This document shows positions 1 to 64,000 of a stretch of DNA of 64,000 nt, in pieces; position 1 is the first letter of the stretch; each line of letters starts with the position of its first letter. A program made the position numbers and the translations under genes. The stretch covers positions 372,001-436,000 of the forward strand of contig NC_019780.1 in assembly GCF_000317615.1 (NCBI RefSeq), given 5' to 3'. Source of the DNA: Dactylococcopsis salina PCC 8305. GTDB lineage: Bacteria > Cyanobacteriota > Cyanobacteriia > Cyanobacteriales > Rubidibacteraceae. The notes beneath the pieces are model-generated. The model made no database searches. It was given only the letters and a program-made list of their open reading frames with translations, and was not told the origin of the DNA.

Positions 1-1
1 G

Positions 2-531
2 GGGAATCGACCGAATATTTCCCGACTCCTCAGCGCGATCGCGCAAAATCAACTACAAGTTCTCGATAATGCTGACTGGTCGCAAGATCGGATCAAAGCC
101 TTGGAGGCTGCCCGTCAAGCACTCATTGATCGAGGTGACATCGCCCAGGCAAAAGAAATCGCCCGTCTTCTCAGTTCCCGTAGTGAGTTATCCCCGCCCT
201 TCCGTATAATTGGACATTAAGGCTCGATCGCATCCAAGAAGCGGCTGTTACTGAAATTAATCAACCTTGGGTTGATGACTTAGCACGGATTTCAGTAACC
301 TTTAAATTATATGGAAGACTTGCTTTTAGTTACAAAGCCAAAGAGAATGATCGCTTTATTGGGGAGTTAGAAGGAGAATCGCGGCGTGTAGTACGGAAAA
401 TCTTTAATACCTTCTGGTTTTTCCGTGATATTGCCAAATACTGGGAACAATGTGAAGTGATTGAACCGCAAAGTGTGCGCGATCGAGTTTTAGAAAAGAT
501 TACCCAATTAGAGGAACGATATCACCAATAA
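2..531 (+). pseudogene. WYL-domain regulator, 5' partial and frameshifted
   Basis: The gene enters from the left edge. One frame runs from base 2 to a stop at 218-220, and another frame, open from 187, carries on to TAA at 529-531. Adding one base in the CCCC run at 192-195 joins them into one protein reading ...SELSPALPYNWTLRLDRI. The second part has WYL-domain features: the YNWTLRLDRI segment and a C-terminal segment with YWEQCEVIEPQSVRDRV, typical of the extension after the WYL fold. WYL proteins are DNA-binding regulators that sense nucleotide-type ligands; one cyanobacterial subgroup (TIGR03985) lies next to CRISPR loci, and this C-terminus resembles that subgroup, but I cannot confirm it. 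The N-terminal DNA-binding part is off the window. It may be a pseudogene or a one-base sequence error. Confidence 0.6.
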
Positions 532-553
532 AAAAACCCCCCAAAAGGGGGGG
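531..553 (-). terminator. Intrinsic terminator of psbD
   Basis: A G7 run (547-553) and a C6 run (537-542) separated by AAAA form a strong hairpin. Read on the minus strand it is followed by a run of six or more T, the arrangement of a Rho-independent terminator. It lies about 40 bases after the psbD stop and just after the WYL stop on the other strand, so it probably ends psbD transcription and makes psbD monocistronic. Confidence 0.8.
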
Positions 554-590
554 TAGCAATTAAACCTTAACTGAAATTAATCAAGTCAGA

Positions 591-1652
591 TTAGAGAGCG
601 TTACCACGAGGTAAGACTTCTTCGGGGAATTCAAACTTCTGATGAGGTTGGTCATCTGGGGCCATCCAAGCGCGGAGACCTTCGTTTAATAAGATGTTTT
701 TGGTGTAGAAGGTTTCAAATTCAGGGTCTTCTGCTGCGCGAATTTCTTGAGACACAAAGTCATACGCACGCAGGTTTAAGCCTAAACCGACGACTCCCAC
801 TGAAGACATCCACAGTCCTGTTACTGGGACAAACAGCATGAAGAAGTGTAACCAACGTTTGTTGGAGAACGCAATTCCGAAAATCTGACTCCAGAAACGG
901 TTTGCGGTCACCATGGAATAGGTTTCTTCGGCTTGAGTTGGCTCGAAGGCGCGGAAGGTGTTGTTGCTGTCGCCACCTTCATCAAACAGGGTGTTTTCTA
1001 CGGTCGCGCCGTGAATTGCACAGAGTAACGCACCGCCTAAAATTCCAGCAACTCCCATCATGTGGAAGGGGTTAAGCGTCCAGTTGTGGAAGCCTTGGAA
1101 AAATAGGATGAAACGGAAGATACCTGCAACTCCGAAACTAGGAGCGAAGAACCAGCTAGACTGTCCTAAAGGATAGAGTAGGAAGACGCTGACGAATACG
1201 GCGATCGGACCGGAAAATGCGATCGCGTTATAAGGGCGAATTCCGACTAAACGAGCAATTTCAAACTGACGAAGCATGAAGCCAATCAGTGCGAAAGCGC
1301 CGTGAAGAGCGACAAAGCTCCACAGTCCGCCAGTTTGACACCAGCGAACAAAGTCCCAGTTGGCTTCGGGTCCCCATAAGAATAATAAGGAGTGTCCGAA
1401 AGCATCTGCCGGAGTGGAAACCGCTACGGTCAGGAAGTTACAGCCTTCTAAGTAAGAGCTTGCTAAACCGTGAGTGTACCAGGAGGTAACAAAGGTGGTT
1501 CCAGTGAGCCATCCCCCGATCGCCATGTAGGCGCAAGGGAACAGCAGTAAACCAGACCAGCCGATAAAGACGAATCTGTCGCGCTTGAGCCAGTCATCGA
1601 CGAGATCGAAGACTCCTCTTTGTTGTTGTTGACGTCCGACTGCAATTGTCAT
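591..1652 (-). CDS. psbD: Photosystem II D2 protein
   Basis: This encodes the D2 reaction-centre protein, which with D1 binds P680, pheophytin, the non-haem iron and QA in the thylakoid membrane. The 353-residue product is nearly full identity to the family by eye: [16 protein letters not shown] near the N-terminus, five membrane helices, the [13 protein letters not shown] stretch holding the redox-active tyrosine, [12 protein letters not shown] for chlorophyll and iron binding, and the [11 protein letters not shown] end. It is one residue longer than the usual 352 and has an odd QQQQ at residues 8-11. There is no psbC downstream; instead a terminator follows. Cyanobacteria usually hold one psbD overlapping psbC and often a second lone copy induced by high light, so this is probably the psbD2-type copy (inference). 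Confidence 0.97.
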
Positions 1653-1908
1653 TGCTAATACTCCAATTTGATAGGTATATTTACGAGTTTGCTATTTATG
1701 ATTACGAGTTTACCCGAAAGCAAACTTTGAGCAAATTTGTCAGAAAACTTTACTTTTCTTTACTAAATCCATCATAATCTAACTTTCTTAATTTTTCCAC
1801 CCTTCCTTAAAGAAATTTTAATTTTTGTTAAGTTAAGGGGCGATCGCGCCCACAGTGAGAGAAGAAATGTCAGACTGTTTGGTAATGTGCAATTAAGGAC
1901 GAGTGGTT
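1653..1908. promoter_or_regulatory. Divergent psbD / YtxH-gene intergenic region
   Basis: About 250 AT-rich bases separate psbD (minus) from the YtxH-like gene (plus), so both promoters must lie here. A clear Shine-Dalgarno AAGGA at 1895-1899 stands nine bases before ATG 1909. A HIP1-like GCGATCGCG is at about 1841-1849. I cannot place -10 or -35 boxes with confidence. Confidence 0.4.
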
Positions 1909-2244
1909 ATGTCCAAAGGTAAAGTTAGTGCATTTCTTGGCGGTGTTGCCATCGGTAGTGCTGTAGGAACAGTGGTGGGGCTATTGGCTGCGCCTCGATC
2001 GGGACGTGAAACGAGAAAGGTAATCAAAAAATCCGCTCAGGCTTTACCAGAAATTGCCGAAGATGTGTCCAGTAGTGTCCAGTTACAAGCCGATCGATTC
2101 TCAGAAACCACCTTAAGTAACTGGGATGAAACCTTAAACCGTCTCAAAAGCGCGATCGCTGCGGGGATTGAAGCGAGTAGAATAGAAACAGCGAATCTGG
2201 AAGAAAAACCCGAATCCTCCTCTAACCATGACTACCGTTCCTAA
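1909..2244 (+). CDS. YtxH-domain small membrane-associated protein
   Basis: The product is about 111 residues. It begins with a glycine/alanine-rich hydrophobic helix (AFLGGVAIGSAVGTVVGLLAAPRSGRETR), which is the classic YtxH/gas-vesicle-GvpP-like pattern of one membrane segment followed by the APRSGRETR motif. The rest is polar and likely helical. YtxH proteins are stress-associated with no settled biochemical role. ATG 1909 is chosen over the in-frame GTG at 1903 because the AAGGA Shine-Dalgarno fits 1909. The stop overlaps the next gene's start by 17 bases, so the two are probably co-transcribed. Confidence 0.75.
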   Translation: MSKGKVSAFLGGVAIGSAVGTVVGLLAAPRSGRETRKVIKKSAQALPEIAEDVSSSVQLQADRFSETTLSNWDETLNRLKSAIAAGIEASRIETANLEEKPESSSNHDYRS

Positions 2245-2638
2245 ACCCACTGCAATCGAATATCCTGAAAAAACCATTCAACGGGCGGCAATTGCTCTCA
2301 AATGCGCTCCCTTTCGCTTAAAATTATTTCAGGAAATGCGATCGGGTAGTGTTCCCCTCCCCCAAATTGCCAATCAATCAGGATTAGAAAAACAATACAC
2401 CACAGCCATCCTCTCGGAATTAAAAACGGAAAACGAACTCACTTGGTTAATTCAAGTGGGATTATTGCGTCGAGAAGTGGATGGACAGGGAATTACAGAT
2501 AGTTTTCGTCTCACGCCATTAGGACGGCAACTGGTGGCAAAATGGGAAAGTGAAAATGGCTACATCCCTTCTCCTTCTTGGTTAGAAAAAATAAAAAGCG
2601 CGATCGGGCGCTGGTTTCGCCTACCGTTTTTACAGTGA
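2228..2638 (+). CDS. Npun_F0494-family conserved cyanobacterial protein
   Basis: This 136-residue protein belongs to a cyanobacterium-restricted family usually labelled Npun_F0494. Visible hallmarks are the ALKCAPFRLKLFQEMRSGSV segment, WLIQVGLLRREVDGQGITDSFRLTPLG and a tryptophan-rich C-terminus. The middle (PLPQIANQSGL and following helix) looks like a winged-helix or MarR-like fold, so a DNA- or RNA-binding role is possible but unproven. It overlaps the preceding YtxH gene by 17 bases, which implies translational coupling. No cofactor or catalytic motif is visible. Confidence 0.75.
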   Translation: MTTVPKPTAIEYPEKTIQRAAIALKCAPFRLKLFQEMRSGSVPLPQIANQSGLEKQYTTAILSELKTENELTWLIQVGLLRREVDGQGITDSFRLTPLGRQLVAKWESENGYIPSPSWLEKIKSAIGRWFRLPFLQ

Positions 2639-2767
2639 TTAAAGTAAGTCAAAAGCCGCCTAGAATCTTTGATCTTTCTTCGGACTGATCGATCTAGTAA
2701 GATGAGAAAGCGATCGCGCTACCGTCCTAACTTTGTCGCGTAGTGTTATGACTAAGGGAGAAAAATA

Positions 2768-3256
2768 ATGACCACTGAAAACGCTGAAGGAAAAGAACAA
2801 TTACTCACCACCGAAGAAACTGACGCTTTAATCGACGAAGAAGCCGCCGCTTCTCATCTGGAAGTCATTGAAACAGTAATTTCTAGCCTTGATCAAAACG
2901 ATACCGCCATGGTCAGCCGTCGCGATGGTGGTCATCTTTGGAAATTCCAATATGGCAGCGTCGAGGTGTTTGTCCAACTGACAGGAGAGGCGGATGATGA
3001 TACTCTAGCAGTTTGGTCATCGGTGTTGAAACTCCCCGCCAAAGATGAACCTAGGTTGATGCGGAAATTATTAGAAATGAATTGGTCAGACACTTACGAA
3101 ACCGCTTTTGCCATCTATAATGATAGCGTGGTGGTGTTGACCCATCGCACTGTAGCGGATTTATCCCCTGTGGAGATTTCTCGCGCTTTGACGTTGGTCG
3201 CATCGATCGCGGATGATAACGACGAATCCCTACAAGAAGAATTTGGAAACTCGTAA
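2768..3256 (+). CDS. YbjN-domain protein
   Basis: The 162-residue product has an acidic N-terminal extension (about residues 1-30) followed by a YbjN-type fold related to type III secretion chaperones: hydrophobic strands, VEVFVQLTGEADDDTLAVWSSVLKLP and the helix LMRKLLEMNWSDTYETAFAIYNDSVVVLTHRT. YbjN proteins are small alpha/beta proteins implicated in stress responses in other bacteria; the cyanobacterial role is unknown. There are no membrane segments. ATG 2768 follows GGGAGA at a good distance. The gene overlaps the following lipoate-ligase-like gene, so the two probably form an operon. Confidence 0.75.
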   Translation: MTTENAEGKEQLLTTEETDALIDEEAAASHLEVIETVISSLDQNDTAMVSRRDGGHLWKFQYGSVEVFVQLTGEADDDTLAVWSSVLKLPAKDEPRLMRKLLEMNWSDTYETAFAIYNDSVVVLTHRTVADLSPVEISRALTLVASIADDNDESLQEEFGNS

Positions 3257-3980
3257 AAACGTTTGGCGCTTTCTCCCCTTGATTCCCGCATCGGGGGAGA
3301 TACAAATGGCGATCGATGCCTGGTTACTGCAACAATGTCAAGCGGGGAAACATCCTCCCACGCTGCGCTTCTACACTTGGCAACCAGCAGCAATTTCTTT
3401 AGGCTATCATCAAAAACGTTTTCCTGAAACCTGGCGAGAACTCACAGAAAATGGAACTTTAGACTTAGTGCGTCGTCCCACAGGAGGAAGGGCGGTACTG
3501 CATGAAGGAGATTTAACTTATGCCGTAATTCTGTCAGGGATGACAGGAAAGCGAATCGCCGTTTATGAGAAAATTTGTGAGTTTTTAATTACTGGTTGGA
3601 AACGTCTCGGCATCCCTTTATTTTACGGTCAACAGGGGCGAGGATATCGGGAAATCGCAAACTGCTTTCAAACCGCAACCGGTGCTGATTTAGTCAGCAG
3701 TACAGGGGAAAAACTCATCGGTAGCGCCCAACTCCGCCGAGGAGAAACGGTTTTGCAACATGGATCAATGCAGTTAAATCCGAATCCAGAATTATTTCAG
3801 AAAGTGTTTAATCAGTCTCCAACCTCTCCCCAATTAAACCTTTCTCATGGGGAAATCATGGCAACTCTTAAAGCAGCCGCAGAGGATTGTTTTCACATCA
3901 AATTAATCACTCAGCCCCTAATGGGGAGAGAGTGGGAAGCCATCAAAGCCTTGACTTTTGAAAACCACTCCCAAAATTAA
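3243..3980 (+). CDS. Lipoate-protein ligase A-like protein
   Basis: The product belongs to the biotin/lipoate protein ligase fold (LplA/LipM-like), which attaches lipoate or octanoate to carrier domains. Signature features are PTLRFYTWQPAAISLGYHQ, RRPTGGRAVLHEGDLTYAV, the typical ligand-binding segment, and GEKLIGSAQLRRGETVLQHGS around the catalytic lysine. I chose TTG 3243 because AAGAAG precedes it and homologues begin near the WRFLPLIPA segment; an upstream ATG at 3213 would give ten more residues lying inside the YbjN gene. It overlaps the YbjN gene by 14 bases. lipA is also in this window at 38.7-39.7 kb, so both lipoylation steps are represented. Confidence 0.8.
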   Translation: METRKNVWRFLPLIPASGEIQMAIDAWLLQQCQAGKHPPTLRFYTWQPAAISLGYHQKRFPETWRELTENGTLDLVRRPTGGRAVLHEGDLTYAVILSGMTGKRIAVYEKICEFLITGWKRLGIPLFYGQQGRGYREIANCFQTATGADLVSSTGEKLIGSAQLRRGETVLQHGSMQLNPNPELFQKVFNQSPTSPQLNLSHGEIMATLKAAAEDCFHIKLITQPLMGREWEAIKALTFENHSQN

Positions 3981-4249
3981 GACGTTTCCACTGGTGAAGA
4001 CGGTAAGAGACAACAGTTGACATCATCTAAACAAACTTTTCCCCACTGTAAAGCCCAACGAACGAGAGACACGCGGTTATCGGTAGAGGTTTTGGTGAGG
4101 ATGTTACTAATATGATTGTCAACGGTACGCTTGCTGATTTCTAGTTTTTGGGCGATTTCTTGGTTGGTTAACCCCGCAGCCACTAATTCGATAATTTGCA
4201 TTTCTCGCCCTGAGATCGTAATTGGCGTATTTAATTGTTTCTCTGTCAT
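3977..4249 (-). CDS. pedR: PedR-type LuxR-family redox regulator
   Basis: This 90-residue protein is only a LuxR/GerE helix-turn-helix with no receiver domain: ISGREMQIIELVAAGLTNQEIAQKLEISKRTVDNHISNIL at residues 12-51. Its C-terminus has cysteines at residues 73, 79 and 80 (KVCLDDVNCC). Synechocystis PedR (Ssl0564) is a small regulator of the same shape, known to sense photosynthetic electron flow through thioredoxin reduction of a conserved cysteine near residue 80, and the match is close. Its 3' end overlaps the convergent ligase gene by four bases. A group II intron now ends 53 bases before its start, which has displaced its original promoter region or lies within its 5' leader. Confidence 0.85.
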   Translation of the reverse strand: MTEKQLNTPITISGREMQIIELVAAGLTNQEIAQKLEISKRTVDNHISNILTKTSTDNRVSLVRWALQWGKVCLDDVNCCLLPSSPVETS

Positions 4250-4288
4250 TGGTTTCTCCGTTAAGTTTGCTGAGAATAGGTTAACTGA

Positions 4289-6034
4289 TCAAAGCAATTT
4301 TATCGGGTAAGGTTCGAGAGTCGCCTCTCTCCCCTCCCCTAAGAACCGCACGTGACAGTTTCCCATCATACGGCTGAGGCTCTTACTTCCAGCCTTCGTC
4401 TTGGATTTTGGACTGTGTACCTGCTTATGACACGCTTTGTGTAAGTGGATTAAATTCTCAGCGTCGTCTGAGCCACCGTCTTTCACAGGTACTATGTGAT
4501 GGGTCTCGATTTCTTCTCCGTTATAGAGGCTTTCACCACAGACAGGACATTTATGTTCTTGTATATTGGCTACTTGTTCGTATTTACTACCTTTCGCCCA
4601 TTTTTGTTTTCCTATCTTGAGGTTACGTTTTTGCCAATAATCTCGGAGTGAGGGGTCATCAGGGCTTGCATTCCCTTTGACTTTCACGTGCCTTACTATG
4701 GGTGTACTACTGATGTTATAAAGAACAAAGAATTTCTCTTTGCCTCCACGACCAGTCCCTTTGCACATAAAAGTCCAGTGATTCCCTTTGTATGAACCGA
4801 AGTATTTATTTGCAACCCACTTTTTGGATTTATTTGGGTGTCGCCGACAACACCATTTCCAGAGGTAGTGCCATACTCGATATGAGATGTAGCTGAAGGT
4901 TCGTTTACTAACCGCCCCTCTGTAGTAGTTAGCAAAACCTCGGAGAAGTGGATTTAGGATTTTAATGACTTGTTCCTGAGTGCAAGATTTCATGTTATCT
5001 AGGGTTTCCCCAATTTTTTTACAGAAGGCGAGAACCTTCTTTTTCTGGGGCTTAATCATTAATTTGCCACCGTAATGGCGTAAGTTGAACCCAAGAAAGT
5101 CAAAACCTTCTTCCATTGAGACGATTCTCGTCTTCTCCGCGCTGATTTCCAAACCCCGTTCTAACATCCATTGCTTTATCTGGTCTAGTATGTGTTCTAG
5201 GCTTTCCTTATCCTTAGAGGTAACAACGAAATCATCCGCGTAACGAATGACTCCGAGCTTTGGATTGACTGACTTAATGAAGTCTTCCAACCCATGTAAT
5301 CCAATGTTAGCTAACAGAGGACTAATCACCCCGCCTTGTGGTGTTCCCATGTCGGTCGGATTCAGTAAACCTATATCGAGATAACCAGCTTTTAACCATC
5401 CTTCAATTAAATCTCCACGTGGAACAGACTCAATTGCTTTCAGGATGGATTCATGGGCAATGTTGTCGAAGAAACCCTTAATATCAGCGTCTAGTACCCA
5501 AGTGTCACGTCCCCCCTGAACTCTCAAGAAACATTGTTCAATGGCATCGTGACAACTTCTACCGCATCTAAATCCATAAGAATTAGGCTCAAATACAGCT
5601 TCCCATTCAGGCTCTAGTATATTTTTAACCATTGCTTGTGCGACTCTGTCCCGTACGGTAGGGATTCCGAGGGGACGTTTCTTCCCGTTAGGTTTGGGTA
5701 AATAAACTCGTCGTGTCGGGTTAGCTTCGGGCATCTCCCAACTATTCACAAGTTTCACTCGCTCGTCTGGGGTGTTGATTACCTCCTTATCTACCCCTGC
5801 GGTACGCTTTCCTAGATTAACTTGAGTGATTTGTCGCACTGATAAAAGCAAGTTGGCTCGGCTTCGTAACAACAGCTTCTGCAACCGACGTAACTGCTTC
5901 CACTTACCAAGACTTCTGGCACGAAAGATTCGCATACGTAAGTTTCTAACAGACTTCTTGACCTTACGCCAGTTAATCTGACCCCAGTCTGAAATCTCTC
6001 CCCTTAGTCCATTTGTCAACGTTAAAGATGACAT
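4289..6034 (-). CDS. ltrA: Group II intron reverse transcriptase/maturase with HNH domain
   Basis: The 581-residue intron-encoded protein carries a reverse transcriptase domain (GKKRPLGIPTVRDRVAQ, GFRCGRSCHDAI, catalytic IRYADDFVVT, GTPQGGVISPLLAN), an X/maturase domain with the PLLRGFANYYRG motif, and a C-terminal HNH endonuclease (CPVCGESLYNGEEIETHHIVPVKDGG, then HLHKACHKQVH). This is the full set for splicing and retrohoming. The open frame runs on through domains V and VI and stops outside the intron at 4289, so the last 20 or so residues are read from catalytic intron RNA; functional protein probably does not need them. No frameshift is visible, so the intron is potentially active. Confidence 0.93.
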   Translation of the reverse strand: MSSLTLTNGLRGEISDWGQINWRKVKKSVRNLRMRIFRARSLGKWKQLRRLQKLLLRSRANLLLSVRQITQVNLGKRTAGVDKEVINTPDERVKLVNSWEMPEANPTRRVYLPKPNGKKRPLGIPTVRDRVAQAMVKNILEPEWEAVFEPNSYGFRCGRSCHDAIEQCFLRVQGGRDTWVLDADIKGFFDNIAHESILKAIESVPRGDLIEGWLKAGYLDIGLLNPTDMGTPQGGVISPLLANIGLHGLEDFIKSVNPKLGVIRYADDFVVTSKDKESLEHILDQIKQWMLERGLEISAEKTRIVSMEEGFDFLGFNLRHYGGKLMIKPQKKKVLAFCKKIGETLDNMKSCTQEQVIKILNPLLRGFANYYRGAVSKRTFSYISYRVWHYLWKWCCRRHPNKSKKWVANKYFGSYKGNHWTFMCKGTGRGGKEKFFVLYNISSTPIVRHVKVKGNASPDDPSLRDYWQKRNLKIGKQKWAKGSKYEQVANIQEHKCPVCGESLYNGEEIETHHIVPVKDGGSDDAENLIHLHKACHKQVHSPKSKTKAGSKSLSRMMGNCHVRFLGEGREATLEPYPIKLL

Positions 6035-6650
6035 CTAACTTCTCCTCGGGTTCGTCCCCCTTGTAAACTTCACTTTCGTATAAGACCCAAGACAAGTCTG
6101 CTATTGCTTTCGCTTAGGGATAAAGTTTCAACCCCTATCCATCCCATTACAGGCTGGCATTCGCTTTTTGTCTCATCTTTTACCCTCCAAGGAGTTCCGT
6201 CTCCGTTACCTTCGACTTACTACCAGTTCGACCTCTGGCAGACCTTGTAGGGCTTACCCTGTTGTATCGATTGAACATACGAATTGGTTAGGATGGCTGA
6301 CTATTCTACGGAAGGGGTTTGTTTCCACGTTATTATGAATGAGTAGCATAATAGCCACCTACTTACCTTTTTTGGTTATAGCCTGTCAGGGATAATTTGG
6401 CTATTTCAAGCATTACGTAGTTTAATCATCAGCTTAGGCTGTGTTCATCCTTCCAATTCTCCTTCTAGCACGGAAACCAGTTAACCCTACTAGCAACCGT
6501 TACGTTTGGGGCGTGCATTCCACTGGATTCATTACTTACTACCAGTGTCGCCATTCTCCGAGAGTGGAGAACTTTCCATAAAGGACAGGGGTGGAAATCC
6601 CTGTGGTGTAAGGGTTACACCGATTCAACCGACCAGTTCAGGTCGCGCAC
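4302..6650 (-). mobile_element. Group II intron, complete with ORF
   Basis: The 5' end, read on the minus strand from 6650, is GTGCGCGACCTG, matching the group II consensus GUGYG. About 600 bases of structured domain I-III sequence follow, then the reverse-transcriptase ORF, then domain V (4342-4376, with AGCCGTATGATGGG and GTGCGGTTCT) and domain VI, ending at CCCGAT near 4302. Length is about 2.35 kb. It lies in the same direction as pedR, 53 bases upstream of its start codon, so pedR may be expressed through a spliced leader. The exact 3' boundary is read from the AY rule and is uncertain by a base or two. Confidence 0.88.
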
Positions 6651-6762
6651 TCATATACTTAACTTCATTGTAACTATCAATGATCCCCGTTTCATACTTT
6701 GTTACTTTTTCTCGGTTGCCAAGTGCCATGGCAGCTATGAGGGATCACTTTTGGAAGTGCTA

Positions 6763-6873
6763 ATATCAGGTTCGGGTAATTGTTTATAATTGGTGTTGGG
6801 TTTCGCGTGGAGACGTTCCATGGAACGTCTCTACCCAACCTACTTTTTATCATTGATTGAGCGAACCTGATAT
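6763..6873. mobile_element. MITE-like element with 12-bp terminal inverted repeats
   Basis: ATATCAGGTTCG at 6763-6774 is perfectly inverted as CGAACCTGATAT at 6862-6873, bounding 111 bases with no gene. Inside is a nested palindrome, AGACGTTCCATGGAACGTCT (6811-6830), flanked by TGTTGGGTTTCG and CCCAACCTAC, which belong to a dispersed hairpin repeat found elsewhere in the window. The element supplies the last residues and stop codon of the hypothetical gene on the minus strand, so it probably inserted into that gene. Confidence 0.6.
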
Positions 6874-7167
6874 AAACGACAAATTGGCGGTAGTGGCTCG
6901 ATCGAGAACAATCATTTCCGTTCCCAATTCTGGCTTCCATGTCATGGCATTACTAAAACTTTTAAATCCCAACAACGCGGGAAGCAACGCCACACGCACC
7001 GGCGGCACAAAAAACACCAAATAACGCCCTGCGAGAATTTTTCTAAAGCCTGAAACCAGAGATTTTGTCTCATAAGATACAATTAAGGAAAGGTTGGGCA
7101 ATTTTGTAACTGTCTCTAAAGCAATGAACGGTGAACAATCAATAATGTTAAAATCATTCAGTCTCAT
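6850..7167 (-). CDS. Hypothetical protein, 3' end replaced by a MITE
   Basis: The frame encodes 105 residues that I do not recognise. The composition is protein-like, with hydrophobic strands (AGRYLVFFVPPVRVALLPALLGF) and a WKPELGTEMIVLDRATTANL segment, suggesting a small alpha/beta domain. The last residues (ISGSLNQ) come from the inverted-repeat element at 6763-6873, so the original C-terminus is lost or altered. Its start is only ten bases from the divergent start at 7178, which leaves little room for two promoters; one of the two starts may be misplaced. Truncated gene or fortuitous frame both remain possible. Confidence 0.4.
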   Translation of the reverse strand: MRLNDFNIIDCSPFIALETVTKLPNLSLIVSYETKSLVSGFRKILAGRYLVFFVPPVRVALLPALLGFKSFSNAMTWKPELGTEMIVLDRATTANLSFISGSLNQ

Positions 7168-7177
7168 CTAAAAATAT

Positions 7178-7717
7178 ATGATAATGTTATTTTTTAAGGT
7201 TCGATCGGTTACTCTTAGCAGTCTTTTATTGTTACCGTTACTGTTTTTCTCAACGCCTTTAATCGCTCAAACTCCGCCAGAATCGGATGAAGAAACTTCC
7301 GAGGATTTACGTCCAAACACTCTCTTGAGTTTAGAGGGAGGAGAAGACTTGATGACAGAAGCCACGAAAGCAATTGATGAGGGAAATTATGATTTAGCTA
7401 AAGAAAAATTGCAATCAGCGCGGCGAGTGTTTAATCAATTGTCGAATTTTTATCAACAGTTAGCAGGGAGTTTTCAAGGAGTTAATAATCAAGTTTCTGA
7501 AGAACAACGACAACAAGCATTACAAGCAGCAGAAATGCGCGATCGAGCGACTTATCAACTGGCTTTAGTTCACCGCGCACAAAAAGAAACAGCTTTAGCC
7601 GTTCCCCTTTTTATTCAAGTCATTCGTTCGCAAAATCCCACTTCTGAATTAGGAAAAAAATCTTACCAACAATTGCGGGAATTAGGCTTTGTCAAGTCTC
7701 CTTTTCCTGGTAACTAA
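7178..7717 (+). CDS. Secreted TPR-like hypothetical protein
   Basis: The 179-residue product starts with a short basic stretch and a strong hydrophobic core (SLLLLPLLFFSTPLIAQTPP), a typical signal peptide with cleavage likely after IAQ. The mature part is helical, with tetratricopeptide-like helices (ATKAIDEGNYDLAKEKLQSARRVFNQL and RDRATYQLALVHRAQKETALAVPLFIQVI). It is likely periplasmic or anchored in the outer envelope and likely mediates protein contacts. I do not recognise a named family. ATG 7184 is an alternative start. Downstream lies a GATGGGGGA tandem repeat rather than another gene of the same unit. Confidence 0.6.
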   Translation: MIMLFFKVRSVTLSSLLLLPLLFFSTPLIAQTPPESDEETSEDLRPNTLLSLEGGEDLMTEATKAIDEGNYDLAKEKLQSARRVFNQLSNFYQQLAGSFQGVNNQVSEEQRQQALQAAEMRDRATYQLALVHRAQKETALAVPLFIQVIRSQNPTSELGKKSYQQLRELGFVKSPFPGN

Positions 7718-7734
7718 TCACGGAATAAGTTAAG

Positions 7735-7792
7735 GAAGATGGGGAAGATGGGGAGGATGGGGGAGATGGGGGAGATGGGGGAGATGGGGGAG
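7735..7792. repeat. GATGGGGGA nonamer tandem repeat
   Basis: Six or so copies of GATGGGGGA (with GATGGGGAA and GATGGGGAG variants) follow the end of the TPR-like gene. The same nonamer appears at 12.7, 23.2 and 38.2 kb. Confidence 0.85.
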
Positions 7793-7876
7793 AAAAATTG
7801 TCTTCCTTGTCTCCCATTTCCCCCTTGTCTCTAAAAATCAATTTAATGCACACCCGTTTATTGTTAATTATTAATT

Positions 7877-8266
7877 ATGCTTGGAACATTTCAAAAAAGT
7901 CATTTGAGAATCGAAATCAAAGCTACAGCACAGTTAATTGGCGAGAGTTTATTGTATCCTGAAAAGCTGCGCCAATGGATGTTTCCTCAACAACTTTCTC
8001 AAGGATTACCGAATCAATTAGAATCAGGATTAACCTTTACCAGTCGCACAGGATTAATTACGATTAAACATGAAGTGGAAACTTTGACAGATTCTTATCT
8101 GCGGTTAATCCTCAGTGAAGGAGTGGATGGTTATCACGAATGGTGTTGGGATGAAGGTTGGGTACAATCTCGTTTAGAAGGGGTTTCTTTATTGCCTTTA
8201 AATTTAGCGCAGACGACGACTTTACTACGGTTGCGTCAATTTGTTGAAAACGGAGAGATTCTTTAA
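7877..8266 (+). CDS. Conserved hypothetical protein, SRPBCC-like
   Basis: The 129-residue product has alternating strands and helices (IEIKATAQLIGESLLYPEKLRQWMFPQQ, GLTFTSRTGLITIKHEVETL, YLRLILSEGVDGYHEWCWDEGWVQSRLEGVSLLPLNLAQTTTLLRLRQFV). The order of a first strand, a short helix, several long strands and a long last helix suggests a START/SRPBCC ligand-binding fold, but this is inference from pattern alone. It has no signal peptide. Its stop codon overlaps the next start by one base (TAATG), so translation is probably coupled to the following small gene. Confidence 0.55.
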   Translation: MLGTFQKSHLRIEIKATAQLIGESLLYPEKLRQWMFPQQLSQGLPNQLESGLTFTSRTGLITIKHEVETLTDSYLRLILSEGVDGYHEWCWDEGWVQSRLEGVSLLPLNLAQTTTLLRLRQFVENGEIL

Positions 8267-8475
8267 TGAATAACATTAATTATCAAACCATGTCTAAACA
8301 AGAATTAAAAAAATATTTTCTTGAACATCGAGAAGATAAAAAAGCCTTTCAAGAATATTTAGATCGCCGTCATCAAAATTCTAAACCGACGACTACAGCA
8401 GATGATCCATTATTTGATAGTAAGATACAAGAAGCAATTAGACAACAAATTAATCAGAATCAAAGACAATCATAA
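8266..8475 (+). CDS. Small DUF6887-like protein
   Basis: This is a 69-residue charged, helical protein beginning MNNINYQTMSKQELKKYFLEHREDKKAF. The pattern (M-S-x-x-E-L-K-x-Y-x-L-x-H-R-x-D) is shared by short cyanobacterial proteins of the DUF6887 type, which often occur in pairs that look like toxin-antitoxin modules. No partner of the DUF6888 type is visible next to it; the upstream neighbour is the SRPBCC-like protein. The assignment is by eye and tentative. Confidence 0.5.
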   Translation: MNNINYQTMSKQELKKYFLEHREDKKAFQEYLDRRHQNSKPTTTADDPLFDSKIQEAIRQQINQNQRQS

Positions 8476-8530
8476 TCCTTCTTGATTCCAGGATTGATGT
8501 AATTAATGAGTTGAGCGGTGAGTTGAGCGG

Positions 8531-9199
8531 TTAGTTAATAATTGTAATTAGCCGATCGCGCACCGTAAAGAAATCATCCCAAGCATAATAAAACTTTTCT
8601 GCTTCTTCTAAATAATTCGCTAATCGATCGCGGGCGAAACTAATGTTAGCATTGAGAGCAATGTTTAAATCCGTGATGGAATCCCCGATCGAGATCGTTT
8701 TTACAGCAGGATATTGTTTCATTACTTCCACTTTAGCGACTAATTCGGTTCCCCCTTCGTAGTCAGAAATCGGCTGTAAATAGGCTTGACTCTGATCAAT
8801 AGAAACCGCCGTAATGGAGGCGACTTTTTCTAATAACGATGAATCGCCGCTTGTTTGTTGACTTAAAACTCGTTTTACCATATCTTTTAAACCACCAGAA
8901 ACCACATGAAACGGGATATCTTGCTCGATCGAAAATTCCACTAAATCCACAAAACCCCCACGCAACGGAATCTGATCCACATATTCAATCATCGTCGAAT
9001 AAGACTGAGACGGAATCGACTGAATAATCCGTTTTACTCCCTCTCGTAGGGTTAATCTTCGAGAATAAATATCAGGAAGATATTGATCGCATAAATGCGG
9101 TGCAACCGTTTTTAACATTCCCGTAAATGTATCTTCTGCAGTAATTGTGCCATCAAAATCACAGAAAATTGCATATTGTGTTCGTTCTTTCTCTATCAT
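8531..9199 (-). CDS. mtnX: MtnX-like HAD phosphatase
   Basis: A 222-residue HAD-superfamily (subfamily IB) phosphatase. Motif I is FCDFDGTITAEDT at residues 12-24 with the two catalytic aspartates, motif II is FHVVSGG, and motif IV is ISIGDSITDLNIA. The closest family by eye is MtnX, 2-hydroxy-3-keto-5-methylthiopentenyl-1-phosphate phosphatase of the methionine salvage pathway; phosphoserine phosphatase-like HADs are the main alternative. No other salvage genes are nearby. Cytoplasmic. ATG 9199 gives a normal family length. Confidence 0.75.
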   Translation of the reverse strand: MIEKERTQYAIFCDFDGTITAEDTFTGMLKTVAPHLCDQYLPDIYSRRLTLREGVKRIIQSIPSQSYSTMIEYVDQIPLRGGFVDLVEFSIEQDIPFHVVSGGLKDMVKRVLSQQTSGDSSLLEKVASITAVSIDQSQAYLQPISDYEGGTELVAKVEVMKQYPAVKTISIGDSITDLNIALNANISFARDRLANYLEEAEKFYYAWDDFFTVRDRLITIIN

Positions 9200-9352
9200 T
9201 TCTAAAATGTCATCTATTCTTCGTGCTGGAGACTCCCTCTATACCGAAGGTTAGGGGGAGACGGGGCGTATAAACGTCTGGGAAAACCCCAGACGCTACT
9301 CCCCTCTCCGAAAGCACGTCCTCCATTTAATGTGTTTACAAAAGGGAGTGAA

Positions 9353-9549
9353 GGGAGAGAGGTGTAGTCTCCCTTCAGTTCCCAATAATGGGAGACTTCG
9401 CTACACCGAGTTAAGTATGCTTCGCCAAGGTTTCTAAAGTTTGTCAAGCTAACAGCACTTTCTTAACCCGTTTAGGAATGTTTAACTGTTAACCACAGAG
9501 CAGGGAACTAGCACGTATTCCGAGGTGTGATGGCTTTAGAAACGTAGCC
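9353..9549 (-). ncRNA. Orphan IscB-type omegaRNA
   Basis: Read on the minus strand, this stretch aligns along its length with the region at 21548-21750 and in its core with the leader of iscB at 49 kb. Shared blocks include GGCTACGTT at the 5' end, TGCTCTGT before AGTTAAAC, AGTGCT(A/G)TTAG, the GAAGT(A/C)TCCCATTAT hairpin, GGGAACTGAAG and GAGACT(G/A)CACC. The paired arms GTGTAG/CTACAC and TCTCCC/GGGAGA covary with GTGCAG/CTGCAC and ATCCC/GGGAA in the other copy. No nuclease gene is adjacent. On the plus strand the neighbouring bases to 9655 also show a right-end-like hairpin. Confidence 0.65.
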
Positions 9550-9589
9550 CTGAGCGAAGTCGAAGGGCTTAGGCTGGTCAACTTGTGGA

Positions 9590-9655
9590 CTCCAAGAAGC
9601 CCCCGTTATAACCTCCCAAGAGGTTTAACGGTGGGTCGTTGACTGACCTCTACAA
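9590..9655. mobile_element. IS200/IS605-type end hairpin (remnant)
   Basis: GAAGCCCCCGTTA at 9596-9608 and TAACGGTGGGTCG at 9626-9638 flank an inner CCTC/GAGG hairpin. This matches by eye the terminal hairpin seen at the ends of cyanobacterial IS200/IS605 elements carrying tnpB or iscB, and resembles the end at 30.39-30.43 kb. It adjoins the orphan omegaRNA, so together they are probably what is left of one element, with no transposase or nuclease gene. Confidence 0.5.
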
Positions 9656-9701
9656 TAGCTAACAGTTATCATAGCATTTTTCCAGAAAAAATCATTAACC
9701 C

Positions 9702-12346
9702 TTGTTAGATAGCAGTTTTAATTCATTGTTTAAATTCCTCCGCTTACGCCCAGTGGATCAACGTTATGCTCTCCTAGAAGCCTGTCTGATTGGAGTGATC
9801 TCCGCACTGGCAGCGATCGCCCTCAAAGGAGGAATTGGTTGGCTGGGGGGGTATCGTGTGCAAATGGCAAACGAACACGGTTGGCTGGTGCTTCCTCTCG
9901 CTGGTTTTTTGTTTGGTGGGTTGACAGGGGTTTGTTTACAATGGTTAGCACCAGATGTAGGCGGTGGCGGGATTCCGCAAGTGAAAGCGGTTTTAGCCCA
10001 ATTTCCCATGTCTCTTTCGCTGCGATCGGCATTGGTGAAAATGTTAGGGACAATTTTTATTCTCGGTGCTGGCTTTACTCTCGGAAGACGCGGCCCCACT
10101 GTTCACATGGGAGCAGCTTTAGCAGCGCAGTTAACGGTTTGGCTACCCACTTCTCCTCAACATCGTCGCCAAATGATCGCCGCTGGAGCCGCTGCGGGAT
10201 TAGCTGCCGGGTTTAACACTCCCATTGCAGGGATTGTGTTTGTTATTGAGGAGTTGATGCGAGATATTTCTGGATTTACCCTCGAAACTGCCATTCTCGC
10301 CTCTTTTACGGGAGCAGTGGTTTCGCGGTTGTTTGGCGCATCGGATGTTAATTTATCAGGGTTAGTTTCCCAAAAAGGATGGGATGTAACGTTTGTATCG
10401 CAAGAGATTCCTTTTTTTTACTGTTGGGAATCAGTGCAGGATTACTGGGGGTTTTATTTAATCGTGGGATTTTATTCAGTCTTCGCTGTTATCAAAATTT
10501 ATCTTTCCCCCTCCCGTTACGGATTGCCGTCGCTGGCTTGATTTCTGGCTCGATCGTCGCCGCTTTACCGCCGTTTTTCCGCGATAATGCAGGATTACGG
10601 GATTTTTTAATTACAGGTGAGGGGGGATGGCAACTCACAGCGATCGCGCTCATTGCTTATTTTATCCTCACCTTAGTTGCTTATGGCTCTGGCGCACCAG
10701 GGGGATTATTTTCTCCCGCACTGGTTTTAGGCTCGGCGTTAGGCTATCTCATCGGAGTTGCTGAAGTTTCGATATTAGAGTTTGGCAGTGCCAACACCTA
10801 TGCTTTAGCAGGGATGGGAGCAATGTTTACCGCCGTTGTGCGAGTGCCAGTGACGGCAATTATTATTATTTTTGAACTGACAGCAAACTTTGAGTTAGTC
10901 TTACCGTTGATGATTACTTGCGCCACTGCTTATGTTGTCGCCGAAGGGCTTGCTAGTGGCTCGCTCTACCAACGCTTATTAGCAGCAAAAGGCATCAATT
11001 TACGGGAAGAAGCACAAGTTGATCCCCTTTTAGCTCGTCTCACCGCAGAGCAAGTGATGCAGTCTTCTGTTGATACGCTATCACCCGATTTAACTTTAGA
11101 TGAAACCTGTCAGGCGTTTTCTCGCTCTCCCCATCGGGGTTTTCCAGTGGTAGAGCAAGGAAGGCTTGTGGGAATGATTACGCAAACCGATTTAGGTAAG
11201 TTTATGAGTCGCTCACAACCGCTTACTCTTCAAGATATGATGACAAAGCGACCAATGAGCGTTAGCCCCACCGCGCCTTTACAAGAGGTGCTTTATCTCC
11301 TCAACCGCTATCAATTATCCCATTTGCCTGTAACGAAACGAGAACGTCTGGTGGGGATTATTACTCGCAGTGATATTATTCGCGCCGAAGTGGAAGAGTT
11401 ACATGATCCGAAGCGTATTCCCTCTGGGATGGAACAACGAGTAACGGGTGAGCCTTCTTATATTATCTATCAAACGCGATCGCCAGCAGTGGGAAAAGGA
11501 CGGATTTTGCTTCCTCTGGCGAATCCCGATACAGTGGCAAGTTTAACCGAATTTGGGAGCGCGATCGCCCAATTTTCCCAAGCCGAATTAGAATTATTAC
11601 ATCTCATTAAAGTGCCGCGTCATCTCGCTCCTGATCAAGTTTGGGTGGATGACACGATCGGGCGCAAATTATTACAACAGGGAGAAACCATTGCCAATCA
11701 GTATAAAATTCCGATTCACACCCAAATTCGCACCACCCATGAGCGCAGTGAAGCGATTTTAGAAGTCATCCAAGAACGGAAAATTTCCCTTTTGATCCTC
11801 GGTTGGAAAGGAACAAAAAACATTTTTACGGGACATTTATTTGGGAAAATTGCCAGTAAACTGATCCGACGAGCGAACTGTGATTTAGTCTTAATCAAAA
11901 GGAGTGAAGATCAAAAACAGAGGGAAAAAGAATACACTCGTTGGTTGATTCCTCTGGCTATGGAAAACACCCAAGTTGAGCAATTATTAGCCTTATTACC
12001 TCAATTAAGTGCTTTATTTCCCAATCCCGAATATATTTTATGTGGCGTTACTGCTAATTCTGAAACAAACGATACACAAACCCTCCTCGAAACCAGAGCC
12101 GAAGCATTACAGAAACAATTAGAAAGCCCTGTAGAAAGTATTGGTTTGTCTCCTCCCTCCCAAGAAAATCAGGTGTTACAATTAGCACGAGAAAAAGCCT
12201 GTGATGTTATTGTTTTATTGACTAACTTACAGATTGCCTCTCGCTCTTTAATTTTAGAACCTAGTGATGAGAATAATCTTCCAGCAATGATCGCGAATCG
12301 TTTTCAGGGAACAGTGATTTTAGTTCGTCCTGCTCCGAAAACATAA
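9702..12346 (+). pseudogene. ClC anion transporter with CBS and UspA domains, frameshifted
   Basis: Two overlapping frames (9702-10541 and 10379-12346) encode one ClC-family protein. A -1 shift in the T8 run at 10412-10419 (slippery T TTT TTT) joins ...SQEIPFF to LLLGISAGLLG and gives 881 residues. The N-terminal half is the ClC membrane domain with GGGGIPQ (about residue 86), GRRGPTVHMGA (about 128), GFNTPIAGIVFVIEEL and GGLFSPAL. Two CBS domains follow (VMQSSVDTL..., MMTKRPMSV...) and then two universal-stress-protein-like domains. The usual gating glutamate in GREGP is arginine here. It may be a dead gene, a programmed or slippage frameshift, or a base-calling error. The start may be TTG 9702. 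Confidence 0.8.
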
Positions 12347-12389
12347 CCTCACCAGTTACGCCCTTGCCCCCTAAATCCCCCAAGACTGG

Positions 12390-12564
12390 GCAGGGCTGTT
12401 TCATTCTCGGTGTTAAAATCGAAAGCGATCGCCTAAAACCCCTACGGGGTGGCGCGATCGCGCCAATTTCTTCTAATTTGGCTTTTTCTTAAGAAAAAAG
12501 CCGTAAAACCCCTGCTATTCCTAACATCTGGAATAACCAAAAAAATAGAATGAAACAGCCCTGC
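12390..12564. mobile_element. Miniature inverted-repeat element, copy 1
   Basis: 175 bases with terminal inverted repeats GCAGGGCTGTTTCATTCT / AGAATGAAACAGCCCTGC. It sits inside a tandem-array unit and is flanked on both sides by CAAGACTGG, a 9-base target duplication. The interior holds a HIP1 site, the palindrome GGCGCGATCGCGCC and no ORF. Copy 3 at 13.9 kb has the same length and an almost identical interior. Confidence 0.8.
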
Positions 12565-12667
12565 CAAGACTGGGGGGCTTGATCAGTTACGCCCTTGCCC
12601 CCTAAATCCCCCAAGACTGGGGGGCTTGATCAGTTACGCCCTTGCCCCCTAAATCCCCCAAGACTGG

Positions 12668-12867
12668 GCAGGGCTGTTTCATTCTTTTAAAATTAAGGGA
12701 GGTAGGGAGATGGGGGAGACAAGGGAGACAAGGGAGATGGGGGAGATTTCAGGACTCTTTTTTCTTATGAATTAGTCAAAAAGTAAGAAAAAGGCTTCGA
12801 TCGAACGTACCGTAAGAGGTTCAGGCGATCGCTGCCAATTTTGACCCCGAGAATGAAACAGCCCTGC
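12668..12867. mobile_element. Miniature inverted-repeat element, copy 2
   Basis: 200 bases with the same terminal inverted repeats as copies 1 and 3 and the same 9-base flank CAAGACTGG on each side, but a different interior. The interior carries GATGGGGGA/GACAAGGGA nonamer repeats and a short unique stretch with GCGATCGC. It suggests that the termini alone are recognised by a transposase supplied in trans. Confidence 0.75.
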
Positions 12868-13895
12868 CAAGACTGGGGGGGGCTTGATCAGTTACGCCCT
12901 TGCCCCCTAAATCCCCCAAGACTGGGGGACTTGATCAGTTACGCCCTTGCCCCCTAAATCCCCCAAGACTGGGGGGCTTGATCAGTTACGCCCTTGCCCC
13001 CTAAATCCCCCAAACTTGGGGGACTTGATCAGTTACGCCCTTGCCCCCTAAATCCCCCAAACTTGGGGGACTTGATCAGTTACGCCCTTGCCCCCTAAAT
13101 CCCCCAAGACTGGGGGGCTTGATCAGTTACGCCCTTGCCCCCTAAATCCCCCAAACTTGGGGGGCTTGATCAGTTACGCCCTTGCCCCCTAAATCCCCCA
13201 AGACTGGGGGGCTTGATCAGTTACGCCCTTGCCCCCTAAATCCCCCAAACTTGGGGGACTTGATCAGTTACGCCCTTGCCCCCTAAATCCCCCAAACTTG
13301 GGGGACTTGATCAGTTCCCCCCAAACTTGGGGGGTGAGGGGGGCGAAATCCACTCCCTAAATCCCCCAAACTTGGGGGGTGAGGGGGGCGAAATCCACTC
13401 CCTAAATCCCCCAAGACTGGGGGGCTTGATCAGTTACGCCCTTGCCCCCTAAATCCCCCAAGACTGGGGGACTTGATCAGTTACGCCCTTGCCCCCTAAA
13501 TCCCCCAAGACTGGGGGACTTGATCAGTTACGCCCTTGCCCCCTAAATCCCCCAAGACTGGGGGGCTTGATCAGTTACGCCCTTGCCCCCTAAATCCCCC
13601 AAACTTGGGGGCTTGATCAGTTACGCCCTTGCCCCCTAAATCCCCCAAACTTGGGGGCTTGATCAGTTACGCCCTTGCCCCCTAAATCCCCCAAACTTGG
13701 GGGACTTGATCAGTTCCCCCCAAACTTGGGGGGTGAGGGGGGCGAAATCCACTCCCTAAATCCCCCAAACTTGGGGGGTGAGGGGGGCGAAATCCACTCC
13801 CTAAATCCCCCAAGACTGGGGGACTTGATCAGTTACGCCCTTGCCCCCTAAATCCCCCAAAACTGGGGGACTTGATCAGTTCCCCCCAAACTTGG

Positions 13896-14070
13896 GCAGG
13901 GCTGTTTCATTCTCGGTGTTAAAATCGAAAGCGATCGCCTAAAACCCCTACGGGGTGGCGCGATCGCGCCAATTTCTTCTAATTTGGCTTTTTCTTAAGA
14001 AAAAAGCCGTAAAACCCCTGCTATTCCTAACATCTGGAATAACCAAAAAAATAGAATGAAACAGCCCTGC
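13896..14070. mobile_element. Miniature inverted-repeat element, copy 3
   Basis: 175 bases, nearly identical to copy 1, with the same terminal inverted repeats. Its flanks are CAAACTTGG on both sides, the variant unit sequence, so it is an independent insertion with its own 9-base target duplication and not a by-product of array duplication. Confidence 0.8.
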
Positions 14071-14335
14071 CAAACTTGGGGGACTTGATCAGTTCCCCCC
14101 AAACTTGGGGGGTGAGGGGGGCGAAATCCACTCCCTAAATCCCCCCAAACTTGGGGGGTGAGGGGGGCGAAATCCACTCCCTAAATCCCCCAAACTTGGG
14201 GGGTGAGGGGGGCGAAATCCACTCCCTAAATCCCCCAAACTTGGGGGGTGAGGGGGGCGAAATCCACTCCCTAAATCCCCCAAACTTGGGGGGTGTAAGT
14301 TTTGATCCTATCCTATCAAACTCCTAAACAGTGCT

Positions 14336-15112
14336 ATGAATGAAAATGGTTACACCACAAAAGAGTTTTCAGTCCGTTTAAAACGAGATCAAAAACAGGT
14401 GTTGTTGTATCTGCCGCCAGCACCAGCATTAGAAGTAGTTAACGATTGGTTGGAGTTATGGCAACAATTGAATCATCGACTGAATGCGAGTGAGCAGTTT
14501 TGGGAGGCGGAAACCTTAGTCACTCTCAAAGCAGGCGATCGATTACTAGATGTTTCCCAACTGAGCGCGATCGCCCAGACACTAGAAAACGTCAAATTAC
14601 ACCTCTCCGCCGTAGAAACCACCCGTCGCCAAACCGCCGTTGCTGCTGCTACTGCAGGTTATTCCGTGATTCAACCGCCCCCTGTCGCCCCGATCAAGCC
14701 ATCTGTGAGCGATCGACACTTCAAACACGGTGAGCCTTTATACTTAAAAACTACCATCCGCTCTGGCATGGAAATTCGACATGATGGCACTGTGATCCTC
14801 TTGGGAGATATTAACCCAGGAGGAGCAATTATTGCTCAAGGGGATATTATAATTTGGGGAAGATTGCGTGGCATTGCTCATGCGGGTGTCAAGGGCGATC
14901 GCACCTGTCGGATTATGTGCCTCCAACTGCAACCCACCCAATTAAGAATCGCTGATGTGGTGGCTCGCGCTCCCCATACCTCCCCCTGTCAAGTGCAACC
15001 AGAAATTGCCTATATCAGTGCCGATGGGATACGCATTACTCGCGGACTGGATTTTCGTAAAACCCACCGTTATCTCAGTGAAACGGAAATTTGGGAAAGC
15101 CTTGATCACTAA
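14336..15112 (+). CDS. minC: Septum site-determining protein MinC
   Basis: The 258-residue product has a divergent N-terminal domain and a clear MinC C-terminal beta-helix: GEPLYLKTTIRSGMEIRHDGTVILLGDINPGGAIIAQGDIIIWGRLRGIAHAG (about residues 133-185), followed by RIMCLQLQPTQLRIADVVAR. MinC inhibits FtsZ polymerisation and is positioned by MinD. The start directly follows the large repeat array. It is first in a minCDE operon, 11 bases before minD. The proline-rich linker around residues 112-122 is usual for cyanobacterial MinC. Confidence 0.93.
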   Translation: MNENGYTTKEFSVRLKRDQKQVLLYLPPAPALEVVNDWLELWQQLNHRLNASEQFWEAETLVTLKAGDRLLDVSQLSAIAQTLENVKLHLSAVETTRRQTAVAAATAGYSVIQPPPVAPIKPSVSDRHFKHGEPLYLKTTIRSGMEIRHDGTVILLGDINPGGAIIAQGDIIIWGRLRGIAHAGVKGDRTCRIMCLQLQPTQLRIADVVARAPHTSPCQVQPEIAYISADGIRITRGLDFRKTHRYLSETEIWESLDH

Positions 15113-15123
15113 AAAAATAAGAT

Positions 15124-15933
15124 ATGGAAATGAGTAGAGTTATTGTTATTACTTCTGGAAAAGGCGGCGTTGGTAAAACCACCATCGTTGCTAATGTTGG
15201 CAGTGCTTTGGCAAAATTAGGGAAAAAAGTAGCGGTCGTTGATGCGGATCTTGGGCTACGGAATTTAGACTTATTGTTAGGCTTGGAAAACCGAATCGTT
15301 TACACCGCGATCGATGTGGCGAGCGGAGACTGTCGCTTAGAACAGGCGTTAGTCAAAGATAAACATCATTCTGGCTTAGTATTACTACCAGCCGCGCAAA
15401 GTCGAGGGAAAGAAGCAATCACCCCCGAACAAATGAAAGACATGGTGACCCGACTTGCTCCAGATTACGATTTTGTTGTGATTGACTGTCCAGCAGGGAT
15501 TGAAATGGGCTTTCAAAACGCGATCGCCCCAGCAACGGAAGCCCTAATTGTCACCATCCCCGAAGTCGCCGCCGTCAGAGATGCCGATCGAGTGATTGGA
15601 CTATTAGAAGCCAACAGTATCAGTAATATTAAACTGATTGTCAATCGAGTGCGACCAGAAATGATCCAAGCCAACAACATGATGAGCGTCGAAGACATAT
15701 TAGAAGTTCTCGCCATTCCTCTAACAGGAATTATCCCTGATGATGAGCGTGTTATCGTTTCTAGTAATCGCGGTGAACCTTTAGTATTAGAAGAGGAACT
15801 CTCCACTCTAGGCGTAACCCTTAATAACATTGCGCGACGTTTAGCTGGAGAAGAAGTAACCTTTCTTGACTTAATGGAATCAGAAAGAAGTCTCCTCGAA
15901 CGGATTCGTCGTTGGTTTACCGAACCGATTTAA
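15124..15933 (+). CDS. minD: Septum site-determining ATPase MinD
   Basis: A 269-residue deviant Walker A ATPase: VIVITSGKGGVGKTTIVANVG near the N-terminus, DADLGLRNLDLLLGLENR for the switch I region, and VIDCPAGIE for Walker B. The C-terminus (LLERIRRWF) is the amphipathic membrane-targeting helix. MinD recruits MinC to the membrane and is displaced by MinE. The start could be ATG 15124 or ATG 15130; family members usually begin at the second. It lies between minC and minE in the expected order. Confidence 0.96.
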   Translation: MEMSRVIVITSGKGGVGKTTIVANVGSALAKLGKKVAVVDADLGLRNLDLLLGLENRIVYTAIDVASGDCRLEQALVKDKHHSGLVLLPAAQSRGKEAITPEQMKDMVTRLAPDYDFVVIDCPAGIEMGFQNAIAPATEALIVTIPEVAAVRDADRVIGLLEANSISNIKLIVNRVRPEMIQANNMMSVEDILEVLAIPLTGIIPDDERVIVSSNRGEPLVLEEELSTLGVTLNNIARRLAGEEVTFLDLMESERSLLERIRRWFTEPI

Positions 15934-15983
15934 AAATAATAAAATAACCTCATCGCCACAAGCTTTAACCAAAATAATTAATA

Positions 15984-16277
15984 ATGATGGGACTTCTAAA
16001 ACGAATTTTTAATCGCAATACTCCCGCCAGTAGTCGATACCAAGCCAAACAGCGCTTAAAACTGATTATCGCTCATGATCGATCGGGATTAAGCAAAGAA
16101 ACCCTCGACAAAATGGTAGAAGAAATCTTACAAGTCGTCGCTCGTTATGTGGAAATTGACCTCGATAACATCGAATTTAATCTCGAAAACGAAGAAGGAA
16201 TCACCATCCTGACGGCCAACTTTCCCATTCGTCGCGTCAAAAACCAAATCCAAAAACCAAATATCAAACAACCTTAA
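15984..16277 (+). CDS. minE: Cell division topological specificity factor MinE
   Basis: A 97-residue protein with the MinE pattern: an N-terminal membrane-binding helix (MGLLKRIFNRNTPASS), the anti-MinCD helix (AKQRLKLIIAHDRSGLS) and the C-terminal topological domain (MVEEILQVVARYVEIDLDNIEFNLE). It stimulates MinD ATPase and keeps division at midcell. It lies 50 bases after minD, completing the operon; egtC starts only seven bases after it, so the unit may extend into the ergothioneine genes. Confidence 0.95.
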   Translation: MMGLLKRIFNRNTPASSRYQAKQRLKLIIAHDRSGLSKETLDKMVEEILQVVARYVEIDLDNIEFNLENEEGITILTANFPIRRVKNQIQKPNIKQP

Positions 16278-16284
16278 AATTACT

Positions 16285-17112
16285 ATGTGTCGTCTTTTAG
16301 GATATCTCGGTTCACCCGTCCAAATTGATCAACTGCTTTGCCAACCGAAAAACTCCCTTGTTGTCCAAGCCTATCAACCGAAAGAAATGGAATTAGCATT
16401 AATGAACGCAGACGGCTTTGGGATTGGTTGGTATCATCCCGAAAAAGAAACCTTTCCCTACACTTATAAACAAATTACCCCAATTTGGAGCGATTTAAAC
16501 CTAACCCAAATTAGTCGTTATGTGGAAGCCAGTTGCTGGTTAGGTTATGTTCGTAGTGCTACCCCTGGTTTAGCCGTTGATCTCAGCAACTGTCAGCCCT
16601 TTACTAGCGAAGGATTATCCTTATCTCGACCCCTATTATTCACTCATAACGGCTATATTGATCAGTTTCGGAAAACCCTCTATCGTCCCATTCGCCTTAG
16701 TTTAAACGATGACGTTTATCTGCACATTCACGGGACAACCGACTCAGAACATATTTTTGCCCTCATTCTCCATCAGTTATACACCCAACCGAAATTATCC
16801 CTCGTTCAAGCCGTAGAAACCGCCTTAAATCAACTCTCAGACATCGCCCAAGCCGCAGGAAATGTGTTTTTCTGTGCCAACATCGTCATCAGCGATGGAC
16901 AGCAATTAGTCGCCAGTCGTTTTGCCAGTAACGCCAAAGCTCCCAGTCTCTATTGGTTAGAAAATGATCCCAACTATCCCGATGCGGTGATTATTGCGTC
17001 AGAACCCTTATTTGAGGGAAACTGGAAACGTTGTCCCGAACAAAGTATCATTCGTGTCGGAGAGGATGGAACAGTTAACACCTACCAAGTTGCACCGCGA
17101 TGCTATTCGTAA
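16285..17112 (+). CDS. egtC: Ergothioneine biosynthesis amidotransferase EgtC
   Basis: A 275-residue class II glutamine amidotransferase. Mature catalysis needs Cys2 right after the start methionine (MCRLLGYLGSPV), which is present, and the fold continues with ADGFGIGWY, LGYVRSAT and CQPF, and FTHNGYI. In ergothioneine synthesis EgtC hydrolyses the gamma-glutamyl group from the EgtB product. The 3' end overlaps the next gene, egtB, by 47 bases, which supports the assignment over other class II amidotransferases. egtD is not in the window. Confidence 0.88.
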   Translation: MCRLLGYLGSPVQIDQLLCQPKNSLVVQAYQPKEMELALMNADGFGIGWYHPEKETFPYTYKQITPIWSDLNLTQISRYVEASCWLGYVRSATPGLAVDLSNCQPFTSEGLSLSRPLLFTHNGYIDQFRKTLYRPIRLSLNDDVYLHIHGTTDSEHIFALILHQLYTQPKLSLVQAVETALNQLSDIAQAAGNVFFCANIVISDGQQLVASRFASNAKAPSLYWLENDPNYPDAVIIASEPLFEGNWKRCPEQSIIRVGEDGTVNTYQVAPRCYS

Positions 17113-18316
17113 CGCCTTACAAGCCGTGCGAACGCGAACCCTAGAATTATTTGCTAATCTCGATTTTAATACCGTTTGCACCCAAGCCCATCCCGATTTT
17201 AGTCCTGTGGGATGGCATTTAGGACATATCGCCTTTACCGAAGGTTTGTGGATACTGGAACATCTCAAAGGAGAAAGTCCGTTATATCCTCAATATCGAA
17301 AACTCTTCGCTGCTGATATTCTCCCCAAACCAGAACGACAAAACCTCCCCGATATGGCAACCATCCTCGCCTATCTCCATGATATTCGTTCTCAAGTCTT
17401 CGCTTATCTAGAAATTGCCCCCCTCGAAAAACAAACTCGTCTCTGGTGGTGGTTGCTTCAACATGAATGTCAACACAGCGAAACCATGAGTTTAATTTTG
17501 CAACTCCAACAATTAAAAACGCTTCCTCCTTACCCCATCACTCCCTCTACGACAACCAGAGAAGTGATTGCAGATATGGTAAAAATTCCAGAAGGAACAT
17601 TTATGATGGGAAGCAAGGTTAACCCCCAAGACAATGCTCGTCCCCGTCATTGGGTTGATTTAGATCAATACTGGCTCGATCGATATCCCGTCACCTGTGG
17701 ACAATATCGGAAATTTATCGAAGCTGGCGGCTATCAAACCCGTCAATGGTGGTCAAAAGAGGGATGGCAATGGCGACAAACTCATCCCGTTGCTCACCCA
17801 TTATACTGGTCAGAAAGTCAAGAATGGGACGATCATCCCGTGTATGGAGTGAACTGGTATGAAGCCGAAGCATACGCCAACTTTGTGGGGAAACGTCTTC
17901 CCACCGAAGCGGAATGGGAAAAAGCCGCCCGTTACCATCCCCACAGCGAACAAGCCACCACCTATCCCTGGGGAGAAGCCACTCCCAAACCAGATCATGG
18001 CAACTTGAATAACCAAATCGGACAAACCACACCAGTTAACGCCTATCCCGAAGGGAAAAGCCACTTGGGTTGCTACGATCTTCTTGGTAATGTTTGGGAA
18101 TGGACTGCGTCTTGGTTTTCTCCCTATCCAGACTTTGAATCTTATCCCGATCGAGGCTATTCCGAAGCCTATTTCGACAATCAGCATCGAGTGTTACGGG
18201 GAGGAAGTTGGGCAACTCGCCCTTACGCCATAGAGAGTAGTTGGCGCAATTGGTACTATCCTCATTTACGTCAACTTTTTGCTGGTTTTCGCTGTGCTAA
18301 ATCCATTACAACATGA
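17066..18316 (+). CDS. egtB: Ergothioneine biosynthesis sulfoxide synthase EgtB
   Basis: The product, 416 residues from ATG 17066, joins an N-terminal DinB-like domain with the iron-binding motif HX3HXE (HECQHSE) and an earlier histidine in GWHLGHIAF to a C-terminal formylglycine-generating-enzyme-like domain (GTFMMGS, YPVTCGQYRKF, LPTEAEWEKAAR, LLGNVWEWTASWF, RVLRGGSW, AGFRCAK). EgtB is a non-haem iron enzyme forming the C-S bond in ergothioneine synthesis. GAGAGG precedes ATG 17066; an upstream frame start at 16994 lies deep in egtC and is unlikely. Overlap with egtC implies coupled translation. Confidence 0.88.
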   Translation: MEQLTPTKLHRDAIRNALQAVRTRTLELFANLDFNTVCTQAHPDFSPVGWHLGHIAFTEGLWILEHLKGESPLYPQYRKLFAADILPKPERQNLPDMATILAYLHDIRSQVFAYLEIAPLEKQTRLWWWLLQHECQHSETMSLILQLQQLKTLPPYPITPSTTTREVIADMVKIPEGTFMMGSKVNPQDNARPRHWVDLDQYWLDRYPVTCGQYRKFIEAGGYQTRQWWSKEGWQWRQTHPVAHPLYWSESQEWDDHPVYGVNWYEAEAYANFVGKRLPTEAEWEKAARYHPHSEQATTYPWGEATPKPDHGNLNNQIGQTTPVNAYPEGKSHLGCYDLLGNVWEWTASWFSPYPDFESYPDRGYSEAYFDNQHRVLRGGSWATRPYAIESSWRNWYYPHLRQLFAGFRCAKSITT

Positions 18317-18321
18317 CATTT

Positions 18322-18483
18322 GCCCCCTATAATCCCCCCTAACCCCCCTTTGAAAGGGGGGGAAATGGTATTACTTATTCTTTGATGATTTGCCAAATAA
18401 CAAATAACCAATAACAAATAACCAATAACTAATAACCAATAACCAATAACCAATAACCAATAACCAATAACAAATAACCAATA
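18322..18483. repeat. Palindromic repeat plus AACCAAT heptamer array
   Basis: TAACCCCCCTTTGAAAGGGG (about 18338-18357) is a copy of a dispersed palindromic repeat. It is followed from about 18404 by some ten copies of a heptamer, ACCAATA/ACAAATA. The array runs directly into the ATG of the next gene with no recognisable Shine-Dalgarno sequence. Confidence 0.8.
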
Positions 18484-19086
18484 ATGACCATTTATATTCA
18501 AGACCCCGAAATCAGAAACCAATATCGCAGCACTGGTATTGTTCGCGGACTTTATGTTCCTAGCGATACCGCCTCCTGTCAAGGGATATTAATGACCAGA
18601 GATGGTTTATTTTCTGCCGAACTTTTCCGCAGATGGTGGAAACCACCTCATCAAGAATTAGTTTGGAATTGTTGGGCAAAAACGTTACATAATGAACCCT
18701 CACTACACTTTATCCTCAAGGGAACTTACAGGGATGAAGAAGGAAAAAATATCCCTCCCGAATCCATCTTAGAAGACAGATTCAGCATTCGTGGCAATTT
18801 GCTGTTTTGGAATGAGGATAAAGAAAATTTTGGCATCAGTATTCGTCCAAATAAAGATGCTATTCGACGCTTTCATCCTTTTTTTATTGAGATTAAAGGC
18901 AAGTTAGTTGATCCTAAACCTGGGGCGTTTTGGGAAGTGGAAGCCGTTAGAAAAGGGAACGAATTAGTGTTAGTAGAAGGGAAAGAAGTTTTCCCGCCGT
19001 TCAAGAAAAAGAAAGGAAAAGGAAAAGGCAAACCATCAAAAAATAAGAAACCTCAAGAGGAAGCCACGCCTCAAGACTCACAGTAG
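18484..19086 (+). CDS. Conserved cyanobacterial hypothetical protein
   Basis: A 200-residue soluble protein that I do not recognise by family name. Residues 1-150 look like a compact beta-rich domain (GIVRGLYVPSDTASCQGILMTRDGLFSAELF, LHFILKGTYRDEEGKNIPPESI, FGISIRPNKD). The C-terminal 40 residues are lysine-rich and low in complexity (KKKKGKGKGKPSKNKK), suggesting nucleic-acid contact or a flexible tail. ATG 18484 lies at the end of a heptamer repeat array, so its leader is made of repeat sequence. It is followed by another palindromic repeat. Confidence 0.6.
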   Translation: MTIYIQDPEIRNQYRSTGIVRGLYVPSDTASCQGILMTRDGLFSAELFRRWWKPPHQELVWNCWAKTLHNEPSLHFILKGTYRDEEGKNIPPESILEDRFSIRGNLLFWNEDKENFGISIRPNKDAIRRFHPFFIEIKGKLVDPKPGAFWEVEAVRKGNELVLVEGKEVFPPFKKKKGKGKGKPSKNKKPQEEATPQDSQ

Positions 19087-19117
19087 CAATTAAAATGAAT
19101 TTGAAAAATGGTATTAT

Positions 19118-19155
19118 TCCCCCCCTTTCAAAGGGGGGTTAGGGGGGATTATATT
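19118..19155. repeat. Dispersed palindromic repeat
   Basis: CCCCCCTTTCAAAGGGGGG followed by TTAGGGGGGATT is the inverse orientation of the copy at 18.34 kb. It lies between the hypothetical gene and the TSUP permease, inside the apparent N-terminal extension of the permease frame. Confidence 0.75.
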
Positions 19156-19215
19156 ATAGGGGATGTAGCAATCATCAGTAGATTGCATATAATAATATTA
19201 AATAGAAATAGTTTC

Positions 19216-19962
19216 GTGATCATTATTTTTGGGTTATTAGGCGCAAGTTTTATCGGTTGGTTTGTCAGCAGTTTAGCTGGTGGCGGTAGCCCTCTTATTT
19301 TAATTCCTGTGATGAGTTTGTTTTTAGAAGCATCAGTTATTCCGCCCATTCTCACGATCGGAATGTTATTTGGTAACGGACAAAGAGTTGCTTTATATTG
19401 GCAGGAAATTGATTTAGAATTAACGTATTGGTATCTCCCAGGGGCGATTTTAGGGGCGATTTTAGGGGTTTTTCTATTTACGAAATTACAACTAGAATGG
19501 TTAAGTTTGTTATTAGGTCTCTTCTTAATTATTTCTATTTTTACTTACAAACTTGCGGAACAGTCAACTTTATTAAAAATTAAAGCATGGTATTTTTTAC
19601 CCGCAGGATTTGTTTATGCGTTCTTATCGGGATTAATTGGTAGCACGGGACCTCTACTTAATCCTTTATACTTAAATTATGGCTTAGAAAAAGAAAAAAT
19701 GATCGGGACAAAATCCACTCATGTTTTAGTGGTACATCTCATTAAAATCATTGCTTATGCTGGTTTTGGTGTGTTATCTTCACCGATTATTGGCTACGGT
19801 TTATTGATTGGAGTCGGTGCTTTTCCAGGCAATTGGTTAGGACAAAAAGTTTTAGCCCGTATCGAAGAAAGACGGTTTCGACAAATTGCGATCGCGTTTA
19901 TTCTGATTAGTGGTGTTATGTTAGTCTGGAATCAAAGAAAGGTTTTAACTTTTATTTATTAG
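19216..19962 (+). CDS. TSUP-family (TauE/SafE) membrane permease
   Basis: The product has eight or so hydrophobic segments and the TSUP repeat signatures: [21 protein letters not shown] near the N-terminus and [17 protein letters not shown] in the second half. TSUP proteins move sulfite, sulfoacetate or other small organic anions across the inner membrane; the substrate here is unknown. The open frame starts at ATG 19108, but its first 36 residues derive from a palindromic repeat, so GTG 19216 at the first helix is preferred. aroB follows 11 bases later, so they may be co-transcribed. Confidence 0.8.
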
Positions 19963-19973
19963 TCTTAAAAACA

Positions 19974-21077
19974 ATGTTATCAAATCTCTCCGTTAACTTA
20001 GAACAAAATTCTTATCAAATCGCGATCGCGCCCAATGTTCTCTCTGAAATTGGCAACTATCTAAAGTCTCTCAACGTTGGGAATAAAATTTTAGTGGTTT
20101 CTAATGCCATGATTTTTGATGAATATGGAGAAACACTGATCAACGCAATTCAAGCGGCTAACTTTTCCGTTTCCCATCATATTTTACCCGCAGGAGAACG
20201 CCATAAAACTCTTCTTTCTATTCAAAAACTCTATGACCAGGCACTAGAAAATCATCTCGAACGATCGTCCACTTTTATTGCTTTAGGAGGAGGAGTCATC
20301 GGTGATATGACAGGTTTTGCTGCTGCGACTTGGTTAAGAGGCGTTAATGTTATTCAAATTCCCACCTCCCTTTTAGCAATGGTTGACGCATCGATCGGGG
20401 GGAAAACTGGAGTCAATCATCCCCAAGGAAAAAACCTCATTGGAGCATTTCATCAACCGAAATTAGTATTAATTGATCCCCAAGTGTTAAAGACACTTCC
20501 TCATCGAGAATTTCGCGCTGGCATGGCAGAAGTCATTAAATATGGAGTAATTTGGGATGCTGATTTATTCCAACAATTAGAAGCAGCAGAACGCCTCGAC
20601 GAACTCGAATATTTAAGCGTAGAATTACTCCAAAACATTCTCACTCATTCCTGTCAAGCGAAAGCAGATGTTGTGAGTAAAGACGAAAAAGAAGGCGGTC
20701 TTCGTGCCATTTTAAACTATGGTCACACCGTCGGTCATGCCATTGAAAGTTTAACAGGATATAGTTTAGTTAATCATGGGGAAGCCGTCGCCATTGGAAT
20801 GTCTGTTGCTGGTAAAATTGCGGTTAAAATGGGGTATTGGTCAGAAGTTGAAAGCCAACGTCAAGACCAATTAATCATCAAAACTGGATTACCGACGACT
20901 GTTCCTCCGATGTTAGAAATTGATGATATTTTAGAAACCTTGAAAAGTGATAAAAAAGTAAAAGCAGGAAAAGTCAGATTTGTTTTACCGCAGCAAATTG
21001 GAAGCGCAACCGTTACCGATCAAGTCACGCCAGACATCATCAGCGCCGTAATTAAAACCTGTCAAGAAAAATCATAA
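19974..21077 (+). CDS. aroB: 3-Dehydroquinate synthase
   Basis: A 367-residue protein of the shikimate pathway, converting DAHP to 3-dehydroquinate with NAD and a divalent metal. Family motifs are [21 protein letters not shown] (NAD site), [38 protein letters not shown] with the metal-ligand glutamate, and [11 protein letters not shown] with metal-ligand histidines. Length matches the family. It follows the TSUP permease by 11 bases. No frameshift is present. Confidence 0.96.
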
Positions 21078-21335
21078 GCAAGTAGTGCCTCCTGAAAAAG
21101 TCCATTGGTTGGTTTAGTAAGGCAAAAGGCAAGAGGCAAAAGGCAAGAGGGTTGATTGATCGGTATGAGTTTAGAGACGTTCCATGGAACGTCTGTACAT
21201 TAGTCATTGGAAAATAAAGAACAAAGGACAAAGGTGTTCCTGAGCCTGTCGAAGGACGAAAGACAAAGGTGTTCCTGAGCCTGTCGAAGGACAAAAATGT
21301 AGGTTGGGTGGAGAGTAGCGCAACCCAACATTAAT
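21078..21335. repeat. Mixed short repeats after aroB
   Basis: No gene is seen here. The region holds AGGCAAA/AGGCAAG runs (about 21120-21150), the palindrome AGACGTTCCATGGAACGTCT at 21175-21194 (also inside the 6.8 kb element), two copies of GTGTTCCTGAGCCTGTCGAA (21233 and 21269), and one GTAGGTTGGGTGGAG...CAACCCAACA hairpin repeat (21299-21331). Confidence 0.75.
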
Positions 21336-21413
21336 ATTCTTTAATCATTGACGAATATATCAAGCTGTTATATTATTATTGCCAGTGTGTGAGGTGTGAA
21401 GGGAAAGCAGGAG

Positions 21414-21528
21414 AGGAGTCGAGACGAAACAAGGACAGTCGCCGACTCCTTTTCTGTCTCCAAACCTCATTGACTAACCCAATCACTGTACATTAATTGA
21501 CATTCGTGTTGATTGTGTTCGGTTAGTC
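21414..21528. mobile_element. Hairpin region upstream of orphan omegaRNA (possible left end)
   Basis: AGGAGTCG (21414-21421) pairs with CGACTCCT (21443-21450), and GACTAACC (21472-21479) pairs with GGTTAGTC (21521-21528). Such nested palindromes upstream of an omegaRNA resemble the left-end hairpins of IS200/IS605 elements, as seen before the iscB locus at 48.94-49.00 kb. The assignment is structural only; no transposase gene is present. Confidence 0.4.
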
Positions 21529-21547
21529 CAGTCTAAGTCTCTTAGCA

Positions 21548-21750
21548 GGCTACGTTATTTAGGTCAGGACACCTTTGGGTGCAAGCCAGCCTTCTGCTCT
21601 GTCGCTGATAGTTAAACAGGTTCAAGTGATTCAAGGATACCAGTGCTATTAGTGTAAAAAGCCTAGATAACATTGACGAGGCACACTTTACTCCGTGCAG
21701 GGAAGTATCCCATTATGTGGGAACTGAAGAGAGACTGCACCTCTCTCTCT
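21548..21750 (+). ncRNA. Orphan IscB-type omegaRNA
   Basis: About 203 bases homologous to the iscB leader at 49.0 kb and to the minus-strand copy at 9.4 kb. Diagnostic blocks include a GGACACC/GGGTG hairpin followed by GCCAGC, a TGATAGTTAAACAGG stretch, GTGTAAAAAGCCTAGATAAC, GAGGCACACTTTACT and a 3' stem GTGCAG/CTGCAC enclosing two hairpins. The iscB leader has CTGTAAAAAGCC and GAGGCAAACCTTACT at the same places. Nothing resembling iscB or isrB follows; the next gene is a convergent transporter. It is therefore a stand-alone guide-RNA locus or a relic of a deleted element. Confidence 0.75.
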
Positions 21751-21796
21751 TTATCCATAAAAGTCAATTAATGTTCAGCAAATAACCTATTAGAAG

Positions 21797-23158
21797 TTAG
21801 CAGGAAAGATTTGATGGCATTTCTTCTGTCGGGCGATCGACCTCATCTGCCATCGGATCACCTGCGGGTAATAAATTAAGCAAAGGAAGCGGCAACAAAG
21901 TAGAAACATTGGTCAAAATGACTAACAGCCACAGTCGATCGAAGTTGTTTTCTGTTACTCCCAATAACGCCGTTAATAAGCCGCCTAATTCCTGAGATAA
22001 AAACCCCGCTAAATTAAACACTGACATTAATAAAGCGAAAAAAGTCGCCTCAATTCCCGCAGGACAAAGTCTCGCCGCTAAGACTAAAATGGGCATTAAC
22101 GCCACCTCCCCGATCGCGCTTAAAATCAAATTATCCCCCAAACTAAACCAATAATCATCAATTCCTAACGCCCGATTGGCATGAGTCACTAACACTAAAA
22201 CACTCATTCCCAACACAGCAGAAATCACCGTACTCCATCCCAACACTTTCCGAAACGGAACTGTCCTTAAAAAGCGCTGAAATATCCAAACACCGACTAA
22301 AGAAGCAAAGCTACTCACTAACCGCACTCTTCCCAAGAACTCTGGTTCAAAGCCTAATTCGTTCGTCACAAAAAAGAAGATCGCCGCATCGGAACCGGGT
22401 GTCGATTGCCAAACAAAGATAAAAATCGTTGGTAGTAAAATCCGTTTTTGACGCACCGCACCCCAAAGTTGTTGAACTTGTCCTTTCACATTTCCTAATA
22501 ATTGTGATCGATCGCGCTCAGATTTCGGTAATGGCGTTTCGAAAATTAACCAAGCCACCCCAGAAAAGACCAAAGGAAACACCGCGGTTAGTGCAAAAAT
22601 CGTTCTCGGCGTGAATAATTCCAGCAACCAGCCGCTAAAATAAGCGGTAATCAATCCCCCTAGCGCCGTCGCCCCCCAACTCAAAGATTGTAGTGATCCC
22701 GCATTCGCTAGCGACTCTTCTCGCGCCCGTTCCACCACTTGGGAATCGACAATTACATCACTAATGGCGATCGATGCGGAACTCATTAAAATTGCGATCG
22801 TTGCCAACCAAGCACTATCAACAAAGGTCGCCAAAGCCAGCCAAGACGCAGTTCCCAGAAAGCCTGATAGCACGAGATAAGGACGACGACGGTAGCCAAA
22901 AATCGGAAAGCTATCAGAGAAAAACCCAAACAACGGTTTAATCACCCAAGGTAAAATCGCAAACCCCGTTAATACGGAAACTTCTGCAGGAGTTAACCCC
23001 AGATCATCCTTGAGAAAAAAACTAATCGCCAGACGAGCTAAGTTTAGCACGCCTCGCACCACATAGACGCTCACAATCGCCATTAATTCTGGCGTGGGGT
23101 CATTACCTAAAAATAGTTTATCTTTAACAAATGTTCGCCACTGTATCTCAACTGTCAT
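21797..23158 (-). CDS. Folate/biopterin-family MFS transporter
   Basis: A 453-residue membrane protein with about 12 hydrophobic helices. The segments VRGVLNLARLAISFFLKDDLGLTPAEVSVLTGF and PWVIKPLFGFFSDSFPIFGYRRRPYLVLSG, and SISDVIVDSQVVERAR-like ISDVIVDSQVVERAREES, are hallmarks of the BT1/FBT folate-biopterin transporter family found in cyanobacteria and plant plastids. It probably transports folates or pterins across the plasma membrane. There is no operon partner; a GATGGGGGA repeat lies just upstream of the start. Confidence 0.85.
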   Translation of the reverse strand: MTVEIQWRTFVKDKLFLGNDPTPELMAIVSVYVVRGVLNLARLAISFFLKDDLGLTPAEVSVLTGFAILPWVIKPLFGFFSDSFPIFGYRRRPYLVLSGFLGTASWLALATFVDSAWLATIAILMSSASIAISDVIVDSQVVERAREESLANAGSLQSLSWGATALGGLITAYFSGWLLELFTPRTIFALTAVFPLVFSGVAWLIFETPLPKSERDRSQLLGNVKGQVQQLWGAVRQKRILLPTIFIFVWQSTPGSDAAIFFFVTNELGFEPEFLGRVRLVSSFASLVGVWIFQRFLRTVPFRKVLGWSTVISAVLGMSVLVLVTHANRALGIDDYWFSLGDNLILSAIGEVALMPILVLAARLCPAGIEATFFALLMSVFNLAGFLSQELGGLLTALLGVTENNFDRLWLLVILTNVSTLLPLPLLNLLPAGDPMADEVDRPTEEMPSNLSC

Positions 23159-23193
23159 AAACGCGATCCTAAAATAAAAAGTTCACCGACGGA

Positions 23194-23256
23194 TGGGGGA
23201 GATGGGGGAGATGGGGGAGATGGGGGAGATGGGGGAGATGGGGGAGATGGGGGAGA
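23194..23256. repeat. GATGGGGGA nonamer tandem repeat
   Basis: Seven consecutive copies of GATGGGGGA, then GATTTCAGGACT, the same junction sequence as at 12.74 kb. The array abuts the truncated end of a vapC gene. Confidence 0.9.
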
Positions 23257-23266
23257 TTTCAGGACT

Positions 23267-23413
23267 TTAGAAATCATAGTAAACTTCGCATAAATTAAGA
23301 CTATGAATTATACAACAAGCGTTACGATCACATAAATAATCTTCTACGATATCTGCTCCGACTTCATCTCGAAAAAAAGCAATAACAGCACAAGCATCTA
23401 AAATAATATTCAC
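23267..23413 (-). pseudogene. vapC-type PIN toxin fragment
   Basis: This 48-codon frame, below usual gene-finding limits, starts with GTG and reads NIILDACAVIAFFRDEVGAD then a VEDYL helix and SLNLCEVYYDF before a stop. It is the first third of a PIN-domain ribonuclease toxin, with the first catalytic aspartate (LDAC) and the conserved CEVYYD. The rest of the domain, including the other acidic residues, is missing; the break adjoins the GATGGGGGA array. The start overlaps the stop of a short upstream frame, as in vapBC operons. It is inactive. Confidence 0.75.
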
Positions 23414-23540
23414 TACCTGCGATTTTCCCTTTCTATTTCTTCGGTGTTTTCTTTGAGAAAATTGATCACTACTTTCCGTTACCTTTGCATATTTTCCTCG
23501 ATCATTTCGTCTTTGTCGAAGAATATCTAATAAAATCTCT
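23411..23540 (-). pseudogene. Antitoxin remnant upstream of vapC fragment
   Basis: The minus strand ends in a frame reading INFLKENTEEIERENRR and a stop that overlaps the PIN-fragment start as TAGTG, the coupling typical of antitoxin-toxin pairs. Upstream, the frame is interrupted by several stops within about 100 bases, so only the C-terminal end of the antitoxin survives. Confidence 0.45.
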
Positions 23541-23559
23541 TTGTTCTATTCATTTTTGT

Positions 23560-23815
23560 CCTTTGTCTTTCGTCCTTCGTCCTTTGTTCTTTGTTTTCCA
23601 ATGACCAATGACTAATGACTAATGACTAATTGGTGTTGGGTTTCGTTTCCCTTCACCCAACCTACTTTTTTGTCTAATTGGTGTTGGGTTTCGTTTCCCT
23701 TCACCCAACCTTTTACAGTGACCAGTGATCAGTGATCAGTAAACAAATAACAAATAACAAATAACAAATAACGAATATTGCTGTTGGGTTTCGTTTCCCT
23801 TCACCCAACCTACTT
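23560..23815. repeat. Dispersed hairpin and heptamer repeats
   Basis: No gene. Three copies of a hairpin repeat GTTGGGTTTCGTTTCCCTTC-ACCCAACC lie at about 23633, 23680 and 23783. Between them are CTTTGTC/CTTCGTC runs, AATGACT heptamers and ACAAATA heptamers. Confidence 0.8.
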
Positions 23816-23816
23816 T

Positions 23817-24734
23817 CTATAATCTTTCTATTAATTGTTTAGCGTAGATTGCCCATTTTTCTTGTTTTTGTTCTTCATATAGTCTTTGTGCTTGCTGTAA
23901 GTTAGTTTTGGCTTCGGTAAATTTTTCTTGTTGAAATAAAATCACCCCAATTGCATAATAAGCACTAGCAAAGTCGGGATTATATTTGCTTGCTTTCTCA
24001 AAAGCCTTAAGCGCTTGAGGCGCATTTTTTTCTTGAAACCAGATTTTTCCTAGTCCATAATGGGCTTGACTATGAGTTGGATCAATATCGATCGCGTCTG
24101 AGAAGGCATTTTTGGCTAATTTTAGCTCTTGTTTTTCTAAGTAGATTAATCCTAAATGATAGGGAACTTCTGGGGCTTGAGGGCGATATTTTCGGGCGTT
24201 GCGAAAATGATTGATTGCTCGATCGAGCTTTCCCTTTTCCTTTTGCACTAATCCTAAATTATAGTGAGCAATTCCTAATTCAGGAGCAATCTCCAGAGCG
24301 CGATCAAGGTAGGTTTCTGCTTGTTTGAGATTATTTCCTTCTAATAACGCTGCCCCTAGATTAGCATAGGCAACCGCTAGGGTGGGATCAACTGATAACG
24401 CCTGATAAAACGCTTCGGCGGCGGCTTGGAGGTTTCCTTCTTCTCTCAATGCTAACCCTAGATTATAGTGGGCTGGGGCAAGATTTTTGTCTAAAGTTAC
24501 TGCTTCCTGAAACGACTCGATCGCCCTTTCCGTGTTTCCCCTTTGTGCTTCTTGTAACCCCTGATTTAAATATCTCACCGCTTTCGGAGTCGTTGGGGTT
24601 AAAATCGGAAGTGATTGTGATTGTACCACTTGAGGATTGATCACCGCTAATAGACCAATTAAAACACTAATCAGGACGAACCACCGTTCACCCTGATCTT
24701 CCAGAAATCGTTGCACCCCCCAACCGCACTTCAT
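23817..24734 (-). CDS. Tetratricopeptide repeat protein
   Basis: A roughly 305-residue protein with an N-terminal signal anchor (WFVLISVLIGLLAVINPQVVQS) followed by about seven TPR units of 34 residues, each with the pattern A-x-x-x-Y/L-G-x-x and PA/PE at the turn (APAHYNLGLALREEGNLQAAAEAFYQALSVDP and similar). It should be exported or membrane-anchored and act as a protein-binding scaffold. ATG 24734 is preferred to the upstream frame start at 24797, which would lie at the edge of the divergent tRNA gene. No particular partner is indicated. Confidence 0.85.
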   Translation of the reverse strand: MKCGWGVQRFLEDQGERWFVLISVLIGLLAVINPQVVQSQSLPILTPTTPKAVRYLNQGLQEAQRGNTERAIESFQEAVTLDKNLAPAHYNLGLALREEGNLQAAAEAFYQALSVDPTLAVAYANLGAALLEGNNLKQAETYLDRALEIAPELGIAHYNLGLVQKEKGKLDRAINHFRNARKYRPQAPEVPYHLGLIYLEKQELKLAKNAFSDAIDIDPTHSQAHYGLGKIWFQEKNAPQALKAFEKASKYNPDFASAYYAIGVILFQQEKFTEAKTNLQQAQRLYEEQKQEKWAIYAKQLIERL

Positions 24735-24797
24735 CGCCTTTTTCCTTGTCAGTTTTAGCAAAATATGGTATGCTTTTAAGCTGTGGGTTAATTCCAA

Positions 24798-24878
24798 GCG
24801 GACGTGGCGGAATTGGTAGACGCGCTAGATTTAGGTTCTAGTGTCTTTGACGTGAGAGTTCGAGTCTCTCCGTCCGCA
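24798..24878 (+). tRNA. tRNA-Leu (anticodon TAG)
   Basis: An 81-base class II tRNA. The acceptor arms GCGGACG and CGTCCGC pair fully, the D-arm is GGCGGAATTGGTAGACGC, the anticodon stem CTAGA/TCTAG encloses loop TTTAGGT with anticodon TAG, a variable arm follows, and the T-arm is GAGAGTTCGAGTCTCTC. CCA is not encoded. It reads CUA leucine codons. It lies divergent from the TPR gene. Confidence 0.97.
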
Positions 24879-24893
24879 TCATTCCTCATCAAA

Positions 24894-25283
24894 CTAGGCA
24901 AAGATTGATTCTTTTGCTGAGGTTTCCGATGATTCTGTGGTGGGAAACCCTCGATCGATCTCTTGTATCATCACCTGTTTCGCTCCTAAAATACGCTGTA
25001 ACACCTGCATCGCTTTATGGGGATCGCCTTTTCCGCAAAAAAATAAATCGGCGGCAAAATACCCATGTTCTGGCCAAGTGTGAATAGCAATGTGTGATTC
25101 CGATAGAGTCGCCGTTGCTGTCACCCCATGAGGATTAAACTGGTGGACACACAAATTAAGTAACGTTGCGCCACCAGCAGACACTGCTTCCACCAACGCC
25201 GATCGAATTTGTTCAGGATCGTTTAATATTTCTTCAGGAGCTTGCCAAGCCTCTACAACCAGATGAGTTCCCACTTTTTGCAT
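24894..25283 (-). CDS. speD: S-adenosylmethionine decarboxylase proenzyme
   Basis: A 129-residue prokaryotic class 1B AdoMetDC, which makes the aminopropyl donor for spermidine. It self-cleaves between Glu62 and Ser63 in the TLSESHIAIHTWPE motif to generate the pyruvoyl cofactor; Ser63 is at the expected position. The following HGYFAADLFFCGKGDP segment is conserved. No speE is adjacent. The 3' end is 15 bases from the tRNA gene on the other strand. Confidence 0.95.
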   Translation of the reverse strand: MQKVGTHLVVEAWQAPEEILNDPEQIRSALVEAVSAGGATLLNLCVHQFNPHGVTATATLSESHIAIHTWPEHGYFAADLFFCGKGDPHKAMQVLQRILGAKQVMIQEIDRGFPTTESSETSAKESIFA

Positions 25284-25383
25284 TATATCTTTATTTCTCC
25301 AGCTTAATCAACAACGTTTTCGTCCCAACCTAGTTATAACGTTTCTATTGGTTGAGTTTTCCACGTTTTTCAAAACGTAGATT

Positions 25384-26430
25384 CTAAACGAGGACACCCA
25401 TAATTTTCGTTTTAATCGCACGTTCATCTAAATTCCGTCCAATTAAGACTAAACGAGTTTGACGCGGTTCTTCATTTCCCCATGCTCGATCATAAAACGA
25501 ATCTAAATGTTTTCCCACTCCTTGTACCACTAAACGCATCGGTTTTTTCGGAACATTTACGAACCCTTTCACCCGATACACTTCCGCTTCCTTATACAGT
25601 TCTTGCAAACAGTCCATTAATTTTTTCGGTTCAAATTCCTGATCTAAAATCAACTGTACGGAGTTAATATCATCATCATGGTCGTGTTCTTCTTCGTGAT
25701 CATGGTGACTGGGACGAGTTTCTAGATTGTCTTCTACCGCTGCGTCAAACCCTAATAAAATTTCGGCGGCAATTTCCCCGTTATAACAGGGAACAATATT
25801 CACTCCTGCTGGTAATTCTTGCTTTAACCAAGTTTCAACTTTTTTACGGGTGGTTTCATCCACTCGATCGACCTTTGTTAACAAAACTAAATCGGAACAA
25901 GCTAACTGATCCTCAAATAATTCCTCGATCGGGGTTTCATGTTCTAAATTAGGATCAGCTTGACGTTGTGCTTCTAGTGCGTCTAAATCTCCCACTAACG
26001 CCCCACTGGCGATCGCTTCACAATCAACCACTGTAACGACACCATCCACTGTGGCGCTGTTCCGAATTTGGGGCCAACGGAATGCCTGGACTAAGGGTTT
26101 CGGTAGTGCCAACCCTGATGTTTCGACGACAATACAATCAATTTTATCCCGTCGTTTTAACAACTCCTGCATAGTGGGGAAAAACTCTTCTTGTACCGTA
26201 CAACATAAACAGCCGTTGGTGAGTTCTAAGATATTATTGCTTGCGTCTTCTTCTTCCTCACAAATTTGGCAATTGCGAAGTAAGTCGCCATCAATTCCCA
26301 CTTCCCCAAATTCATTCACGAGAACAGCAATTTTGCGCCCTTGATTATTTTGCAATAAATGTCGCACGAGCGTTGTTTTTCCCGCACCAAGAAAGCCTGT
26401 TACTACTGTAACTGGTATTTTTGCCGCCAT
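25384..26430 (-). CDS. cobW: CobW-family metal chaperone GTPase
   Basis: A 348-residue G3E GTPase: Walker A GFLGAGKTTL (residues 12-21), CLCC metal motif in LELTNGCLCCTVQ, VVETSGLALPKPL, and LVLLTKVDRVD for base recognition, then a histidine/aspartate-rich stretch HHDHEEEHDHDDD and the CobW C-terminal domain (EVYRVKGFVNV). CobW proteins deliver cobalt, zinc or iron. It lies downstream of hupE and the DUF2808 gene under a cobalamin riboswitch, which favours a cobalt or cobalamin role, though about 300 bases of repeat separate it from the DUF2808 gene. Confidence 0.88.
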   Translation of the reverse strand: MAAKIPVTVVTGFLGAGKTTLVRHLLQNNQGRKIAVLVNEFGEVGIDGDLLRNCQICEEEEDASNNILELTNGCLCCTVQEEFFPTMQELLKRRDKIDCIVVETSGLALPKPLVQAFRWPQIRNSATVDGVVTVVDCEAIASGALVGDLDALEAQRQADPNLEHETPIEELFEDQLACSDLVLLTKVDRVDETTRKKVETWLKQELPAGVNIVPCYNGEIAAEILLGFDAAVEDNLETRPSHHDHEEEHDHDDDINSVQLILDQEFEPKKLMDCLQELYKEAEVYRVKGFVNVPKKPMRLVVQGVGKHLDSFYDRAWGNEEPRQTRLVLIGRNLDERAIKTKIMGVLV

Positions 26431-26445
26431 GAAATTAACTCCTTA

Positions 26446-26745
26446 TTTTGTTATTTGTTATTTGTTGTTTGTTATTTGTTATTTGTTATTTGTTATTCGT
26501 TATTTGTTATTTGGCAAGTCATCACAGAATAAGTAAGACCATTTTGATAAACTGGCGTTACAAACCAGCCCATTGTTTCCCCCTTTGAAAGGGGGGCTAG
26601 GGGGGGATTTAGGGGGGCAACCCCCCAGAATTGGGGGATTTAGGGGGCAACCCCCAGAATTGGGGGATTTAGGGGGCAAAGTCCCCCAGAATTGGGGGAT
26701 TTAGGGGGCAAACCCCAGAATTGGGGGATTTAGGGAGCAACCCTA
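26446..26745. repeat. TGTTATT heptamer array and tandem palindromic repeat
   Basis: About nine copies of TGTTATT (26446-26512) lie just upstream of cobW. A dispersed palindrome CCCCCTTTGAAAGGGGGG (26579-26597) and then five imperfect copies of a 28-30 base unit AACCCCCAGAATTGGGGGAT TTAGGGGGC lead into the 3' end of the DUF2808 gene. No gene is seen. Confidence 0.85.
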
Positions 26746-27299
26746 AAATCATTGTCATTGCTGCGATCGTAAAATTGTAATCGTCTTACGCCTAGATACA
26801 AATCTTGAGTGATGTTTCCTGCGGGACGAGCCGTTATACCGAACAAATAAACCCCATCATATTGCGGATTTTTTCTCGGTTTTAACCCCAATGTCATCGT
26901 TGTTCCAGGGGGAATCGGTTGACGAAATGTTGCCGTAATTTTTCGATGATCCTCGCTTTGGGAAACATTAGCGAGGGAGAGACTTTCTTGTTTCTTGTTG
27001 GGTGTTCCGACAAAAGCAGTGGTTTCTTCTAATAACAAGGGAATGTCATCAATTCCCCCTCTTTGAGTAATCACCAGTTCACCTAAAGATTCGCCAGCAT
27101 CAGAGGGAAGCGTGAGAGTAAAGTAATAAGTTGCTCCTCTTCTATGGATTTCATTAAAGGTGGTTTTTACTTTTTCTAAACGAGGAGCTGCTTCAAAAAA
27201 TACTGTTCCGTCTAAACGCTCCCCAGCAGAAGCTGATGGCATAATGATGCTCAAAGTGCTGAGAAAAAACAAGCTCGATCGAAGCCACGAAACACCCAT
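26730..27299 (-). CDS. DUF2808 secreted protein
   Basis: A 189-residue protein with a signal peptide (WLRSSLFFLSTLSIIMPSASAGE) and a DUF2808 domain: the hallmark FEAAPRLEKVKTTFNEIHRRGATYYFTLTLP and YDGVYLFGITARPAGN...YLGVRRLQFYD segments are clear. DUF2808 proteins are almost restricted to cyanobacteria and are periplasmic with unknown function. It follows hupE by 15 bases, so it belongs to the riboswitch-controlled unit, hinting at a role in cobalt handling (inference). Its last codons run into a tandem repeat. Confidence 0.82.
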   Translation of the reverse strand: MGVSWLRSSLFFLSTLSIIMPSASAGERLDGTVFFEAAPRLEKVKTTFNEIHRRGATYYFTLTLPSDAGESLGELVITQRGGIDDIPLLLEETTAFVGTPNKKQESLSLANVSQSEDHRKITATFRQPIPPGTTMTLGLKPRKNPQYDGVYLFGITARPAGNITQDLYLGVRRLQFYDRSNDNDFRVAP

Positions 27300-27314
27300 G
27301 ATCTTAGTCTCCTT

Positions 27315-27986
27315 TTAGATAGCAGAAGTCAGAAAGACAATTCCCATCCCCATTATTCCACAGCCAATCAAGCGGCTGAGAGGAAGACTCGGTGTGCTAA
27401 GTTGAGCAAGAAGCGTTTGTGCGAGTTTATAGCTACTTAAAGCAATGGTTAATTGAATGAGACTAAACCCTGCTAAATAAGCAATTAAAGGGGTCATTTC
27501 TGCGCCGATAATCGCTTCTCCGTAAGCGTAACCATGAAAAACCCCAACGATCGCGCTTCCCAAAAGGATTACCATTGTGTAAGGGAAAGACTTTTCTTCC
27601 TCATTAGGACGAGCAACGGTTAATAAAATTCCCACTGCTAAAACTGACGCACTAACCACCAATTCTAATAGAGGGAGATTCATTTCTTGTAAGTGAACTC
27701 CTGTTCCTAACATCGTCGCTGCGATAAACCCCATTGGAATCAGCCAACCTTGTTTACTTTTCGCCGCAATTAAACCGCTTCCAATCACAAACGCTAGATG
27801 ATCGAAACCAACAACGGGATGACCTAAACCAGAGAGAAATCCTTGCCATAAATTGCTAGGGGTTTCGCCACCAAAGGGATGATGAGCCGCCGCCGGTTGA
27901 GCGAAAGTGAGTAAAACTAAAACGGTGAAAAGACCAAAAGTTAATCGTTTCCAAGATTGATCATTGAGTGTCATTAGTTGTTTCAT
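27315..27986 (-). CDS. hupE: HupE/UreJ-family metal transporter
   Basis: A 223-residue protein with a cleavable signal peptide (ending PAAAHHPFGG) and six membrane helices. The HPFGG mature N-terminus, GLGHPVVGFDHLAFVIGSG with histidine and aspartate in the first helix, and VGVFHGYAYGEA are HupE/UreJ signatures for nickel or cobalt transport. A cobalamin riboswitch lies 390 bases upstream on the same strand, which points to cobalt as substrate in this organism. It heads an operon with the DUF2808 gene and probably cobW. Confidence 0.88.
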   Translation of the reverse strand: MKQLMTLNDQSWKRLTFGLFTVLVLLTFAQPAAAHHPFGGETPSNLWQGFLSGLGHPVVGFDHLAFVIGSGLIAAKSKQGWLIPMGFIAATMLGTGVHLQEMNLPLLELVVSASVLAVGILLTVARPNEEEKSFPYTMVILLGSAIVGVFHGYAYGEAIIGAEMTPLIAYLAGFSLIQLTIALSSYKLAQTLLAQLSTPSLPLSRLIGCGIMGMGIVFLTSAI

Positions 27987-28046
27987 TGCATTTTCTCCTG
28001 TTTCGGTGATAGTTTGATTGAATAGAGCGATCGAATAAAGACTAAT

Positions 28047-28131
28047 TGCCCCAGTCTTTAGTCAGCATTAAACCCGACCACCTGTTTAGCGCAGGTGATC
28101 CTCCCTAACAAAGGGAATTGGGGCAGTTTTT
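28047..28131. other. Three-way-junction structured element between riboswitch and hupE
   Basis: TGCCCCA (28047-28053) pairs with TGGGGCA (28119-28125). Inside are two hairpins: ACCACCTG/CAGGTG(A)T (about 28077-28099) and TCCCT/AGGGA (102-106 with 112-116 after 28000). A run of five T follows on the plus strand. On the minus strand it would lie in the hupE leader, 60-145 bases before its start. I do not recognise the fold as a known riboswitch. Confidence 0.5.
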
Positions 28132-28374
28132 ATCTCATAAATAAATCCTTAAGTAAGATGCGAGGTTCGGATTTCAAGGGATTTCTTCTCATTTCCCACT
28201 CCTTGAAACCAAATTCCCATCCCATTCGTTAATAATTATTACCGAGGACGATGATATCGGGACGAACGGTTATTTGTCCTCATTATCAGCATGAAGAATG
28301 CTAGGTCGTCATTAAAAGTCTGAGTGGATAAACGCATCTGTACCTCGCAGAATGGTTGTTAACGGTTGATTAAA

Positions 28375-28502
28375 CTTAGGTGGGTGTTCTGACTTGGAAA
28401 TCCTGTCGTTAAAACGTTTTTCCTTACAGTTGCGGGACAGTGGCGGCTTTTCACCGCGCTTTCCCCATTGCTTCGATCGAGCTTTCACGATCGAAACCTA
28501 AG
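28375..28502 (-). promoter_or_regulatory. Cobalamin riboswitch
   Basis: On the minus strand the order of conserved elements is that of the cobalamin aptamer: P1 arm CTTAGGT, GGGGAAAGCGCGGTG, the B12 box GCCGCCACTGTCCCGCAACTG, AAGTCAGAACACCCACC, and the closing P1 arm ACCTAAG (28375-28381 with 28496-28502). It precedes hupE on the same strand by nearly 400 bases. Cobalamin binding normally shuts off expression, so cobalt uptake would fall when B12 is plentiful. Confidence 0.85.
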
Positions 28503-28549
28503 AGTGTTTTTCACTATACCATGAGTTACCCCCCTTCAATCATTAATCC

Positions 28550-28852
28550 TTATGTTGGGTTACATTACTTTTCACCGAACCTACAGTTTGATGTTGGGTT
28601 TCGCTTCACTTCATCCAACCTACGGTTTGGTGTTGGATTTCATCACTTTCCACCGAACCTACATACCACCCCCTTCTTTTCCCCCCTTTCAAAGCCGGAG
28701 CGAAGTGAGGAGGTTAGGGGGGATTTCTTGTAACTTGACTTTTCACCGAACCTACAGTTTGATGTTGGGTTACATTACTTTTCATCCAACCTACAGTTTG
28801 ATGTTGGGTTTCGCTTCACTTCACCGAACCTACGGTTTGGTGTTGGATTTTA
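28550..28852. repeat. Dispersed TGTTGGGTT hairpin repeats
   Basis: Five or six copies of a repeat with arms ATGTTGGGTT(T/A) and (A/C)CGAACCTAC or CATCCAACCTAC, interrupted at about 28674-28727 by CCCCCCTTTCAAAG...GTTAGGGGGGAT. Frames through here are repeat translations; no gene is supported. Confidence 0.8.
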
Positions 28853-28859
28853 TCTGGAT

Positions 28860-28915
28860 GCGACGATTCATCATCCCAATATAATCTTCGATTTATTGGG
28901 ATGATGAATCGTCGC
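28860..28915. repeat. Perfect 22-bp inverted repeat
   Basis: The left arm 28860-28881 (GCGACGATTCATCATCCCAA, then TA) is perfectly complementary to 28894-28915 with a 12-base loop. There is no T run, so it is not an ordinary terminator. It lies about 200 bases upstream of the tnpB remnant and may belong to a mobile element end. Confidence 0.65.
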
Positions 28916-29111
28916 CAAAAAATTAAAAGTCCGTCAGGACATCCAACGACCACGCTCTCCGAACACCTTTGACCCAACGACCACGCGGACACGCTCGCGT
29001 GTCGAAGTGCAGGGCGACGCAGGCTCTCCGAACACCTTAAATCAATAATTAACAAATTGACATTTTTTAGTAAAAAAGCTAGATTAAAGGCACAAACAAC
29101 TAATCAAGTCA

Positions 29112-30317
29112 ATGCTAACTTTCAACTACCAGTATCGAATCTATCCCGATCAATCTCAAGAAGAAAAACTAATTGAGATTATGGAAGTTTGTCGAAGTGC
29201 ATACAATTACGCTCTTCGAGAAATTAAAGATTGGTGCAATAGTAGAAAGTGTCCTATTGACCGATGTAGTTTGGTTTCGGAATATATTATTTCTGCTGAT
29301 GCTAAATTCCCCAGTGAATTAAATCAACTTAATCAACTCCCAAAAGCGAAAAAGGAATTTCCGAATCTCAAACGAGTCCCCTCTCAAGTTCTGCAACAAA
29401 CCATTAAGCAGTTACATCGAGCATGGGACTTTTTTCGAGAAAGAGGGTATGGGTTTCCTCGGTTCAAAAAGTTTGGACAGTTTAAGTCGATTCTTTTTCC
29501 ACAATTTAAAGAATCCCCCCTAACCCCCCTTCGTAAGGGGGGAAAAGAAAGGGGGATTTGGCAAATTAACTTACCGAAAATTGGGAAAGTCAGAATCAAT
29601 GTTCATCGTCCAATTCCAGAGGGATTCAAAGCTCTCGCAAGTTCGGGTCATCAGAAAAGCAGACCGATGGTATGTTTCAGTTTGTATTCAATTAGATGTT
29701 AATGTTCCTGATCCACAACCTCATGGTCATCCAGTGGGTGTGGACATCGGGTTAGAGAAATTCTTGGCGAGAGCGTGATGGAGTTCTCGTAAAACCGCCA
29801 AAGTTCTTTAAGAAAATGCAAAGCAAGTTGAAATTACTGCAACGCCGACTTTCTAGAAAACAGAAGCGGTCAAAGAATTACGAGAAACAACGCATCAAGG
29901 TGGCAAGAATGCACCACAAAATTAGCAACACTCGAAAAGATTTCCATTATAAACAGGCTCACGCCTTGTGTGATGCTGGTGACATGATCTTCATGGAAGA
30001 TTTGGACTACCGCATTACAGCTAAGGGAATGCTTGGAAAAGAAATGTTAGATGGTGGTTTTGGACAATTCCGAACCATTACTCAACAAGTCTGTTGGAAG
30101 CGTGGAAAGTATTTCAGTGTTGTTGATGCAAGGGGATCAAGTCAAACTTGTCCAAATTGTGGTGTTCATGTCAAAAAAGATTTGAGTGTCAGAGTGCATA
30201 ATTGTCCTGAATGCAGCTATGAAGTGGACTCCAGATGTGGCAGCCGCTCAAGTTTTAAAAAATCGAGGAATCGAAAAAATTAGTACCGCAGGGCTTGTGG
30301 GAAAGGAAACGGCTTAG
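29112..30317 (+). pseudogene. tnpB: tnpB (IS200/IS605 RNA-guided nuclease), frameshifted
   Basis: The parts of one TnpB protein are spread over the three forward frames. N-terminus 29112 onward: FNYQYRIYPDQSQEEKL, SAYNYALREIKDW, RAWDFF. A shift near 29635 leads to VRVIRKADRWYVSV and GVDIGLEKFLA (RuvC-I). A shift near 29779 leads to KLKLLQRRLSRKQKRS, MIFMEDLDY (RuvC-II glutamate) and SQTCPNCGVHVKKDL with the zinc ribbon. A third shift near 30225 restores RDVAAAQVLKNRG (RuvC-III aspartate) to TAG 30317. Three shifts make a dead gene likely. A dispersed palindromic repeat (29510-29556) is inserted in frame. Confidence 0.9.
29510..29556. repeat. In-frame palindromic repeat inside tnpB
   Basis: AATCCCCCCTAACCCCCCTT, CG and AAGGGGGGAAAAG are the same dispersed palindrome found between genes at 18.34, 19.12, 26.58 and 38.5 kb. 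Here it is translated as ESPLTPLRKGGKERGIW within the TnpB frame. Confidence 0.7.
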
Positions 30318-30434
30318 GCAATCGGGCTGTCGGGGATGGAGTTCACTCCATCTAGATAAGTGGTGAAAGCCCAGAAATGGGAGTAACTAGGAAGCCCTCG
30401 ACATAATCTTTGATTTGTCGAGGGAGGATGTCAC
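30318..30434 (+). ncRNA. TnpB-associated omegaRNA 3' region and element right end
   Basis: The sequence after tnpB (GGGCTGTCGGGGATGGAGTT, a GGAGTTCACTCC hairpin, GTGGTGAAAGCCCAGAAATG, and GAAGCCCTCGAC at 30391-30402 pairing CCCTCGAC with GTCGAGGG 30417-30424, then GAGGATGTCAC) is the conserved right end of cyanobacterial IS605-type elements. It forms the scaffold part of the TnpB guide RNA; the guide would be the bases after 30434. No transposase gene is present. Confidence 0.75.
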
Positions 30435-30503
30435 GACTTTCCACCCAACAACCGTTCAGAAACCGCTAGAATGACCAATTAGTCGTTTATCGGAAAATTT
30501 AAT

Positions 30504-31706
30504 ATGGGTCGCGCTGAAAAAGTTATACTGGCTTACTCTGGGGGAGTTGATACCTCTGTTTGTATTCCCTATCTCAAGGCAGAATGGGGAGTGAAAGAAG
30601 TGATTACTCTCGCTGCTGATCTCGGACAGGGAGAAGATTTAAATCCAATTAAAGAAAAGGCACTTACGGCGGGCGCTTCCACTTCTTTGGTTGAAGATGG
30701 AGTAGAACGTTTTGTTAGAGAGTTCGCGTTTCCTGCGATTCAAGCTAATGCTTTATATGAAAATCGTTATCCTCTTTCTACGGCTTTAGCTCGTCCTTTA
30801 ATTGCACAAATGCTGGTGGAAGCGGCCGCGAAACATGGCGCTGATGCGGTTGCTCATGGTTGTACGGGAAAAGGAAATGATCAAGTCCGTTTCGATGTTT
30901 CCATTATGGCTTTAAATCCAGACTTAAAAATTCTTGCTCCGGCGCGAGAATGGGGAATGAGTCGAGAAGATGCCATTGCTTATGGGGAACGATTTGGGAT
31001 TGAAGCCCCAGTAAAAAAATCCTCTCCCTACAGTATTGATCAAAATCTTTTAGGACGAAGTATCGAAGCGGGTGCTTTAGAAGACCCCATGGTTGAACCC
31101 CCTGAAGAAGTTTATAGCATGACTTGCTCGATCGAGGAAACCCCAGACAAGGCGGAATATATTGATATTGGTTTTGAGAAAGGAATACCTGTCAGTGTCA
31201 ATGGAATTAAATATGAACCAGTGGCACTAATTGAAACCTTAAACGAACAAATTGGACATCATGGTTTTGGTCGCATCGACATGATCGAAAACCGAGTGGT
31301 TGGCATCAAATCAAGAGAAATTTATGAAGCGCCAGCACTACTGGCACTCATTCTCGCCCATCGTGACTTAGAAAGTCTCACCCTTACCGCCGATGTTACC
31401 CAATATAAGCGCGGTATCGAGGACACCTACTCCCAACTGATTTATCGTGGTTTATGGTACAGTCCCTTAAAACAGGCTTTAGAAGGATTTATTCAGCAAA
31501 CCCAAGAGCGAGTGACGGGAACAGTACGACTAAAATTATTTAAAGGGAATGCGATGATTGTTGGTCGTCAATCTGAAAATTCTTTGTATGCTTCAGATTT
31601 AGCGACTTATGGCTCAGAAGATGAGTTTGATCATAAAGCAGCAGAAGGATTTATCTATATTTGGGGACTACCGACAAAAGTCTGGTCAAAGTTCACCCAA
31701 TCTTGA
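30504..31706 (+). CDS. argG: Argininosuccinate synthase
   Basis: A 400-residue enzyme that ligates citrulline and aspartate with ATP in arginine synthesis. The N-terminal ATP-pyrophosphatase loop is [10 protein letters not shown] (residues 9-18), and [15 protein letters not shown] and [13 protein letters not shown]-type motifs follow (here [20 protein letters not shown]). Length and motifs are normal. It stands alone, between the tnpB remnant and a heptamer repeat array. Confidence 0.97.
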
Positions 31707-31714
31707 CGCTTCAC

Positions 31715-31866
31715 TGATCACCCTTCGACAGGTGGAACACTGAGCCTGTCGAAGTGCTCAGGGCAAGCTGATCACTGGTTACTGATCACTGATCACTGAT
31801 CACTGATCACTGATCACTGATCACTGATCACTGGTCACTGGTCACTGGTCACTGGTCACTGATCAA
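31715..31866. repeat. GATCACT heptamer tandem array
   Basis: About eleven to thirteen copies of GATCACT/GGTCACT (31768-31863) preceded by GAGCCTGTCGAAGTG, separating argG from the convergent peptidase gene and reaching to within a few bases of its stop codon. Confidence 0.9.
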
Positions 31867-31867
31867 A

Positions 31868-32713
31868 CTAACATTGATGCCAAGGCATTGTAATTAAAGG
31901 GGTTAACGCCCAAACTAATTCTTTTCCTAAAGTTACCACAGGCGGCGCGACCACTTCTTCTTCGTTGATTAGAGCCTCAATCCGTTCTTCTAAACGGCTT
32001 TTGTTCGCGGTACAACTTAAAGCGGCACAACCGACTTGTGGATACTGTACCGTATAGTTCACAACCGTAATTAAAGATTCAGCCAGCAACAGTGAATCAA
32101 CGGTTTGAGTTGCTTTCCAATCGGCGCGGAGTTCTCGTAATAATAGTAATTCTTCCCAAAGGGCGGCACTATTAGGTAGCCAAGCGGTGATTCGATACAG
32201 CCAACCTAACCAGAAAAACCAAAAGGTATCTCGATAATAAAGATGTGCTTTTTCATGGGCGATTACGGCGTTAAGGTGGGCGCTGTCGAGGAGGGAAAAA
32301 AGTCCTTCACTGATCACCAGTTTCGAGTTCCAACCGCCGATTTGAGCGCTATAAGGAAGGGAAGTGGGGAGAATATGGGCGATCGAATCGCTGATGGAAG
32401 TAGTAGGATATTGAGAGAGTTTTCGGCTCGATCGCGCCCCCTGATCAAATTGCCAGCAGAGAACTGCGATCGCGCTGCCTAAAAATCCTAACGTCAGTCC
32501 ATAACTCCAATAACCCGTTTCTAATCCCAACATTCTCCCCTGTGTTCCCATACAAAATACCGCCATGGCTGTCATCAACAAGAGGAGAGGGGGAAACAGA
32601 AAATAAAACAGCGTCTGTTGCCAGCGTTGGGTATAGCTTAACCCTTGAGGCGATCGAGCGCAACGAATGATCACAGCACCGAAAAGACCAATCACAATCA
32701 TTATTGTGTGCAT
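31868..32713 (-). CDS. M56-family (BlaR1-like) membrane metallopeptidase
   Basis: A 281-residue membrane protein with helices at the N-terminus (TIMIVIGLFGAVIIRC, FYFLFPPLLLLMTAMAVF) and a zinc protease motif HExxH as IAHEKAHLYYRD, followed by a helix pair and LRELRADWKAT with the third zinc ligand region. It lacks a penicillin-sensor domain. BlaR1/MecR1 relatives cleave BlaI-type repressors after a signal. The start overlaps the stop of the upstream blaI-like gene by one base (TAATG), so the two make a regulator pair. The signal is unknown. Confidence 0.8.
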   Translation of the reverse strand: MHTIMIVIGLFGAVIIRCARSPQGLSYTQRWQQTLFYFLFPPLLLLMTAMAVFCMGTQGRMLGLETGYWSYGLTLGFLGSAIAVLCWQFDQGARSSRKLSQYPTTSISDSIAHILPTSLPYSAQIGGWNSKLVISEGLFSLLDSAHLNAVIAHEKAHLYYRDTFWFFWLGWLYRITAWLPNSAALWEELLLLRELRADWKATQTVDSLLLAESLITVVNYTVQYPQVGCAALSCTANKSRLEERIEALINEEEVVAPPVVTLGKELVWALTPLITMPWHQC

Positions 32714-33138
32714 TATTCACTTTCCTCCCGTTGTTGGCGAATTGCTCTTAAACGCGCAGCGATCGCGTCGATTTGTTCTAAACTAGCAGTATCGAGACGA
32801 TCGGCAAAAGAGGCGACTAAATCAGGATCACTGACCGCTAAAAACTTATTTAACTGTTCATAAGCGGTGAGTGCTTGTGCTTGTTCTTTGGTAAGTTTCG
32901 CTTGCCAATAAAAAGCACGTTTTTGTTTATGACAAGTGAGCCAACCTTTTTTCGTTAACCGTTGTAAAACCGTCGTCACCGAAGTGTAAGCTAACTCTCG
33001 ATCGGGATCGCTTAAAATTCGATCGTGAACCGCTTTCACCGAAACACAACCCAACGCCCATACAATTTCTAAAATCTCTCGTTCTAAGGGTCCCAAAGAC
33101 AGCTTTTGAGGACGATCACTGGGTAAAGGAGTCATCAA
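32713..33138 (-). CDS. BlaI/MecI/CopY-family transcriptional repressor
   Basis: A 141-residue winged-helix repressor: LGPLEREILEIVWALGCVSVKAVHDRIL then AYTSVTTVLQRLTKKGWLTCHKQKRAFYW (residues 15-78) is the BlaI DNA-binding domain, and the C-terminal helices dimerise. It should repress its own operon with the M56 peptidase gene downstream and be cleaved by that peptidase. Its promoter region, 33139 onward, contains a group II intron remnant. Confidence 0.85.
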   Translation of the reverse strand: MMTPLPSDRPQKLSLGPLEREILEIVWALGCVSVKAVHDRILSDPDRELAYTSVTTVLQRLTKKGWLTCHKQKRAFYWQAKLTKEQAQALTAYEQLNKFLAVSDPDLVASFADRLDTASLEQIDAIAARLRAIRQQREESE

Positions 33139-33165
33139 TTATAGCTTAATTTTCCCAACCAAATA

Positions 33166-33275
33166 GTCGGGTAGGTCAGAGACCTTGATTATAACATCTT
33201 GGTCTCCTTCCCCCCTCAGAATCGTGCGTCGACTTTCACCGCATACGGCTCAAGCAAACCAGACTCGTGTCGCAC
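33166..33275 (-). mobile_element. 110-bp group II intron remnant (5' tip fused to domains V-VI)
   Basis: On the minus strand the sequence starts GTGCGACACGAG, the same first 11 bases as the intron ending at 38070, and passes within about 20 bases into GCTTGAGCCGTATGCGGTGA, a clear domain V (33218-33251), then a domain VI hairpin with GAGACC/GGTCTC arms, ending CTACCCGAC at 33166. Domains I-IV are absent, so it cannot splice itself. It lies upstream of the blaI-like gene in the same direction. Confidence 0.75.
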
Positions 33276-33417
33276 ACAGCATACTATAGTTTAACTTAAC
33301 TCCTCTTGACAAAGCGCGATCGATCTATGACATTAAATTGAAAAAACTTTGCTACATAACACCAGCCCCCTAACCCCCAAACTTGGGGGAACTTGGTGAA
33401 CTTTATTTGTAGCAACC

Positions 33418-34299
33418 ATGAGAGTATTTCATATGACATTAAATTCTCAATCTTCGATTTGGCAAACGGAATTACTCAACCTTCTACGCGGTGCGTCTGG
33501 GGGCTTTCTCTTCGGGATGCCTTTACTCTATACCGTTGAGGTGTGGTGGATTGGTTCTAGCACGACTCCCCTTTGGATGTTATCGGCGTTGGGAATGACT
33601 TTTTTTGTGATTTATTTCCTGAATCAAAGTGAGGGATTTCGTACTGCTTTAGAAATTCGCCTCATTGATGCGTTTATGGAAACAGTGGAATCAATGGCAA
33701 TTGGGATTATTTGCGCTCTGTTGGCGTTGCTTTTAATTGGTCGCATTACGTTGGAAACTCCTCTCAATGAAACTCTAGGAAAACTGGTGTTTGAATGTAT
33801 CCCGTTTTCGCTGGGAGTGGCTTTAGCCCGTTCTACTTTAAAGGGCGATCGCGCTCCTCGTAAAGTTCATAAATTGCGCTCTTCCTTAGCCGATCGCGTC
33901 TTTCCTGCTTTTTTAGCTGATCTCGATGCTACCCTCATCGGAGCGTTGATTATTGCCTTTAGTATCGCACCCACAGAAGAAGTTTCCCTATTATCTGCGT
34001 CCATGTCTCCGTTGTGGCTACTCTTAATTATGTTCGCTTCCTTGGTGCTTTCTTACTGTATCGTTTTTGTCGCTGGTTTAACCGACCAAAAAGAGCGTCG
34101 TCAACAACAGGGATTATTGCAAAATCCCATGAATGAAACCTTAATTTGTTATTTGGTGTGTTTGTTGGCTTCGGCGCTGATGTTATGGTTTTTCCAACAA
34201 CTGAGTTTCGATGACCCTTGGCAAGAATGGTTAAGTGATACCCTAGTCTTAGGATTGCCAGCTTCGATCGGGGGTGCAGCCGGTCGTTTAGTCATCTGA
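33418..34299 (+). CDS. TIGR02587-family membrane protein
   Basis: A 293-residue protein with about seven membrane helices. The N-terminal LRGASGGFLFGMPLLYTVEVWWIG and the central HKLRSSLADRVFPAFLADLDATLIGALIIAFSIAPTEEV are the marks of the TIGR02587 (DUF2391) family, known in cyanobacteria and a few other bacteria, with unknown function. The likely start may be ATG 33433 rather than 33418. It is followed ten bases later by a TIGR02588-family gene, its usual partner. Confidence 0.8.
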   Translation: MRVFHMTLNSQSSIWQTELLNLLRGASGGFLFGMPLLYTVEVWWIGSSTTPLWMLSALGMTFFVIYFLNQSEGFRTALEIRLIDAFMETVESMAIGIICALLALLLIGRITLETPLNETLGKLVFECIPFSLGVALARSTLKGDRAPRKVHKLRSSLADRVFPAFLADLDATLIGALIIAFSIAPTEEVSLLSASMSPLWLLLIMFASLVLSYCIVFVAGLTDQKERRQQQGLLQNPMNETLICYLVCLLASALMLWFFQQLSFDDPWQEWLSDTLVLGLPASIGGAAGRLVI

Positions 34300-34309
34300 G
34301 GTAAAGGCA

Positions 34310-34723
34310 ATGGTAACAGAATCAACAGATACCTCTTCAGAATCTCCACCGAAGCGAAATTGTGCGGAATGGATTACTTTTATCATCAGTAGCTTGATTC
34401 TTCTGGCTTTAATCGGACTGATTTTGTACGATTGGCTATTATCGCAGCAGTCTCCTCCCATTTTGCAGGTTGAACCGCAAGCCGCCGTAGAAATCCGCGA
34501 AGGACAATATTATCAGCCGTTTACCCTGAAAAATACTGGCGGTAACTTTGCTGAGTCGGTACAGGTGATCGCCTCTTTGACCATTGATTCTCCAGAAGAT
34601 TTGGAAGTGGGAGAACAAGAGATTTCTTTTTTAGCCGCAGGAGAAAAGAAAAGTGGCTATTTCATTTTTACTCATGATCCTCGTGAAGGGGAGTTAAGTG
34701 TGAGAGTGGCAAGCTATCGCTAA
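34310..34723 (+). CDS. TIGR02588-family protein
   Basis: A 137-residue protein with one N-terminal membrane helix (WITFIISSLILLALIGLILYDWLL) and an extracytoplasmic beta-sandwich-like domain (PQAAVEIREGQYYQPFTLKNTGGNFAESVQVIASL). This pattern and its place after a TIGR02587 gene identify the TIGR02588 family. Function is unknown; the pair probably forms a membrane complex (inference from constant co-occurrence). Translational start ATG follows GAGGTAAAG. Confidence 0.78.
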   Translation: MVTESTDTSSESPPKRNCAEWITFIISSLILLALIGLILYDWLLSQQSPPILQVEPQAAVEIREGQYYQPFTLKNTGGNFAESVQVIASLTIDSPEDLEVGEQEISFLAAGEKKSGYFIFTHDPREGELSVRVASYR

Positions 34724-34809
34724 TTAATCGAGAACTATGATATGATTTTTGCAAATCTACCGATCAGGTTAGAGATTACCATTGTCACATACGCCAAAAA
34801 CGGGAAGCG

Positions 34810-35526
34810 ATGAGCAAAATAAGAGTCATTTTAATTGAAGACCATGATTTGACTCGCGTTGGTATTCGCACTGCGCTAGAACAACGGGATGAAGTCGAGT
34901 TTTTAGGGGAAGCGGTTAATGCAAAACAAGGGTTAGCGTTAATTGAGGAAAAACAGCCAGATGTGGCGATCGTCGATATTGGCTTACCCGATATGGATGG
35001 GATTGAACTCACCAGCCACTTAAAGCAGTTACAGAGGGAAAATAAGGCGCTACAAGGGGTAAAAATCCTGATTCTGACGCTCCAAGATACGGAAGAATAT
35101 GTTTTGGCGGCGTTTGCAGCGGGAGCGGATTCTTATTGTATGAAGGATATCAGCTTTGATCTGCTTTTAGAAGCATTGCGGGTGACAAAAGATGGCAGTT
35201 CTTGGATTGATCCAGCGATCGCGCGGGTGGTGATTTCTAAAGCGAAAACGATTCCTGCTGATGAAAATGATCCCGCAAAAACTCGACAAATTAGTGCTTC
35301 TGAACCAGAATATGATCAGTTAGTAGAAGCCTATCCGCTTACGGAAAGAGAGTTAGAAGTTTTAGAATTAATCGTAGAAGGGGCAAGCAATGCGGAAATT
35401 GCCCAGAAACTTTATATTACCGTCGGAACAGTTAAAACTCACGTTCGCAATATCTTAAATAAACTCTGTGCTGACGATCGCACGCAAGCGGCGGTACGCG
35501 CCTTACGATCGGGCTTAGTTGGATAA
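34810..35526 (+). CDS. NarL/FixJ-family response regulator
   Basis: A 238-residue two-domain regulator. The receiver domain (about 1-125) has the acidic pair in LIEDHDL, the phospho-acceptor aspartate in AIVDIGLPDMDG, threonine/lysine positions in ILTLQD and YCMKDIS. The C-terminal LuxR helix-turn-helix (LTERELEVLELIVEGASNAEIAQKLYITVGTVKTHVRNIL) binds DNA. No histidine kinase is adjacent, so it is an orphan regulator. pyrE follows 29 bases downstream and may be co-transcribed. Confidence 0.9.
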   Translation: MSKIRVILIEDHDLTRVGIRTALEQRDEVEFLGEAVNAKQGLALIEEKQPDVAIVDIGLPDMDGIELTSHLKQLQRENKALQGVKILILTLQDTEEYVLAAFAAGADSYCMKDISFDLLLEALRVTKDGSSWIDPAIARVVISKAKTIPADENDPAKTRQISASEPEYDQLVEAYPLTERELEVLELIVEGASNAEIAQKLYITVGTVKTHVRNILNKLCADDRTQAAVRALRSGLVG

Positions 35527-35555
35527 TTGACAAGTTACTAAATCACAAAAAACGA

Positions 35556-36152
35556 TTGACACCAGCAAAGGATCAAAATTTAGAGCAATTCCGAGCCACC
35601 TTGTTACATCTTCTAGCCACAGAAGCGTATCAAGAGGGAGACTTTACCTTATCTTCAGGACAAAAAAGCGCTTATTATTTGAATGGGAAACCCGTTTCTC
35701 TCAGCGCTGAGGGAGCATTAGCCATCGGACAGCTTTTTTTCTCTCTTCTTCCCGATGAAATCGAAGCTGTCGCTGGACTCACTTTAGGGGCTGATCCCCT
35801 CGTCAGTGCGGTGACAGTGGTTTCTGCTTACGAAAATCGCCCGCTTTCGGGGATTATCGTCCGTAAAAAGCCGAAAGGACACGGGACAAATGCTTATCTA
35901 GAAGGAAAAAAACTACCCTCAAAAGCGAAGGTAGTGGTTTTAGAAGATGTTGTCACCACTGGCAATTCGGCGCTGTTTGCGGTGGAACAATTGCAAACGG
36001 TGGGCTATGAAGTGACTGAGATTTTAGCAATTGTCGATCGAGAACAGGGGGGAAAAGAGCTTTATCAAGAAAAAGGAATCAAGTTTCAAGCCCTGTTTTC
36101 CATTACTGAGATTCAAAAATACGCCAAACAATTAAACCTTAACAATACTTAG
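35556..36152 (+). CDS. pyrE: Orotate phosphoribosyltransferase
   Basis: A 198-residue type I PRTase making OMP from orotate and PRPP. Motifs: FTLSSGQKSAYYLNGKPVSL near the N-terminus, IVRKKPKGHGTN for the flexible loop, and the PRPP-binding VVVLEDVVTTGNSA. The start is TTG 35556, the only suitable codon ahead of the conserved N-terminus. The 3' end overlaps the convergent gene by 14 bases. Confidence 0.93.
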   Translation: MTPAKDQNLEQFRATLLHLLATEAYQEGDFTLSSGQKSAYYLNGKPVSLSAEGALAIGQLFFSLLPDEIEAVAGLTLGADPLVSAVTVVSAYENRPLSGIIVRKKPKGHGTNAYLEGKKLPSKAKVVVLEDVVTTGNSALFAVEQLQTVGYEVTEILAIVDREQGGKELYQEKGIKFQALFSITEIQKYAKQLNLNNT

Positions 36153-36846
36153 AAACATCTTCCTTACAGTCATCAGCAAGGAAAGATAAAGCGCGAAACC
36201 GTAACCCCACTAACTGTTCATAAAGAGGGTTAAGTTTACATAACGGCGGAATATGAACTAATTTGTGACCAAACAGTTTAATATCGCGCTCAAATGGACA
36301 TTGAGGAGGAACTAACTTACAGATAAATCTGGCAATGCGAGGGTCTTCCACATCCATCCCATCTAACCAATCTCGAACCGGTTGGAGGAGATCAGAGTGA
36401 GGATGATCTGGATGATCCTGTTTTTGTTCATCTTGAAGAGAGAGGGTTGCGCCTGGGGTTTCGACTTCTTTTTCATCAAGGGTATGTTCGAGGGTTTTGA
36501 GCGCCTGAACTTCTAAGTTGAGTGCTTGACAAAAGGATTTCAAAAGATCGGCTTCGGGTCGAGAATACACTCCATCAGCGACGGCGACCATGACTGCTGT
36601 ACGGAGGAAGTTTTCGGCAACTTTTTTGTCATTTCCCAGGACTTGGGCTAATTCTTCAGGACTAATTAAATCAACCTTACTTAATTCAACATCTGGGGTT
36701 AATTCTTCTCTGGTAATCTTGGTAATGAGATGTTTTTCTTCTAAGTCAAAGTCTCCATCCGCCCAAGCAACGGTCAATAAACCACGAATCCAAGCGGAAA
36801 TTTCTCGATCGGATTTGGGGTGGGAAGTTTGTGTCAGGCTAGTCAT
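36139..36846 (-). CDS. TerB-like plus Mo-nitrogenase C-terminal-domain protein
   Basis: A 235-residue two-domain protein. Residues about 15-125 form a TerB-like helical domain (SAWIRGLLTVAWADGDFDLEEKHLI and AVMVAVADGVYSRPEADLLKSFC, each with an acidic metal-site-like DG motif). Residues about 150-235 match the Mo-dependent nitrogenase C-terminal domain family (PVRDWLDGMDVEDPRIARFICKLVPPQCPFERDI, then IPPLCKLNPLYEQLVGLRFRALSFL). Despite the name the domain occurs widely in cyanobacteria. No nitrogenase genes are in the window. Function unknown. Confidence 0.8.
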   Translation of the reverse strand: MTSLTQTSHPKSDREISAWIRGLLTVAWADGDFDLEEKHLITKITREELTPDVELSKVDLISPEELAQVLGNDKKVAENFLRTAVMVAVADGVYSRPEADLLKSFCQALNLEVQALKTLEHTLDEKEVETPGATLSLQDEQKQDHPDHPHSDLLQPVRDWLDGMDVEDPRIARFICKLVPPQCPFERDIKLFGHKLVHIPPLCKLNPLYEQLVGLRFRALSFLADDCKEDVSKYC

Positions 36847-36987
36847 AACAAATTTGTTCCAACCAATTTAATACTGCAATTTTCTGCTGAGGCGAGTAGG
36901 TAAACTGTTACATCCTGTCGTCCTAATTAGAGAGTTTAGTTCTCTTTTTCTGGGGATCAGGACTGAGTGTAACAAACGCTTTATTTA

Positions 36988-38070
36988 GTCGGGTAGGTCG
37001 AAGCCTTATATCTAAACTATCACGTCTCAAACCGCCTTGGGGTTTCCATCCGTTCGACTTCTTGTATTAGCCTTTCACCGAGACAGTTATCGGTTCAGAT
37101 TTTCATCCTGTACGCATAAGAGGACTTTACCAGAAAAGACGTTCGGCTTCTTTCCCCCCTCAGAACCGTACGTGCGACTTTCACCGCATACGGCTCAAGC
37201 AAACCAGACCTTCCCTTACGTCTCTTAGTCACCTGGGGTTAAACCTCCAATTGGATAGGCTCGACTCCTCCCACAGTTACGTTTGCATTACTGCATCTAA
37301 CTTTTCCTGCGGTCTTAAGGCAACGTCACTTTTTGGTACTAAGTAACAGATTCACCCGTGTCCAAGTTAGCTTCCCTTTCAGGTAGGGCAAATTTTGAAC
37401 CCCTATCCGTCGAGTTATACCTCGAAGGGCTTTCCTCTTGCTTTCGTGTTCCTGCTTGAACCAAGTCCAACTATCAGTTATCCGAAATCAGGTTATCAGA
37501 CAAGAAACTGCACGGAATCAGCAGACGGCATTCGCTTTTTGGACTGTCCTATACCCACTAGGGAATTGTGCCTTCCTTACGGTTAGCCTACTGGTAAACC
37601 AGACCCCAATGGGCTTATCACGTTTCACATTTGAGAGATGCGCTCAACTTAGGTGGTGTTCTTTCCGCCGAGGGTGTTATGGTGTGCTAGTCTATCCATG
37701 TAAAGGGGATAAACCTTTGAGACTCCAGCTTTGGGGGAGACTCCCAACCGTTGCCCTTGACAACCCACATACTTGCTCTCGCTTTCGTGGCTAATCAACC
37801 CTGTTTTAATACTCGCTCGGCACTTAACCTTAGCTTACAGGGACTAAGATAACGACGGCTCATAGAACACTTCACTTTCGTTCACCATATTGAGCTTTCC
37901 CTAGCACCTGTTCCCTTTCTGGCGAGTCATACTCAGGGTATGGTTACACTTAACTCCCTGCTTTCCACCCTGCCGTTACCAGCAACGCAGTTGGGAGCGG
38001 GAATACCCATGCACACTTGGGTAGAGTCTTTCTGAGGGACTCACTCTCGAAATGCAACATCGTGTCGCAC
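36988..38070 (-). mobile_element. ORF-less group II intron
   Basis: On the minus strand it starts at 38070 with GTGCGACACGAT and ends CTACCCGAC at 36988. Domain V lies at 37162-37195 (GAGCCGTATGCGGTGAAAGT and the closing arm). The 870 bases upstream resemble domains I-III and contain no long ORF, so the maturase must come from elsewhere. Unlike the remnant at 33.2 kb, the domain VI stem GAAGCC/GGCTTC encloses about 140 bases. The short frames across it are not genes. Confidence 0.8.
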
Positions 38071-38115
38071 TTTACATCTCTTATTGTAACTTTAGATTTC
38101 TTTATATTGCAGTGA

Positions 38116-38397
38116 TTACCTGATTCTGCCCCCAATTGTCCCACTTGTGAGGGAGATGGGGGAGATGGGGGAGATGGGGAAGATGGGGGAGATGGGGGAG
38201 ATCAGGGAGATGGGGGAGACAAGGGAGATGGGGGAGATGGGGGAGATGGGGGAGATGGGGGAGATGGACTCGCGAGTGACTCCTAAGCGTTGCGCTTGTT
38301 GATCGATCGCTTCTAGCATCCATTGAGGAAGATTTAAAGTTATAGCTTGAGGTGCATTTTGAGGGCGACGTTGCTCAAGATCAATCCAAATAAAGGC
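38116..38397 (-). pseudogene. Ribbon-helix-helix antitoxin gene with C-terminus replaced by repeats
   Basis: The minus-strand frame is preceded by AAGGAGG and reads RRPQNAPQAITLNLPQWMLE then AIDQQAQRLGVTRESI, a typical ribbon-helix-helix (CopG-like) antitoxin with the strand ITLNLP and the helix pair. At about 38268 it runs into the GATGGGGGA array and continues as (SPI)n to a stop at 38116, because nine bases keep the frame. The second half of the antitoxin and any toxin are gone. No ATG lies before the conserved start, so the initiation codon is unclear. Confidence 0.6.
38152..38266. repeat. GATGGGGGA nonamer tandem array
   Basis: About a dozen copies of GATGGGGGA, with variants GATCAGGGA and GACAAGGGA, between the group II intron and the antitoxin fragment. 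Confidence 0.9.
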
Positions 38398-38547
38398 TTA
38401 TTTCCTCCTTGCGCGATCGTCGAACAGATATAATTCTGATTTTAGAAAAAGTAGGTTGGGTGGAGAGAAGCGAAACCCAACACCAATTATCAGCTTTATC
38501 CCCCCTAACCCTCCTTGGTAAGGGGGGAACAAGAAGATAAACGGCGT

Positions 38548-38688
38548 TTATAAGTTGAGAACGTGGAAATAAATCCCAGCGACAATGAGATTACCCACTA
38601 ATAACACTAAAGCCCAGAAAGTACGAAAGCGATAGGGGGGTTGACCAGATTGGGGAACTGGCATTTTTTTAGTTGAAGTTTCTGCCAT
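38548..38688 (-). CDS. psaX: Photosystem I subunit PsaX
   Basis: A 46-residue frame on the minus strand: MAETSTKKMPVPQ, then PYRFRTFWALVLLVGNLIVA and GIYFHVLNL. One membrane helix preceded by the (Y)xFRTFWA motif is characteristic of PsaX, a small single-helix subunit at the edge of photosystem I in some cyanobacteria. AGGAGAATC stands upstream of ATG 38688 as ribosome-binding site. It is shorter than common ORF cut-offs and easily missed. Its position next to lipA has no obvious functional meaning. Other small single-helix photosynthetic proteins fit less well. Confidence 0.8.
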   Translation of the reverse strand: MAETSTKKMPVPQSGQPPYRFRTFWALVLLVGNLIVAGIYFHVLNL

Positions 38689-38738
38689 GGTTATGATTCT
38701 CCTCTACGTTGTTAAGTGACAGTATTTGATAACCAGAG

Positions 38739-39662
38739 TTAATCCGTTTCTCCCGCATGATAGGAACTTCGCACAAGCGGACCCGATCGAACGTGATGGA
38801 ATCCCATTTCCCGCGCGATCGCGCCGAGACGATCAAATTCCTCTGGTGTCCAATATTTTTGCACAGGGCGGTGTTCTAGGGAAGGGCGCATATATTGTCC
38901 CAGTGTCACCCGATCGCAGTCGATCGCCCGTAAGTCTTGTAACGTCTCAATTACTTCCGTTTCGGTTTCTCCATGTCCTAACATTAAACCTGATTTGGTG
39001 GGGATTTCAGGGTTGATTTCTTTTACAATTCTTAAAACTTCGAGCGATCGATCGTATTTTGCGCCGCGACGGACGGGACCTTGTAAACGGGGAACGGTTT
39101 CCACATTATGGTTATAACAAGCGGGTTGCGCTGCTACTACTGTCGCCACGCGATCGCGCTGTTTTTGCTGGGAATCTTTTCCTCCCCAAAAATCGGGGGT
39201 TAATACTTCAATTCCCGTTGCGGGCGATCGGTCTCGAATCGCTTTCATGGTCTTGACAAACCAACTCGCACCGCCATCTTCGAGGTCATCTCGCGCCACC
39301 GAGGTTAACACAGCATACTTTAAACCTAACGCTTCGATCGCCTCCGCCACTTTTTGCGGTTCTTCTGGATCAAGCATCATGGGGGCGTGACCTTTATCCA
39401 CTTGACAAAATGCACAAGCTCTGGTACAGGTTGCTCCCATCAACAGAAACGTTGCCGTTTTATTACTGTAGCATTCTCCGCGATTGGGACAGCGCCCCTC
39501 CTCGCAGATAGTGTGAATATCGCGCTGTTTAACGACTTGTTGAACAGTTGAGATATCGCTTGCATTGCCAATGGGGCGTTTTAGCCAAGACGGTAGCGCC
39601 GTAATTTCTTCGCGCCATTGTTGTCTCGTTTGAGAGTGGGTTGCTTTTGTATAGTTTGCCAT
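38739..39662 (-). CDS. lipA: Lipoyl synthase
   Basis: A 307-residue radical SAM enzyme that inserts two sulfurs into octanoyl chains on carrier proteins. The first cluster ligands are in [13 protein letters not shown], the radical SAM CxxxCxxC is CTRACAFC, and the C-terminal RSSYHA motif holds the serine that ligates the auxiliary cluster (VRSSYHAGE at the end). [10 protein letters not shown]-type motif [14 protein letters not shown] is also present. Full length. It may work with the ligase-like protein at 3.2 kb. Confidence 0.96.
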
Positions 39663-39781
39663 GTATTATCCATTATTTCCTATTTAATATTTCTAGCAAA
39701 TCATCATTGGGTTATTAGAGACAAACTAAGACCCTGCTACTTTAGGCTAAACTAGAATACTGATAAACAGCGTTTTTGACA

Positions 39782-40018
39782 ATGCCCACAATTTTAAGAG
39801 TTGGTCCTTACAGTTTTATCTTTTTCAGTTCTGATCAAGGTGAACCTACTCATATTCATGTAAAGCGCGATCAACAATTGGCTAAGTTTTGGCTTGATCC
39901 CGTTTCTTTGGCAAAGAATCGAGGATTTAAACAGCAGGAATTAAATTCTATTACTAAGCTGGTAGAAGAACACAAACAAACACTGTTAGAGGGATGGTAT
40001 GACTACTTTGACACTTGA
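39782..40018 (+). CDS. DUF4160-family protein
   Basis: A 78-residue protein from ATG 39782: MPTILRVGPYSFIFFSSDQG then EPTHIHVKRDQQLAKFWLDP and a helical tail ending EGWYDYFDT. The RVGPY-F-F-F-S-D-x-x-E-P-x-H-I-H-V core is DUF4160. These proteins nearly always precede a DUF2442 gene, as here, and the pair is suspected to be a toxin-antitoxin-like module. It overlaps the next frame by 20 bases. Confidence 0.85.
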   Translation: MPTILRVGPYSFIFFSSDQGEPTHIHVKRDQQLAKFWLDPVSLAKNRGFKQQELNSITKLVEEHKQTLLEGWYDYFDT

Positions 40019-40295
40019 AAAAGAACCCCTTGCGAAAGAAATCAAAATGACTAATGACAATTTGGTAGTGGATTTAATTGATGGACGAAGTTTAACTGTT
40101 CCCTTATCTTGGTATCCCCGACTGCTACACGCTTCTCAAGAAGAACGACAAAACTGGCAACTTTTGGGAGAGGGTTATGCGATCGAATGGATTGATTTAG
40201 ATGAACATATTGGTGTTGAAGGTTTGTTAGCAGGAAGACAAAGTGGTGAAAGTAATTCTTCTTTTCAGCGTTGGTTAAAAAGCAGAATCAACTAA
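39999..40295 (+). CDS. DUF2442-family protein
   Basis: A 98-residue protein with the DUF2442 core: DNLVVDLIDGRSLTVPLSWYPRLLHASQEERQNWQLLGEGYAIEWIDLDEHIGVEGLLAG. It is a compact beta-rich fold of unknown activity. The start at 39999 overlaps DUF4160 by 20 bases; an internal ATG at 40047 (MTNDNL) is a possible alternative. Together with the preceding gene it forms the usual two-gene unit. Confidence 0.85.
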   Translation: MTTLTLEKEPLAKEIKMTNDNLVVDLIDGRSLTVPLSWYPRLLHASQEERQNWQLLGEGYAIEWIDLDEHIGVEGLLAGRQSGESNSSFQRWLKSRIN

Positions 40296-40298
40296 TCC

Positions 40299-41237
40299 TT
40301 AAACATTGTGTTGTTTAAATACATCGTTTAGGCTAGGACAATAAGTTTCTAAGCCAAAGGTTTCGGGATTGACTGGGTTTTCGTGGCTGAAATGCCGATA
40401 TTGCAGACAAAACCGATCCCATTGTGCCATCTCAATACGAAAGATAAAAATCAGAAAGTTAGCTAAAGCAATTGATAACGGAATCCGAAAATAAATGGGT
40501 TTATTTAAGTAAGAACATAAATTTTCGATGAGTTGATTGGCGGTAATTTTGGCACTTCCTAAAACGATTTCTCGTGTTTTCTCCTTTCGGGATGGATGAT
40601 GAATTAAATAATTGACAGTGATGGCGATATCTTTGGCGTGGATAAAATGAAAACTGCCATCTGCTTTAATCCAACGCGCAATATTGACCCAGTTTGTTAC
40701 TTCTGGAAGTCCAGCAGAAACATGAGAATAGGGTTGATTTTGATCTCCTCCTAAGACTAGAGTGGGGAAGACAATACTTAGTTTAGAAGCGATCGAATGC
40801 TGTTTTATTTTTTGATAACATTGGTATTTCGATCGAATATAATCAGTTCCCAGTTCTTTCGCTTCTGGTAAGGGTTGATGATGATAATCGAGAATGCTGG
40901 CTGTGGAAAAATAAATCACTTGCTGACAAGTTTCGGGAGCAAGTAAGTCTAACAATTCGAGGGTTTTATCAACATTAATTCTCAAGGTTTCTTGTGTTCC
41001 TCCCCAGATGGTCGCCGCTAAAATTGCTCCATCGATCGTTTTGAGTAATTCTTGAAATTGAGCAATATTTTCTAAGTCACCTTTAAGAATTGTCACCCCC
41101 GATCGCGCTTCCGAATCAAACTGAATTTTAGCAGGATTTCGTACTAAAAAAAAGAGTTCGTGGTTAGTGTTGTGAATTAATTCCTCTGCTAGATAGTGAC
41201 CAATACAGCCACTACCACCTGTTATAAAAATCCGCAT
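40299..41237 (-). CDS. NAD-dependent epimerase/dehydratase (extended SDR)
   Basis: A 312-residue short-chain dehydrogenase with the Rossmann motif ITGGSGCIGHYLAEEL at the N-terminus, acidic strand positions, a serine-rich STASIL strand and a YxxxK active site (YIRSK). The C-terminal part is hydrophobic (ANFLIFIFRIEMAQW), perhaps membrane-associated. Its substrate is unknown. It is convergent with the DUF2442 gene (four bases apart) and upstream of nothing on its own strand but the purine cluster lying behind it. Confidence 0.75.
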   Translation of the reverse strand: MRIFITGGSGCIGHYLAEELIHNTNHELFFLVRNPAKIQFDSEARSGVTILKGDLENIAQFQELLKTIDGAILAATIWGGTQETLRINVDKTLELLDLLAPETCQQVIYFSTASILDYHHQPLPEAKELGTDYIRSKYQCYQKIKQHSIASKLSIVFPTLVLGGDQNQPYSHVSAGLPEVTNWVNIARWIKADGSFHFIHAKDIAITVNYLIHHPSRKEKTREIVLGSAKITANQLIENLCSYLNKPIYFRIPLSIALANFLIFIFRIEMAQWDRFCLQYRHFSHENPVNPETFGLETYCPSLNDVFKQHNV

Positions 41238-41297
41238 TATGATCGTTTAAGTTTTCTGGATTACAAATTGTCACAGCTTCAGCTTGAGTGGGGTAGT

Positions 41298-42662
41298 TCA
41301 GGTGTTTTCTATCAAATTCCTTGATATTTGATTCGTTTTCTCAACCAAAAAGTTAAGATCAATGGTGGTTAAATGACCGTTGTCAATTACTTTTTTGCCA
41401 TTAATAAAACTGTAATCCACTGGTGCGGAATGACAGAAAAGGATGGCGGCGACTGGATCATGATGAGCGCCTGCCAAGTGAGCGCGATCGAGATTAAATG
41501 AAATAAAATCTGCTGACATCCCTGGGGCAATAGAGCCAATATCATCCCTGCCGAGAACATTTGCCCCGCCTACCGTGGCAATTTCTAGAGCTTCACGAGC
41601 GGTTAAGACTCCTGCATTTTCTGCGCCCACACGGGCTAATAACAGGGCGCTGCGAGCTTCATTTAAAAGATTACCACTATCATTAGAAGCTGAACCATCC
41701 ACTCCTAAGCCCACAGAAACCCCTTGATCCAGCATTTTACGGATGGGAGCGATACCACTCCCTAAGCGCATATTACTACAAGGACAGTGAGCCACGCCTG
41801 TTTTTGTGCGACTAAATTTGTCAATGGATTGATCGCTGAGTTGAACACAGTGGGCGTGCCACACATCTTCCCCTAACCATCCTAATGCTTCGGCGTAGTC
41901 TCCTGGGATTTTACCGTAATGAGAGAGACTGTATTCCACATCGGATTTATTTTCCGCGAGATGGGTGTGTAATCTTACTCCTGGATAGGATCGCGCTAGG
42001 GCTGCCGATTCTCGCATTAAGTCTTCTGTTACAGAAAATGGAGAACACGGCGCGATCGTAATCCGTAACATGGCATGAGGGGAGTTATCGTGATACTCTT
42101 CAATAACACGGCGAGAGTCTTGCAGAATATCTGCTTCTTTCTCTACCAAGTAATCTGGCGGTAAACCGCCTTGGCTTTCTCCGACACTCATACTACCGCG
42201 ACTAGCATGAAACCGAAGTCCGATTTCTCTAACCCCCTGAATCTGATCATCAAGGGTACAATCATTGGGATAGATGTAGAGATGGTCGCTAGCGGTTGTA
42301 CAACCGAATAACATTAATTCAGCGGCTGCCATTTGGGAACTATAATAAACTCCTTGGGAGGTTAAGTTTCCCCAGATCGGGTAAAGGGTTTGTAACCAGC
42401 CAAAAAGCGTGCTATTTTGCGCTCCTGGAACTGCGCGAGTGAGAGTTTGGACAAAGTGATGATGAGTATTAATCAGTCCAGGTAAGACGATATGGCGCCC
42501 CTTCAAGTCTAAAATTTCGTCTGCTGTATCAGGGAGATCAGAGGTAGCTCCCACTTGCATGATGACATGATCTTGAACCAAAATTGCGCCGTTTTTGATT
42601 TCTTGGCGCTGGTCATCCATTGTTACAAGGGTATGGATATTTTTTACCAGTAAGGTTGACAT
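41298..42662 (-). CDS. 8-Oxoguanine / guanine deaminase-like amidohydrolase
   Basis: A 454-residue metal-dependent amidohydrolase. The metal ligands are visible: HHHF in LPGLINTHHHFVQT, HTHLAENKSD, WHAHCVQ and the catalytic aspartate in GVDGSASNDSG. The sequence order and HCPCSNMRLGSG segment match the 8-oxoguanine deaminase/hydroxyatrazine hydrolase group, which deaminate purines or triazines. It sits 18 bases after a purine permease gene and an M20 hydrolase gene on the same strand, so it likely feeds guanine or 8-oxoguanine into xanthine or urate. The exact substrate is inference. Confidence 0.82.
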   Translation of the reverse strand: MSTLLVKNIHTLVTMDDQRQEIKNGAILVQDHVIMQVGATSDLPDTADEILDLKGRHIVLPGLINTHHHFVQTLTRAVPGAQNSTLFGWLQTLYPIWGNLTSQGVYYSSQMAAAELMLFGCTTASDHLYIYPNDCTLDDQIQGVREIGLRFHASRGSMSVGESQGGLPPDYLVEKEADILQDSRRVIEEYHDNSPHAMLRITIAPCSPFSVTEDLMRESAALARSYPGVRLHTHLAENKSDVEYSLSHYGKIPGDYAEALGWLGEDVWHAHCVQLSDQSIDKFSRTKTGVAHCPCSNMRLGSGIAPIRKMLDQGVSVGLGVDGSASNDSGNLLNEARSALLLARVGAENAGVLTAREALEIATVGGANVLGRDDIGSIAPGMSADFISFNLDRAHLAGAHHDPVAAILFCHSAPVDYSFINGKKVIDNGHLTTIDLNFLVEKTNQISRNLIENT

Positions 42663-42680
42663 TTTGTTATTGGTTATGGA

Positions 42681-44039
42681 CTAGGCTTCTAAGATAAATT
42701 TAATAATAAAAGCGGCGGCGATGATCCAAATGACTAGGGGAGTGTCTTCGGTTTTTCCTTGAAAGAGTTTAATGAGAGGATAGGAGATTAAACCCGCTGC
42801 GAGACCATCCGCGATCGAGTAGGTTAAAGGCATTAAAATAATCGTTAGAAACGCGGGAATTGATTCGGCAATATCATCCCATTGAATATCCCGCACACTC
42901 CCCACCATCAAAACCCCAACAATAATTAAAGCAGGTGCGGTGGCTAATGCGGGAATGGCTGAGAAGAGAGGAATAAACAAAATGGATAAAAGAAACAAAC
43001 TTCCTGTCACCACTGCGGTAAAACCACTCCTTCCCCCTTCTGCAACCCCAGAAGCAGACTCAATATAACTGGTAACGGTAGAAGTGCCCAAAATAGCCCC
43101 AGCAAATGTTCCCACAGCATCAGCGAGTAAAGCCCGATTCACCCTCGGAAAGTTGCCATTTTCATCAATATAACCGGTTCGCATTCCCAAACCTGTCACT
43201 GTTCCTACCGTGTCAAAGAAGTCAACAAATAAGAAGACAAATAAGACAGTTAATAGTTCGCCAATGGTTTCGGGAGAAATCTGAGTTAATCCCACAAAGG
43301 CTTGTCCAAATAAATGAGAGGGAATGCTCGGAAAGCCAATAATGCCACTGGGCCAAGGCGCAACACCTGCAACCCAGGCAATTAAAGCCGTTCCGAGGAT
43401 ACCCCATAAAAGTCCTCCTTGCAACCATTCCACTAAAGCGGCGGTCATAAATATCCCAATGATGGCAATTCCCGCTTCGGGAGTGGCAAGATTGCCGAAA
43501 GTGGTTAAAGTGGCTTCTGAGTTGGTAATCAGTCCAGCGCTTTGCAGGGCGATATAAGCAATAAAAGCCCCGATTCCTGCTGTGGTGGCGGATTTAATAC
43601 ATTGGGGAATGGCGTTAACAACGAGGGTGCGAACATTGGTAACGGTGAGGACAATGAAAATAATTCCTTCGATGAGGATGGCGCCGAGGGCGGTTTGCCA
43701 GGGGATTCCTTCTCCTAAAACCACCGAAAAGGCAAAATAGGCGTTTAATCCCATCCCTGGGGCTAATGCGAAGGGAAAACGGGCATAAAATCCCATGATG
43801 AAGGTGGCGATCGCGGCGGAAACGGCAGTGGCGATGGCGAGTTCTCCAAAGAGGTCTCCTGATTCTTCTAAAAAGATGGCATTGGAGAGAATCCCAGGAT
43901 TAGCTACGAGAATATACGCCATTGTCATAAAGGTTGTGAAGCCCGCAACGATTTCTGTTTTGAAGTCAGTTTTTAGGCGCTCAAACTCGAAATAAGCTGG
44001 AATTCCAGAGACGGGTTTTTCTTGGGTGGGTTGACTCAT
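42681..44039 (-). CDS. AzgA/GhxP-type purine permease
   Basis: A 452-residue NCS2-family membrane protein with 12-14 helices. EIVAGFTTFMTMAYILVANPGIL near the N-terminus, LAPGMGLNAYFAFSVV, GIGAFIAYIALQSAG and FLFVDFFDTVGTVTGLG are signatures of the guanine/hypoxanthine permease branch (AzgA, PbuG, GhxP). It imports hypoxanthine, guanine or adenine by proton symport. The start overlaps the upstream hydrolase stop by four bases (ATGA), and the deaminase follows, so the three form one operon. Confidence 0.92.
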   Translation of the reverse strand: MSQPTQEKPVSGIPAYFEFERLKTDFKTEIVAGFTTFMTMAYILVANPGILSNAIFLEESGDLFGELAIATAVSAAIATFIMGFYARFPFALAPGMGLNAYFAFSVVLGEGIPWQTALGAILIEGIIFIVLTVTNVRTLVVNAIPQCIKSATTAGIGAFIAYIALQSAGLITNSEATLTTFGNLATPEAGIAIIGIFMTAALVEWLQGGLLWGILGTALIAWVAGVAPWPSGIIGFPSIPSHLFGQAFVGLTQISPETIGELLTVLFVFLFVDFFDTVGTVTGLGMRTGYIDENGNFPRVNRALLADAVGTFAGAILGTSTVTSYIESASGVAEGGRSGFTAVVTGSLFLLSILFIPLFSAIPALATAPALIIVGVLMVGSVRDIQWDDIAESIPAFLTIILMPLTYSIADGLAAGLISYPLIKLFQGKTEDTPLVIWIIAAAFIIKFILEA

Positions 44040-45334
44040 CGTTTCGATTCCTCTGATTGATAAGATTGGGTAGCGACTTGTACGGATCGCATTTTTCCAG
44101 AGACTCCATAGTGGCGATCGAGTTCGATCATTGTCTGTAATAAAACATTTGCCCCATGTACACAGTCTTCTGGAGAAGTGTATTCTTCTGCGTTATGACT
44201 TAACCCTGCTTCACTGGGAACAAAAATCATGCCCATATCGGTCACTTTTGCCATTTCTTGGGCATCGTGGCTGGCGCGACTTAAGAGACGGGTATGGCTT
44301 AATTTTAAGTCCTCACAGGCTTTTGTAATCGCTGCTTGAATATGAGATTGGGCGGCGGCGGGAATTACGTTGAGCATGGGTTGCATTCCGATTTTTGTCC
44401 CTGTTTCAGTGGCAATGATAGCGGCGCGATCGCGCAATGTTCCTAATAAGTTATCTAAATGTTCACTGGATAAGTCTCGAATATCTAAACTCATTTCCAC
44501 CAAACCTGGAATTGCATTCACCGTATTGGGATAGGCTTGGATGCGTCCCACTGTGGCGACTTGTTCCCCCCCTGAGTTGGCAATTTCATTAATGGCGAGG
44601 GTGAGTTTAGCAGCGGCTAAAAGTGCATCTCGTCGCCCCTTCATGGGAGTGGTTCCCGCGTGATTTGCTTCTCCTTCTATCGCGATCGTAAATCGGCGTT
44701 GACCCACAATTCCTTTAACAACACCAATGGTCATTTCGGCGGTTTCTAAAACGGGTCCTTGTTCTACGTGCAATTCTACAAAGGCGGCTAAATCTTGGGC
44801 ATCCCGTCGGGCTTGATCAATGTTTTCCCATCGTCCGCCCACACGCTCTAAACAAGTATAAATGTCTGTGCCATCATCTCGACGGTAGCAAGCGAGATCA
44901 TTGATGACACTTCCTGAGATCGCTTTTGAACCGATCATGCTTCCTTCTTCATCGGTAAACACGATAACTTCTAAAGGATGATTCAGATAAAGGTTTCGTT
45001 CCTGAAGCACTCGCACCATTTCGAGGCCAGCGAGAACCCCATAAGCCCCATCATAACGACCACCGCGAGGAACTGTATCTATATGAGAACCAGTGGCTAA
45101 AGCAGGGGCGTTGTCTGCTTTTCCAGGATAACGACCGATGAGGTTTCCCGCAGTATCCACCCGCACGGTCATTCCTGCTTGTTCCATCCAAGATTTTACC
45201 TGTTGGCGGGCGTTGATGTCTTCTTCGGTGTATGCGATGCGTCGAATCCCGCCATCGGGAAGGGCGCCAATATGAGCGAGTTCTTCGATGCTGCGTAAAA
45301 AGCGATTTTCATTAATTGTTAATCTGGATTCCAT
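44036..45334 (-). CDS. M20-family allantoate amidohydrolase-like enzyme
   Basis: A 432-residue zinc-dependent hydrolase of the allantoate amidohydrolase/N-carbamoyl-amino-acid hydrolase group. Metal ligands and motifs: ATGSHIDTVPRGGRYDGAYGVL, VIVFTDEEGSMIGSKAISG, FVELHVEQGPVLE and LSHNAEEYTSPEDC. In this cluster, downstream of an allantoinase step, allantoate is the most likely substrate, giving ureidoglycine with release of ammonia and CO2; ureidoglycolate or carbamoyl-amino acids are alternatives. It is the first gene of a three-gene operon. Confidence 0.82.
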   Translation of the reverse strand: MESRLTINENRFLRSIEELAHIGALPDGGIRRIAYTEEDINARQQVKSWMEQAGMTVRVDTAGNLIGRYPGKADNAPALATGSHIDTVPRGGRYDGAYGVLAGLEMVRVLQERNLYLNHPLEVIVFTDEEGSMIGSKAISGSVINDLACYRRDDGTDIYTCLERVGGRWENIDQARRDAQDLAAFVELHVEQGPVLETAEMTIGVVKGIVGQRRFTIAIEGEANHAGTTPMKGRRDALLAAAKLTLAINEIANSGGEQVATVGRIQAYPNTVNAIPGLVEMSLDIRDLSSEHLDNLLGTLRDRAAIIATETGTKIGMQPMLNVIPAAAQSHIQAAITKACEDLKLSHTRLLSRASHDAQEMAKVTDMGMIFVPSEAGLSHNAEEYTSPEDCVHGANVLLQTMIELDRHYGVSGKMRSVQVATQSYQSEESKR

Positions 45335-45465
45335 CGTTTTTTAAAATCAGTTTTTGCTTATTTTAATCCCGAGTTTCTCAAAAATTAGATCAATATATTT
45401 GCACTCAAACTCTATTTAATGCTATAAAAAGATAAGTAATGATTTTGTATTTAATGTGACAAAAA

Positions 45466-45852
45466 ATGAAGAAAGTTTTTATTTGCGGGTCGGCGTTGCG
45501 AGGGCAGCCAGATAACAAAAATTTACGTGGGGCAAAATTTGTGAAAGAAGCTAAAACTCTTCCTAAGTATAGGTTACACGCAGTTAAAGACGGTTGGCAT
45601 CCTGGGATTTATGCGGTAGAAACGGGGGGAATTTCTATTCTTGGAGAAGTTTACGAAATGAGCGATGATGATTATGAATATTTACTTTCACAAGAGCCGC
45701 CGAATATGTATCCAGAGACGGTTTATTTAGCAGGAGGAGAAAGCGCGATCGCGATGCTCTATCCTCGCGAATTAATTGAGCAAGAAAAGTGGCCAGATAT
45801 TTCTCATTTTGGCGGTTGGGTTGCTTATAAAAATTCAATGATTCATCATTAG
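45466..45852 (+). CDS. Gamma-glutamylcyclotransferase-fold protein, allophanate-hydrolase related
   Basis: A 128-residue protein of the GGCT/AIG2-like fold: MKKVFICGSALRGQPDN at the N-terminus, KYRLHAVKDGWHPGIYAV, LGEVYEMSDDDYEYLLSQEPPNMYPETVYL. It is like the C-terminal domain found on allophanate hydrolases (AtzF) and stand-alone relatives in nitrogen-catabolic clusters. A small activity on ureido compounds would fit this island, but none can be shown from sequence. A heptamer repeat array starts three bases after its stop. Confidence 0.65.
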   Translation: MKKVFICGSALRGQPDNKNLRGAKFVKEAKTLPKYRLHAVKDGWHPGIYAVETGGISILGEVYEMSDDDYEYLLSQEPPNMYPETVYLAGGESAIAMLYPRELIEQEKWPDISHFGGWVAYKNSMIHH

Positions 45853-46046
45853 TTATTGGTCATTGGTCATTGGTCATTGGTCATTGGTCATTGGTCATTA
45901 GTTATTGGTCATTGGTCATTGGTCATTGGTCATTGGTCATTAGTCATTAGTCATTGGTCACTGGTCACTGGTCATTGGTCATTGGTCATTGGTCATTGGT
46001 CATTGGTCATTGGTCACTGGTCATTGGTCATTGGTCACTGATTACT
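45853..46046. repeat. GGTCATT heptamer tandem array
   Basis: Roughly 25 copies of GGTCATT with AGTCATT, GGTCACT and AGTTATT variants fill the space between the cyclotransferase-like gene and puuE. The 61-residue frame through it (VIGHWSL repeated) is an artefact of the repeat. Confidence 0.95.
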
Positions 46047-46047
46047 G

Positions 46048-46965
46048 TCAGGGTACTTGGTCACTATTAAAGGGATGGTTTTGTCGCCAGTGGTTAGCGA
46101 TATCTACCCGACGACAAACCCAAACGCGATCGCGCTGTCCGATATAATCTAGAAAACGGGCTAGGGCTGCCATCCGTCCGGGACGACCAACGAGGCGACA
46201 ATGTAAACCAATACTCATCATTTTCGGTGCATACTCGCCTTCAGCGTAGAGAGTATCAAACGCATCTCGCAAGTAGGTAAAAAACTGTTCCCCAGAGTTA
46301 AACCCCTGTGCAGTGGCGAAACGCATATCATTGTTATCAAGGGTGTAGGGGATAACTAAATGCGGTTTTCCTCCTTCTACCACCCAATACGGGAGATCAT
46401 CGGCGTAACTATCAGAATCATAGAGAAAGCCCCCTTCTTCTACCACAAGACGGCGAGTGTTAGGACTATTGCGCCCAGTGTACCAGCCTAGAGGACGGCT
46501 TCCTGTAATTTCTTTATGAATCGCGATCGCGCGTTTGAGGTGTTCTCGTTCTAACTCCTCAGTAAAATACTGATAATCAATCCAGCGATAGCCATGACTG
46601 GCGATTTCCCACCCTGCTTCTGTCATTGCTTTGGCCGCCTCTGGATTACGTTCTAGCGCCATTGCAACTGCATAGACGGTTACAGGGAGATTATAGCGAG
46701 TAAAGAGGCGATGTAACCGCCAAAACCCAGCCCGAGAACCATATTCATAACAAGATTCTACATTCAGGTTTCGCATCCCTTTTAAGGGAACAGCGCCGAT
46801 CACTTCAGAAAGAAACGCCTCAGAATGGGAGTCGCCATTGAGGATGCAGTTTTCTCCCCCTTCTTCATAGTTAATCACAAATTGCACGGCAAGCCGCGCC
46901 TGATTGGGCCATTGCGGATCAGGTGGTTGCGATCCATATCCGATAAAATCTCTTTTATTAGTCAT
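46048..46965 (-). CDS. puuE: Allantoinase, polysaccharide-deacetylase type
   Basis: A 305-residue NodB-fold hydrolase matching PuuE: YGSQPPDPQWPNQARLAVQFVINYEEGGENC, VTVYAVAMALERNPEAAKAM, EIASHGYRWIDYQ, GWYTGRNSPNTRRLV and the SIGLHCRLVGRPGRM segment. PuuE hydrolyses allantoin to allantoate without a metal or with loosely bound metal, unlike the amidohydrolase AllB. It is flanked by heptamer repeats on both sides and lies in the same direction as the GntR gene. Confidence 0.92.
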   Translation of the reverse strand: MTNKRDFIGYGSQPPDPQWPNQARLAVQFVINYEEGGENCILNGDSHSEAFLSEVIGAVPLKGMRNLNVESCYEYGSRAGFWRLHRLFTRYNLPVTVYAVAMALERNPEAAKAMTEAGWEIASHGYRWIDYQYFTEELEREHLKRAIAIHKEITGSRPLGWYTGRNSPNTRRLVVEEGGFLYDSDSYADDLPYWVVEGGKPHLVIPYTLDNNDMRFATAQGFNSGEQFFTYLRDAFDTLYAEGEYAPKMMSIGLHCRLVGRPGRMAALARFLDYIGQRDRVWVCRRVDIANHWRQNHPFNSDQVP

Positions 46966-46974
46966 TTGTTATTT

Positions 46975-47085
46975 GTTATTTTGTCACTGGTCACTGATTA
47001 CTGGTCACTGGTCACTGATTACTGGTCACTGGTCACTGGTCACTGATCACTGATCACTGGTCACTGGTCACTGCTCACTGGTCAC
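46975..47085. repeat. GGTCACT heptamer tandem array
   Basis: About fourteen copies of GGTCACT with GATTACT, GATCACT and GCTCACT variants between puuE and the GntR gene; the array reaches the stop codon of the GntR gene. Confidence 0.95.
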
Positions 47086-47780
47086 TGTAAAAGACTGGCA
47101 ACCCGATCTTTACTCGCTTCCAAATGGTCTTTAATGGCAGCTTGTGCTATTGATACATCCCTAGATAACAAGGCTTCATAGATTTTGCGGTGTTCGCTAC
47201 GGATTTCTAAAACATCGGGTTTTTTCTCGGTGGTTTGGACTCTTAAGAGGGTCATTTGATCAAAAACACGAACCAATAACTCTAAAAGATGATCATTGCC
47301 ACTACTCTGCGCGATCGCGCGGTGAAAGCTATAATCAATTTCTAGTAACTCCGATCGCGTCACTTCAGAAGCATCCTCGATCGCGAGTAAGGTTTCTGCA
47401 CGAATCACCCAAGCCCCAACATTTTTTAACTGTTCGGCTGTTCCTAAATAACAGGCTTCCTGCACAGCCAGTAATTCTAAAGCGAGACGACAATCGTAAA
47501 GCTGTCGCGCATCCTCTGGGGATAACCTCGGAATAATTAATCCTCCTTTGTGATCAGTTGTAATCAGATTTTCTCGTTGCAGTTGTCGTAATGATTCCCG
47601 AATGGGAGTTCGACTCACCTGTAACTCCTCAGCCAGTTGTGTTTCCACTAAACGCTGTTCTGGGAAAAATTCTCCGTTGAGAATCCTCTGACGAAGCGTT
47701 TGATAGGCTTGTTGATACAGAGAAGACGATCGCACTAGTCCAACCGATGAAGACAAGTTAAAACCTCCTAAAATCATCAA
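47082..47780 (-). CDS. GntR-family (FCD) transcriptional regulator
   Basis: A 232-residue regulator. The winged helix is at about residues 22-85 (YQTLRQRILNGEFFPEQRLVETQLAEELQVSRTPIRESLRQLQRENLI), followed by an FCD helical ligand domain (ARQLYDCRLALELLAVQEAC, ELLEIDYSFHRAIAQSSGNDHLLEL and LEIRSEHRKIYEALLSRD with histidines for metal or ligand binding). It lies in the purine island; four TGTATACWGTATACA palindromes nearby are its likely operators, and its own operon carries one of them. Ligand probably allantoin, allantoate or urate (inference). Confidence 0.88.
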   Translation of the reverse strand: MMILGGFNLSSSVGLVRSSSLYQQAYQTLRQRILNGEFFPEQRLVETQLAEELQVSRTPIRESLRQLQRENLITTDHKGGLIIPRLSPEDARQLYDCRLALELLAVQEACYLGTAEQLKNVGAWVIRAETLLAIEDASEVTRSELLEIDYSFHRAIAQSSGNDHLLELLVRVFDQMTLLRVQTTEKKPDVLEIRSEHRKIYEALLSRDVSIAQAAIKDHLEASKDRVASLLQ

Positions 47781-47786
47781 TTTTGG

Positions 47787-48350
47787 TTATTTTTCTCGAT
47801 CTTGAGGCTGTCCAAAAAGCCAAGGCGACAGCACACGGGTTAGGGTAGGCAAAATAAAATAAGTAATTAAACTTACCTGAATGCAAACCACCAAAAAATC
47901 TCGCAACAATGCAGGTAAAGGGAACACCCTTAAAAGACGCTGTAGTTGTGGGGCAAGCAACTGCGTTAATGTAAATACTGTTCCCGCAAGTAAAGTCGCC
48001 ATCTTATAGCGGGGAGGGCTAGTGGGGGTTTTTGGCGTGAACCACAGTTCTAATCCCTTTTGTTGGTAAATTTGACTTTCGCCAATGCTGAGTGCTTCTA
48101 CTTGTTGCAATAACTGTTTTCGGATGGGCGAGTTTTGCCATTGCACTAAACTAGGGTAGGAGTCAAAACGCAAAATAATCGCATACTCTGGATTTTTTGG
48201 GTTACTTGGACGCATTACCGTAATCCCTTGAAACCCTGGAAACTGACTCGCTGCATATCCCATCTTTTCCTGCAAACCCTCAAATTTAGACTCGCACCCC
48301 ACTTTAATCCGTCGCGAAATAATCGCAGTTACCGGTTCCGACTCACTCAT
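47787..48350 (-). CDS. ABM-domain protein with C-terminal membrane helices
   Basis: A 187-residue protein. Residues about 1-95 form an antibiotic-biosynthesis-monooxygenase (ABM) ferredoxin-like domain (VTAIISRRIKVGCESKFEGLQEKM, FPGFQGITVMRPSN, YAIILRFDSYPSLVQWQNSP). Residues 115-180 hold two membrane helices (MATLLAGTVFTLTQLLAPQL and LVVCIQVSLITYFILPTL). Function unknown; this ABM-plus-two-helix design occurs in many cyanobacteria. It is six bases upstream of the GntR gene and carries an operator-like palindrome 37 bases before its start. Confidence 0.75.
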   Translation of the reverse strand: MSESEPVTAIISRRIKVGCESKFEGLQEKMGYAASQFPGFQGITVMRPSNPKNPEYAIILRFDSYPSLVQWQNSPIRKQLLQQVEALSIGESQIYQQKGLELWFTPKTPTSPPRYKMATLLAGTVFTLTQLLAPQLQRLLRVFPLPALLRDFLVVCIQVSLITYFILPTLTRVLSPWLFGQPQDREK

Positions 48351-48386
48351 ACTGGCGAATTGATCTTAAATTGGCAATCATCAATA

Positions 48387-48401
48387 TGTATACAGTATAC
48401 A
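48387..48401. promoter_or_regulatory. Predicted GntR operator, site 1
   Basis: TGTATACAGTATACA is a perfect 7-1-7 palindrome, 37 bases upstream of the ABM-gene start on the minus strand. FadR/FCD-type GntR regulators bind such short palindromes, and three further copies occur in this island. Confidence 0.7.
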
Positions 48402-48524
48402 GCTAATTTCGACAATTGATCTCTTTCCGAAGGATAATCTCAGTTGATGAGGAGTGGTGAGGCAGTAAGTTTACGGAAAATGTCAGCAAACCGTAGTTTT
48501 TTATACAGTTAATTTGGGGCTTTT

Positions 48525-48539
48525 TGTATACTGTATACA
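48525..48539. promoter_or_regulatory. Predicted GntR operator, site 2
   Basis: TGTATACTGTATACA, perfect 7-1-7 palindrome, 84 bases upstream of the truncated ABC ATPase. A half-site TTATACAG lies at 48501-48508. Sites 1 and 2 flank the divergent promoter region. Confidence 0.7.
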
Positions 48540-48622
48540 TTTAATTGCAATGATTGATCCTTATAGCAAGGAAAAAATTATGGGCTTGAGAAGCGTCTAT
48601 CTCAGAGGAGTTAATATATTCC

Positions 48623-48943
48623 ATGCAGTCTTCAATACAAGGAAGCGTCAAACCTTTACCATCCTTTGCTTCTAAAGAGTCATACACCAGTAGTGGCGTA
48701 AAGTTGCGATCAGTGACCAAACGATATGATTCATTGGTTGCAGTAGAAAACATTACGTTAGATATTCCTTCAGGATCATACTGTTGCTTACTCGGCCCCA
48801 GTGGCTGTGGTAAAACAACGACACTACGGATGTTAGCGGGACATGAAACAGTAACAGAAGGGAAAATTTATCTTGGCGATCGCGATGTGACGAATCTTCC
48901 CCCAACCCAACGCAACACGGCAATGGTCTTTCAAAATTATGCC
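48623..48943 (+). pseudogene. ABC transporter ATPase, 3' truncated by IscB element
   Basis: The frame encodes the first third of an ABC ATPase of the PotA/UgpC type: LRSVTKRYDSLVAVENITLDIPSGSYCCLLGPSGCGKTTTLRMLAG (Walker A), then RDVTNLPPTQRNTAMVFQNYA (Q-loop). After NYA, where LFPH... is expected, the sequence switches at about 48943 to the IscB element and a stop at 48989-48991. The signature motif, Walker B and the rest of the transporter are missing, and no remainder is found after iscB. It is inactive. Confidence 0.85.
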
Positions 48944-49009
48944 GTTCGTGAAAACCTAGACAAAGTTTCTAAAACTTTGTCAAAGCTATAAGCTACGAAC
49001 GTGCAGATT

Positions 49010-49214
49010 TAGTGGTAAGTCCTGAGTAAAAGGCACACTCCGTTAAATTGGTCATCACACCCAAGTGTGACCGCCAGCACTTGGCACTGTGGGCTATGAA
49101 TTAAACTTAGAGCGAAGGTTGATCAGCGATAGTGTTCTAGCTGTAAAAAGCCTTTTTAACATTATCGAGGCAAACCTTACTGTTTACCAGACGGCTTAAG
49201 AAGCCACTAAAACC
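49010..49214 (+). ncRNA. IscB omegaRNA
   Basis: About 205 non-coding bases directly upstream of iscB. Blocks shared with the two orphan copies are the TGGTCATCACACC hairpin, GCCAGCA, CTGTGGGCTATGA then TTAAAC, GCTGTAAAAAGCCTTTTTAA, TCGAGGCAAACCTTACT, and a final GGCTT/AAGCC hairpin before ATG 49215. IscB omegaRNAs are encoded here in known loci; the guide lies at the 5' end and corresponds to flanking DNA. Confidence 0.82.
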
Positions 49215-50495
49215 ATGTCCAACTATGTTTTTGTTATTGACCAGAAGAAAACACCACTAAAACCAGTTCACCCAAAACGAGCAAGACAATTACTCTCTTC
49301 TGGCAAGGCAGCTGTATTTAGACTTTTTCCATTTACTCTCATTCTTAAAAAAGAAGTGCCTAATCCTGATATCCATCCGCTAACTCTTAAGATTGATCCT
49401 GGTTCTAAAGTAACAGGTTTTGCTTTAGTCACGGATCAAGGAGAAGTAGTTTGGAGAATGCAATTAGAGCATCGTGGAGGTATCATCAAAAAACGTCTAG
49501 AGCAAAGACGAGCATTAAGAAGAAAACGACGTTCAAGACTTCGTTATCGACAGCCTCGGTTTTTGAATCGTAAGCGTCAAGAAGGTTGGCTACCTCCTTC
49601 TCTAATGCACAGAGTTCAGACAACGGAGACTTGGGCGAAAAGACTGATTAAGTTCTGTCCAGTCCAAGAAATCTGGATCGAAAAAGTTAAGTTTGATACT
49701 CAAGCAATGGAAAACCCAGAGATTGATGGTAAAGAGTACCAGCAAGGAACATTACAAGGATATTCGGTTCGAGAGTACCTCTTAGAGAAATGGGATCGTA
49801 AATGCGCCTATTGTAAAAAGGAAAATGTTCCTCTTCAAGTTGAGCATATTCACTCCAAGTCTAAAGGAGGAAGCAATCAAGTCTCTAACCTTTGTCTGGC
49901 TTGTGAGAGGTGTAATCAGAAGAAGGGAGATAAGTCAATTAAAGACTTCTTAAAAAAGAAACCAACTATTCTTGAAAGTGTCCTTAAGCAAGCGAAAAGC
50001 CCTCTAAAAGACGCATCTGCGGTTAATGCGACTCGTAATAAAATTGTCGAGGTGATATCACAACATTCCTCAGTTAAAACAGCAACAGGAGCGCAAACCA
50101 AGATGAATCGAGTTCGTTTGGGATTACCGAAAGAGCATTGTTTAGACGCGGCTTGTGTTGGAGAGGTTGAAACCTTAACCATTCTCTCCCATCAACCACT
50201 AATGGTAACAGCGACTGGGACAGGGGGAAGACAAAAATGCCAAACTAATAAATATGGATATCCCATCAAGCATCGTCCTTTGAGACCAATTCAAGGGTTT
50301 CAAACAGGAGATATTGTACAAGTCGATATTCCCAAAGGAAAGAATCAAGGTCAATGGACAGGACGCTTGTGCCCTTATTCAGATGGGAACTGTGAGATTT
50401 GCCCGAAGGGTCGTAAAAGATTAGGAACTAAACTATCTTATGTTTCAAGAGTGGTTCACCAGAAAGATAGCTATAAATATAGACACCTATCTTAG
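49215..50495 (+). CDS. iscB: IscB RNA-guided endonuclease
   Basis: A 426-residue protein of the Cas9-ancestor family. It has the N-terminal PLMP-type domain (PLKPVHPKRARQLLSSG, residues 14-30), RuvC-I with Asp61 (KIDPGSKVTGFA), an arginine-rich bridge helix (95-112), RuvC-II with Glu156 (EIWIEKVKFD), an HNH domain (CAYC at 197-200, VEHIHSKSKGG with His211, CLACERCNQKK) and RuvC-III with His308 and Asp311 (EHCLDAACVGE). All catalytic residues are present and the frame is intact, so both strands of target DNA could be cut. The start ATG 49215 directly follows the omegaRNA. Confidence 0.95.
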   Translation: MSNYVFVIDQKKTPLKPVHPKRARQLLSSGKAAVFRLFPFTLILKKEVPNPDIHPLTLKIDPGSKVTGFALVTDQGEVVWRMQLEHRGGIIKKRLEQRRALRRKRRSRLRYRQPRFLNRKRQEGWLPPSLMHRVQTTETWAKRLIKFCPVQEIWIEKVKFDTQAMENPEIDGKEYQQGTLQGYSVREYLLEKWDRKCAYCKKENVPLQVEHIHSKSKGGSNQVSNLCLACERCNQKKGDKSIKDFLKKKPTILESVLKQAKSPLKDASAVNATRNKIVEVISQHSSVKTATGAQTKMNRVRLGLPKEHCLDAACVGEVETLTILSHQPLMVTATGTGGRQKCQTNKYGYPIKHRPLRPIQGFQTGDIVQVDIPKGKNQGQWTGRLCPYSDGNCEICPKGRKRLGTKLSYVSRVVHQKDSYKYRHLS

Positions 50496-50527
50496 AAACT
50501 TATTGAAATAATTAACTTTGTGAAATA

Positions 50528-51225
50528 ATGTCTAAGAATTTATTTACTGTAAACTACCCAATAGCACTGTCACCATGACCGATAAAATGGGGACGGTTGC
50601 TCGTGCAGTAGCGAGTCCCAACACAGAAATCATCGCCTGTAACCCTCCCTCAGCACCCGTTTCTCTAGAATGTCACTACGATGAAGCCATTGCCATTCCT
50701 CATCTTCTAGCCGAAATGGGTGATTCGGACATAGATGGTTATATTATTGGCTGTTTCGGCGATCCTGGCTTGATGGCAGCACGAGAAATTACTACCGCAC
50801 CCGTTTTAGGCATTGCAGAAGCAGCGATGCACGTTGCCAGTTTCCTCGCCACAGGGTTTTCGATCGTTACCACTCTTTCTCGCACTAAAATCATCGCTGA
50901 ACATCTGGTAATTAATTATGGAATGGAACGTCATTGTCGCAACATCCGCGCGATCGATCTTCCTGTATTAGAGTTAGAAATTAAGGACTCGCCAGCACAA
51001 AATCTGATCCGTCAAGAATGCCAAAAAGCCCTACAAGAAGATGGCTGTGGCGCGATCGTGCTGGGTTGTGCGGGAATGGCAGATTTAGCCCAAAAACTCT
51101 CTACAGAATTGGGGGTTCCCGTCATTGACGGCGTTAGTGCAGCGGTGAAATTGCTTGAAGGAATCGTTGCACTGGGCTTGAAAACGAGTAAACAAGGAAA
51201 TTTCGCTTTTCCTCCCAAAAAGTGA
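50528..51225 (+). pseudogene. Hydantoin/allantoin racemase, frameshift near N-terminus
   Basis: From ATG 50575 the frame gives 216 residues of an Asp/Glu/hydantoin racemase: TDKMGTVARAVASPNTEII, YIIGCFGDPGLMAAREIT with the first catalytic cysteine, and GAIVLGCAGMADLA with the second. Homologues have about 16 more residues including VNPNT. ATG 50528 starts MSKNLFTVN in another frame, and removing TA (or adding a base) near 50552-50557 yields MSKNLFTVNPNSTVTMTDKMG. So the gene either has a frameshift or initiates at 50575 with a missing first strand. In Klebsiella the hpx cluster includes allantoin racemase HpxA of this family. Confidence 0.75.
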
Positions 51226-51279
51226 GGGGAAAATCAATTGGGCGATCGTATAGAAGGTGACAATCGCTGGTTCATTTTT

Positions 51280-51294
51280 TGTATACAGTATGCA
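51280..51294. promoter_or_regulatory. Predicted GntR operator, site 3
   Basis: TGTATACAGTATGCA matches the other sites with one mismatch in the right arm. It lies 29-43 bases before ATG 51323 of the first ABC permease. Because it overlaps ATG 51290, that upstream start is less likely. Confidence 0.6.
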
Positions 51295-51322
51295 AAATTC
51301 AAGTAAAAGCAATTCAATCGTG

Positions 51323-51997
51323 ATGGAATATACTTTTCAATTCTCGGTCGTTTGGAATAACCTTGATTTGTTAGTGCAGGGGGTTTTGCTAACTCTACAG
51401 ATTGTCAGCGTCGCGATCGCGCTGGGTTTTATTCTGGGCCTCATCGGGGCATTAGGGCGAACATCTGGTAACCCAATTTTCAACGCGATCACGATGGCTT
51501 ATGTTGAATTTTTCCGCAATACACCGTTTTTAATCCAACTGTTTTTCTTCTACTTTGCCTTACCGAATTTGGGAGTCAAAATGTCCTCTTGGCAAGCGGC
51601 TGTCTTAGCTTTAGGCATCAACTTTGGGGCCTATGCCACTGAAATTATTCGATCTGGGATTGAAGGAATCAGTGTTGGACAGGTAGAAGCGGGAAAAGCC
51701 CTCGGGTTAAAGCCCTTACAGATTTTTCGGCACGTTATTCTCATTCCGGCCCTGGCGAATATTTACCCCGCTTTGATGAGTCAAGTAGTCATTGCCGTTT
51801 TATTTAGCTGTGTGGTTTCCCAAATTTCTGCAGAAGAATTAACCTTTGTTGGAAACTATCTCCAATCCCGCACCTTTCGCAGCTTCGAGATTTATTTAAC
51901 CATTTCCTTAATTTATGTGGGGCTGGTTTGGTCAATCAAACTCATTGCCTTCTTTATTCAAAGACAGTTTTTTGCCTTTACTCAATACACTCGTTAA
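51323..51997 (+). CDS. Polar amino-acid-type ABC permease, subunit 1
   Basis: A His/Glu/Gln/Arg-type permease with five or six helices: VVWNNLDLLVQGVLLTLQIVSVAIALGFILG at the N-terminus and the EAA loop EAGKALGLKPLQIFRHVILIPA. Such permeases take up amino acids or similar zwitterions; in this island a purine breakdown product is conceivable but unproven. ATG 51323 is preferred because the operator covers the upstream ATGs. The second permease starts four bases after the stop; binding protein and ATPase genes follow. Confidence 0.85.
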   Translation: MEYTFQFSVVWNNLDLLVQGVLLTLQIVSVAIALGFILGLIGALGRTSGNPIFNAITMAYVEFFRNTPFLIQLFFFYFALPNLGVKMSSWQAAVLALGINFGAYATEIIRSGIEGISVGQVEAGKALGLKPLQIFRHVILIPALANIYPALMSQVVIAVLFSCVVSQISAEELTFVGNYLQSRTFRSFEIYLTISLIYVGLVWSIKLIAFFIQRQFFAFTQYTR

Positions 51998-52001
51998 GCC
52001 G

Positions 52002-52658
52002 ATGGAAGAGTTCACCTTTTCACAAATTCTGACCAATCTCCTGTTAGCTACACGCTGGACAATTGTTCTTTCCGCGATCGCGTTTTTTGGCGGTGGTGTT
52101 GTTGGCTTTCTCGTTATGTTGATGCGGATATCTCCCAATCCAATCATTAAAGCAGTCAGTACGCTTTATATCGAATTTTTTGAAGCAACACCATTATTAA
52201 TGCAACTATTCCTCGTTTTCTTTGGCATTTCCGTCGTTATTGGCTTAAATGTCTCCGCTTGGGTGGCGGCAACGATTGCTTTGACCACTTACAGCAGTGC
52301 CTTTCTAGCAGATATTTGGCGCGGTTCGGTGGAAGCCATTCCTCGCGGGCAATGGGAAGCCTCAAGAGCGTTAGGACTGAGCTATTTTAAGCAACTCAGT
52401 AATATTATTCTCCCGCAAGCGGTTCGGATGTCCATTCCGCCGACAGTGGGGTTTGCCGTGCAGGTAATTAAAGGAACGTCTTTGGCTTCTATTATTGGTT
52501 TTATTGAACTCACCCGATCAGCCTCTTCTATTAGTAACGTCACCTTTGAACCACTACTGGTTTATTCCTTAGCTGCGATGATTTACTTCTGTTTGTGTTT
52601 TCCCCTCTCTCTCTGGAGTAAACGCTTAGAAAATCGCTTCTCCTATGTCAACCTCTGA
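52002..52658 (+). CDS. Polar amino-acid-type ABC permease, subunit 2
   Basis: A 218-residue permease with the same fold as its neighbour: TNLLLATRWTIVLSAIAFFGGGVVGFLVMLMRIS, FFEATPLLMQLFLVFFG, and the EAA loop EASRALGLSYFKQLSNIILPQAVRM. The two would form a heterodimeric channel. ATG 52002 (MEEFTF) is chosen over the frame start at 51915, which lies within the preceding gene. The stop lies just before the lipoprotein start at 52681. Confidence 0.87.
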   Translation: MEEFTFSQILTNLLLATRWTIVLSAIAFFGGGVVGFLVMLMRISPNPIIKAVSTLYIEFFEATPLLMQLFLVFFGISVVIGLNVSAWVAATIALTTYSSAFLADIWRGSVEAIPRGQWEASRALGLSYFKQLSNIILPQAVRMSIPPTVGFAVQVIKGTSLASIIGFIELTRSASSISNVTFEPLLVYSLAAMIYFCLCFPLSLWSKRLENRFSYVNL

Positions 52659-52680
52659 AATTGAATTCTTAGTGATCATC

Positions 52681-53595
52681 ATGCTTCAATCCATGTTTCG
52701 TTCTCTCTCTCGTCTATTCGGTTTATCCGCACTCAGTGTAAAAGTTGTTTTTGCTCTTGCGATTAGCTTGATCTTTAGCATCAGTATTATTTCCTGCTCA
52801 AATCAATCCATTACCTCGCAAGAAGTCGCCACCGAAAACGCTAATGCTCAAAGTAATCCCACTGTTCAGGGAGGCAGTACACTGGATAATATCCTTAGTG
52901 CGGGTGTGGTCAAAATCGCTGTTCCCCAAGATTCTCCGCCTTTTGGTTCAGTAGGAACCGACGGCAAGCCTCAAGGTTACGACGTTGATGTGGCTAGGCT
53001 CATCAGTGAGGCTTTAGAAGTGAATTTAGACTTGATTCCAGTTACCAGTACCAATCGCATCCCTTATTTAGAAACTGGGCGAGCCGATCTTGTAATTTCT
53101 AGTTTAGGGGCAACCCCAGAACGAGCGCGATCGATTTACTTCTCTTCGATGCCTTATGCCCCTTTCTTTTCTGGGATTTATGGTGCAGCCAGTCTCGATG
53201 TATCCAGTTACAAAGACTTGGCTGGATATACGGTTGGCGTTACCCAAGGGTCTTTAGAAGACTTGGAAGTAGCGGAAAAAGCCCCAGAAGGGGTGACAAT
53301 CAAACGTTTTGAAGATAATAGTTTAACCATCTCTGCTTTACTTTCAAAACAAGTTGATCTGATTGCAACGGGTAACACGATCGCAGGAAAAGTGATCAAA
53401 AGTAATCCCAAAGAAGGAATTGAAAATAAATTTGTGATGAAGAACTCCCCTTGTTACATTGGCGTGCGCCGTGGGGATTTGGATATGTTGCAGTGGATTA
53501 ATGTTTTTATTCGCCACAAGCGTTTCTCTGGTGAATTTGAAGCCTTATCTCAAGAGTGGTTTGGAGAATCCCTGCAAAGCCTACCCGCTTTTTAG
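52681..53595 (+). CDS. ABC substrate-binding lipoprotein, amino-acid type
   Basis: About 304 residues. The lipoprotein signal ends at the lipobox IISC (Cys39 from ATG 52681) after a long hydrophobic stretch. The mature protein is a type II periplasmic binding protein: GVVKIAVPQDSPPFGSVGTDGKPQGYDVDVARLISEAL, YLETGRADLVISSLGATPERARSIYFSSMPYAP, and GYTVGVTQGSLEDL. It supplies the two permeases upstream. An in-frame ATG at 52645 gives 12 extra residues. Substrate unknown. Confidence 0.88.
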   Translation: MLQSMFRSLSRLFGLSALSVKVVFALAISLIFSISIISCSNQSITSQEVATENANAQSNPTVQGGSTLDNILSAGVVKIAVPQDSPPFGSVGTDGKPQGYDVDVARLISEALEVNLDLIPVTSTNRIPYLETGRADLVISSLGATPERARSIYFSSMPYAPFFSGIYGAASLDVSSYKDLAGYTVGVTQGSLEDLEVAEKAPEGVTIKRFEDNSLTISALLSKQVDLIATGNTIAGKVIKSNPKEGIENKFVMKNSPCYIGVRRGDLDMLQWINVFIRHKRFSGEFEALSQEWFGESLQSLPAF

Positions 53596-53676
53596 TCGAT
53601 CACTAATAGATTTGATTATCTGTTCAATCACCCACCTGATTTGACTCGTCATTCATTACTATTAGAAAAAAGAACT

Positions 53677-54459
53677 ATGGAAGAGAAGCAAACACAAACC
53701 ACTAACGTCACTATAGGTAGCAATGAGCCTGTGATAACAGTTGCAGAGGTGGAAAAATGGTATAGCAATGGCTTTCATGCCCTGCGAGGGGTTAGTCTCA
53801 ACATCGATCGCGGTGAAGTAGTGGTGATCATGGGGGCTTCTGGTTCGGGGAAATCTACCTTTATCCGCACCTTTAACGCCCTAGAACCCTATCAAAAAGG
53901 ACGGATTGTTATTGATGGCATGGAACTAACGCCGAAGATGAAAAATGTTGATGCCATTCGTCGGGAAGTGGGGATGGTCTTCCAACAATTTAATCTGTTT
54001 CCCCATCTGACGGTCATTGATAATGTGATGCTTGCACCGATGAAAGTGCGGGGCTGGAAAAAAGGGAAAGCGCAAGAAGTGGCGTTTGAATTGCTCGATC
54101 GGGTTGGTATTCTTAATCAAGCCAATAAATATCCTGGACAACTTTCAGGGGGTCAACAACAACGGGTCGCGATCGCGCGAGCCCTCGCCATGCAACCGAA
54201 AGTGATGTTATTTGATGAACCCACCTCGGCACTTGACCCAGAAATGGTGCGAGAGGTGCTTGATGTGATGCGGTCTTTAGCTAAATCGGGAATGACAATG
54301 GTGTGTGTCACCCACGAAGTCGGTTTTGCCCGAGAAGTCGCCGATCGCGTCGTCCTCATGGCTGATGGTCAGATCATGGAAACCGCAACGCCAGAAGTCT
54401 TTTTCCATAATCCTCAACATGAACGCAGTCGCCAGTTTCTCTCGCAAATCTTACATTAA
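53677..54459 (+). CDS. ABC ATPase, amino-acid type (GlnQ-like)
   Basis: About 260 residues with complete ABC motifs: Walker [15 protein letters not shown]-loop [14 protein letters not shown], signature [14 protein letters not shown], Walker [17 protein letters not shown] and the switch histidine in [10 protein letters not shown]. It matches the polar-amino-acid importer ATPases and powers the permease pair. ATG 53677 is preferred over the frame start at 53641. It ends the four-gene transporter operon that starts under operator site 3. Confidence 0.92.
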
Positions 54460-54510
54460 AACCGTCGAAAACTCTAATGTAGTTTGCAATACAATAAACT
54501 TTTCTTTTTA

Positions 54511-54525
54511 TGTATACAGTATACA
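54511..54525. promoter_or_regulatory. Predicted GntR operator, site 4
   Basis: TGTATACAGTATACA, a perfect 7-1-7 palindrome, 42 bases upstream of ATG 54567 of the Rieske oxygenase gene and identical to site 1. Confidence 0.7.
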
Positions 54526-54566
54526 GTCAAAGCAAAGATGATTCATTTCCTTCCTCAAAAATAATT

Positions 54567-55559
54567 ATGTTAGTAACCCAAGAACCGATATTAAGGCGGT
54601 TTTGGTATCCCGTCATCCCGTTAGACCAGATACAGAGTGAACCAAAACATTTTCAGCTTTTAGGGGAAAATTTGGTTTTGTGGACAGATCAAAGTGGTCA
54701 TTCCAAGGCGGCTAAAGATCGGTGTTGTCATCGTTCGGCACAACTCTCTTTAGGAAAAGTAGAAAATGGGAATCTCGTCTGTCCGTATCACGGTTGGACA
54801 TTTGAGGGGTCGGGAAGTTGTGTGCGTGTCCCACAGTTAGAAGATCAAGAGAAGATTCCGAAAACCTATCGCATTGAGACTTATTGGTGTCAATCTCGTT
54901 ATGGTTACGCTTGGGTGTGTTTAGGAGAAAACCCCCTTGCAGATATTCCAGAGATTCCCGAAGCGAGTGACCCTGAATTTCGTTGTATTCCAGAATTTTA
55001 CGAACCTTGGCATTGTGCAGGGTTACGGGTAATGGAAAATGAACTGGATTTGGCGCATCCAACTTTTGTTCATACAGGAACATTTGGCAGTGAAGAACAT
55101 CCCGTTCCTGATGAAATGGACATTACAGAAACTGAATATGGCTTAACCATGAAAGCGGTTTTGGGAGTGGTGAACCCAGAACAACAGCAGAAAAACCTGA
55201 AAATGTCAGAAAGTCAAACTGTTCGCACCTTAGATATTGATTGGTTTTTGCCCTTTACCTGCAAACTTCGCATCAACTATCCCAACGGCTTAGTTCATAT
55301 TATCGTCAATACAGCAACGCCCATTAATGATGGAACATCGCAAATCGTCCAGTTTTGTCTGCGAAACGATACCGAAGCCGATACCAAAGCAGCAGATGCT
55401 AAAGCCTTCGATCGCGCCGTCACCCTAGAAGACAAAGCAATCTTAGAAACCACTGATTATGATGTTCCCCTGGATATTTCCCAAGAACAACACATGACAA
55501 CCGATAAACCAGGCATTTTAATGCGTCGCCGTTTTGCCAGTTTATTCAAAAATCACTGA
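54567..55559 (+). CDS. Rieske non-haem iron oxygenase, HpxD-like candidate
   Basis: A 330-residue ring-hydroxylating oxygenase alpha-type subunit. The Rieske 2Fe-2S ligands are CCHR (C-x-H) and CPYHGW (C-x2-H); the mononuclear iron site is NELDLAHPTFVH. The family covers aromatic-ring oxygenases and chlorophyllide/pheophorbide oxygenases. Here it is placed with HpxO, UraH and UraD; in Klebsiella a Rieske oxygenase (HpxDE) acts on hypoxanthine in the same pathway. A similar purine hydroxylation is therefore inferred. No reductase gene is nearby. ATG 54567 avoids an upstream ATG covered by the operator. Confidence 0.8.
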   Translation: MLVTQEPILRRFWYPVIPLDQIQSEPKHFQLLGENLVLWTDQSGHSKAAKDRCCHRSAQLSLGKVENGNLVCPYHGWTFEGSGSCVRVPQLEDQEKIPKTYRIETYWCQSRYGYAWVCLGENPLADIPEIPEASDPEFRCIPEFYEPWHCAGLRVMENELDLAHPTFVHTGTFGSEEHPVPDEMDITETEYGLTMKAVLGVVNPEQQQKNLKMSESQTVRTLDIDWFLPFTCKLRINYPNGLVHIIVNTATPINDGTSQIVQFCLRNDTEADTKAADAKAFDRAVTLEDKAILETTDYDVPLDISQEQHMTTDKPGILMRRRFASLFKNH

Positions 55560-55626
55560 CCATGTACCAATTCGCCCTAATTCTCCTTCGCAAGGGGGGA
55601 ACAAATAACGAATAACAAATAACAAA

Positions 55627-57024
55627 ATGACTAATGAAAAAATTGCACTAGAAACCGAAACAGAAGAAACCACAGAAACTAGACCCATATCAGGGGACTT
55701 AATCTATGGACTAGAAGATCGCCCCCCAGTGGGAAAAGCGATTTTTGCCGCCATTCAGCACGTTTTAGCCAGTGTGGTGGGAATTGTTACTCCGTCCCTG
55801 ATTATCTCCGATGCCCTGGGATTACAGGCAGCAGATGCCAGTTTTTTGATTAGTATGTCTCTGTTTGTCTCAGGAATCGCTACTTTTATTCAAGCTAAAC
55901 GCTTCGGTCCAGTGGGATCGGGATTATTAAGCATTCAAGGGACAAGTTTTGCTTTTATCGGCCCCATTTTAGGCGCTGGCGGGGCGTATATTGCTGCGGA
56001 CAATTCTCCCACTGCCGCACTGGGTCTAATTTTTGCCTTGTGTATGCTGGGGTCTTTTATCCAGATGATTTTGAGTCGCTTTCTCAAATTAGCCCAGAAG
56101 GTGGTCACGCCTCTAGTAACTGGAACGGTTGTCACTCTCATTGGGTTAACCCTAGTCCGTGTGGGGATTACCGATATGGGAGGCGGTTTTGCTGCGAAAT
56201 CAGCAGGGACGTTTGGCAGTATGCAAAATCTAGGTGTGGCGTTTCTGGTCTTACTGACAGTTTTAATTCTCAATAGCCTGAGTAGCCCTCTGTTAAGAAT
56301 GGGATCGATCGTGATTGGCTTGGTTGTCGGCTATATCATTGCGATTCCCCTAGGGATGGTTAGTTTTGACGGTTTGGGAAATCTTCCGCCGTTTACGGTT
56401 CCGCTTCCCTTTCGCTATGGGTTTAATTTTGATTTTGCTGCCTTTATTCCCTTTATTTTTCTTTATGTCATTACAACGATTGAATCCATTGGTGATTTAA
56501 CCGCAACTTCCTTGATTTCTGGGCTAGAGATTCGCGGTGAAAAGTATTTCCAACGCTTACAAGGCGGTGTCTTGGCTGATGGACTTAACTCTTTTATTGC
56601 TGGCTGTTTCAACACATTCCCCAATACAACATTTAGCCAAAATAACGGGGTGATTCAGTTAACGGGAATTGGTAGCCGCTATGTAGGCTTTTTTATTTCT
56701 GGGATTTTTGTCTTGTTGGGCTTAATTCCGATTTTTGGCGGAATTATTCAAGCTATTCCCAAACCCGTTTTAGGCGGGGCAACGATTTTGATGTTTGGAA
56801 CTGTTGCGACAGCAGGGATTAAGTTACTCTCTTGTGTCAACCTTACCCGCCGCAATTCCTTAATTATCGCGGTGTCTTTGGGATTAGGTTTAGGGGTAAC
56901 TTTCGCACCAGAGATTCTCGACCAGTTACCAACTCTCATTAAAAACATCTTTAGTTCTGGTATTTCCACAGGTGGAATTACTGCTTTAACTTTAAACATT
57001 TTGATTCCAGGAGAACGGGAGTAA
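55627..57024 (+). CDS. Xanthine/urate permease (NCS2 family)
   Basis: A 465-residue nucleobase:cation symporter-2 protein with about 14 helices: GKAIFAAIQHVLASVVGIVTPSLII near the N-terminus, GPVGSGLLSIQGTSFAF, FFIPFIFLY-like FIPFIFLYVITTIESIGDLTATS with the substrate-binding glutamate, and the NAT motif region GCFNTFPNTTFSQNNGVIQLTGIGSRYVG. The QNNGV form marks the xanthine/uric acid branch. It lies between the Rieske gene and hpxO. ATG 55627 follows an ACAAATA repeat with no Shine-Dalgarno. Confidence 0.93.
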   Translation: MTNEKIALETETEETTETRPISGDLIYGLEDRPPVGKAIFAAIQHVLASVVGIVTPSLIISDALGLQAADASFLISMSLFVSGIATFIQAKRFGPVGSGLLSIQGTSFAFIGPILGAGGAYIAADNSPTAALGLIFALCMLGSFIQMILSRFLKLAQKVVTPLVTGTVVTLIGLTLVRVGITDMGGGFAAKSAGTFGSMQNLGVAFLVLLTVLILNSLSSPLLRMGSIVIGLVVGYIIAIPLGMVSFDGLGNLPPFTVPLPFRYGFNFDFAAFIPFIFLYVITTIESIGDLTATSLISGLEIRGEKYFQRLQGGVLADGLNSFIAGCFNTFPNTTFSQNNGVIQLTGIGSRYVGFFISGIFVLLGLIPIFGGIIQAIPKPVLGGATILMFGTVATAGIKLLSCVNLTRRNSLIIAVSLGLGLGVTFAPEILDQLPTLIKNIFSSGISTGGITALTLNILIPGERE

Positions 57025-57030
57025 AGAACA

Positions 57031-58191
57031 ATGTATAACTTGAAAGTAACGATTATTGGGGCGGGTATTGGTGGACTCACCACTGGCATCGCCTTAAAAA
57101 ATATTGGCTATGATGTAGAAATTTATGAACGCACCCGCGAGTTACGTCCTGCTGGCGCTGGGATTTCTTTGTGGTCGAATGGGATTAAAGTTCTCAACCG
57201 TCTGGGTTTAGGGGAAAAAGTGGCAGCTATTGGCGGAGAAATGAATCGGATGGAATATCGCAGCCATACCGATGAACAACTTTCAGCCATTGATCTGCGT
57301 CCATTGGTCGATCGCGTAGGAGAACGCCCCTATCCTGTCGCACGGACGGATTTACAGCAAATGTTAAGAGATGCGTTTGGGAAAGACAAGCTACATTTGG
57401 GCTGTAAGTGTGTGGGAGTGGAACAAGACGAAACCAGTGCTACAGCTATTTTTGAAGACGGCGATCGCGTCAAGAGTGATTTAATTATCAGTGCAGATGG
57501 TATTCACTCCACAATCCGAGAGTATGTGACAGGGGAGGTAACGCCCCGTTTTGCTGATTATGTCAACTGGAATGGTCTGGTTGCCGCCAGTGATGACCTT
57601 TGTGAAGCAGATAACTGGGTGATTTATGTGGGAGAAGGAAAACGCGCCTCAATGATGCCTGTTGGGGATAATCGCTTTTATTTCTTCTTTGGTTGTCCGA
57701 TGAAACAGGGAACAGTGGTTGAACCAGAAGACCGTCAAAAGGAGTTAAAAGATATCTTTGCGGGATGGCCCCAAGCCGTACGAAATTTAATTGATCGACT
57801 GAATCCCCTCGAAACAAACCGCTTAGAAATTGCTGATTTAGACCCCTTAGACACGCTGGTTAAAGGTCGTGTGGCGTTGTTAGGAGATGCGGGACACGCT
57901 ACGACTCCAACTTTAGGACAAGGGGGTTGTCAGGCGATCGAGGATGCAGAAATTCTCAGTCGTTATCTGGTAAGTACCAATATTAGTGTGTCTGATGCGC
58001 TCAAACGTTATGAACAAGCACGGAAAGATCGCGTGAGTCAATTAGTGTTAAAAGCCCGTCAACGCACGGATACGATTTATGGAAAAGATGAAAATGTCAC
58101 GGCGGCTTGGTACAAGCAACTGGAACAAGAATCGGAAAGTAATGTGATTGATGCGCTGGCGAAGGTAATTCTCGGCGGCCCCTTGCAGTAA
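57031..58191 (+). CDS. hpxO: FAD-dependent urate hydroxylase HpxO
   Basis: A 386-residue class A flavin monooxygenase. The FAD motifs are GAGIGGLTTGIALKN near residue 10, GADGIHSTIR-like SADGIHSTIREY, and GRVALLGDAGHATTPTLGQGG near residue 285. The segments GYVNWNGLV-like YVNWNGLVAA, VGEGKRASMMPV and VLKARQRTDTIYGKDENVTAAWYKQL match Klebsiella HpxO closely by eye. HpxO converts urate to 5-hydroxyisourate with NADH and oxygen, replacing uricase. uraH and uraD downstream supply the next two steps. Seven bases separate it from the permease gene. Confidence 0.9.
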   Translation: MYNLKVTIIGAGIGGLTTGIALKNIGYDVEIYERTRELRPAGAGISLWSNGIKVLNRLGLGEKVAAIGGEMNRMEYRSHTDEQLSAIDLRPLVDRVGERPYPVARTDLQQMLRDAFGKDKLHLGCKCVGVEQDETSATAIFEDGDRVKSDLIISADGIHSTIREYVTGEVTPRFADYVNWNGLVAASDDLCEADNWVIYVGEGKRASMMPVGDNRFYFFFGCPMKQGTVVEPEDRQKELKDIFAGWPQAVRNLIDRLNPLETNRLEIADLDPLDTLVKGRVALLGDAGHATTPTLGQGGCQAIEDAEILSRYLVSTNISVSDALKRYEQARKDRVSQLVLKARQRTDTIYGKDENVTAAWYKQLEQESESNVIDALAKVILGGPLQ

Positions 58192-58362
58192 ACAGTGATC
58201 AGTGACCAGTGACCAGTGACCAGTGATCAGTGACCAGTGACCAGTGACCAGTGACCAGTAAACAGTGACCAGTGACCAGTGACCAGTGACCAGTAAACAG
58301 TGACCAGTGACCAGTGACCAGTGACCAGTGACCAGTAAACAGTGACCAGTGACCAGTGACTA
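58190..58362. repeat. CCAGTGA heptamer tandem array
   Basis: About 24 copies of CCAGTGA with TCAGTGA and AACAGTGA variants between hpxO and the EamA gene. The array ends in TAATGACTAAT, inside which the next start codon lies. Confidence 0.95.
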
Positions 58363-59307
58363 ATGACTAATATTGATGTTTCTTCAGAAAAGAATGACAG
58401 TTTAACGAAAACCATACTCGGGATTTTAGCCTTAGTTTCGGCACTAATCGCGATCGCGTTTGCTTCGATTTGGCTAGTCGTCGCAGAAAAAGAAGTGACT
58501 CCCCTAACCGCTATTTTTTACCGTTTAACTGGCGCAGGGATTACACTGGCGATTTGGCAAGGATTACAGCGTTTCTTCAGCGAAAAAACAGCCCCCCAGT
58601 ACGATCGCGCTACGGTGATTTTACTGTTTATTGCGGCTGCGAGTTTTTCCACTTCCCTCGTTTTACTGGGATGGTCACTCACTCAAACCAGTGTCGCCAA
58701 TGGAACTCTTCTCTATAACAATATGCCTTTATTTACGGCGTTGTTTGCTTGGGTGTTTCTCGGACAACGATTTTCTCTAACCTTTGTTTTGGGGCTGCTG
58801 ATTGCGTTAGCTGGAGTGATCGCGATCGGGCTGAGTGATTTTCAACTGGCGGCTGTGGATGTCAAAGGAGATTTAGCCGCCATCTTTGCTTCCATGTTGG
58901 CGGCTACCAGTCTTCTCTGTTTTGAAAAACTCCGCGAAACCCTCACCTCTGGGATGATCATGTTGTGGGTGAGTTGGGTAGGAGGACTTTTATTGCTTCC
59001 TTTAGTTTTTCTACAATCAGAGCAAATTATTCCTCATTCCTTGCAAACTTGGCTGGCACTACTCAGTTTAGCAGTCATCTCTCAAGGAGTTGGTCAAGGG
59101 TTACTGACCTATTGTGTAGGATTATTTTCTGCGAGATTAATTGCCGTATGTATGCTGTCAATTCCTGTAATTGCGGCGTTAGCGAGTGCGGTGTTATTCG
59201 GCGAACAACTCCCCCTAGAAAATTGGTTAGCGTTTGGCGTGGTGTTATTGGGGATTTATTTATCTCTCAAGGGAAAACAATCTAATACAGTGATCAGTAA
59301 TCAGTGA
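58363..59307 (+). CDS. EamA/DMT-family transporter
   Basis: A 314-residue protein with ten membrane helices in two EamA halves: LVSALIAIAFASIWLVVAEKEVTPLTAIFYRL in the first and AAIFASMLAATSLLCFEKLRETLTSGMIMLWVS in the second. Such transporters export amino acids, purines or other metabolites. Position between hpxO and uraH suggests a metabolite of the purine pathway, but the substrate is unknown. Its ATG is part of a heptamer repeat tract and no Shine-Dalgarno is visible; a further repeat array follows its stop. Confidence 0.85.
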   Translation: MTNIDVSSEKNDSLTKTILGILALVSALIAIAFASIWLVVAEKEVTPLTAIFYRLTGAGITLAIWQGLQRFFSEKTAPQYDRATVILLFIAAASFSTSLVLLGWSLTQTSVANGTLLYNNMPLFTALFAWVFLGQRFSLTFVLGLLIALAGVIAIGLSDFQLAAVDVKGDLAAIFASMLAATSLLCFEKLRETLTSGMIMLWVSWVGGLLLLPLVFLQSEQIIPHSLQTWLALLSLAVISQGVGQGLLTYCVGLFSARLIAVCMLSIPVIAALASAVLFGEQLPLENWLAFGVVLLGIYLSLKGKQSNTVISNQ

Positions 59308-59500
59308 CCAGTGACCAGTGACCAGTGACCAGTGACCAGTAAACAGTGACCAGTGACCAGTGACCAGTGACCAGTGACCAGTGACCAGTGACCAGTGACC
59401 AGTGACCAGTGACCAGTGACCAGTGACCAGTGACCAGTGACCAGTAAACAGTGACCAGTGACCAGTGACCAGTGACCAGTGACCAGTGACCAATAATCAA
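59290..59500. repeat. CCAGTGA heptamer tandem array
   Basis: Nearly 30 copies of CCAGTGA with AACAGTGA variants between the EamA gene and uraH. Long minus-strand frames across it (VTGHWSL repeated) are repeat artefacts. Confidence 0.95.
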
Positions 59501-59509
59501 TAACAAAAG

Positions 59510-59866
59510 ATGATAGGAAAATTAACCACTCATGTTTTAGATACCGCACACGGTTGTCCGGCGGGAGGATTAAATCTCACGCTTTGGAAGATTGAAAACA
59601 GCGAATACAGTTTGCTGAAAACAACAAAAACCAATGCTGATGGGCGAACTGATGAACCGCTTTTAGTAGCAGAGGCGTTTCAGGTTGGCGTGTATGAACT
59701 CGTTTTTGAAGTGGGGGCTTATTTCCAACACTATGGCGAAGACTTACCTGATCCTCTCTTTCTAGATATGATACCGATTCGTTTTGGCATAGCAAACGCA
59801 AACAGCCATTATCATGTTCCCCTCTTAGTCTCGCCTTGGTCTTATAGCACTTATCGCGGCAGTTAG
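59510..59866 (+). CDS. uraH: 5-Hydroxyisourate hydrolase
   Basis: A 118-residue transthyretin-like enzyme that hydrolyses 5-hydroxyisourate to OHCU. Its N-terminus LTTHVLDTAHGCPAGGLNLTLW holds the first active-site histidine, DPLFLDMIPIRFGI the middle, and the C-terminal tetrapeptide YRGS is the enzyme signature distinguishing it from transthyretin. ATG 59510 follows heptamer repeats. uraD starts nine bases after its stop. Confidence 0.95.
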   Translation: MIGKLTTHVLDTAHGCPAGGLNLTLWKIENSEYSLLKTTKTNADGRTDEPLLVAEAFQVGVYELVFEVGAYFQHYGEDLPDPLFLDMIPIRFGIANANSHYHVPLLVSPWSYSTYRGS

Positions 59867-59874
59867 CAGATAAC

Positions 59875-60372
59875 ATGAAATATTCTCTAAAAACTCTCAA
59901 TGAAATGGAAAAAGCGTCGTTTACTGAGGTTTTAGGTCATATTTTCGAGGAAAGTCCTGATATTACCGCAGATACTTGGGAAAAACGCCCTTTTACTGAC
60001 TTAGACGACTTGCACCAGAAGTTAGTGACAACAGCGCGATCGCGCTCTCCCACTGAACAAATAGCCCTGATCAAAAAACATCCTGATCTCGCCACTAAAA
60101 CCAAAATGGCAGATGCTTCGGTGCAAGAACAAACAACTGTGGGCTTAAATGCACTCACAGAAGAAGAATATCACCGCTTTCAAGAGTTAAACCAAGCCTA
60201 TCGGGCAAAATTTGGTTTTCCCTTTATTATTGCGGTGCGAAATCACAACAAAGAGAGCATTCTCCAAGCCTTTATCACCCGTTTGGAAAACTCTCTCGAA
60301 GAAGAAAAAGAGCGCGCGATCGCGGAAATTTCTAAAATTGCCTATTTCCGTTTATTAGATGTGGTGGAATAA
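59875..60372 (+). CDS. uraD: OHCU decarboxylase
   Basis: A 165-residue all-helical enzyme that decarboxylates 2-oxo-4-hydroxy-4-carboxy-5-ureidoimidazoline to S-allantoin. The catalytic segment is IKKHPDLATKTKMADASVQEQTTVGL, with the conserved HPDLA, and the C-terminal YRAKFGFPFIIAVRNHNKESIL is the family hallmark. It follows uraH, the usual order, and completes urate-to-allantoin conversion with hpxO. Confidence 0.95.
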   Translation: MKYSLKTLNEMEKASFTEVLGHIFEESPDITADTWEKRPFTDLDDLHQKLVTTARSRSPTEQIALIKKHPDLATKTKMADASVQEQTTVGLNALTEEEYHRFQELNQAYRAKFGFPFIIAVRNHNKESILQAFITRLENSLEEEKERAIAEISKIAYFRLLDVVE

Positions 60373-60405
60373 TCCCATTTTTTTTGTGTGAGGAGTGTAC
60401 AAACC

Positions 60406-62139
60406 TTGAAAAACAATCAAACAATTTCTAAATTTTTATCCCAAAAACTGATCTGTAGTTTCGCTTTGTTAGTAACCAGTGGCGTGACCATTATCTCCCC
60501 ACTTCCTGCAAAAGCACAAGTTAATTCAGTTTATCAGCTATCTGATGTTGAACCCACAGACTGGGCATTTGAAGCGCTACGATCGCTGATTGAGCGCTAT
60601 GGTTGTATCTCAGGATATCCCGATGGAACATATCGCGGCAACCGTGCTTTATCCCGTTACGAATTTGCAGCCGCCCTCAATAGTTGTCTGGGAAGTATAA
60701 ACCAAATGATCCTTAACCAAGATCAACCTCTTCCAGAATCAGATTCCGCAACAATTGAACGCCTCCAGCGAGACTTTAGCCAAGAATTAAGTCAACTCGC
60801 CACTCGGGTAGATAATCTAGAAAACCGTGTTGCAGCCATTGAAGAAACCCAGTTTTCCACCACAACCAAACTTAGTGGTAACGTTTACATGAACCTCACC
60901 GGTGCAACAGCCAGCGATGATATTCTAGTAGAAACCAATGACCTTGACGCGCCTCTAAACTTGCGTCGTGCGGGACGAGATAGCAGTGGTGATCCACTGG
61001 TTCAAACCGAAACAGACGATCCAGAGATTACCTTCAGTTACTATACTCTACTTAACTTTAATACTAGCTTTAGTGGGCGCGATCGACTGGTGACACAATT
61101 TGCAGTCGGAAATGGTACATCCCCAGCCAATAGCTTTGTTTCCGCAGGACTATTTAACACCTTTGGAACACCATTCACCGACCAAACTGGAGCGCCCAAC
61201 GCTGGACAGGTAACGGTCAGAGAACTATTCTACAGCTTCCCTGTCAATGAGAAATTACAAGCAGTTGTGGGAGCAAGAGTCAACTGGTATCGTTACTTTG
61301 ATGGTAACAGCTACACCTTCTTTTTACGCGGTGCAAGTAGCTACAACGCCAGTGGTGGAACATTGGCGAACCCAGTAGATCGCGGTGCGGGAGCCGTTCT
61401 GTTATGGGATATTAATGATAAGTTAGGGTTTAATGTTGGTTATTTAGGAGAAAACACAGAATTTCTTCCCTCGGCATTTTTCAATACAGTCTCTGATGCA
61501 GATGAGGGGTTATTTGACGGAACTTGGTCAGCAACGGCGCAACTCACCTATGATCCTAGTCCAAAGACCACTATCCGTTTATTTTACACTCGTTCTCAAT
61601 CGGATAATAATGTTCCGCTTTTTGACCAAAATGGTAACTTAACCGGCTTTGGCGTTGGTGGTGCTGTAGGAGAACCCATTTATGGGGTTGCTGATGATGG
61701 GTTTGGGGGAACTATTGATCCCACCCAAGCCAACACCATTGGGCTAAACTTTGAGTGGGAATTTGCTCGTAATCTTGGGCTATTCGGACGTTATACTTAC
61801 GCCACTGCTGATATTGATCCCGAAAACCAAACCAGAAGCGGCGGTGACATTAATATGCAGGCGTTTCAATTAGGATTAGCTTTTCCCAACTTAGGAAAAG
61901 AAGGGGCGTTAGGAACATTCTCTTTTGTTGTTCCTTTTGATGTTTTGGATGGGGAAGAGTTCCTTGTCTCTGGTGCTGGCGATGGCGGAACACAACTTGA
62001 TTTTGAAGCAACTTATTATTATCCTGTTAATGATAATTTTGCCCTCGTTCCCGCCGTTTACGTGATTGCAAATCCCAATAATTTTGAAGATAACGGTACA
62101 ATTTTTGTCGGTAATCTCAGAATGCAATTTAGCTTCTAA
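60406..62139 (+). CDS. SLH-domain iron-uptake-type outer-membrane porin
   Basis: About 577 residues. A signal peptide (LICSFALLVTSGVTIISPLPAKAQ) is followed by one SLH domain (LSDVEPTDWAFEALRSLIERYGCISGYPDGTYRGNRALSRYEFAAALNSCL), a coiled coil (LATRVDNLENRVAAIEE) and an OprB-like beta-barrel ending with an aromatic residue (RMQFSF). Such porins are the main outer-membrane channels of cyanobacteria and some support iron uptake. TTG 60406 with GAGGAG upstream is preferred to GTG 60388. It is not evidently part of the purine regulon. Confidence 0.88.
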   Translation: MKNNQTISKFLSQKLICSFALLVTSGVTIISPLPAKAQVNSVYQLSDVEPTDWAFEALRSLIERYGCISGYPDGTYRGNRALSRYEFAAALNSCLGSINQMILNQDQPLPESDSATIERLQRDFSQELSQLATRVDNLENRVAAIEETQFSTTTKLSGNVYMNLTGATASDDILVETNDLDAPLNLRRAGRDSSGDPLVQTETDDPEITFSYYTLLNFNTSFSGRDRLVTQFAVGNGTSPANSFVSAGLFNTFGTPFTDQTGAPNAGQVTVRELFYSFPVNEKLQAVVGARVNWYRYFDGNSYTFFLRGASSYNASGGTLANPVDRGAGAVLLWDINDKLGFNVGYLGENTEFLPSAFFNTVSDADEGLFDGTWSATAQLTYDPSPKTTIRLFYTRSQSDNNVPLFDQNGNLTGFGVGGAVGEPIYGVADDGFGGTIDPTQANTIGLNFEWEFARNLGLFGRYTYATADIDPENQTRSGGDINMQAFQLGLAFPNLGKEGALGTFSFVVPFDVLDGEEFLVSGAGDGGTQLDFEATYYYPVNDNFALVPAVYVIANPNNFEDNGTIFVGNLRMQFSF

Positions 62140-62147
62140 AACAGTAT

Positions 62148-62198
62148 GGTGACAAAGTGACTGATTAAAGTCTTAGCTTTGACGGAAATTTTGTCACC
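62148..62198 (+). terminator. Hairpin downstream of porin gene
   Basis: GGTGACAAA (62148-62156) pairs with TTTGTCACC (62190-62198), nine perfect pairs with a 33-base loop, nine bases after the porin stop. There is no clear T run, so it may end or stabilise the porin mRNA. Confidence 0.45.
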
Positions 62199-62343
62199 TC
62201 GATCGAGCATAAGAATAACAGAAGACTGAATCTTGAAAAGAGGTAGATGGTGGCGCTAAGAAATACAATAAACTTGGCGACACATTATTGATCGATTCCA
62301 ACACCGATCGCATAGCCACTGTAGAAAAACCACGGTAACTTAG
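62199..62343. other. Intergenic region, nothing recognised
   Basis: Between the porin hairpin and the convergent methyltransferase gene I see two CGATCGA-type sites and no gene, RNA or repeat that I can support. Confidence 0.5.
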
Positions 62344-63114
62344 TTATTTTTTAGCAATAACCAGCATTTCAAAATCTTCGGTTGTTAACTTGTCATTTCT
62401 GGAAAATGCTCCCAACTTTGCTCCATAGATATCAATTTTTCTATATTCAAGGGACTTTAACAACCAATTAATTTCACTGGGAACGTAATATCTTTCGTTG
62501 CATTCGAGAGTTTTTTTATTTCCCAAATCATCTTCTATTTCTGTAATATTGTGGTCTCGAAACGTCATTAAATCGAAGGTATTGCTTCGATAGGTTGCAT
62601 TTCCTTCTTCTGTTTTTGAAGCACAAAATTTTTCAACCGAATGATAGAGTGGGAATAACCCATTTAAGGTTGTAAAGATCAATTTACTATTTTCTTTGAG
62701 TGATTTTGTCACAGACTTCAGTATCTCATAATTCATTTCATCTGTTTCCATCAATGGGAATCCGCCTTCACAAAGCATGATTGCAACATCAAATTCTTTG
62801 TTAAAGGAAAGGTATCTTGCATCTTGTTGTTGAAAATCAATTTTTAAATTGTCATTTTCGGCTTTTTCCGTCGCTCTGGTTAGGAGAGTTTCCGAGAGAT
62901 CAATCCCAGTAATCGTATATCCTCTCCTTGATAATTCTATTGTATGTCTGCCCGTTCCGCATCCAACATCTAATATTTTTAATGACTGATTAAAACTGAT
63001 CTCTCTTTCTATGAAATCACATTCGCCAATCGTCCCTTGAGTAAAACTTTCATTGTCATATTTTAATCCGTAATTTTCAAACAGAGATTCATACCATTGT
63101 TTTTTCATCATCAA
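62344..63114 (-). CDS. Class I SAM-dependent methyltransferase
   Basis: A 256-residue methyltransferase. Motif I is ILDVGCGTGRHTIELSRRG (about residue 46), motif II ITGIDLSETLL, and FDVAIMLCEGGFPLME is motif IV. The family is the broad UbiE/methyltransferase-25 group; the substrate is not predictable. It has AT-rich composition compared with its neighbours and stands alone, so recent acquisition is possible. Two or three ATGs at the start (63114 or 63111) are alternatives. Confidence 0.82.
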   Translation of the reverse strand: MMMKKQWYESLFENYGLKYDNESFTQGTIGECDFIEREISFNQSLKILDVGCGTGRHTIELSRRGYTITGIDLSETLLTRATEKAENDNLKIDFQQQDARYLSFNKEFDVAIMLCEGGFPLMETDEMNYEILKSVTKSLKENSKLIFTTLNGLFPLYHSVEKFCASKTEEGNATYRSNTFDLMTFRDHNITEIEDDLGNKKTLECNERYYVPSEINWLLKSLEYRKIDIYGAKLGAFSRNDKLTTEDFEMLVIAKK

Positions 63115-63203
63115 GTTCCTTAATAATTGATTGATGCAGAGATCAATAATAATATTATAGAGTTCATTTGAAAAAAGTAAATTTTTTGAGCTTTGTTTGA
63201 CTG

Positions 63204-63222
63204 GGGTGAGAAAAACTCACCC
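63204..63222 (-). terminator. Hairpin after hemE
   Basis: GGGTGAG (63204-63210) and CTCACCC (63216-63222) form a seven-pair stem with an A5 loop, 14 bases beyond the hemE stop on the minus strand. No clear T run follows, so it is a probable rather than certain terminator. Confidence 0.45.
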
Positions 63223-63235
63223 GTTTAACTTAATT

Positions 63236-64000
63236 CTAAATCAATGAAGTGGCTTGTTTCGCTACTTCAAAGAAATGTCTGACATTATCTTCAGGTGTTC
63301 CAGGTAAAACCCCATGACCAAGATTTAAAATATGTCCTTGGTTTTTTCCTTTGCGAATGGTTTCTAAAACGCGATCGCGGATGAAATCTTGTGACCCAAA
63401 TAAAACCCCAGGATCGATATTTCCTTGAACTTTTACCCCTTTTCCCAACCGTTGTCTGGCTTCGGCTAAATCGACTGTCCAATCAACACTAATAATATCA
63501 AATCCTGTATTTCCCATCCGTTCTAAAACACCAGCACTACCGCTAATATAAAGAATTAATGGCGTATCGGGATGAGTCTGTTTCACTTTTTCAATGACTC
63601 TTTTTTGATAAGGTTGAGCAAAGGTTTCATAATCTTGAGGAGACAATTGACCCGCCCAAGAATCAAACATTTGTACCACTTGTGCGCCGCTATCAATCTG
63701 ATAACAAATATAACGCGCGATCGAATCAGCAACTTTCCCTAAAAATTGATGTAATAATTGGGGATTTTGAAACGCCATTCCTTTGATATTAGAATAGTTT
63801 TTAGAAGTTTTTCCTTCAATTGCATAAGCGCCCAACGTCCAAGGCGCACCGACAAACCCTAAAACGGTCGATTGATTTCCCACTTCTTCTCGTAAAGTTT
63901 TCAGGATGGTTTTAATGAAGGGAAGAGACGTTTCTGGATCAAGAGGACGCATTTGATCCACTTGTTCTTGAGTTCGTATCGGCGGATCAATGACTGGCCC
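63236..64000 (-). CDS. hemE: Uroporphyrinogen decarboxylase, 5' end off the window
   Basis: The frame is open to the right edge, so about 254 C-terminal residues are seen of an enzyme usually near 350. HemE decarboxylates uroporphyrinogen III to coproporphyrinogen III for haem and chlorophyll. Motifs: [64 protein letters not shown] and [17 protein letters not shown]. The N-terminal FPVWMMRQAGR-type substrate motif lies outside the window. An internal ATG at 63961 is not the true start. Confidence 0.95.

Follow-up and report, generated by a model that had tools for sequence, protein, structure and literature searches.

A stand-alone IscB omegaRNA with a conserved 3' pseudoknot module in a mobile, iscB-less element of Dactylococcopsis salina

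We analysed a window of 64,000 nucleotides, positions 372001-436000 of the single-contig genome (3,781,008 bp; G000) of Dactylococcopsis salina PCC 8305. The Rfam model for HEARO RNA, the omegaRNA of IscB (RF02033), matched 21472-21691 on the + strand at 111.3 bits (gathering score 83, E 4.1e-22) and covered all 211 model positions, which excludes a chance similarity to omegaRNA. The 1.5-kb flanks gave no IscB match, and the iscB gene is absent from the element. An initial annotation had read this locus (L008, window 21472-21803) as a stand-alone omegaRNA without a nuclease gene, and this reading held; the span it gave, 21548-21750, takes in the 3' two thirds of the omegaRNA and a module downstream of it and misses the 5' part, 21472-21547. 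The adjoining gene was likewise named correctly as an unrelated convergent transporter (BT1/MFS, 21797-23158, - strand); its stop codon (21797-21799) is supplied by the right end of the element described below. On the 5' side, a consensus scan marked a promoter-like site, TTGACG-17-TATTAT, at 21348-21376 (+). It is followed by a Cyano-1-like sRNA with a terminator-like hairpin at 21383-21458 (+; RF01701, 33.1 bits, under the gathering score of 41), which ends at the start of the guide and has a similar sequence behind aroB in the relative G004. This divergent copy lies between aroB and the omegaRNA; the clear Cyano-1 locus, one in each of six genus genomes, lies elsewhere. Because the terminator-like hairpin stands just before the guide, transcription of L008 is doubtful. 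The presumed guide is the 16 nt of host flank just 5' of the scaffold (21456-21471, +), assigned by position and by the length that the available text of PMC9640706 gives for IscB, namely a 5' guide of roughly 16-17 nt used together with a TAM.

Two further stretches of the window had been named for comparison with this RNA. The first, 9353-9549 on the - strand, lies inside a second iscB-less omegaRNA locus, or solo (HEARO 9410-9643, -, 134.7 bits). The second, 49010-49214, had been taken for an iscB leader, and it does belong to the omegaRNA (48960-49180, +, no module) that precedes the iscB at 49215-50495; this RNA scored 74.6 to 77.2 bits, less than the gathering score. The proposed kinship between L008 and this leader 27 kb away proved slight, at only 82.5% identity over 40 nt; the closest iscB-bearing relative lies about 2.1 Mb away and its omegaRNA is 95% identical. 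The suggestion that L008 gives the IscB of this genome a second guide also needs revision, since the RNA does stand alone but is no single stray: it is one copy of an amplified mobile element.

This element is 332 bp long (21472-21803, +). It is 98% identical to L010 over the whole span, with unrelated flanks, 87% identical to L009, and 88% identical to L006 and L011. All five copies start at the omegaRNA start, have a common right end and measure 330-334 bp. A full-length IscB element at C1:2525897-2524264 (L007) consists of the omegaRNA that is 95% identical to that of L008, then the iscB ORF, then a similar right end; positions 1-220 of the L008 element match it at 95% and positions 283-332 at 82%. 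The right end of L008 (21754-21803, +) corresponds over these 50 bp to 2524264-2524313, directly after the iscB ORF. L008 is thus an iscB-less derivative of an IscB element, with both ends in common with a full-length element and the gene lost. Judged from sequence, it is an element of the L007 kind with a 62-bp module in place of iscB. It resembles IscB (ISC) elements of the IS200/IS605 kind in its left part and its right end, and its sister copy L092 likewise sits beside a short retained motif; it differs in having no protein gene and in measuring 332 bp against about 1630.

The second solo of the window (9210-9643, -) belongs to another group, group B (L001, L002, L004 and L005), the same kind of derivative from the L003 element. 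This copy, L004, comprises an omegaRNA at 9643-9410, a module match at 9417-9340 and a right end ATGA at 9210. It is 100% identical to L005 over 334 bp, which suggests recent movement. Group C solos (L012 in G000 and L094-L101 in G001) are about 370 bp long and have a different tail without the module; by eye, their terminal hairpin loop is present in both orientations among the copies, GGCTAAGACCC and GGGTCTTAGCC. We consider it likely that L008 is a guide-only, non-autonomous IscB satellite, whose RNA works with IscB in trans and serves mainly the retention of the element itself. The sole Y1 transposase gene found in the genome adjoins none of the solo elements, which counts against a satellite. 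Phage or plasmid cargo was rejected as an origin: phage records held no match to the element, and cyanobacterial plasmids held four partial matches at 71-74%.

An empty site documents insertion of the sister copy L092, which in G001, of the same genus, lies 7 nt upstream of the start codon of a gene beginning MAQTIFFNALREATN. The uninterrupted site in G005 reads ...GTGTTAA-AAG-AGTCGAGATGGC, against ...GTGTTAA-element ending in CAG-AGTCGAGATGGC at L092. At the level of aligned sequence, this proves that the sister copy inserted, and CAG/AAG is probably a retained target or TAM-like site. The last bases of L008, also CAG, are probably such a site as well. The same gene start occurs without the element in G000, G002 and G003, where the upstream letters fall outside the alignment; the stretch shown for G004 at the L092-type site is a different sequence. 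At the locus of L008 itself, G004 has aroB and the Cyano-1-like stretch and then no omegaRNA. Only the left side could be aligned there; the match of the right flank was at chance level, equalled by 61 of 500 random flanks. Among the named genomes compared for synteny around the BT1 transporter, the two closest (L040, L041) keep the transporter but not the stretch that lies behind it.

The other HEARO loci of the genome exclude a unique locus. Of the 15 HEARO matches in it, four (L003, L007, L013 and L015) are immediately followed by a gene for IscB or RRXRR and 11 are not; in the relative G001, 11 of 12 loci lacked iscB. Across 60 relatives, at least 303 HEARO matches in at least 32 genomes were counted (summed by hand, and a lower bound with at most 32 candidates scored per genome), together with 171 RRXRR matches in 34 genomes (also a hand sum, with some genes counted twice). 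No HEARO match appeared among the candidates scored in 28 of the 60 relatives. These tallies indicate that solos are common where HEARO occurs. One fragmented genome, 99% complete (G058), had 15 matches to HEARO but just a single, weak one to RRXRR, so solos may possibly outlive IscB.

The covariation check proposed in the initial annotation was run on 12 solo omegaRNAs and came out positive. Of the cells of the 65 Rfam pairs, 78.4% were paired, and 31 pairs had changed on both sides; neither measure was reached by any of 500 shuffles, and slid controls were 28-44% paired. The number of further pair types did not stand above the shuffles (432 of 500 reached it), and helices 1-4 fitted across groups in only 52-63% of cells. 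Covariation across groups is partly inherited from different IscB parents. The solos stayed near their parents in HEARO score: those of group B reached 134.7-141.3 bits against 136 for their parent; those of group A were 94.2-119.9 against 112.7, four of five being slightly lower.

Directly behind the omegaRNA of L008 lies a solo-specific 3' module of 62 nt (21692-21753, +; model match 21684-21762, 79.8 bits, this copy being part of the model), supported by covariation. As read from the sequence, 21695-21700 pairs with 21735-21740 as a pseudoknot, 21708-21722 forms a hairpin, and 21725-21734 pairs with 21744-21753 as a stem. Nine solos of the genome carry the module in this position, that is, nine of the 11 iscB-less loci, including the second solo of the window (9210-9643). 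In these nine, GTGCAG (or GGTGTAG) is followed by a hairpin and by a stem of 8-10 bp whose loop contains CTGCAC (or CTACACC), which gives an H-type pseudoknot. The two parents lack the module; at this place, their omegaRNA is followed by a small hairpin and then the beginning of iscB. The 79-nt stretch of the module, folded with the knot disallowed, reached a z score of -3.1. Against Rfam, 21692-21762 had only a chance-level match on the plus strand (RF04288, 18 bits, gathering score 95.5).

We scored the knot in the tails of 106 of 109 HEARO loci, three having too little sequence. At a score of at least 13.9, it was present in 23 of 77 iscB-less tails and in 0 of 29 iscB-bearing ones. At the looser score of at least 12, the counts were 25 of 77 and 1 of 29, with 26 of 1540 shuffled tails also passing. 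The single iscB-bearing tail, L121 (score 12.0), looks like chance, and L096, one of the 23, passed through an unrelated pairing and is probably chance too. The 54 iscB-less tails (of 77) without a knot at 13.9 count against the satellite interpretation. In 22 of the 23 tails that passed at this score, the first knot strand starts 2-3 nt past the omegaRNA end.

For the defining alignment, we used 28 modules: 21 had passed and seven were included on homology alone, while L096 and L005, a duplicate of L004, were excluded. In this set, 91.6% of cells were paired (slid controls 35-61%), and the cells that had changed on both sides numbered 90, against a shuffle mean of 30. The 13 pairs that had changed on both sides were reached by six of 500 shuffles, and the number of further pair types by 459 of 500. 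We then searched with a covariance model that holds no knot pairs. Over 59 sources, no iscB-bearing locus scored above 16 bits, and all 16 matches above 50 bits lay at iscB-less loci or at one that is unclassified (L076). The model matched at least 18 of 386 cyanobacterial genomes, in at least 11 of 142 genera; this is a lower bound, with at most 11 candidates scored per genome, and G347/L203 is probably a chance match. Of the 34 matches listed, 13 were already known and 21 were new. Within fetched flanks of 1.5 kb, IscB was found at 0 of the 21 (the positive control worked). A HEARO lay directly upstream in 12 of the 20 new matches scanned (L215 not among them), at E up to 0.001; among the remaining eight, an omegaRNA-like end was seen by eye in seven and none at L203. 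Five module copies (L193, L195, L196, L200 and L202) follow a diverged omegaRNA-like RNA that ends in GGCGCAAGCAAACATTAC or similar and lies beyond Rfam HEARO at E 0.001; it is perhaps a further type of solo omegaRNA.

The new matches provided a set that had not been used for the definition. Of the 21, we kept 19 and excluded L203 and L215, which look like chance or a fragment, and we aligned them with a model that knows the stem and not the knot pairs. In these, 93.2% of cells were paired and 14 of 17 pairs had changed on both sides, and 0 of 500 shuffles reached either value; slid controls were 33-55% paired, and further pair types were not outstanding (74 of 500). For the knot helix alone, 94.0% of cells were paired and five of seven pairs had changed on both sides. 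Variants of the knot pair included GTGCAG/CTGCAC, GGAACAG/CTGTTCC, GGAATAG/CTATTCC, GGAATGG/CCATTCC and GGAGTAG/CTACTCC. Since the module was seen only in iscB-less loci, its covariation most simply postdates the loss of iscB, and on this simplest reading it is the main evidence that selection keeps the solo form.

These data bear on the idea that L008 is a decaying remnant, its omegaRNA being a neutral relic left by a chance deletion of iscB. Such relics do exist: L014 (54.1 bits) retains the 5' half of the omegaRNA and the end of iscB, and L174 seemingly, by eye only, retains the 3' end of iscB. The presence at separate sites of copies that are identical or 98% identical, the exact empty site for L092, and a covarying module confined so far to iscB-less loci, a sign that selection has acted since iscB was lost, make this explanation highly unlikely for L008. 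A different question is whether the module acts as single-stranded DNA, as a recognition hairpin for the transposase, and not as RNA. Ends of the IS200/IS605 type work as single-stranded DNA hairpins and would covary too. However, the module is absent from two iscB-bearing parents with the same outer ends, its first strand keeps its distance of 2-3 nt from the omegaRNA end in 22 of the 23 tails, and it is a pseudoknot and not a plain hairpin; we therefore regard a DNA function as unlikely.

The position of the solos relative to host genes was also biased. Among 23 genus solos (the relic L014 included), 15 end at most 60 nt upstream of the start of a co-directional ORF (70 aa or longer). On the left side, a divergent ORF start was found for one of 23, and of random positions in the same loci, 865 of 4600 (19%) passed. 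By group, the co-directional arrangement applied to 4/6 solos in A, 4/5 in B, 5/9 in C and 2/3 in D. In groups B and D, the right-end ATGA itself provides the start codon in four cases (L005, L014, L093 and L072); groups A and C show the same bias without an ATG in the end. The right end of L004 in the window stands 10 nt before the start codon of a HAD gene (9199). Given these controls, many solos must belong to host leaders, and a host promoter could express guide and omegaRNA, with a host gene in the place of iscB. L008 is an exception, as it stands behind the Cyano-1-like sRNA and its end overlaps the stop codon of the convergent transporter.

The same bias would favour host regulation, in which the solo omegaRNA directs an active or inactive IscB to a target in the host or in a phage, or serves in cis as the leader of the next gene. 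The guide of L008 does not point that way. The 19-mer that contains it matched the genome exactly only at its own site, there was no second site with up to two mismatches, and three mismatches gave three sites against one in a reversed-pattern control; viral contigs held 0 exact matches to the 19-mer. A second guide target for L008 was rejected on these grounds, and self-retention fits better than a second host target. Each of the 15 HEARO loci of the genome, moreover, has a different 5' flank, L008 lies outside any gene leader, and a target preference (ends ATGA, CAG and ACCC) may itself explain the positions. Host regulation is therefore quite improbable.

A satellite would need a nuclease supplied from elsewhere, and that the genome holds IscB was borne out, as apparently intact iscB genes are present by eye. 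Candidate partners for the L008 RNA are the iscB of the window, L018 and L019. The first (49215-50495, +) encodes 426 aa with RRXRR and HNH domains (Pfam) and matches the PDB sequences of TbaIscB (1.4e-44) and OgeuIscB (1.1e-30). By eye, its element seems to be inserted into an ABC-transporter ATPase gene (48623-48991), cutting it off. L019 (G000:C1:2524315-2525652), the iscB of the nearest parent, carries an in-frame insert of about 24 aa before RuvC-I, encoded by a palindrome-bearing repeat (by eye), and L017, the iscB of the group B parent, appears to be out of frame at its C-terminus; the cognate IscB is accordingly uncertain. At L018, an omegaRNA-like 3' end was recognised by eye directly downstream of the end of a group II intron, between the intron and the gene (L018:1311-1500; L216, G000:C1:658000-662600). 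Examined as an orphan IscB, L018 showed no 5' part of an omegaRNA and no complete omegaRNA, and two long ORFs precede it; the arrangement suggests that the intron may have split the omegaRNA. The window itself has three matches to group II intron domain V (4302-4378, 33166-33253 and 36988-37198, -), one exactly at the gathering score.

Overall, it is plausible that the L008 omegaRNA guides IscB in trans, and the satellite interpretation can be set out as a sequence of steps. As the sequence shows, an IscB element of the IS200/IS605 (ISC) kind lost iscB and kept the omegaRNA and both ends, with the pseudoknot module behind the omegaRNA. The iscB-less form then multiplied and inserted at new places, its mobility being demonstrated. 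At each insertion, the host DNA on the 5' side would be taken as guide, and an upstream host promoter would yield a transcript of guide, omegaRNA and knot. IscB from other loci could bind the solo RNA in trans and cleave the corresponding site where it is still uninterrupted; the element would thereby be copied back into it and retained, as the biology of TnpB and IscB suggests. The knot would most likely close and protect the 3' end of an RNA that has no iscB mRNA behind it. According to the available text of PMC11870625, TnpB, another transposon nuclease of this kind, helps elements to stay at their donor sites.

The L008 RNA is like HEARO RNA of IscB elements in fold, length, conserved 3' end and the guide 5' of the scaffold, and differs in that the pseudoknot module follows instead of iscB. 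MITE or PATE-like elements are non-autonomous derivatives of IS200/IS605 elements, short and multicopy, with ends common to the gene-bearing parent. The solos are likewise short and multicopy and have the ends of their parent, but they differ in carrying an entire structured guide RNA together with an RNA module of their own, which is missing in the parent. Stand-alone omegaRNAs without an adjacent iscB are said to have been reported from other bacteria by Altae-Tran in 2021. The solos resemble these in lacking the gene; here they form a mobile family with a conserved 3' pseudoknot. Among the titles listed in a literature search, none concerned a solo omegaRNA with such a 3' domain. L008 holds a genuine stand-alone omegaRNA, and the best description of the locus is a probable guide-only satellite element whose conserved RNA module we did not find described; stand-alone omegaRNAs by themselves are reportedly known in outline.

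There is about an even chance that guide-only satellites of IscB transposons form a distinct lineage in cyanobacteria, with members that would have their own conserved pseudoknotted 3' domain, would often sit in host gene leaders for expression from host promoters, would parasitise IscB in trans and would persist by themselves as RNA genes. If so, what spreads can be the guide RNA and not the nuclease, a satellite relying on a borrowed RNA-guided nuclease much as a MITE relies on a borrowed transposase. Separation of guide and effector is the step that CRISPR arrays represent, and a family of trans-acting guides with its own 3' domain would make it testable how guides gained independence from the nuclease gene. 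Being natural and compact, the knot would also be a candidate for the stabilisation of IscB guide RNAs.
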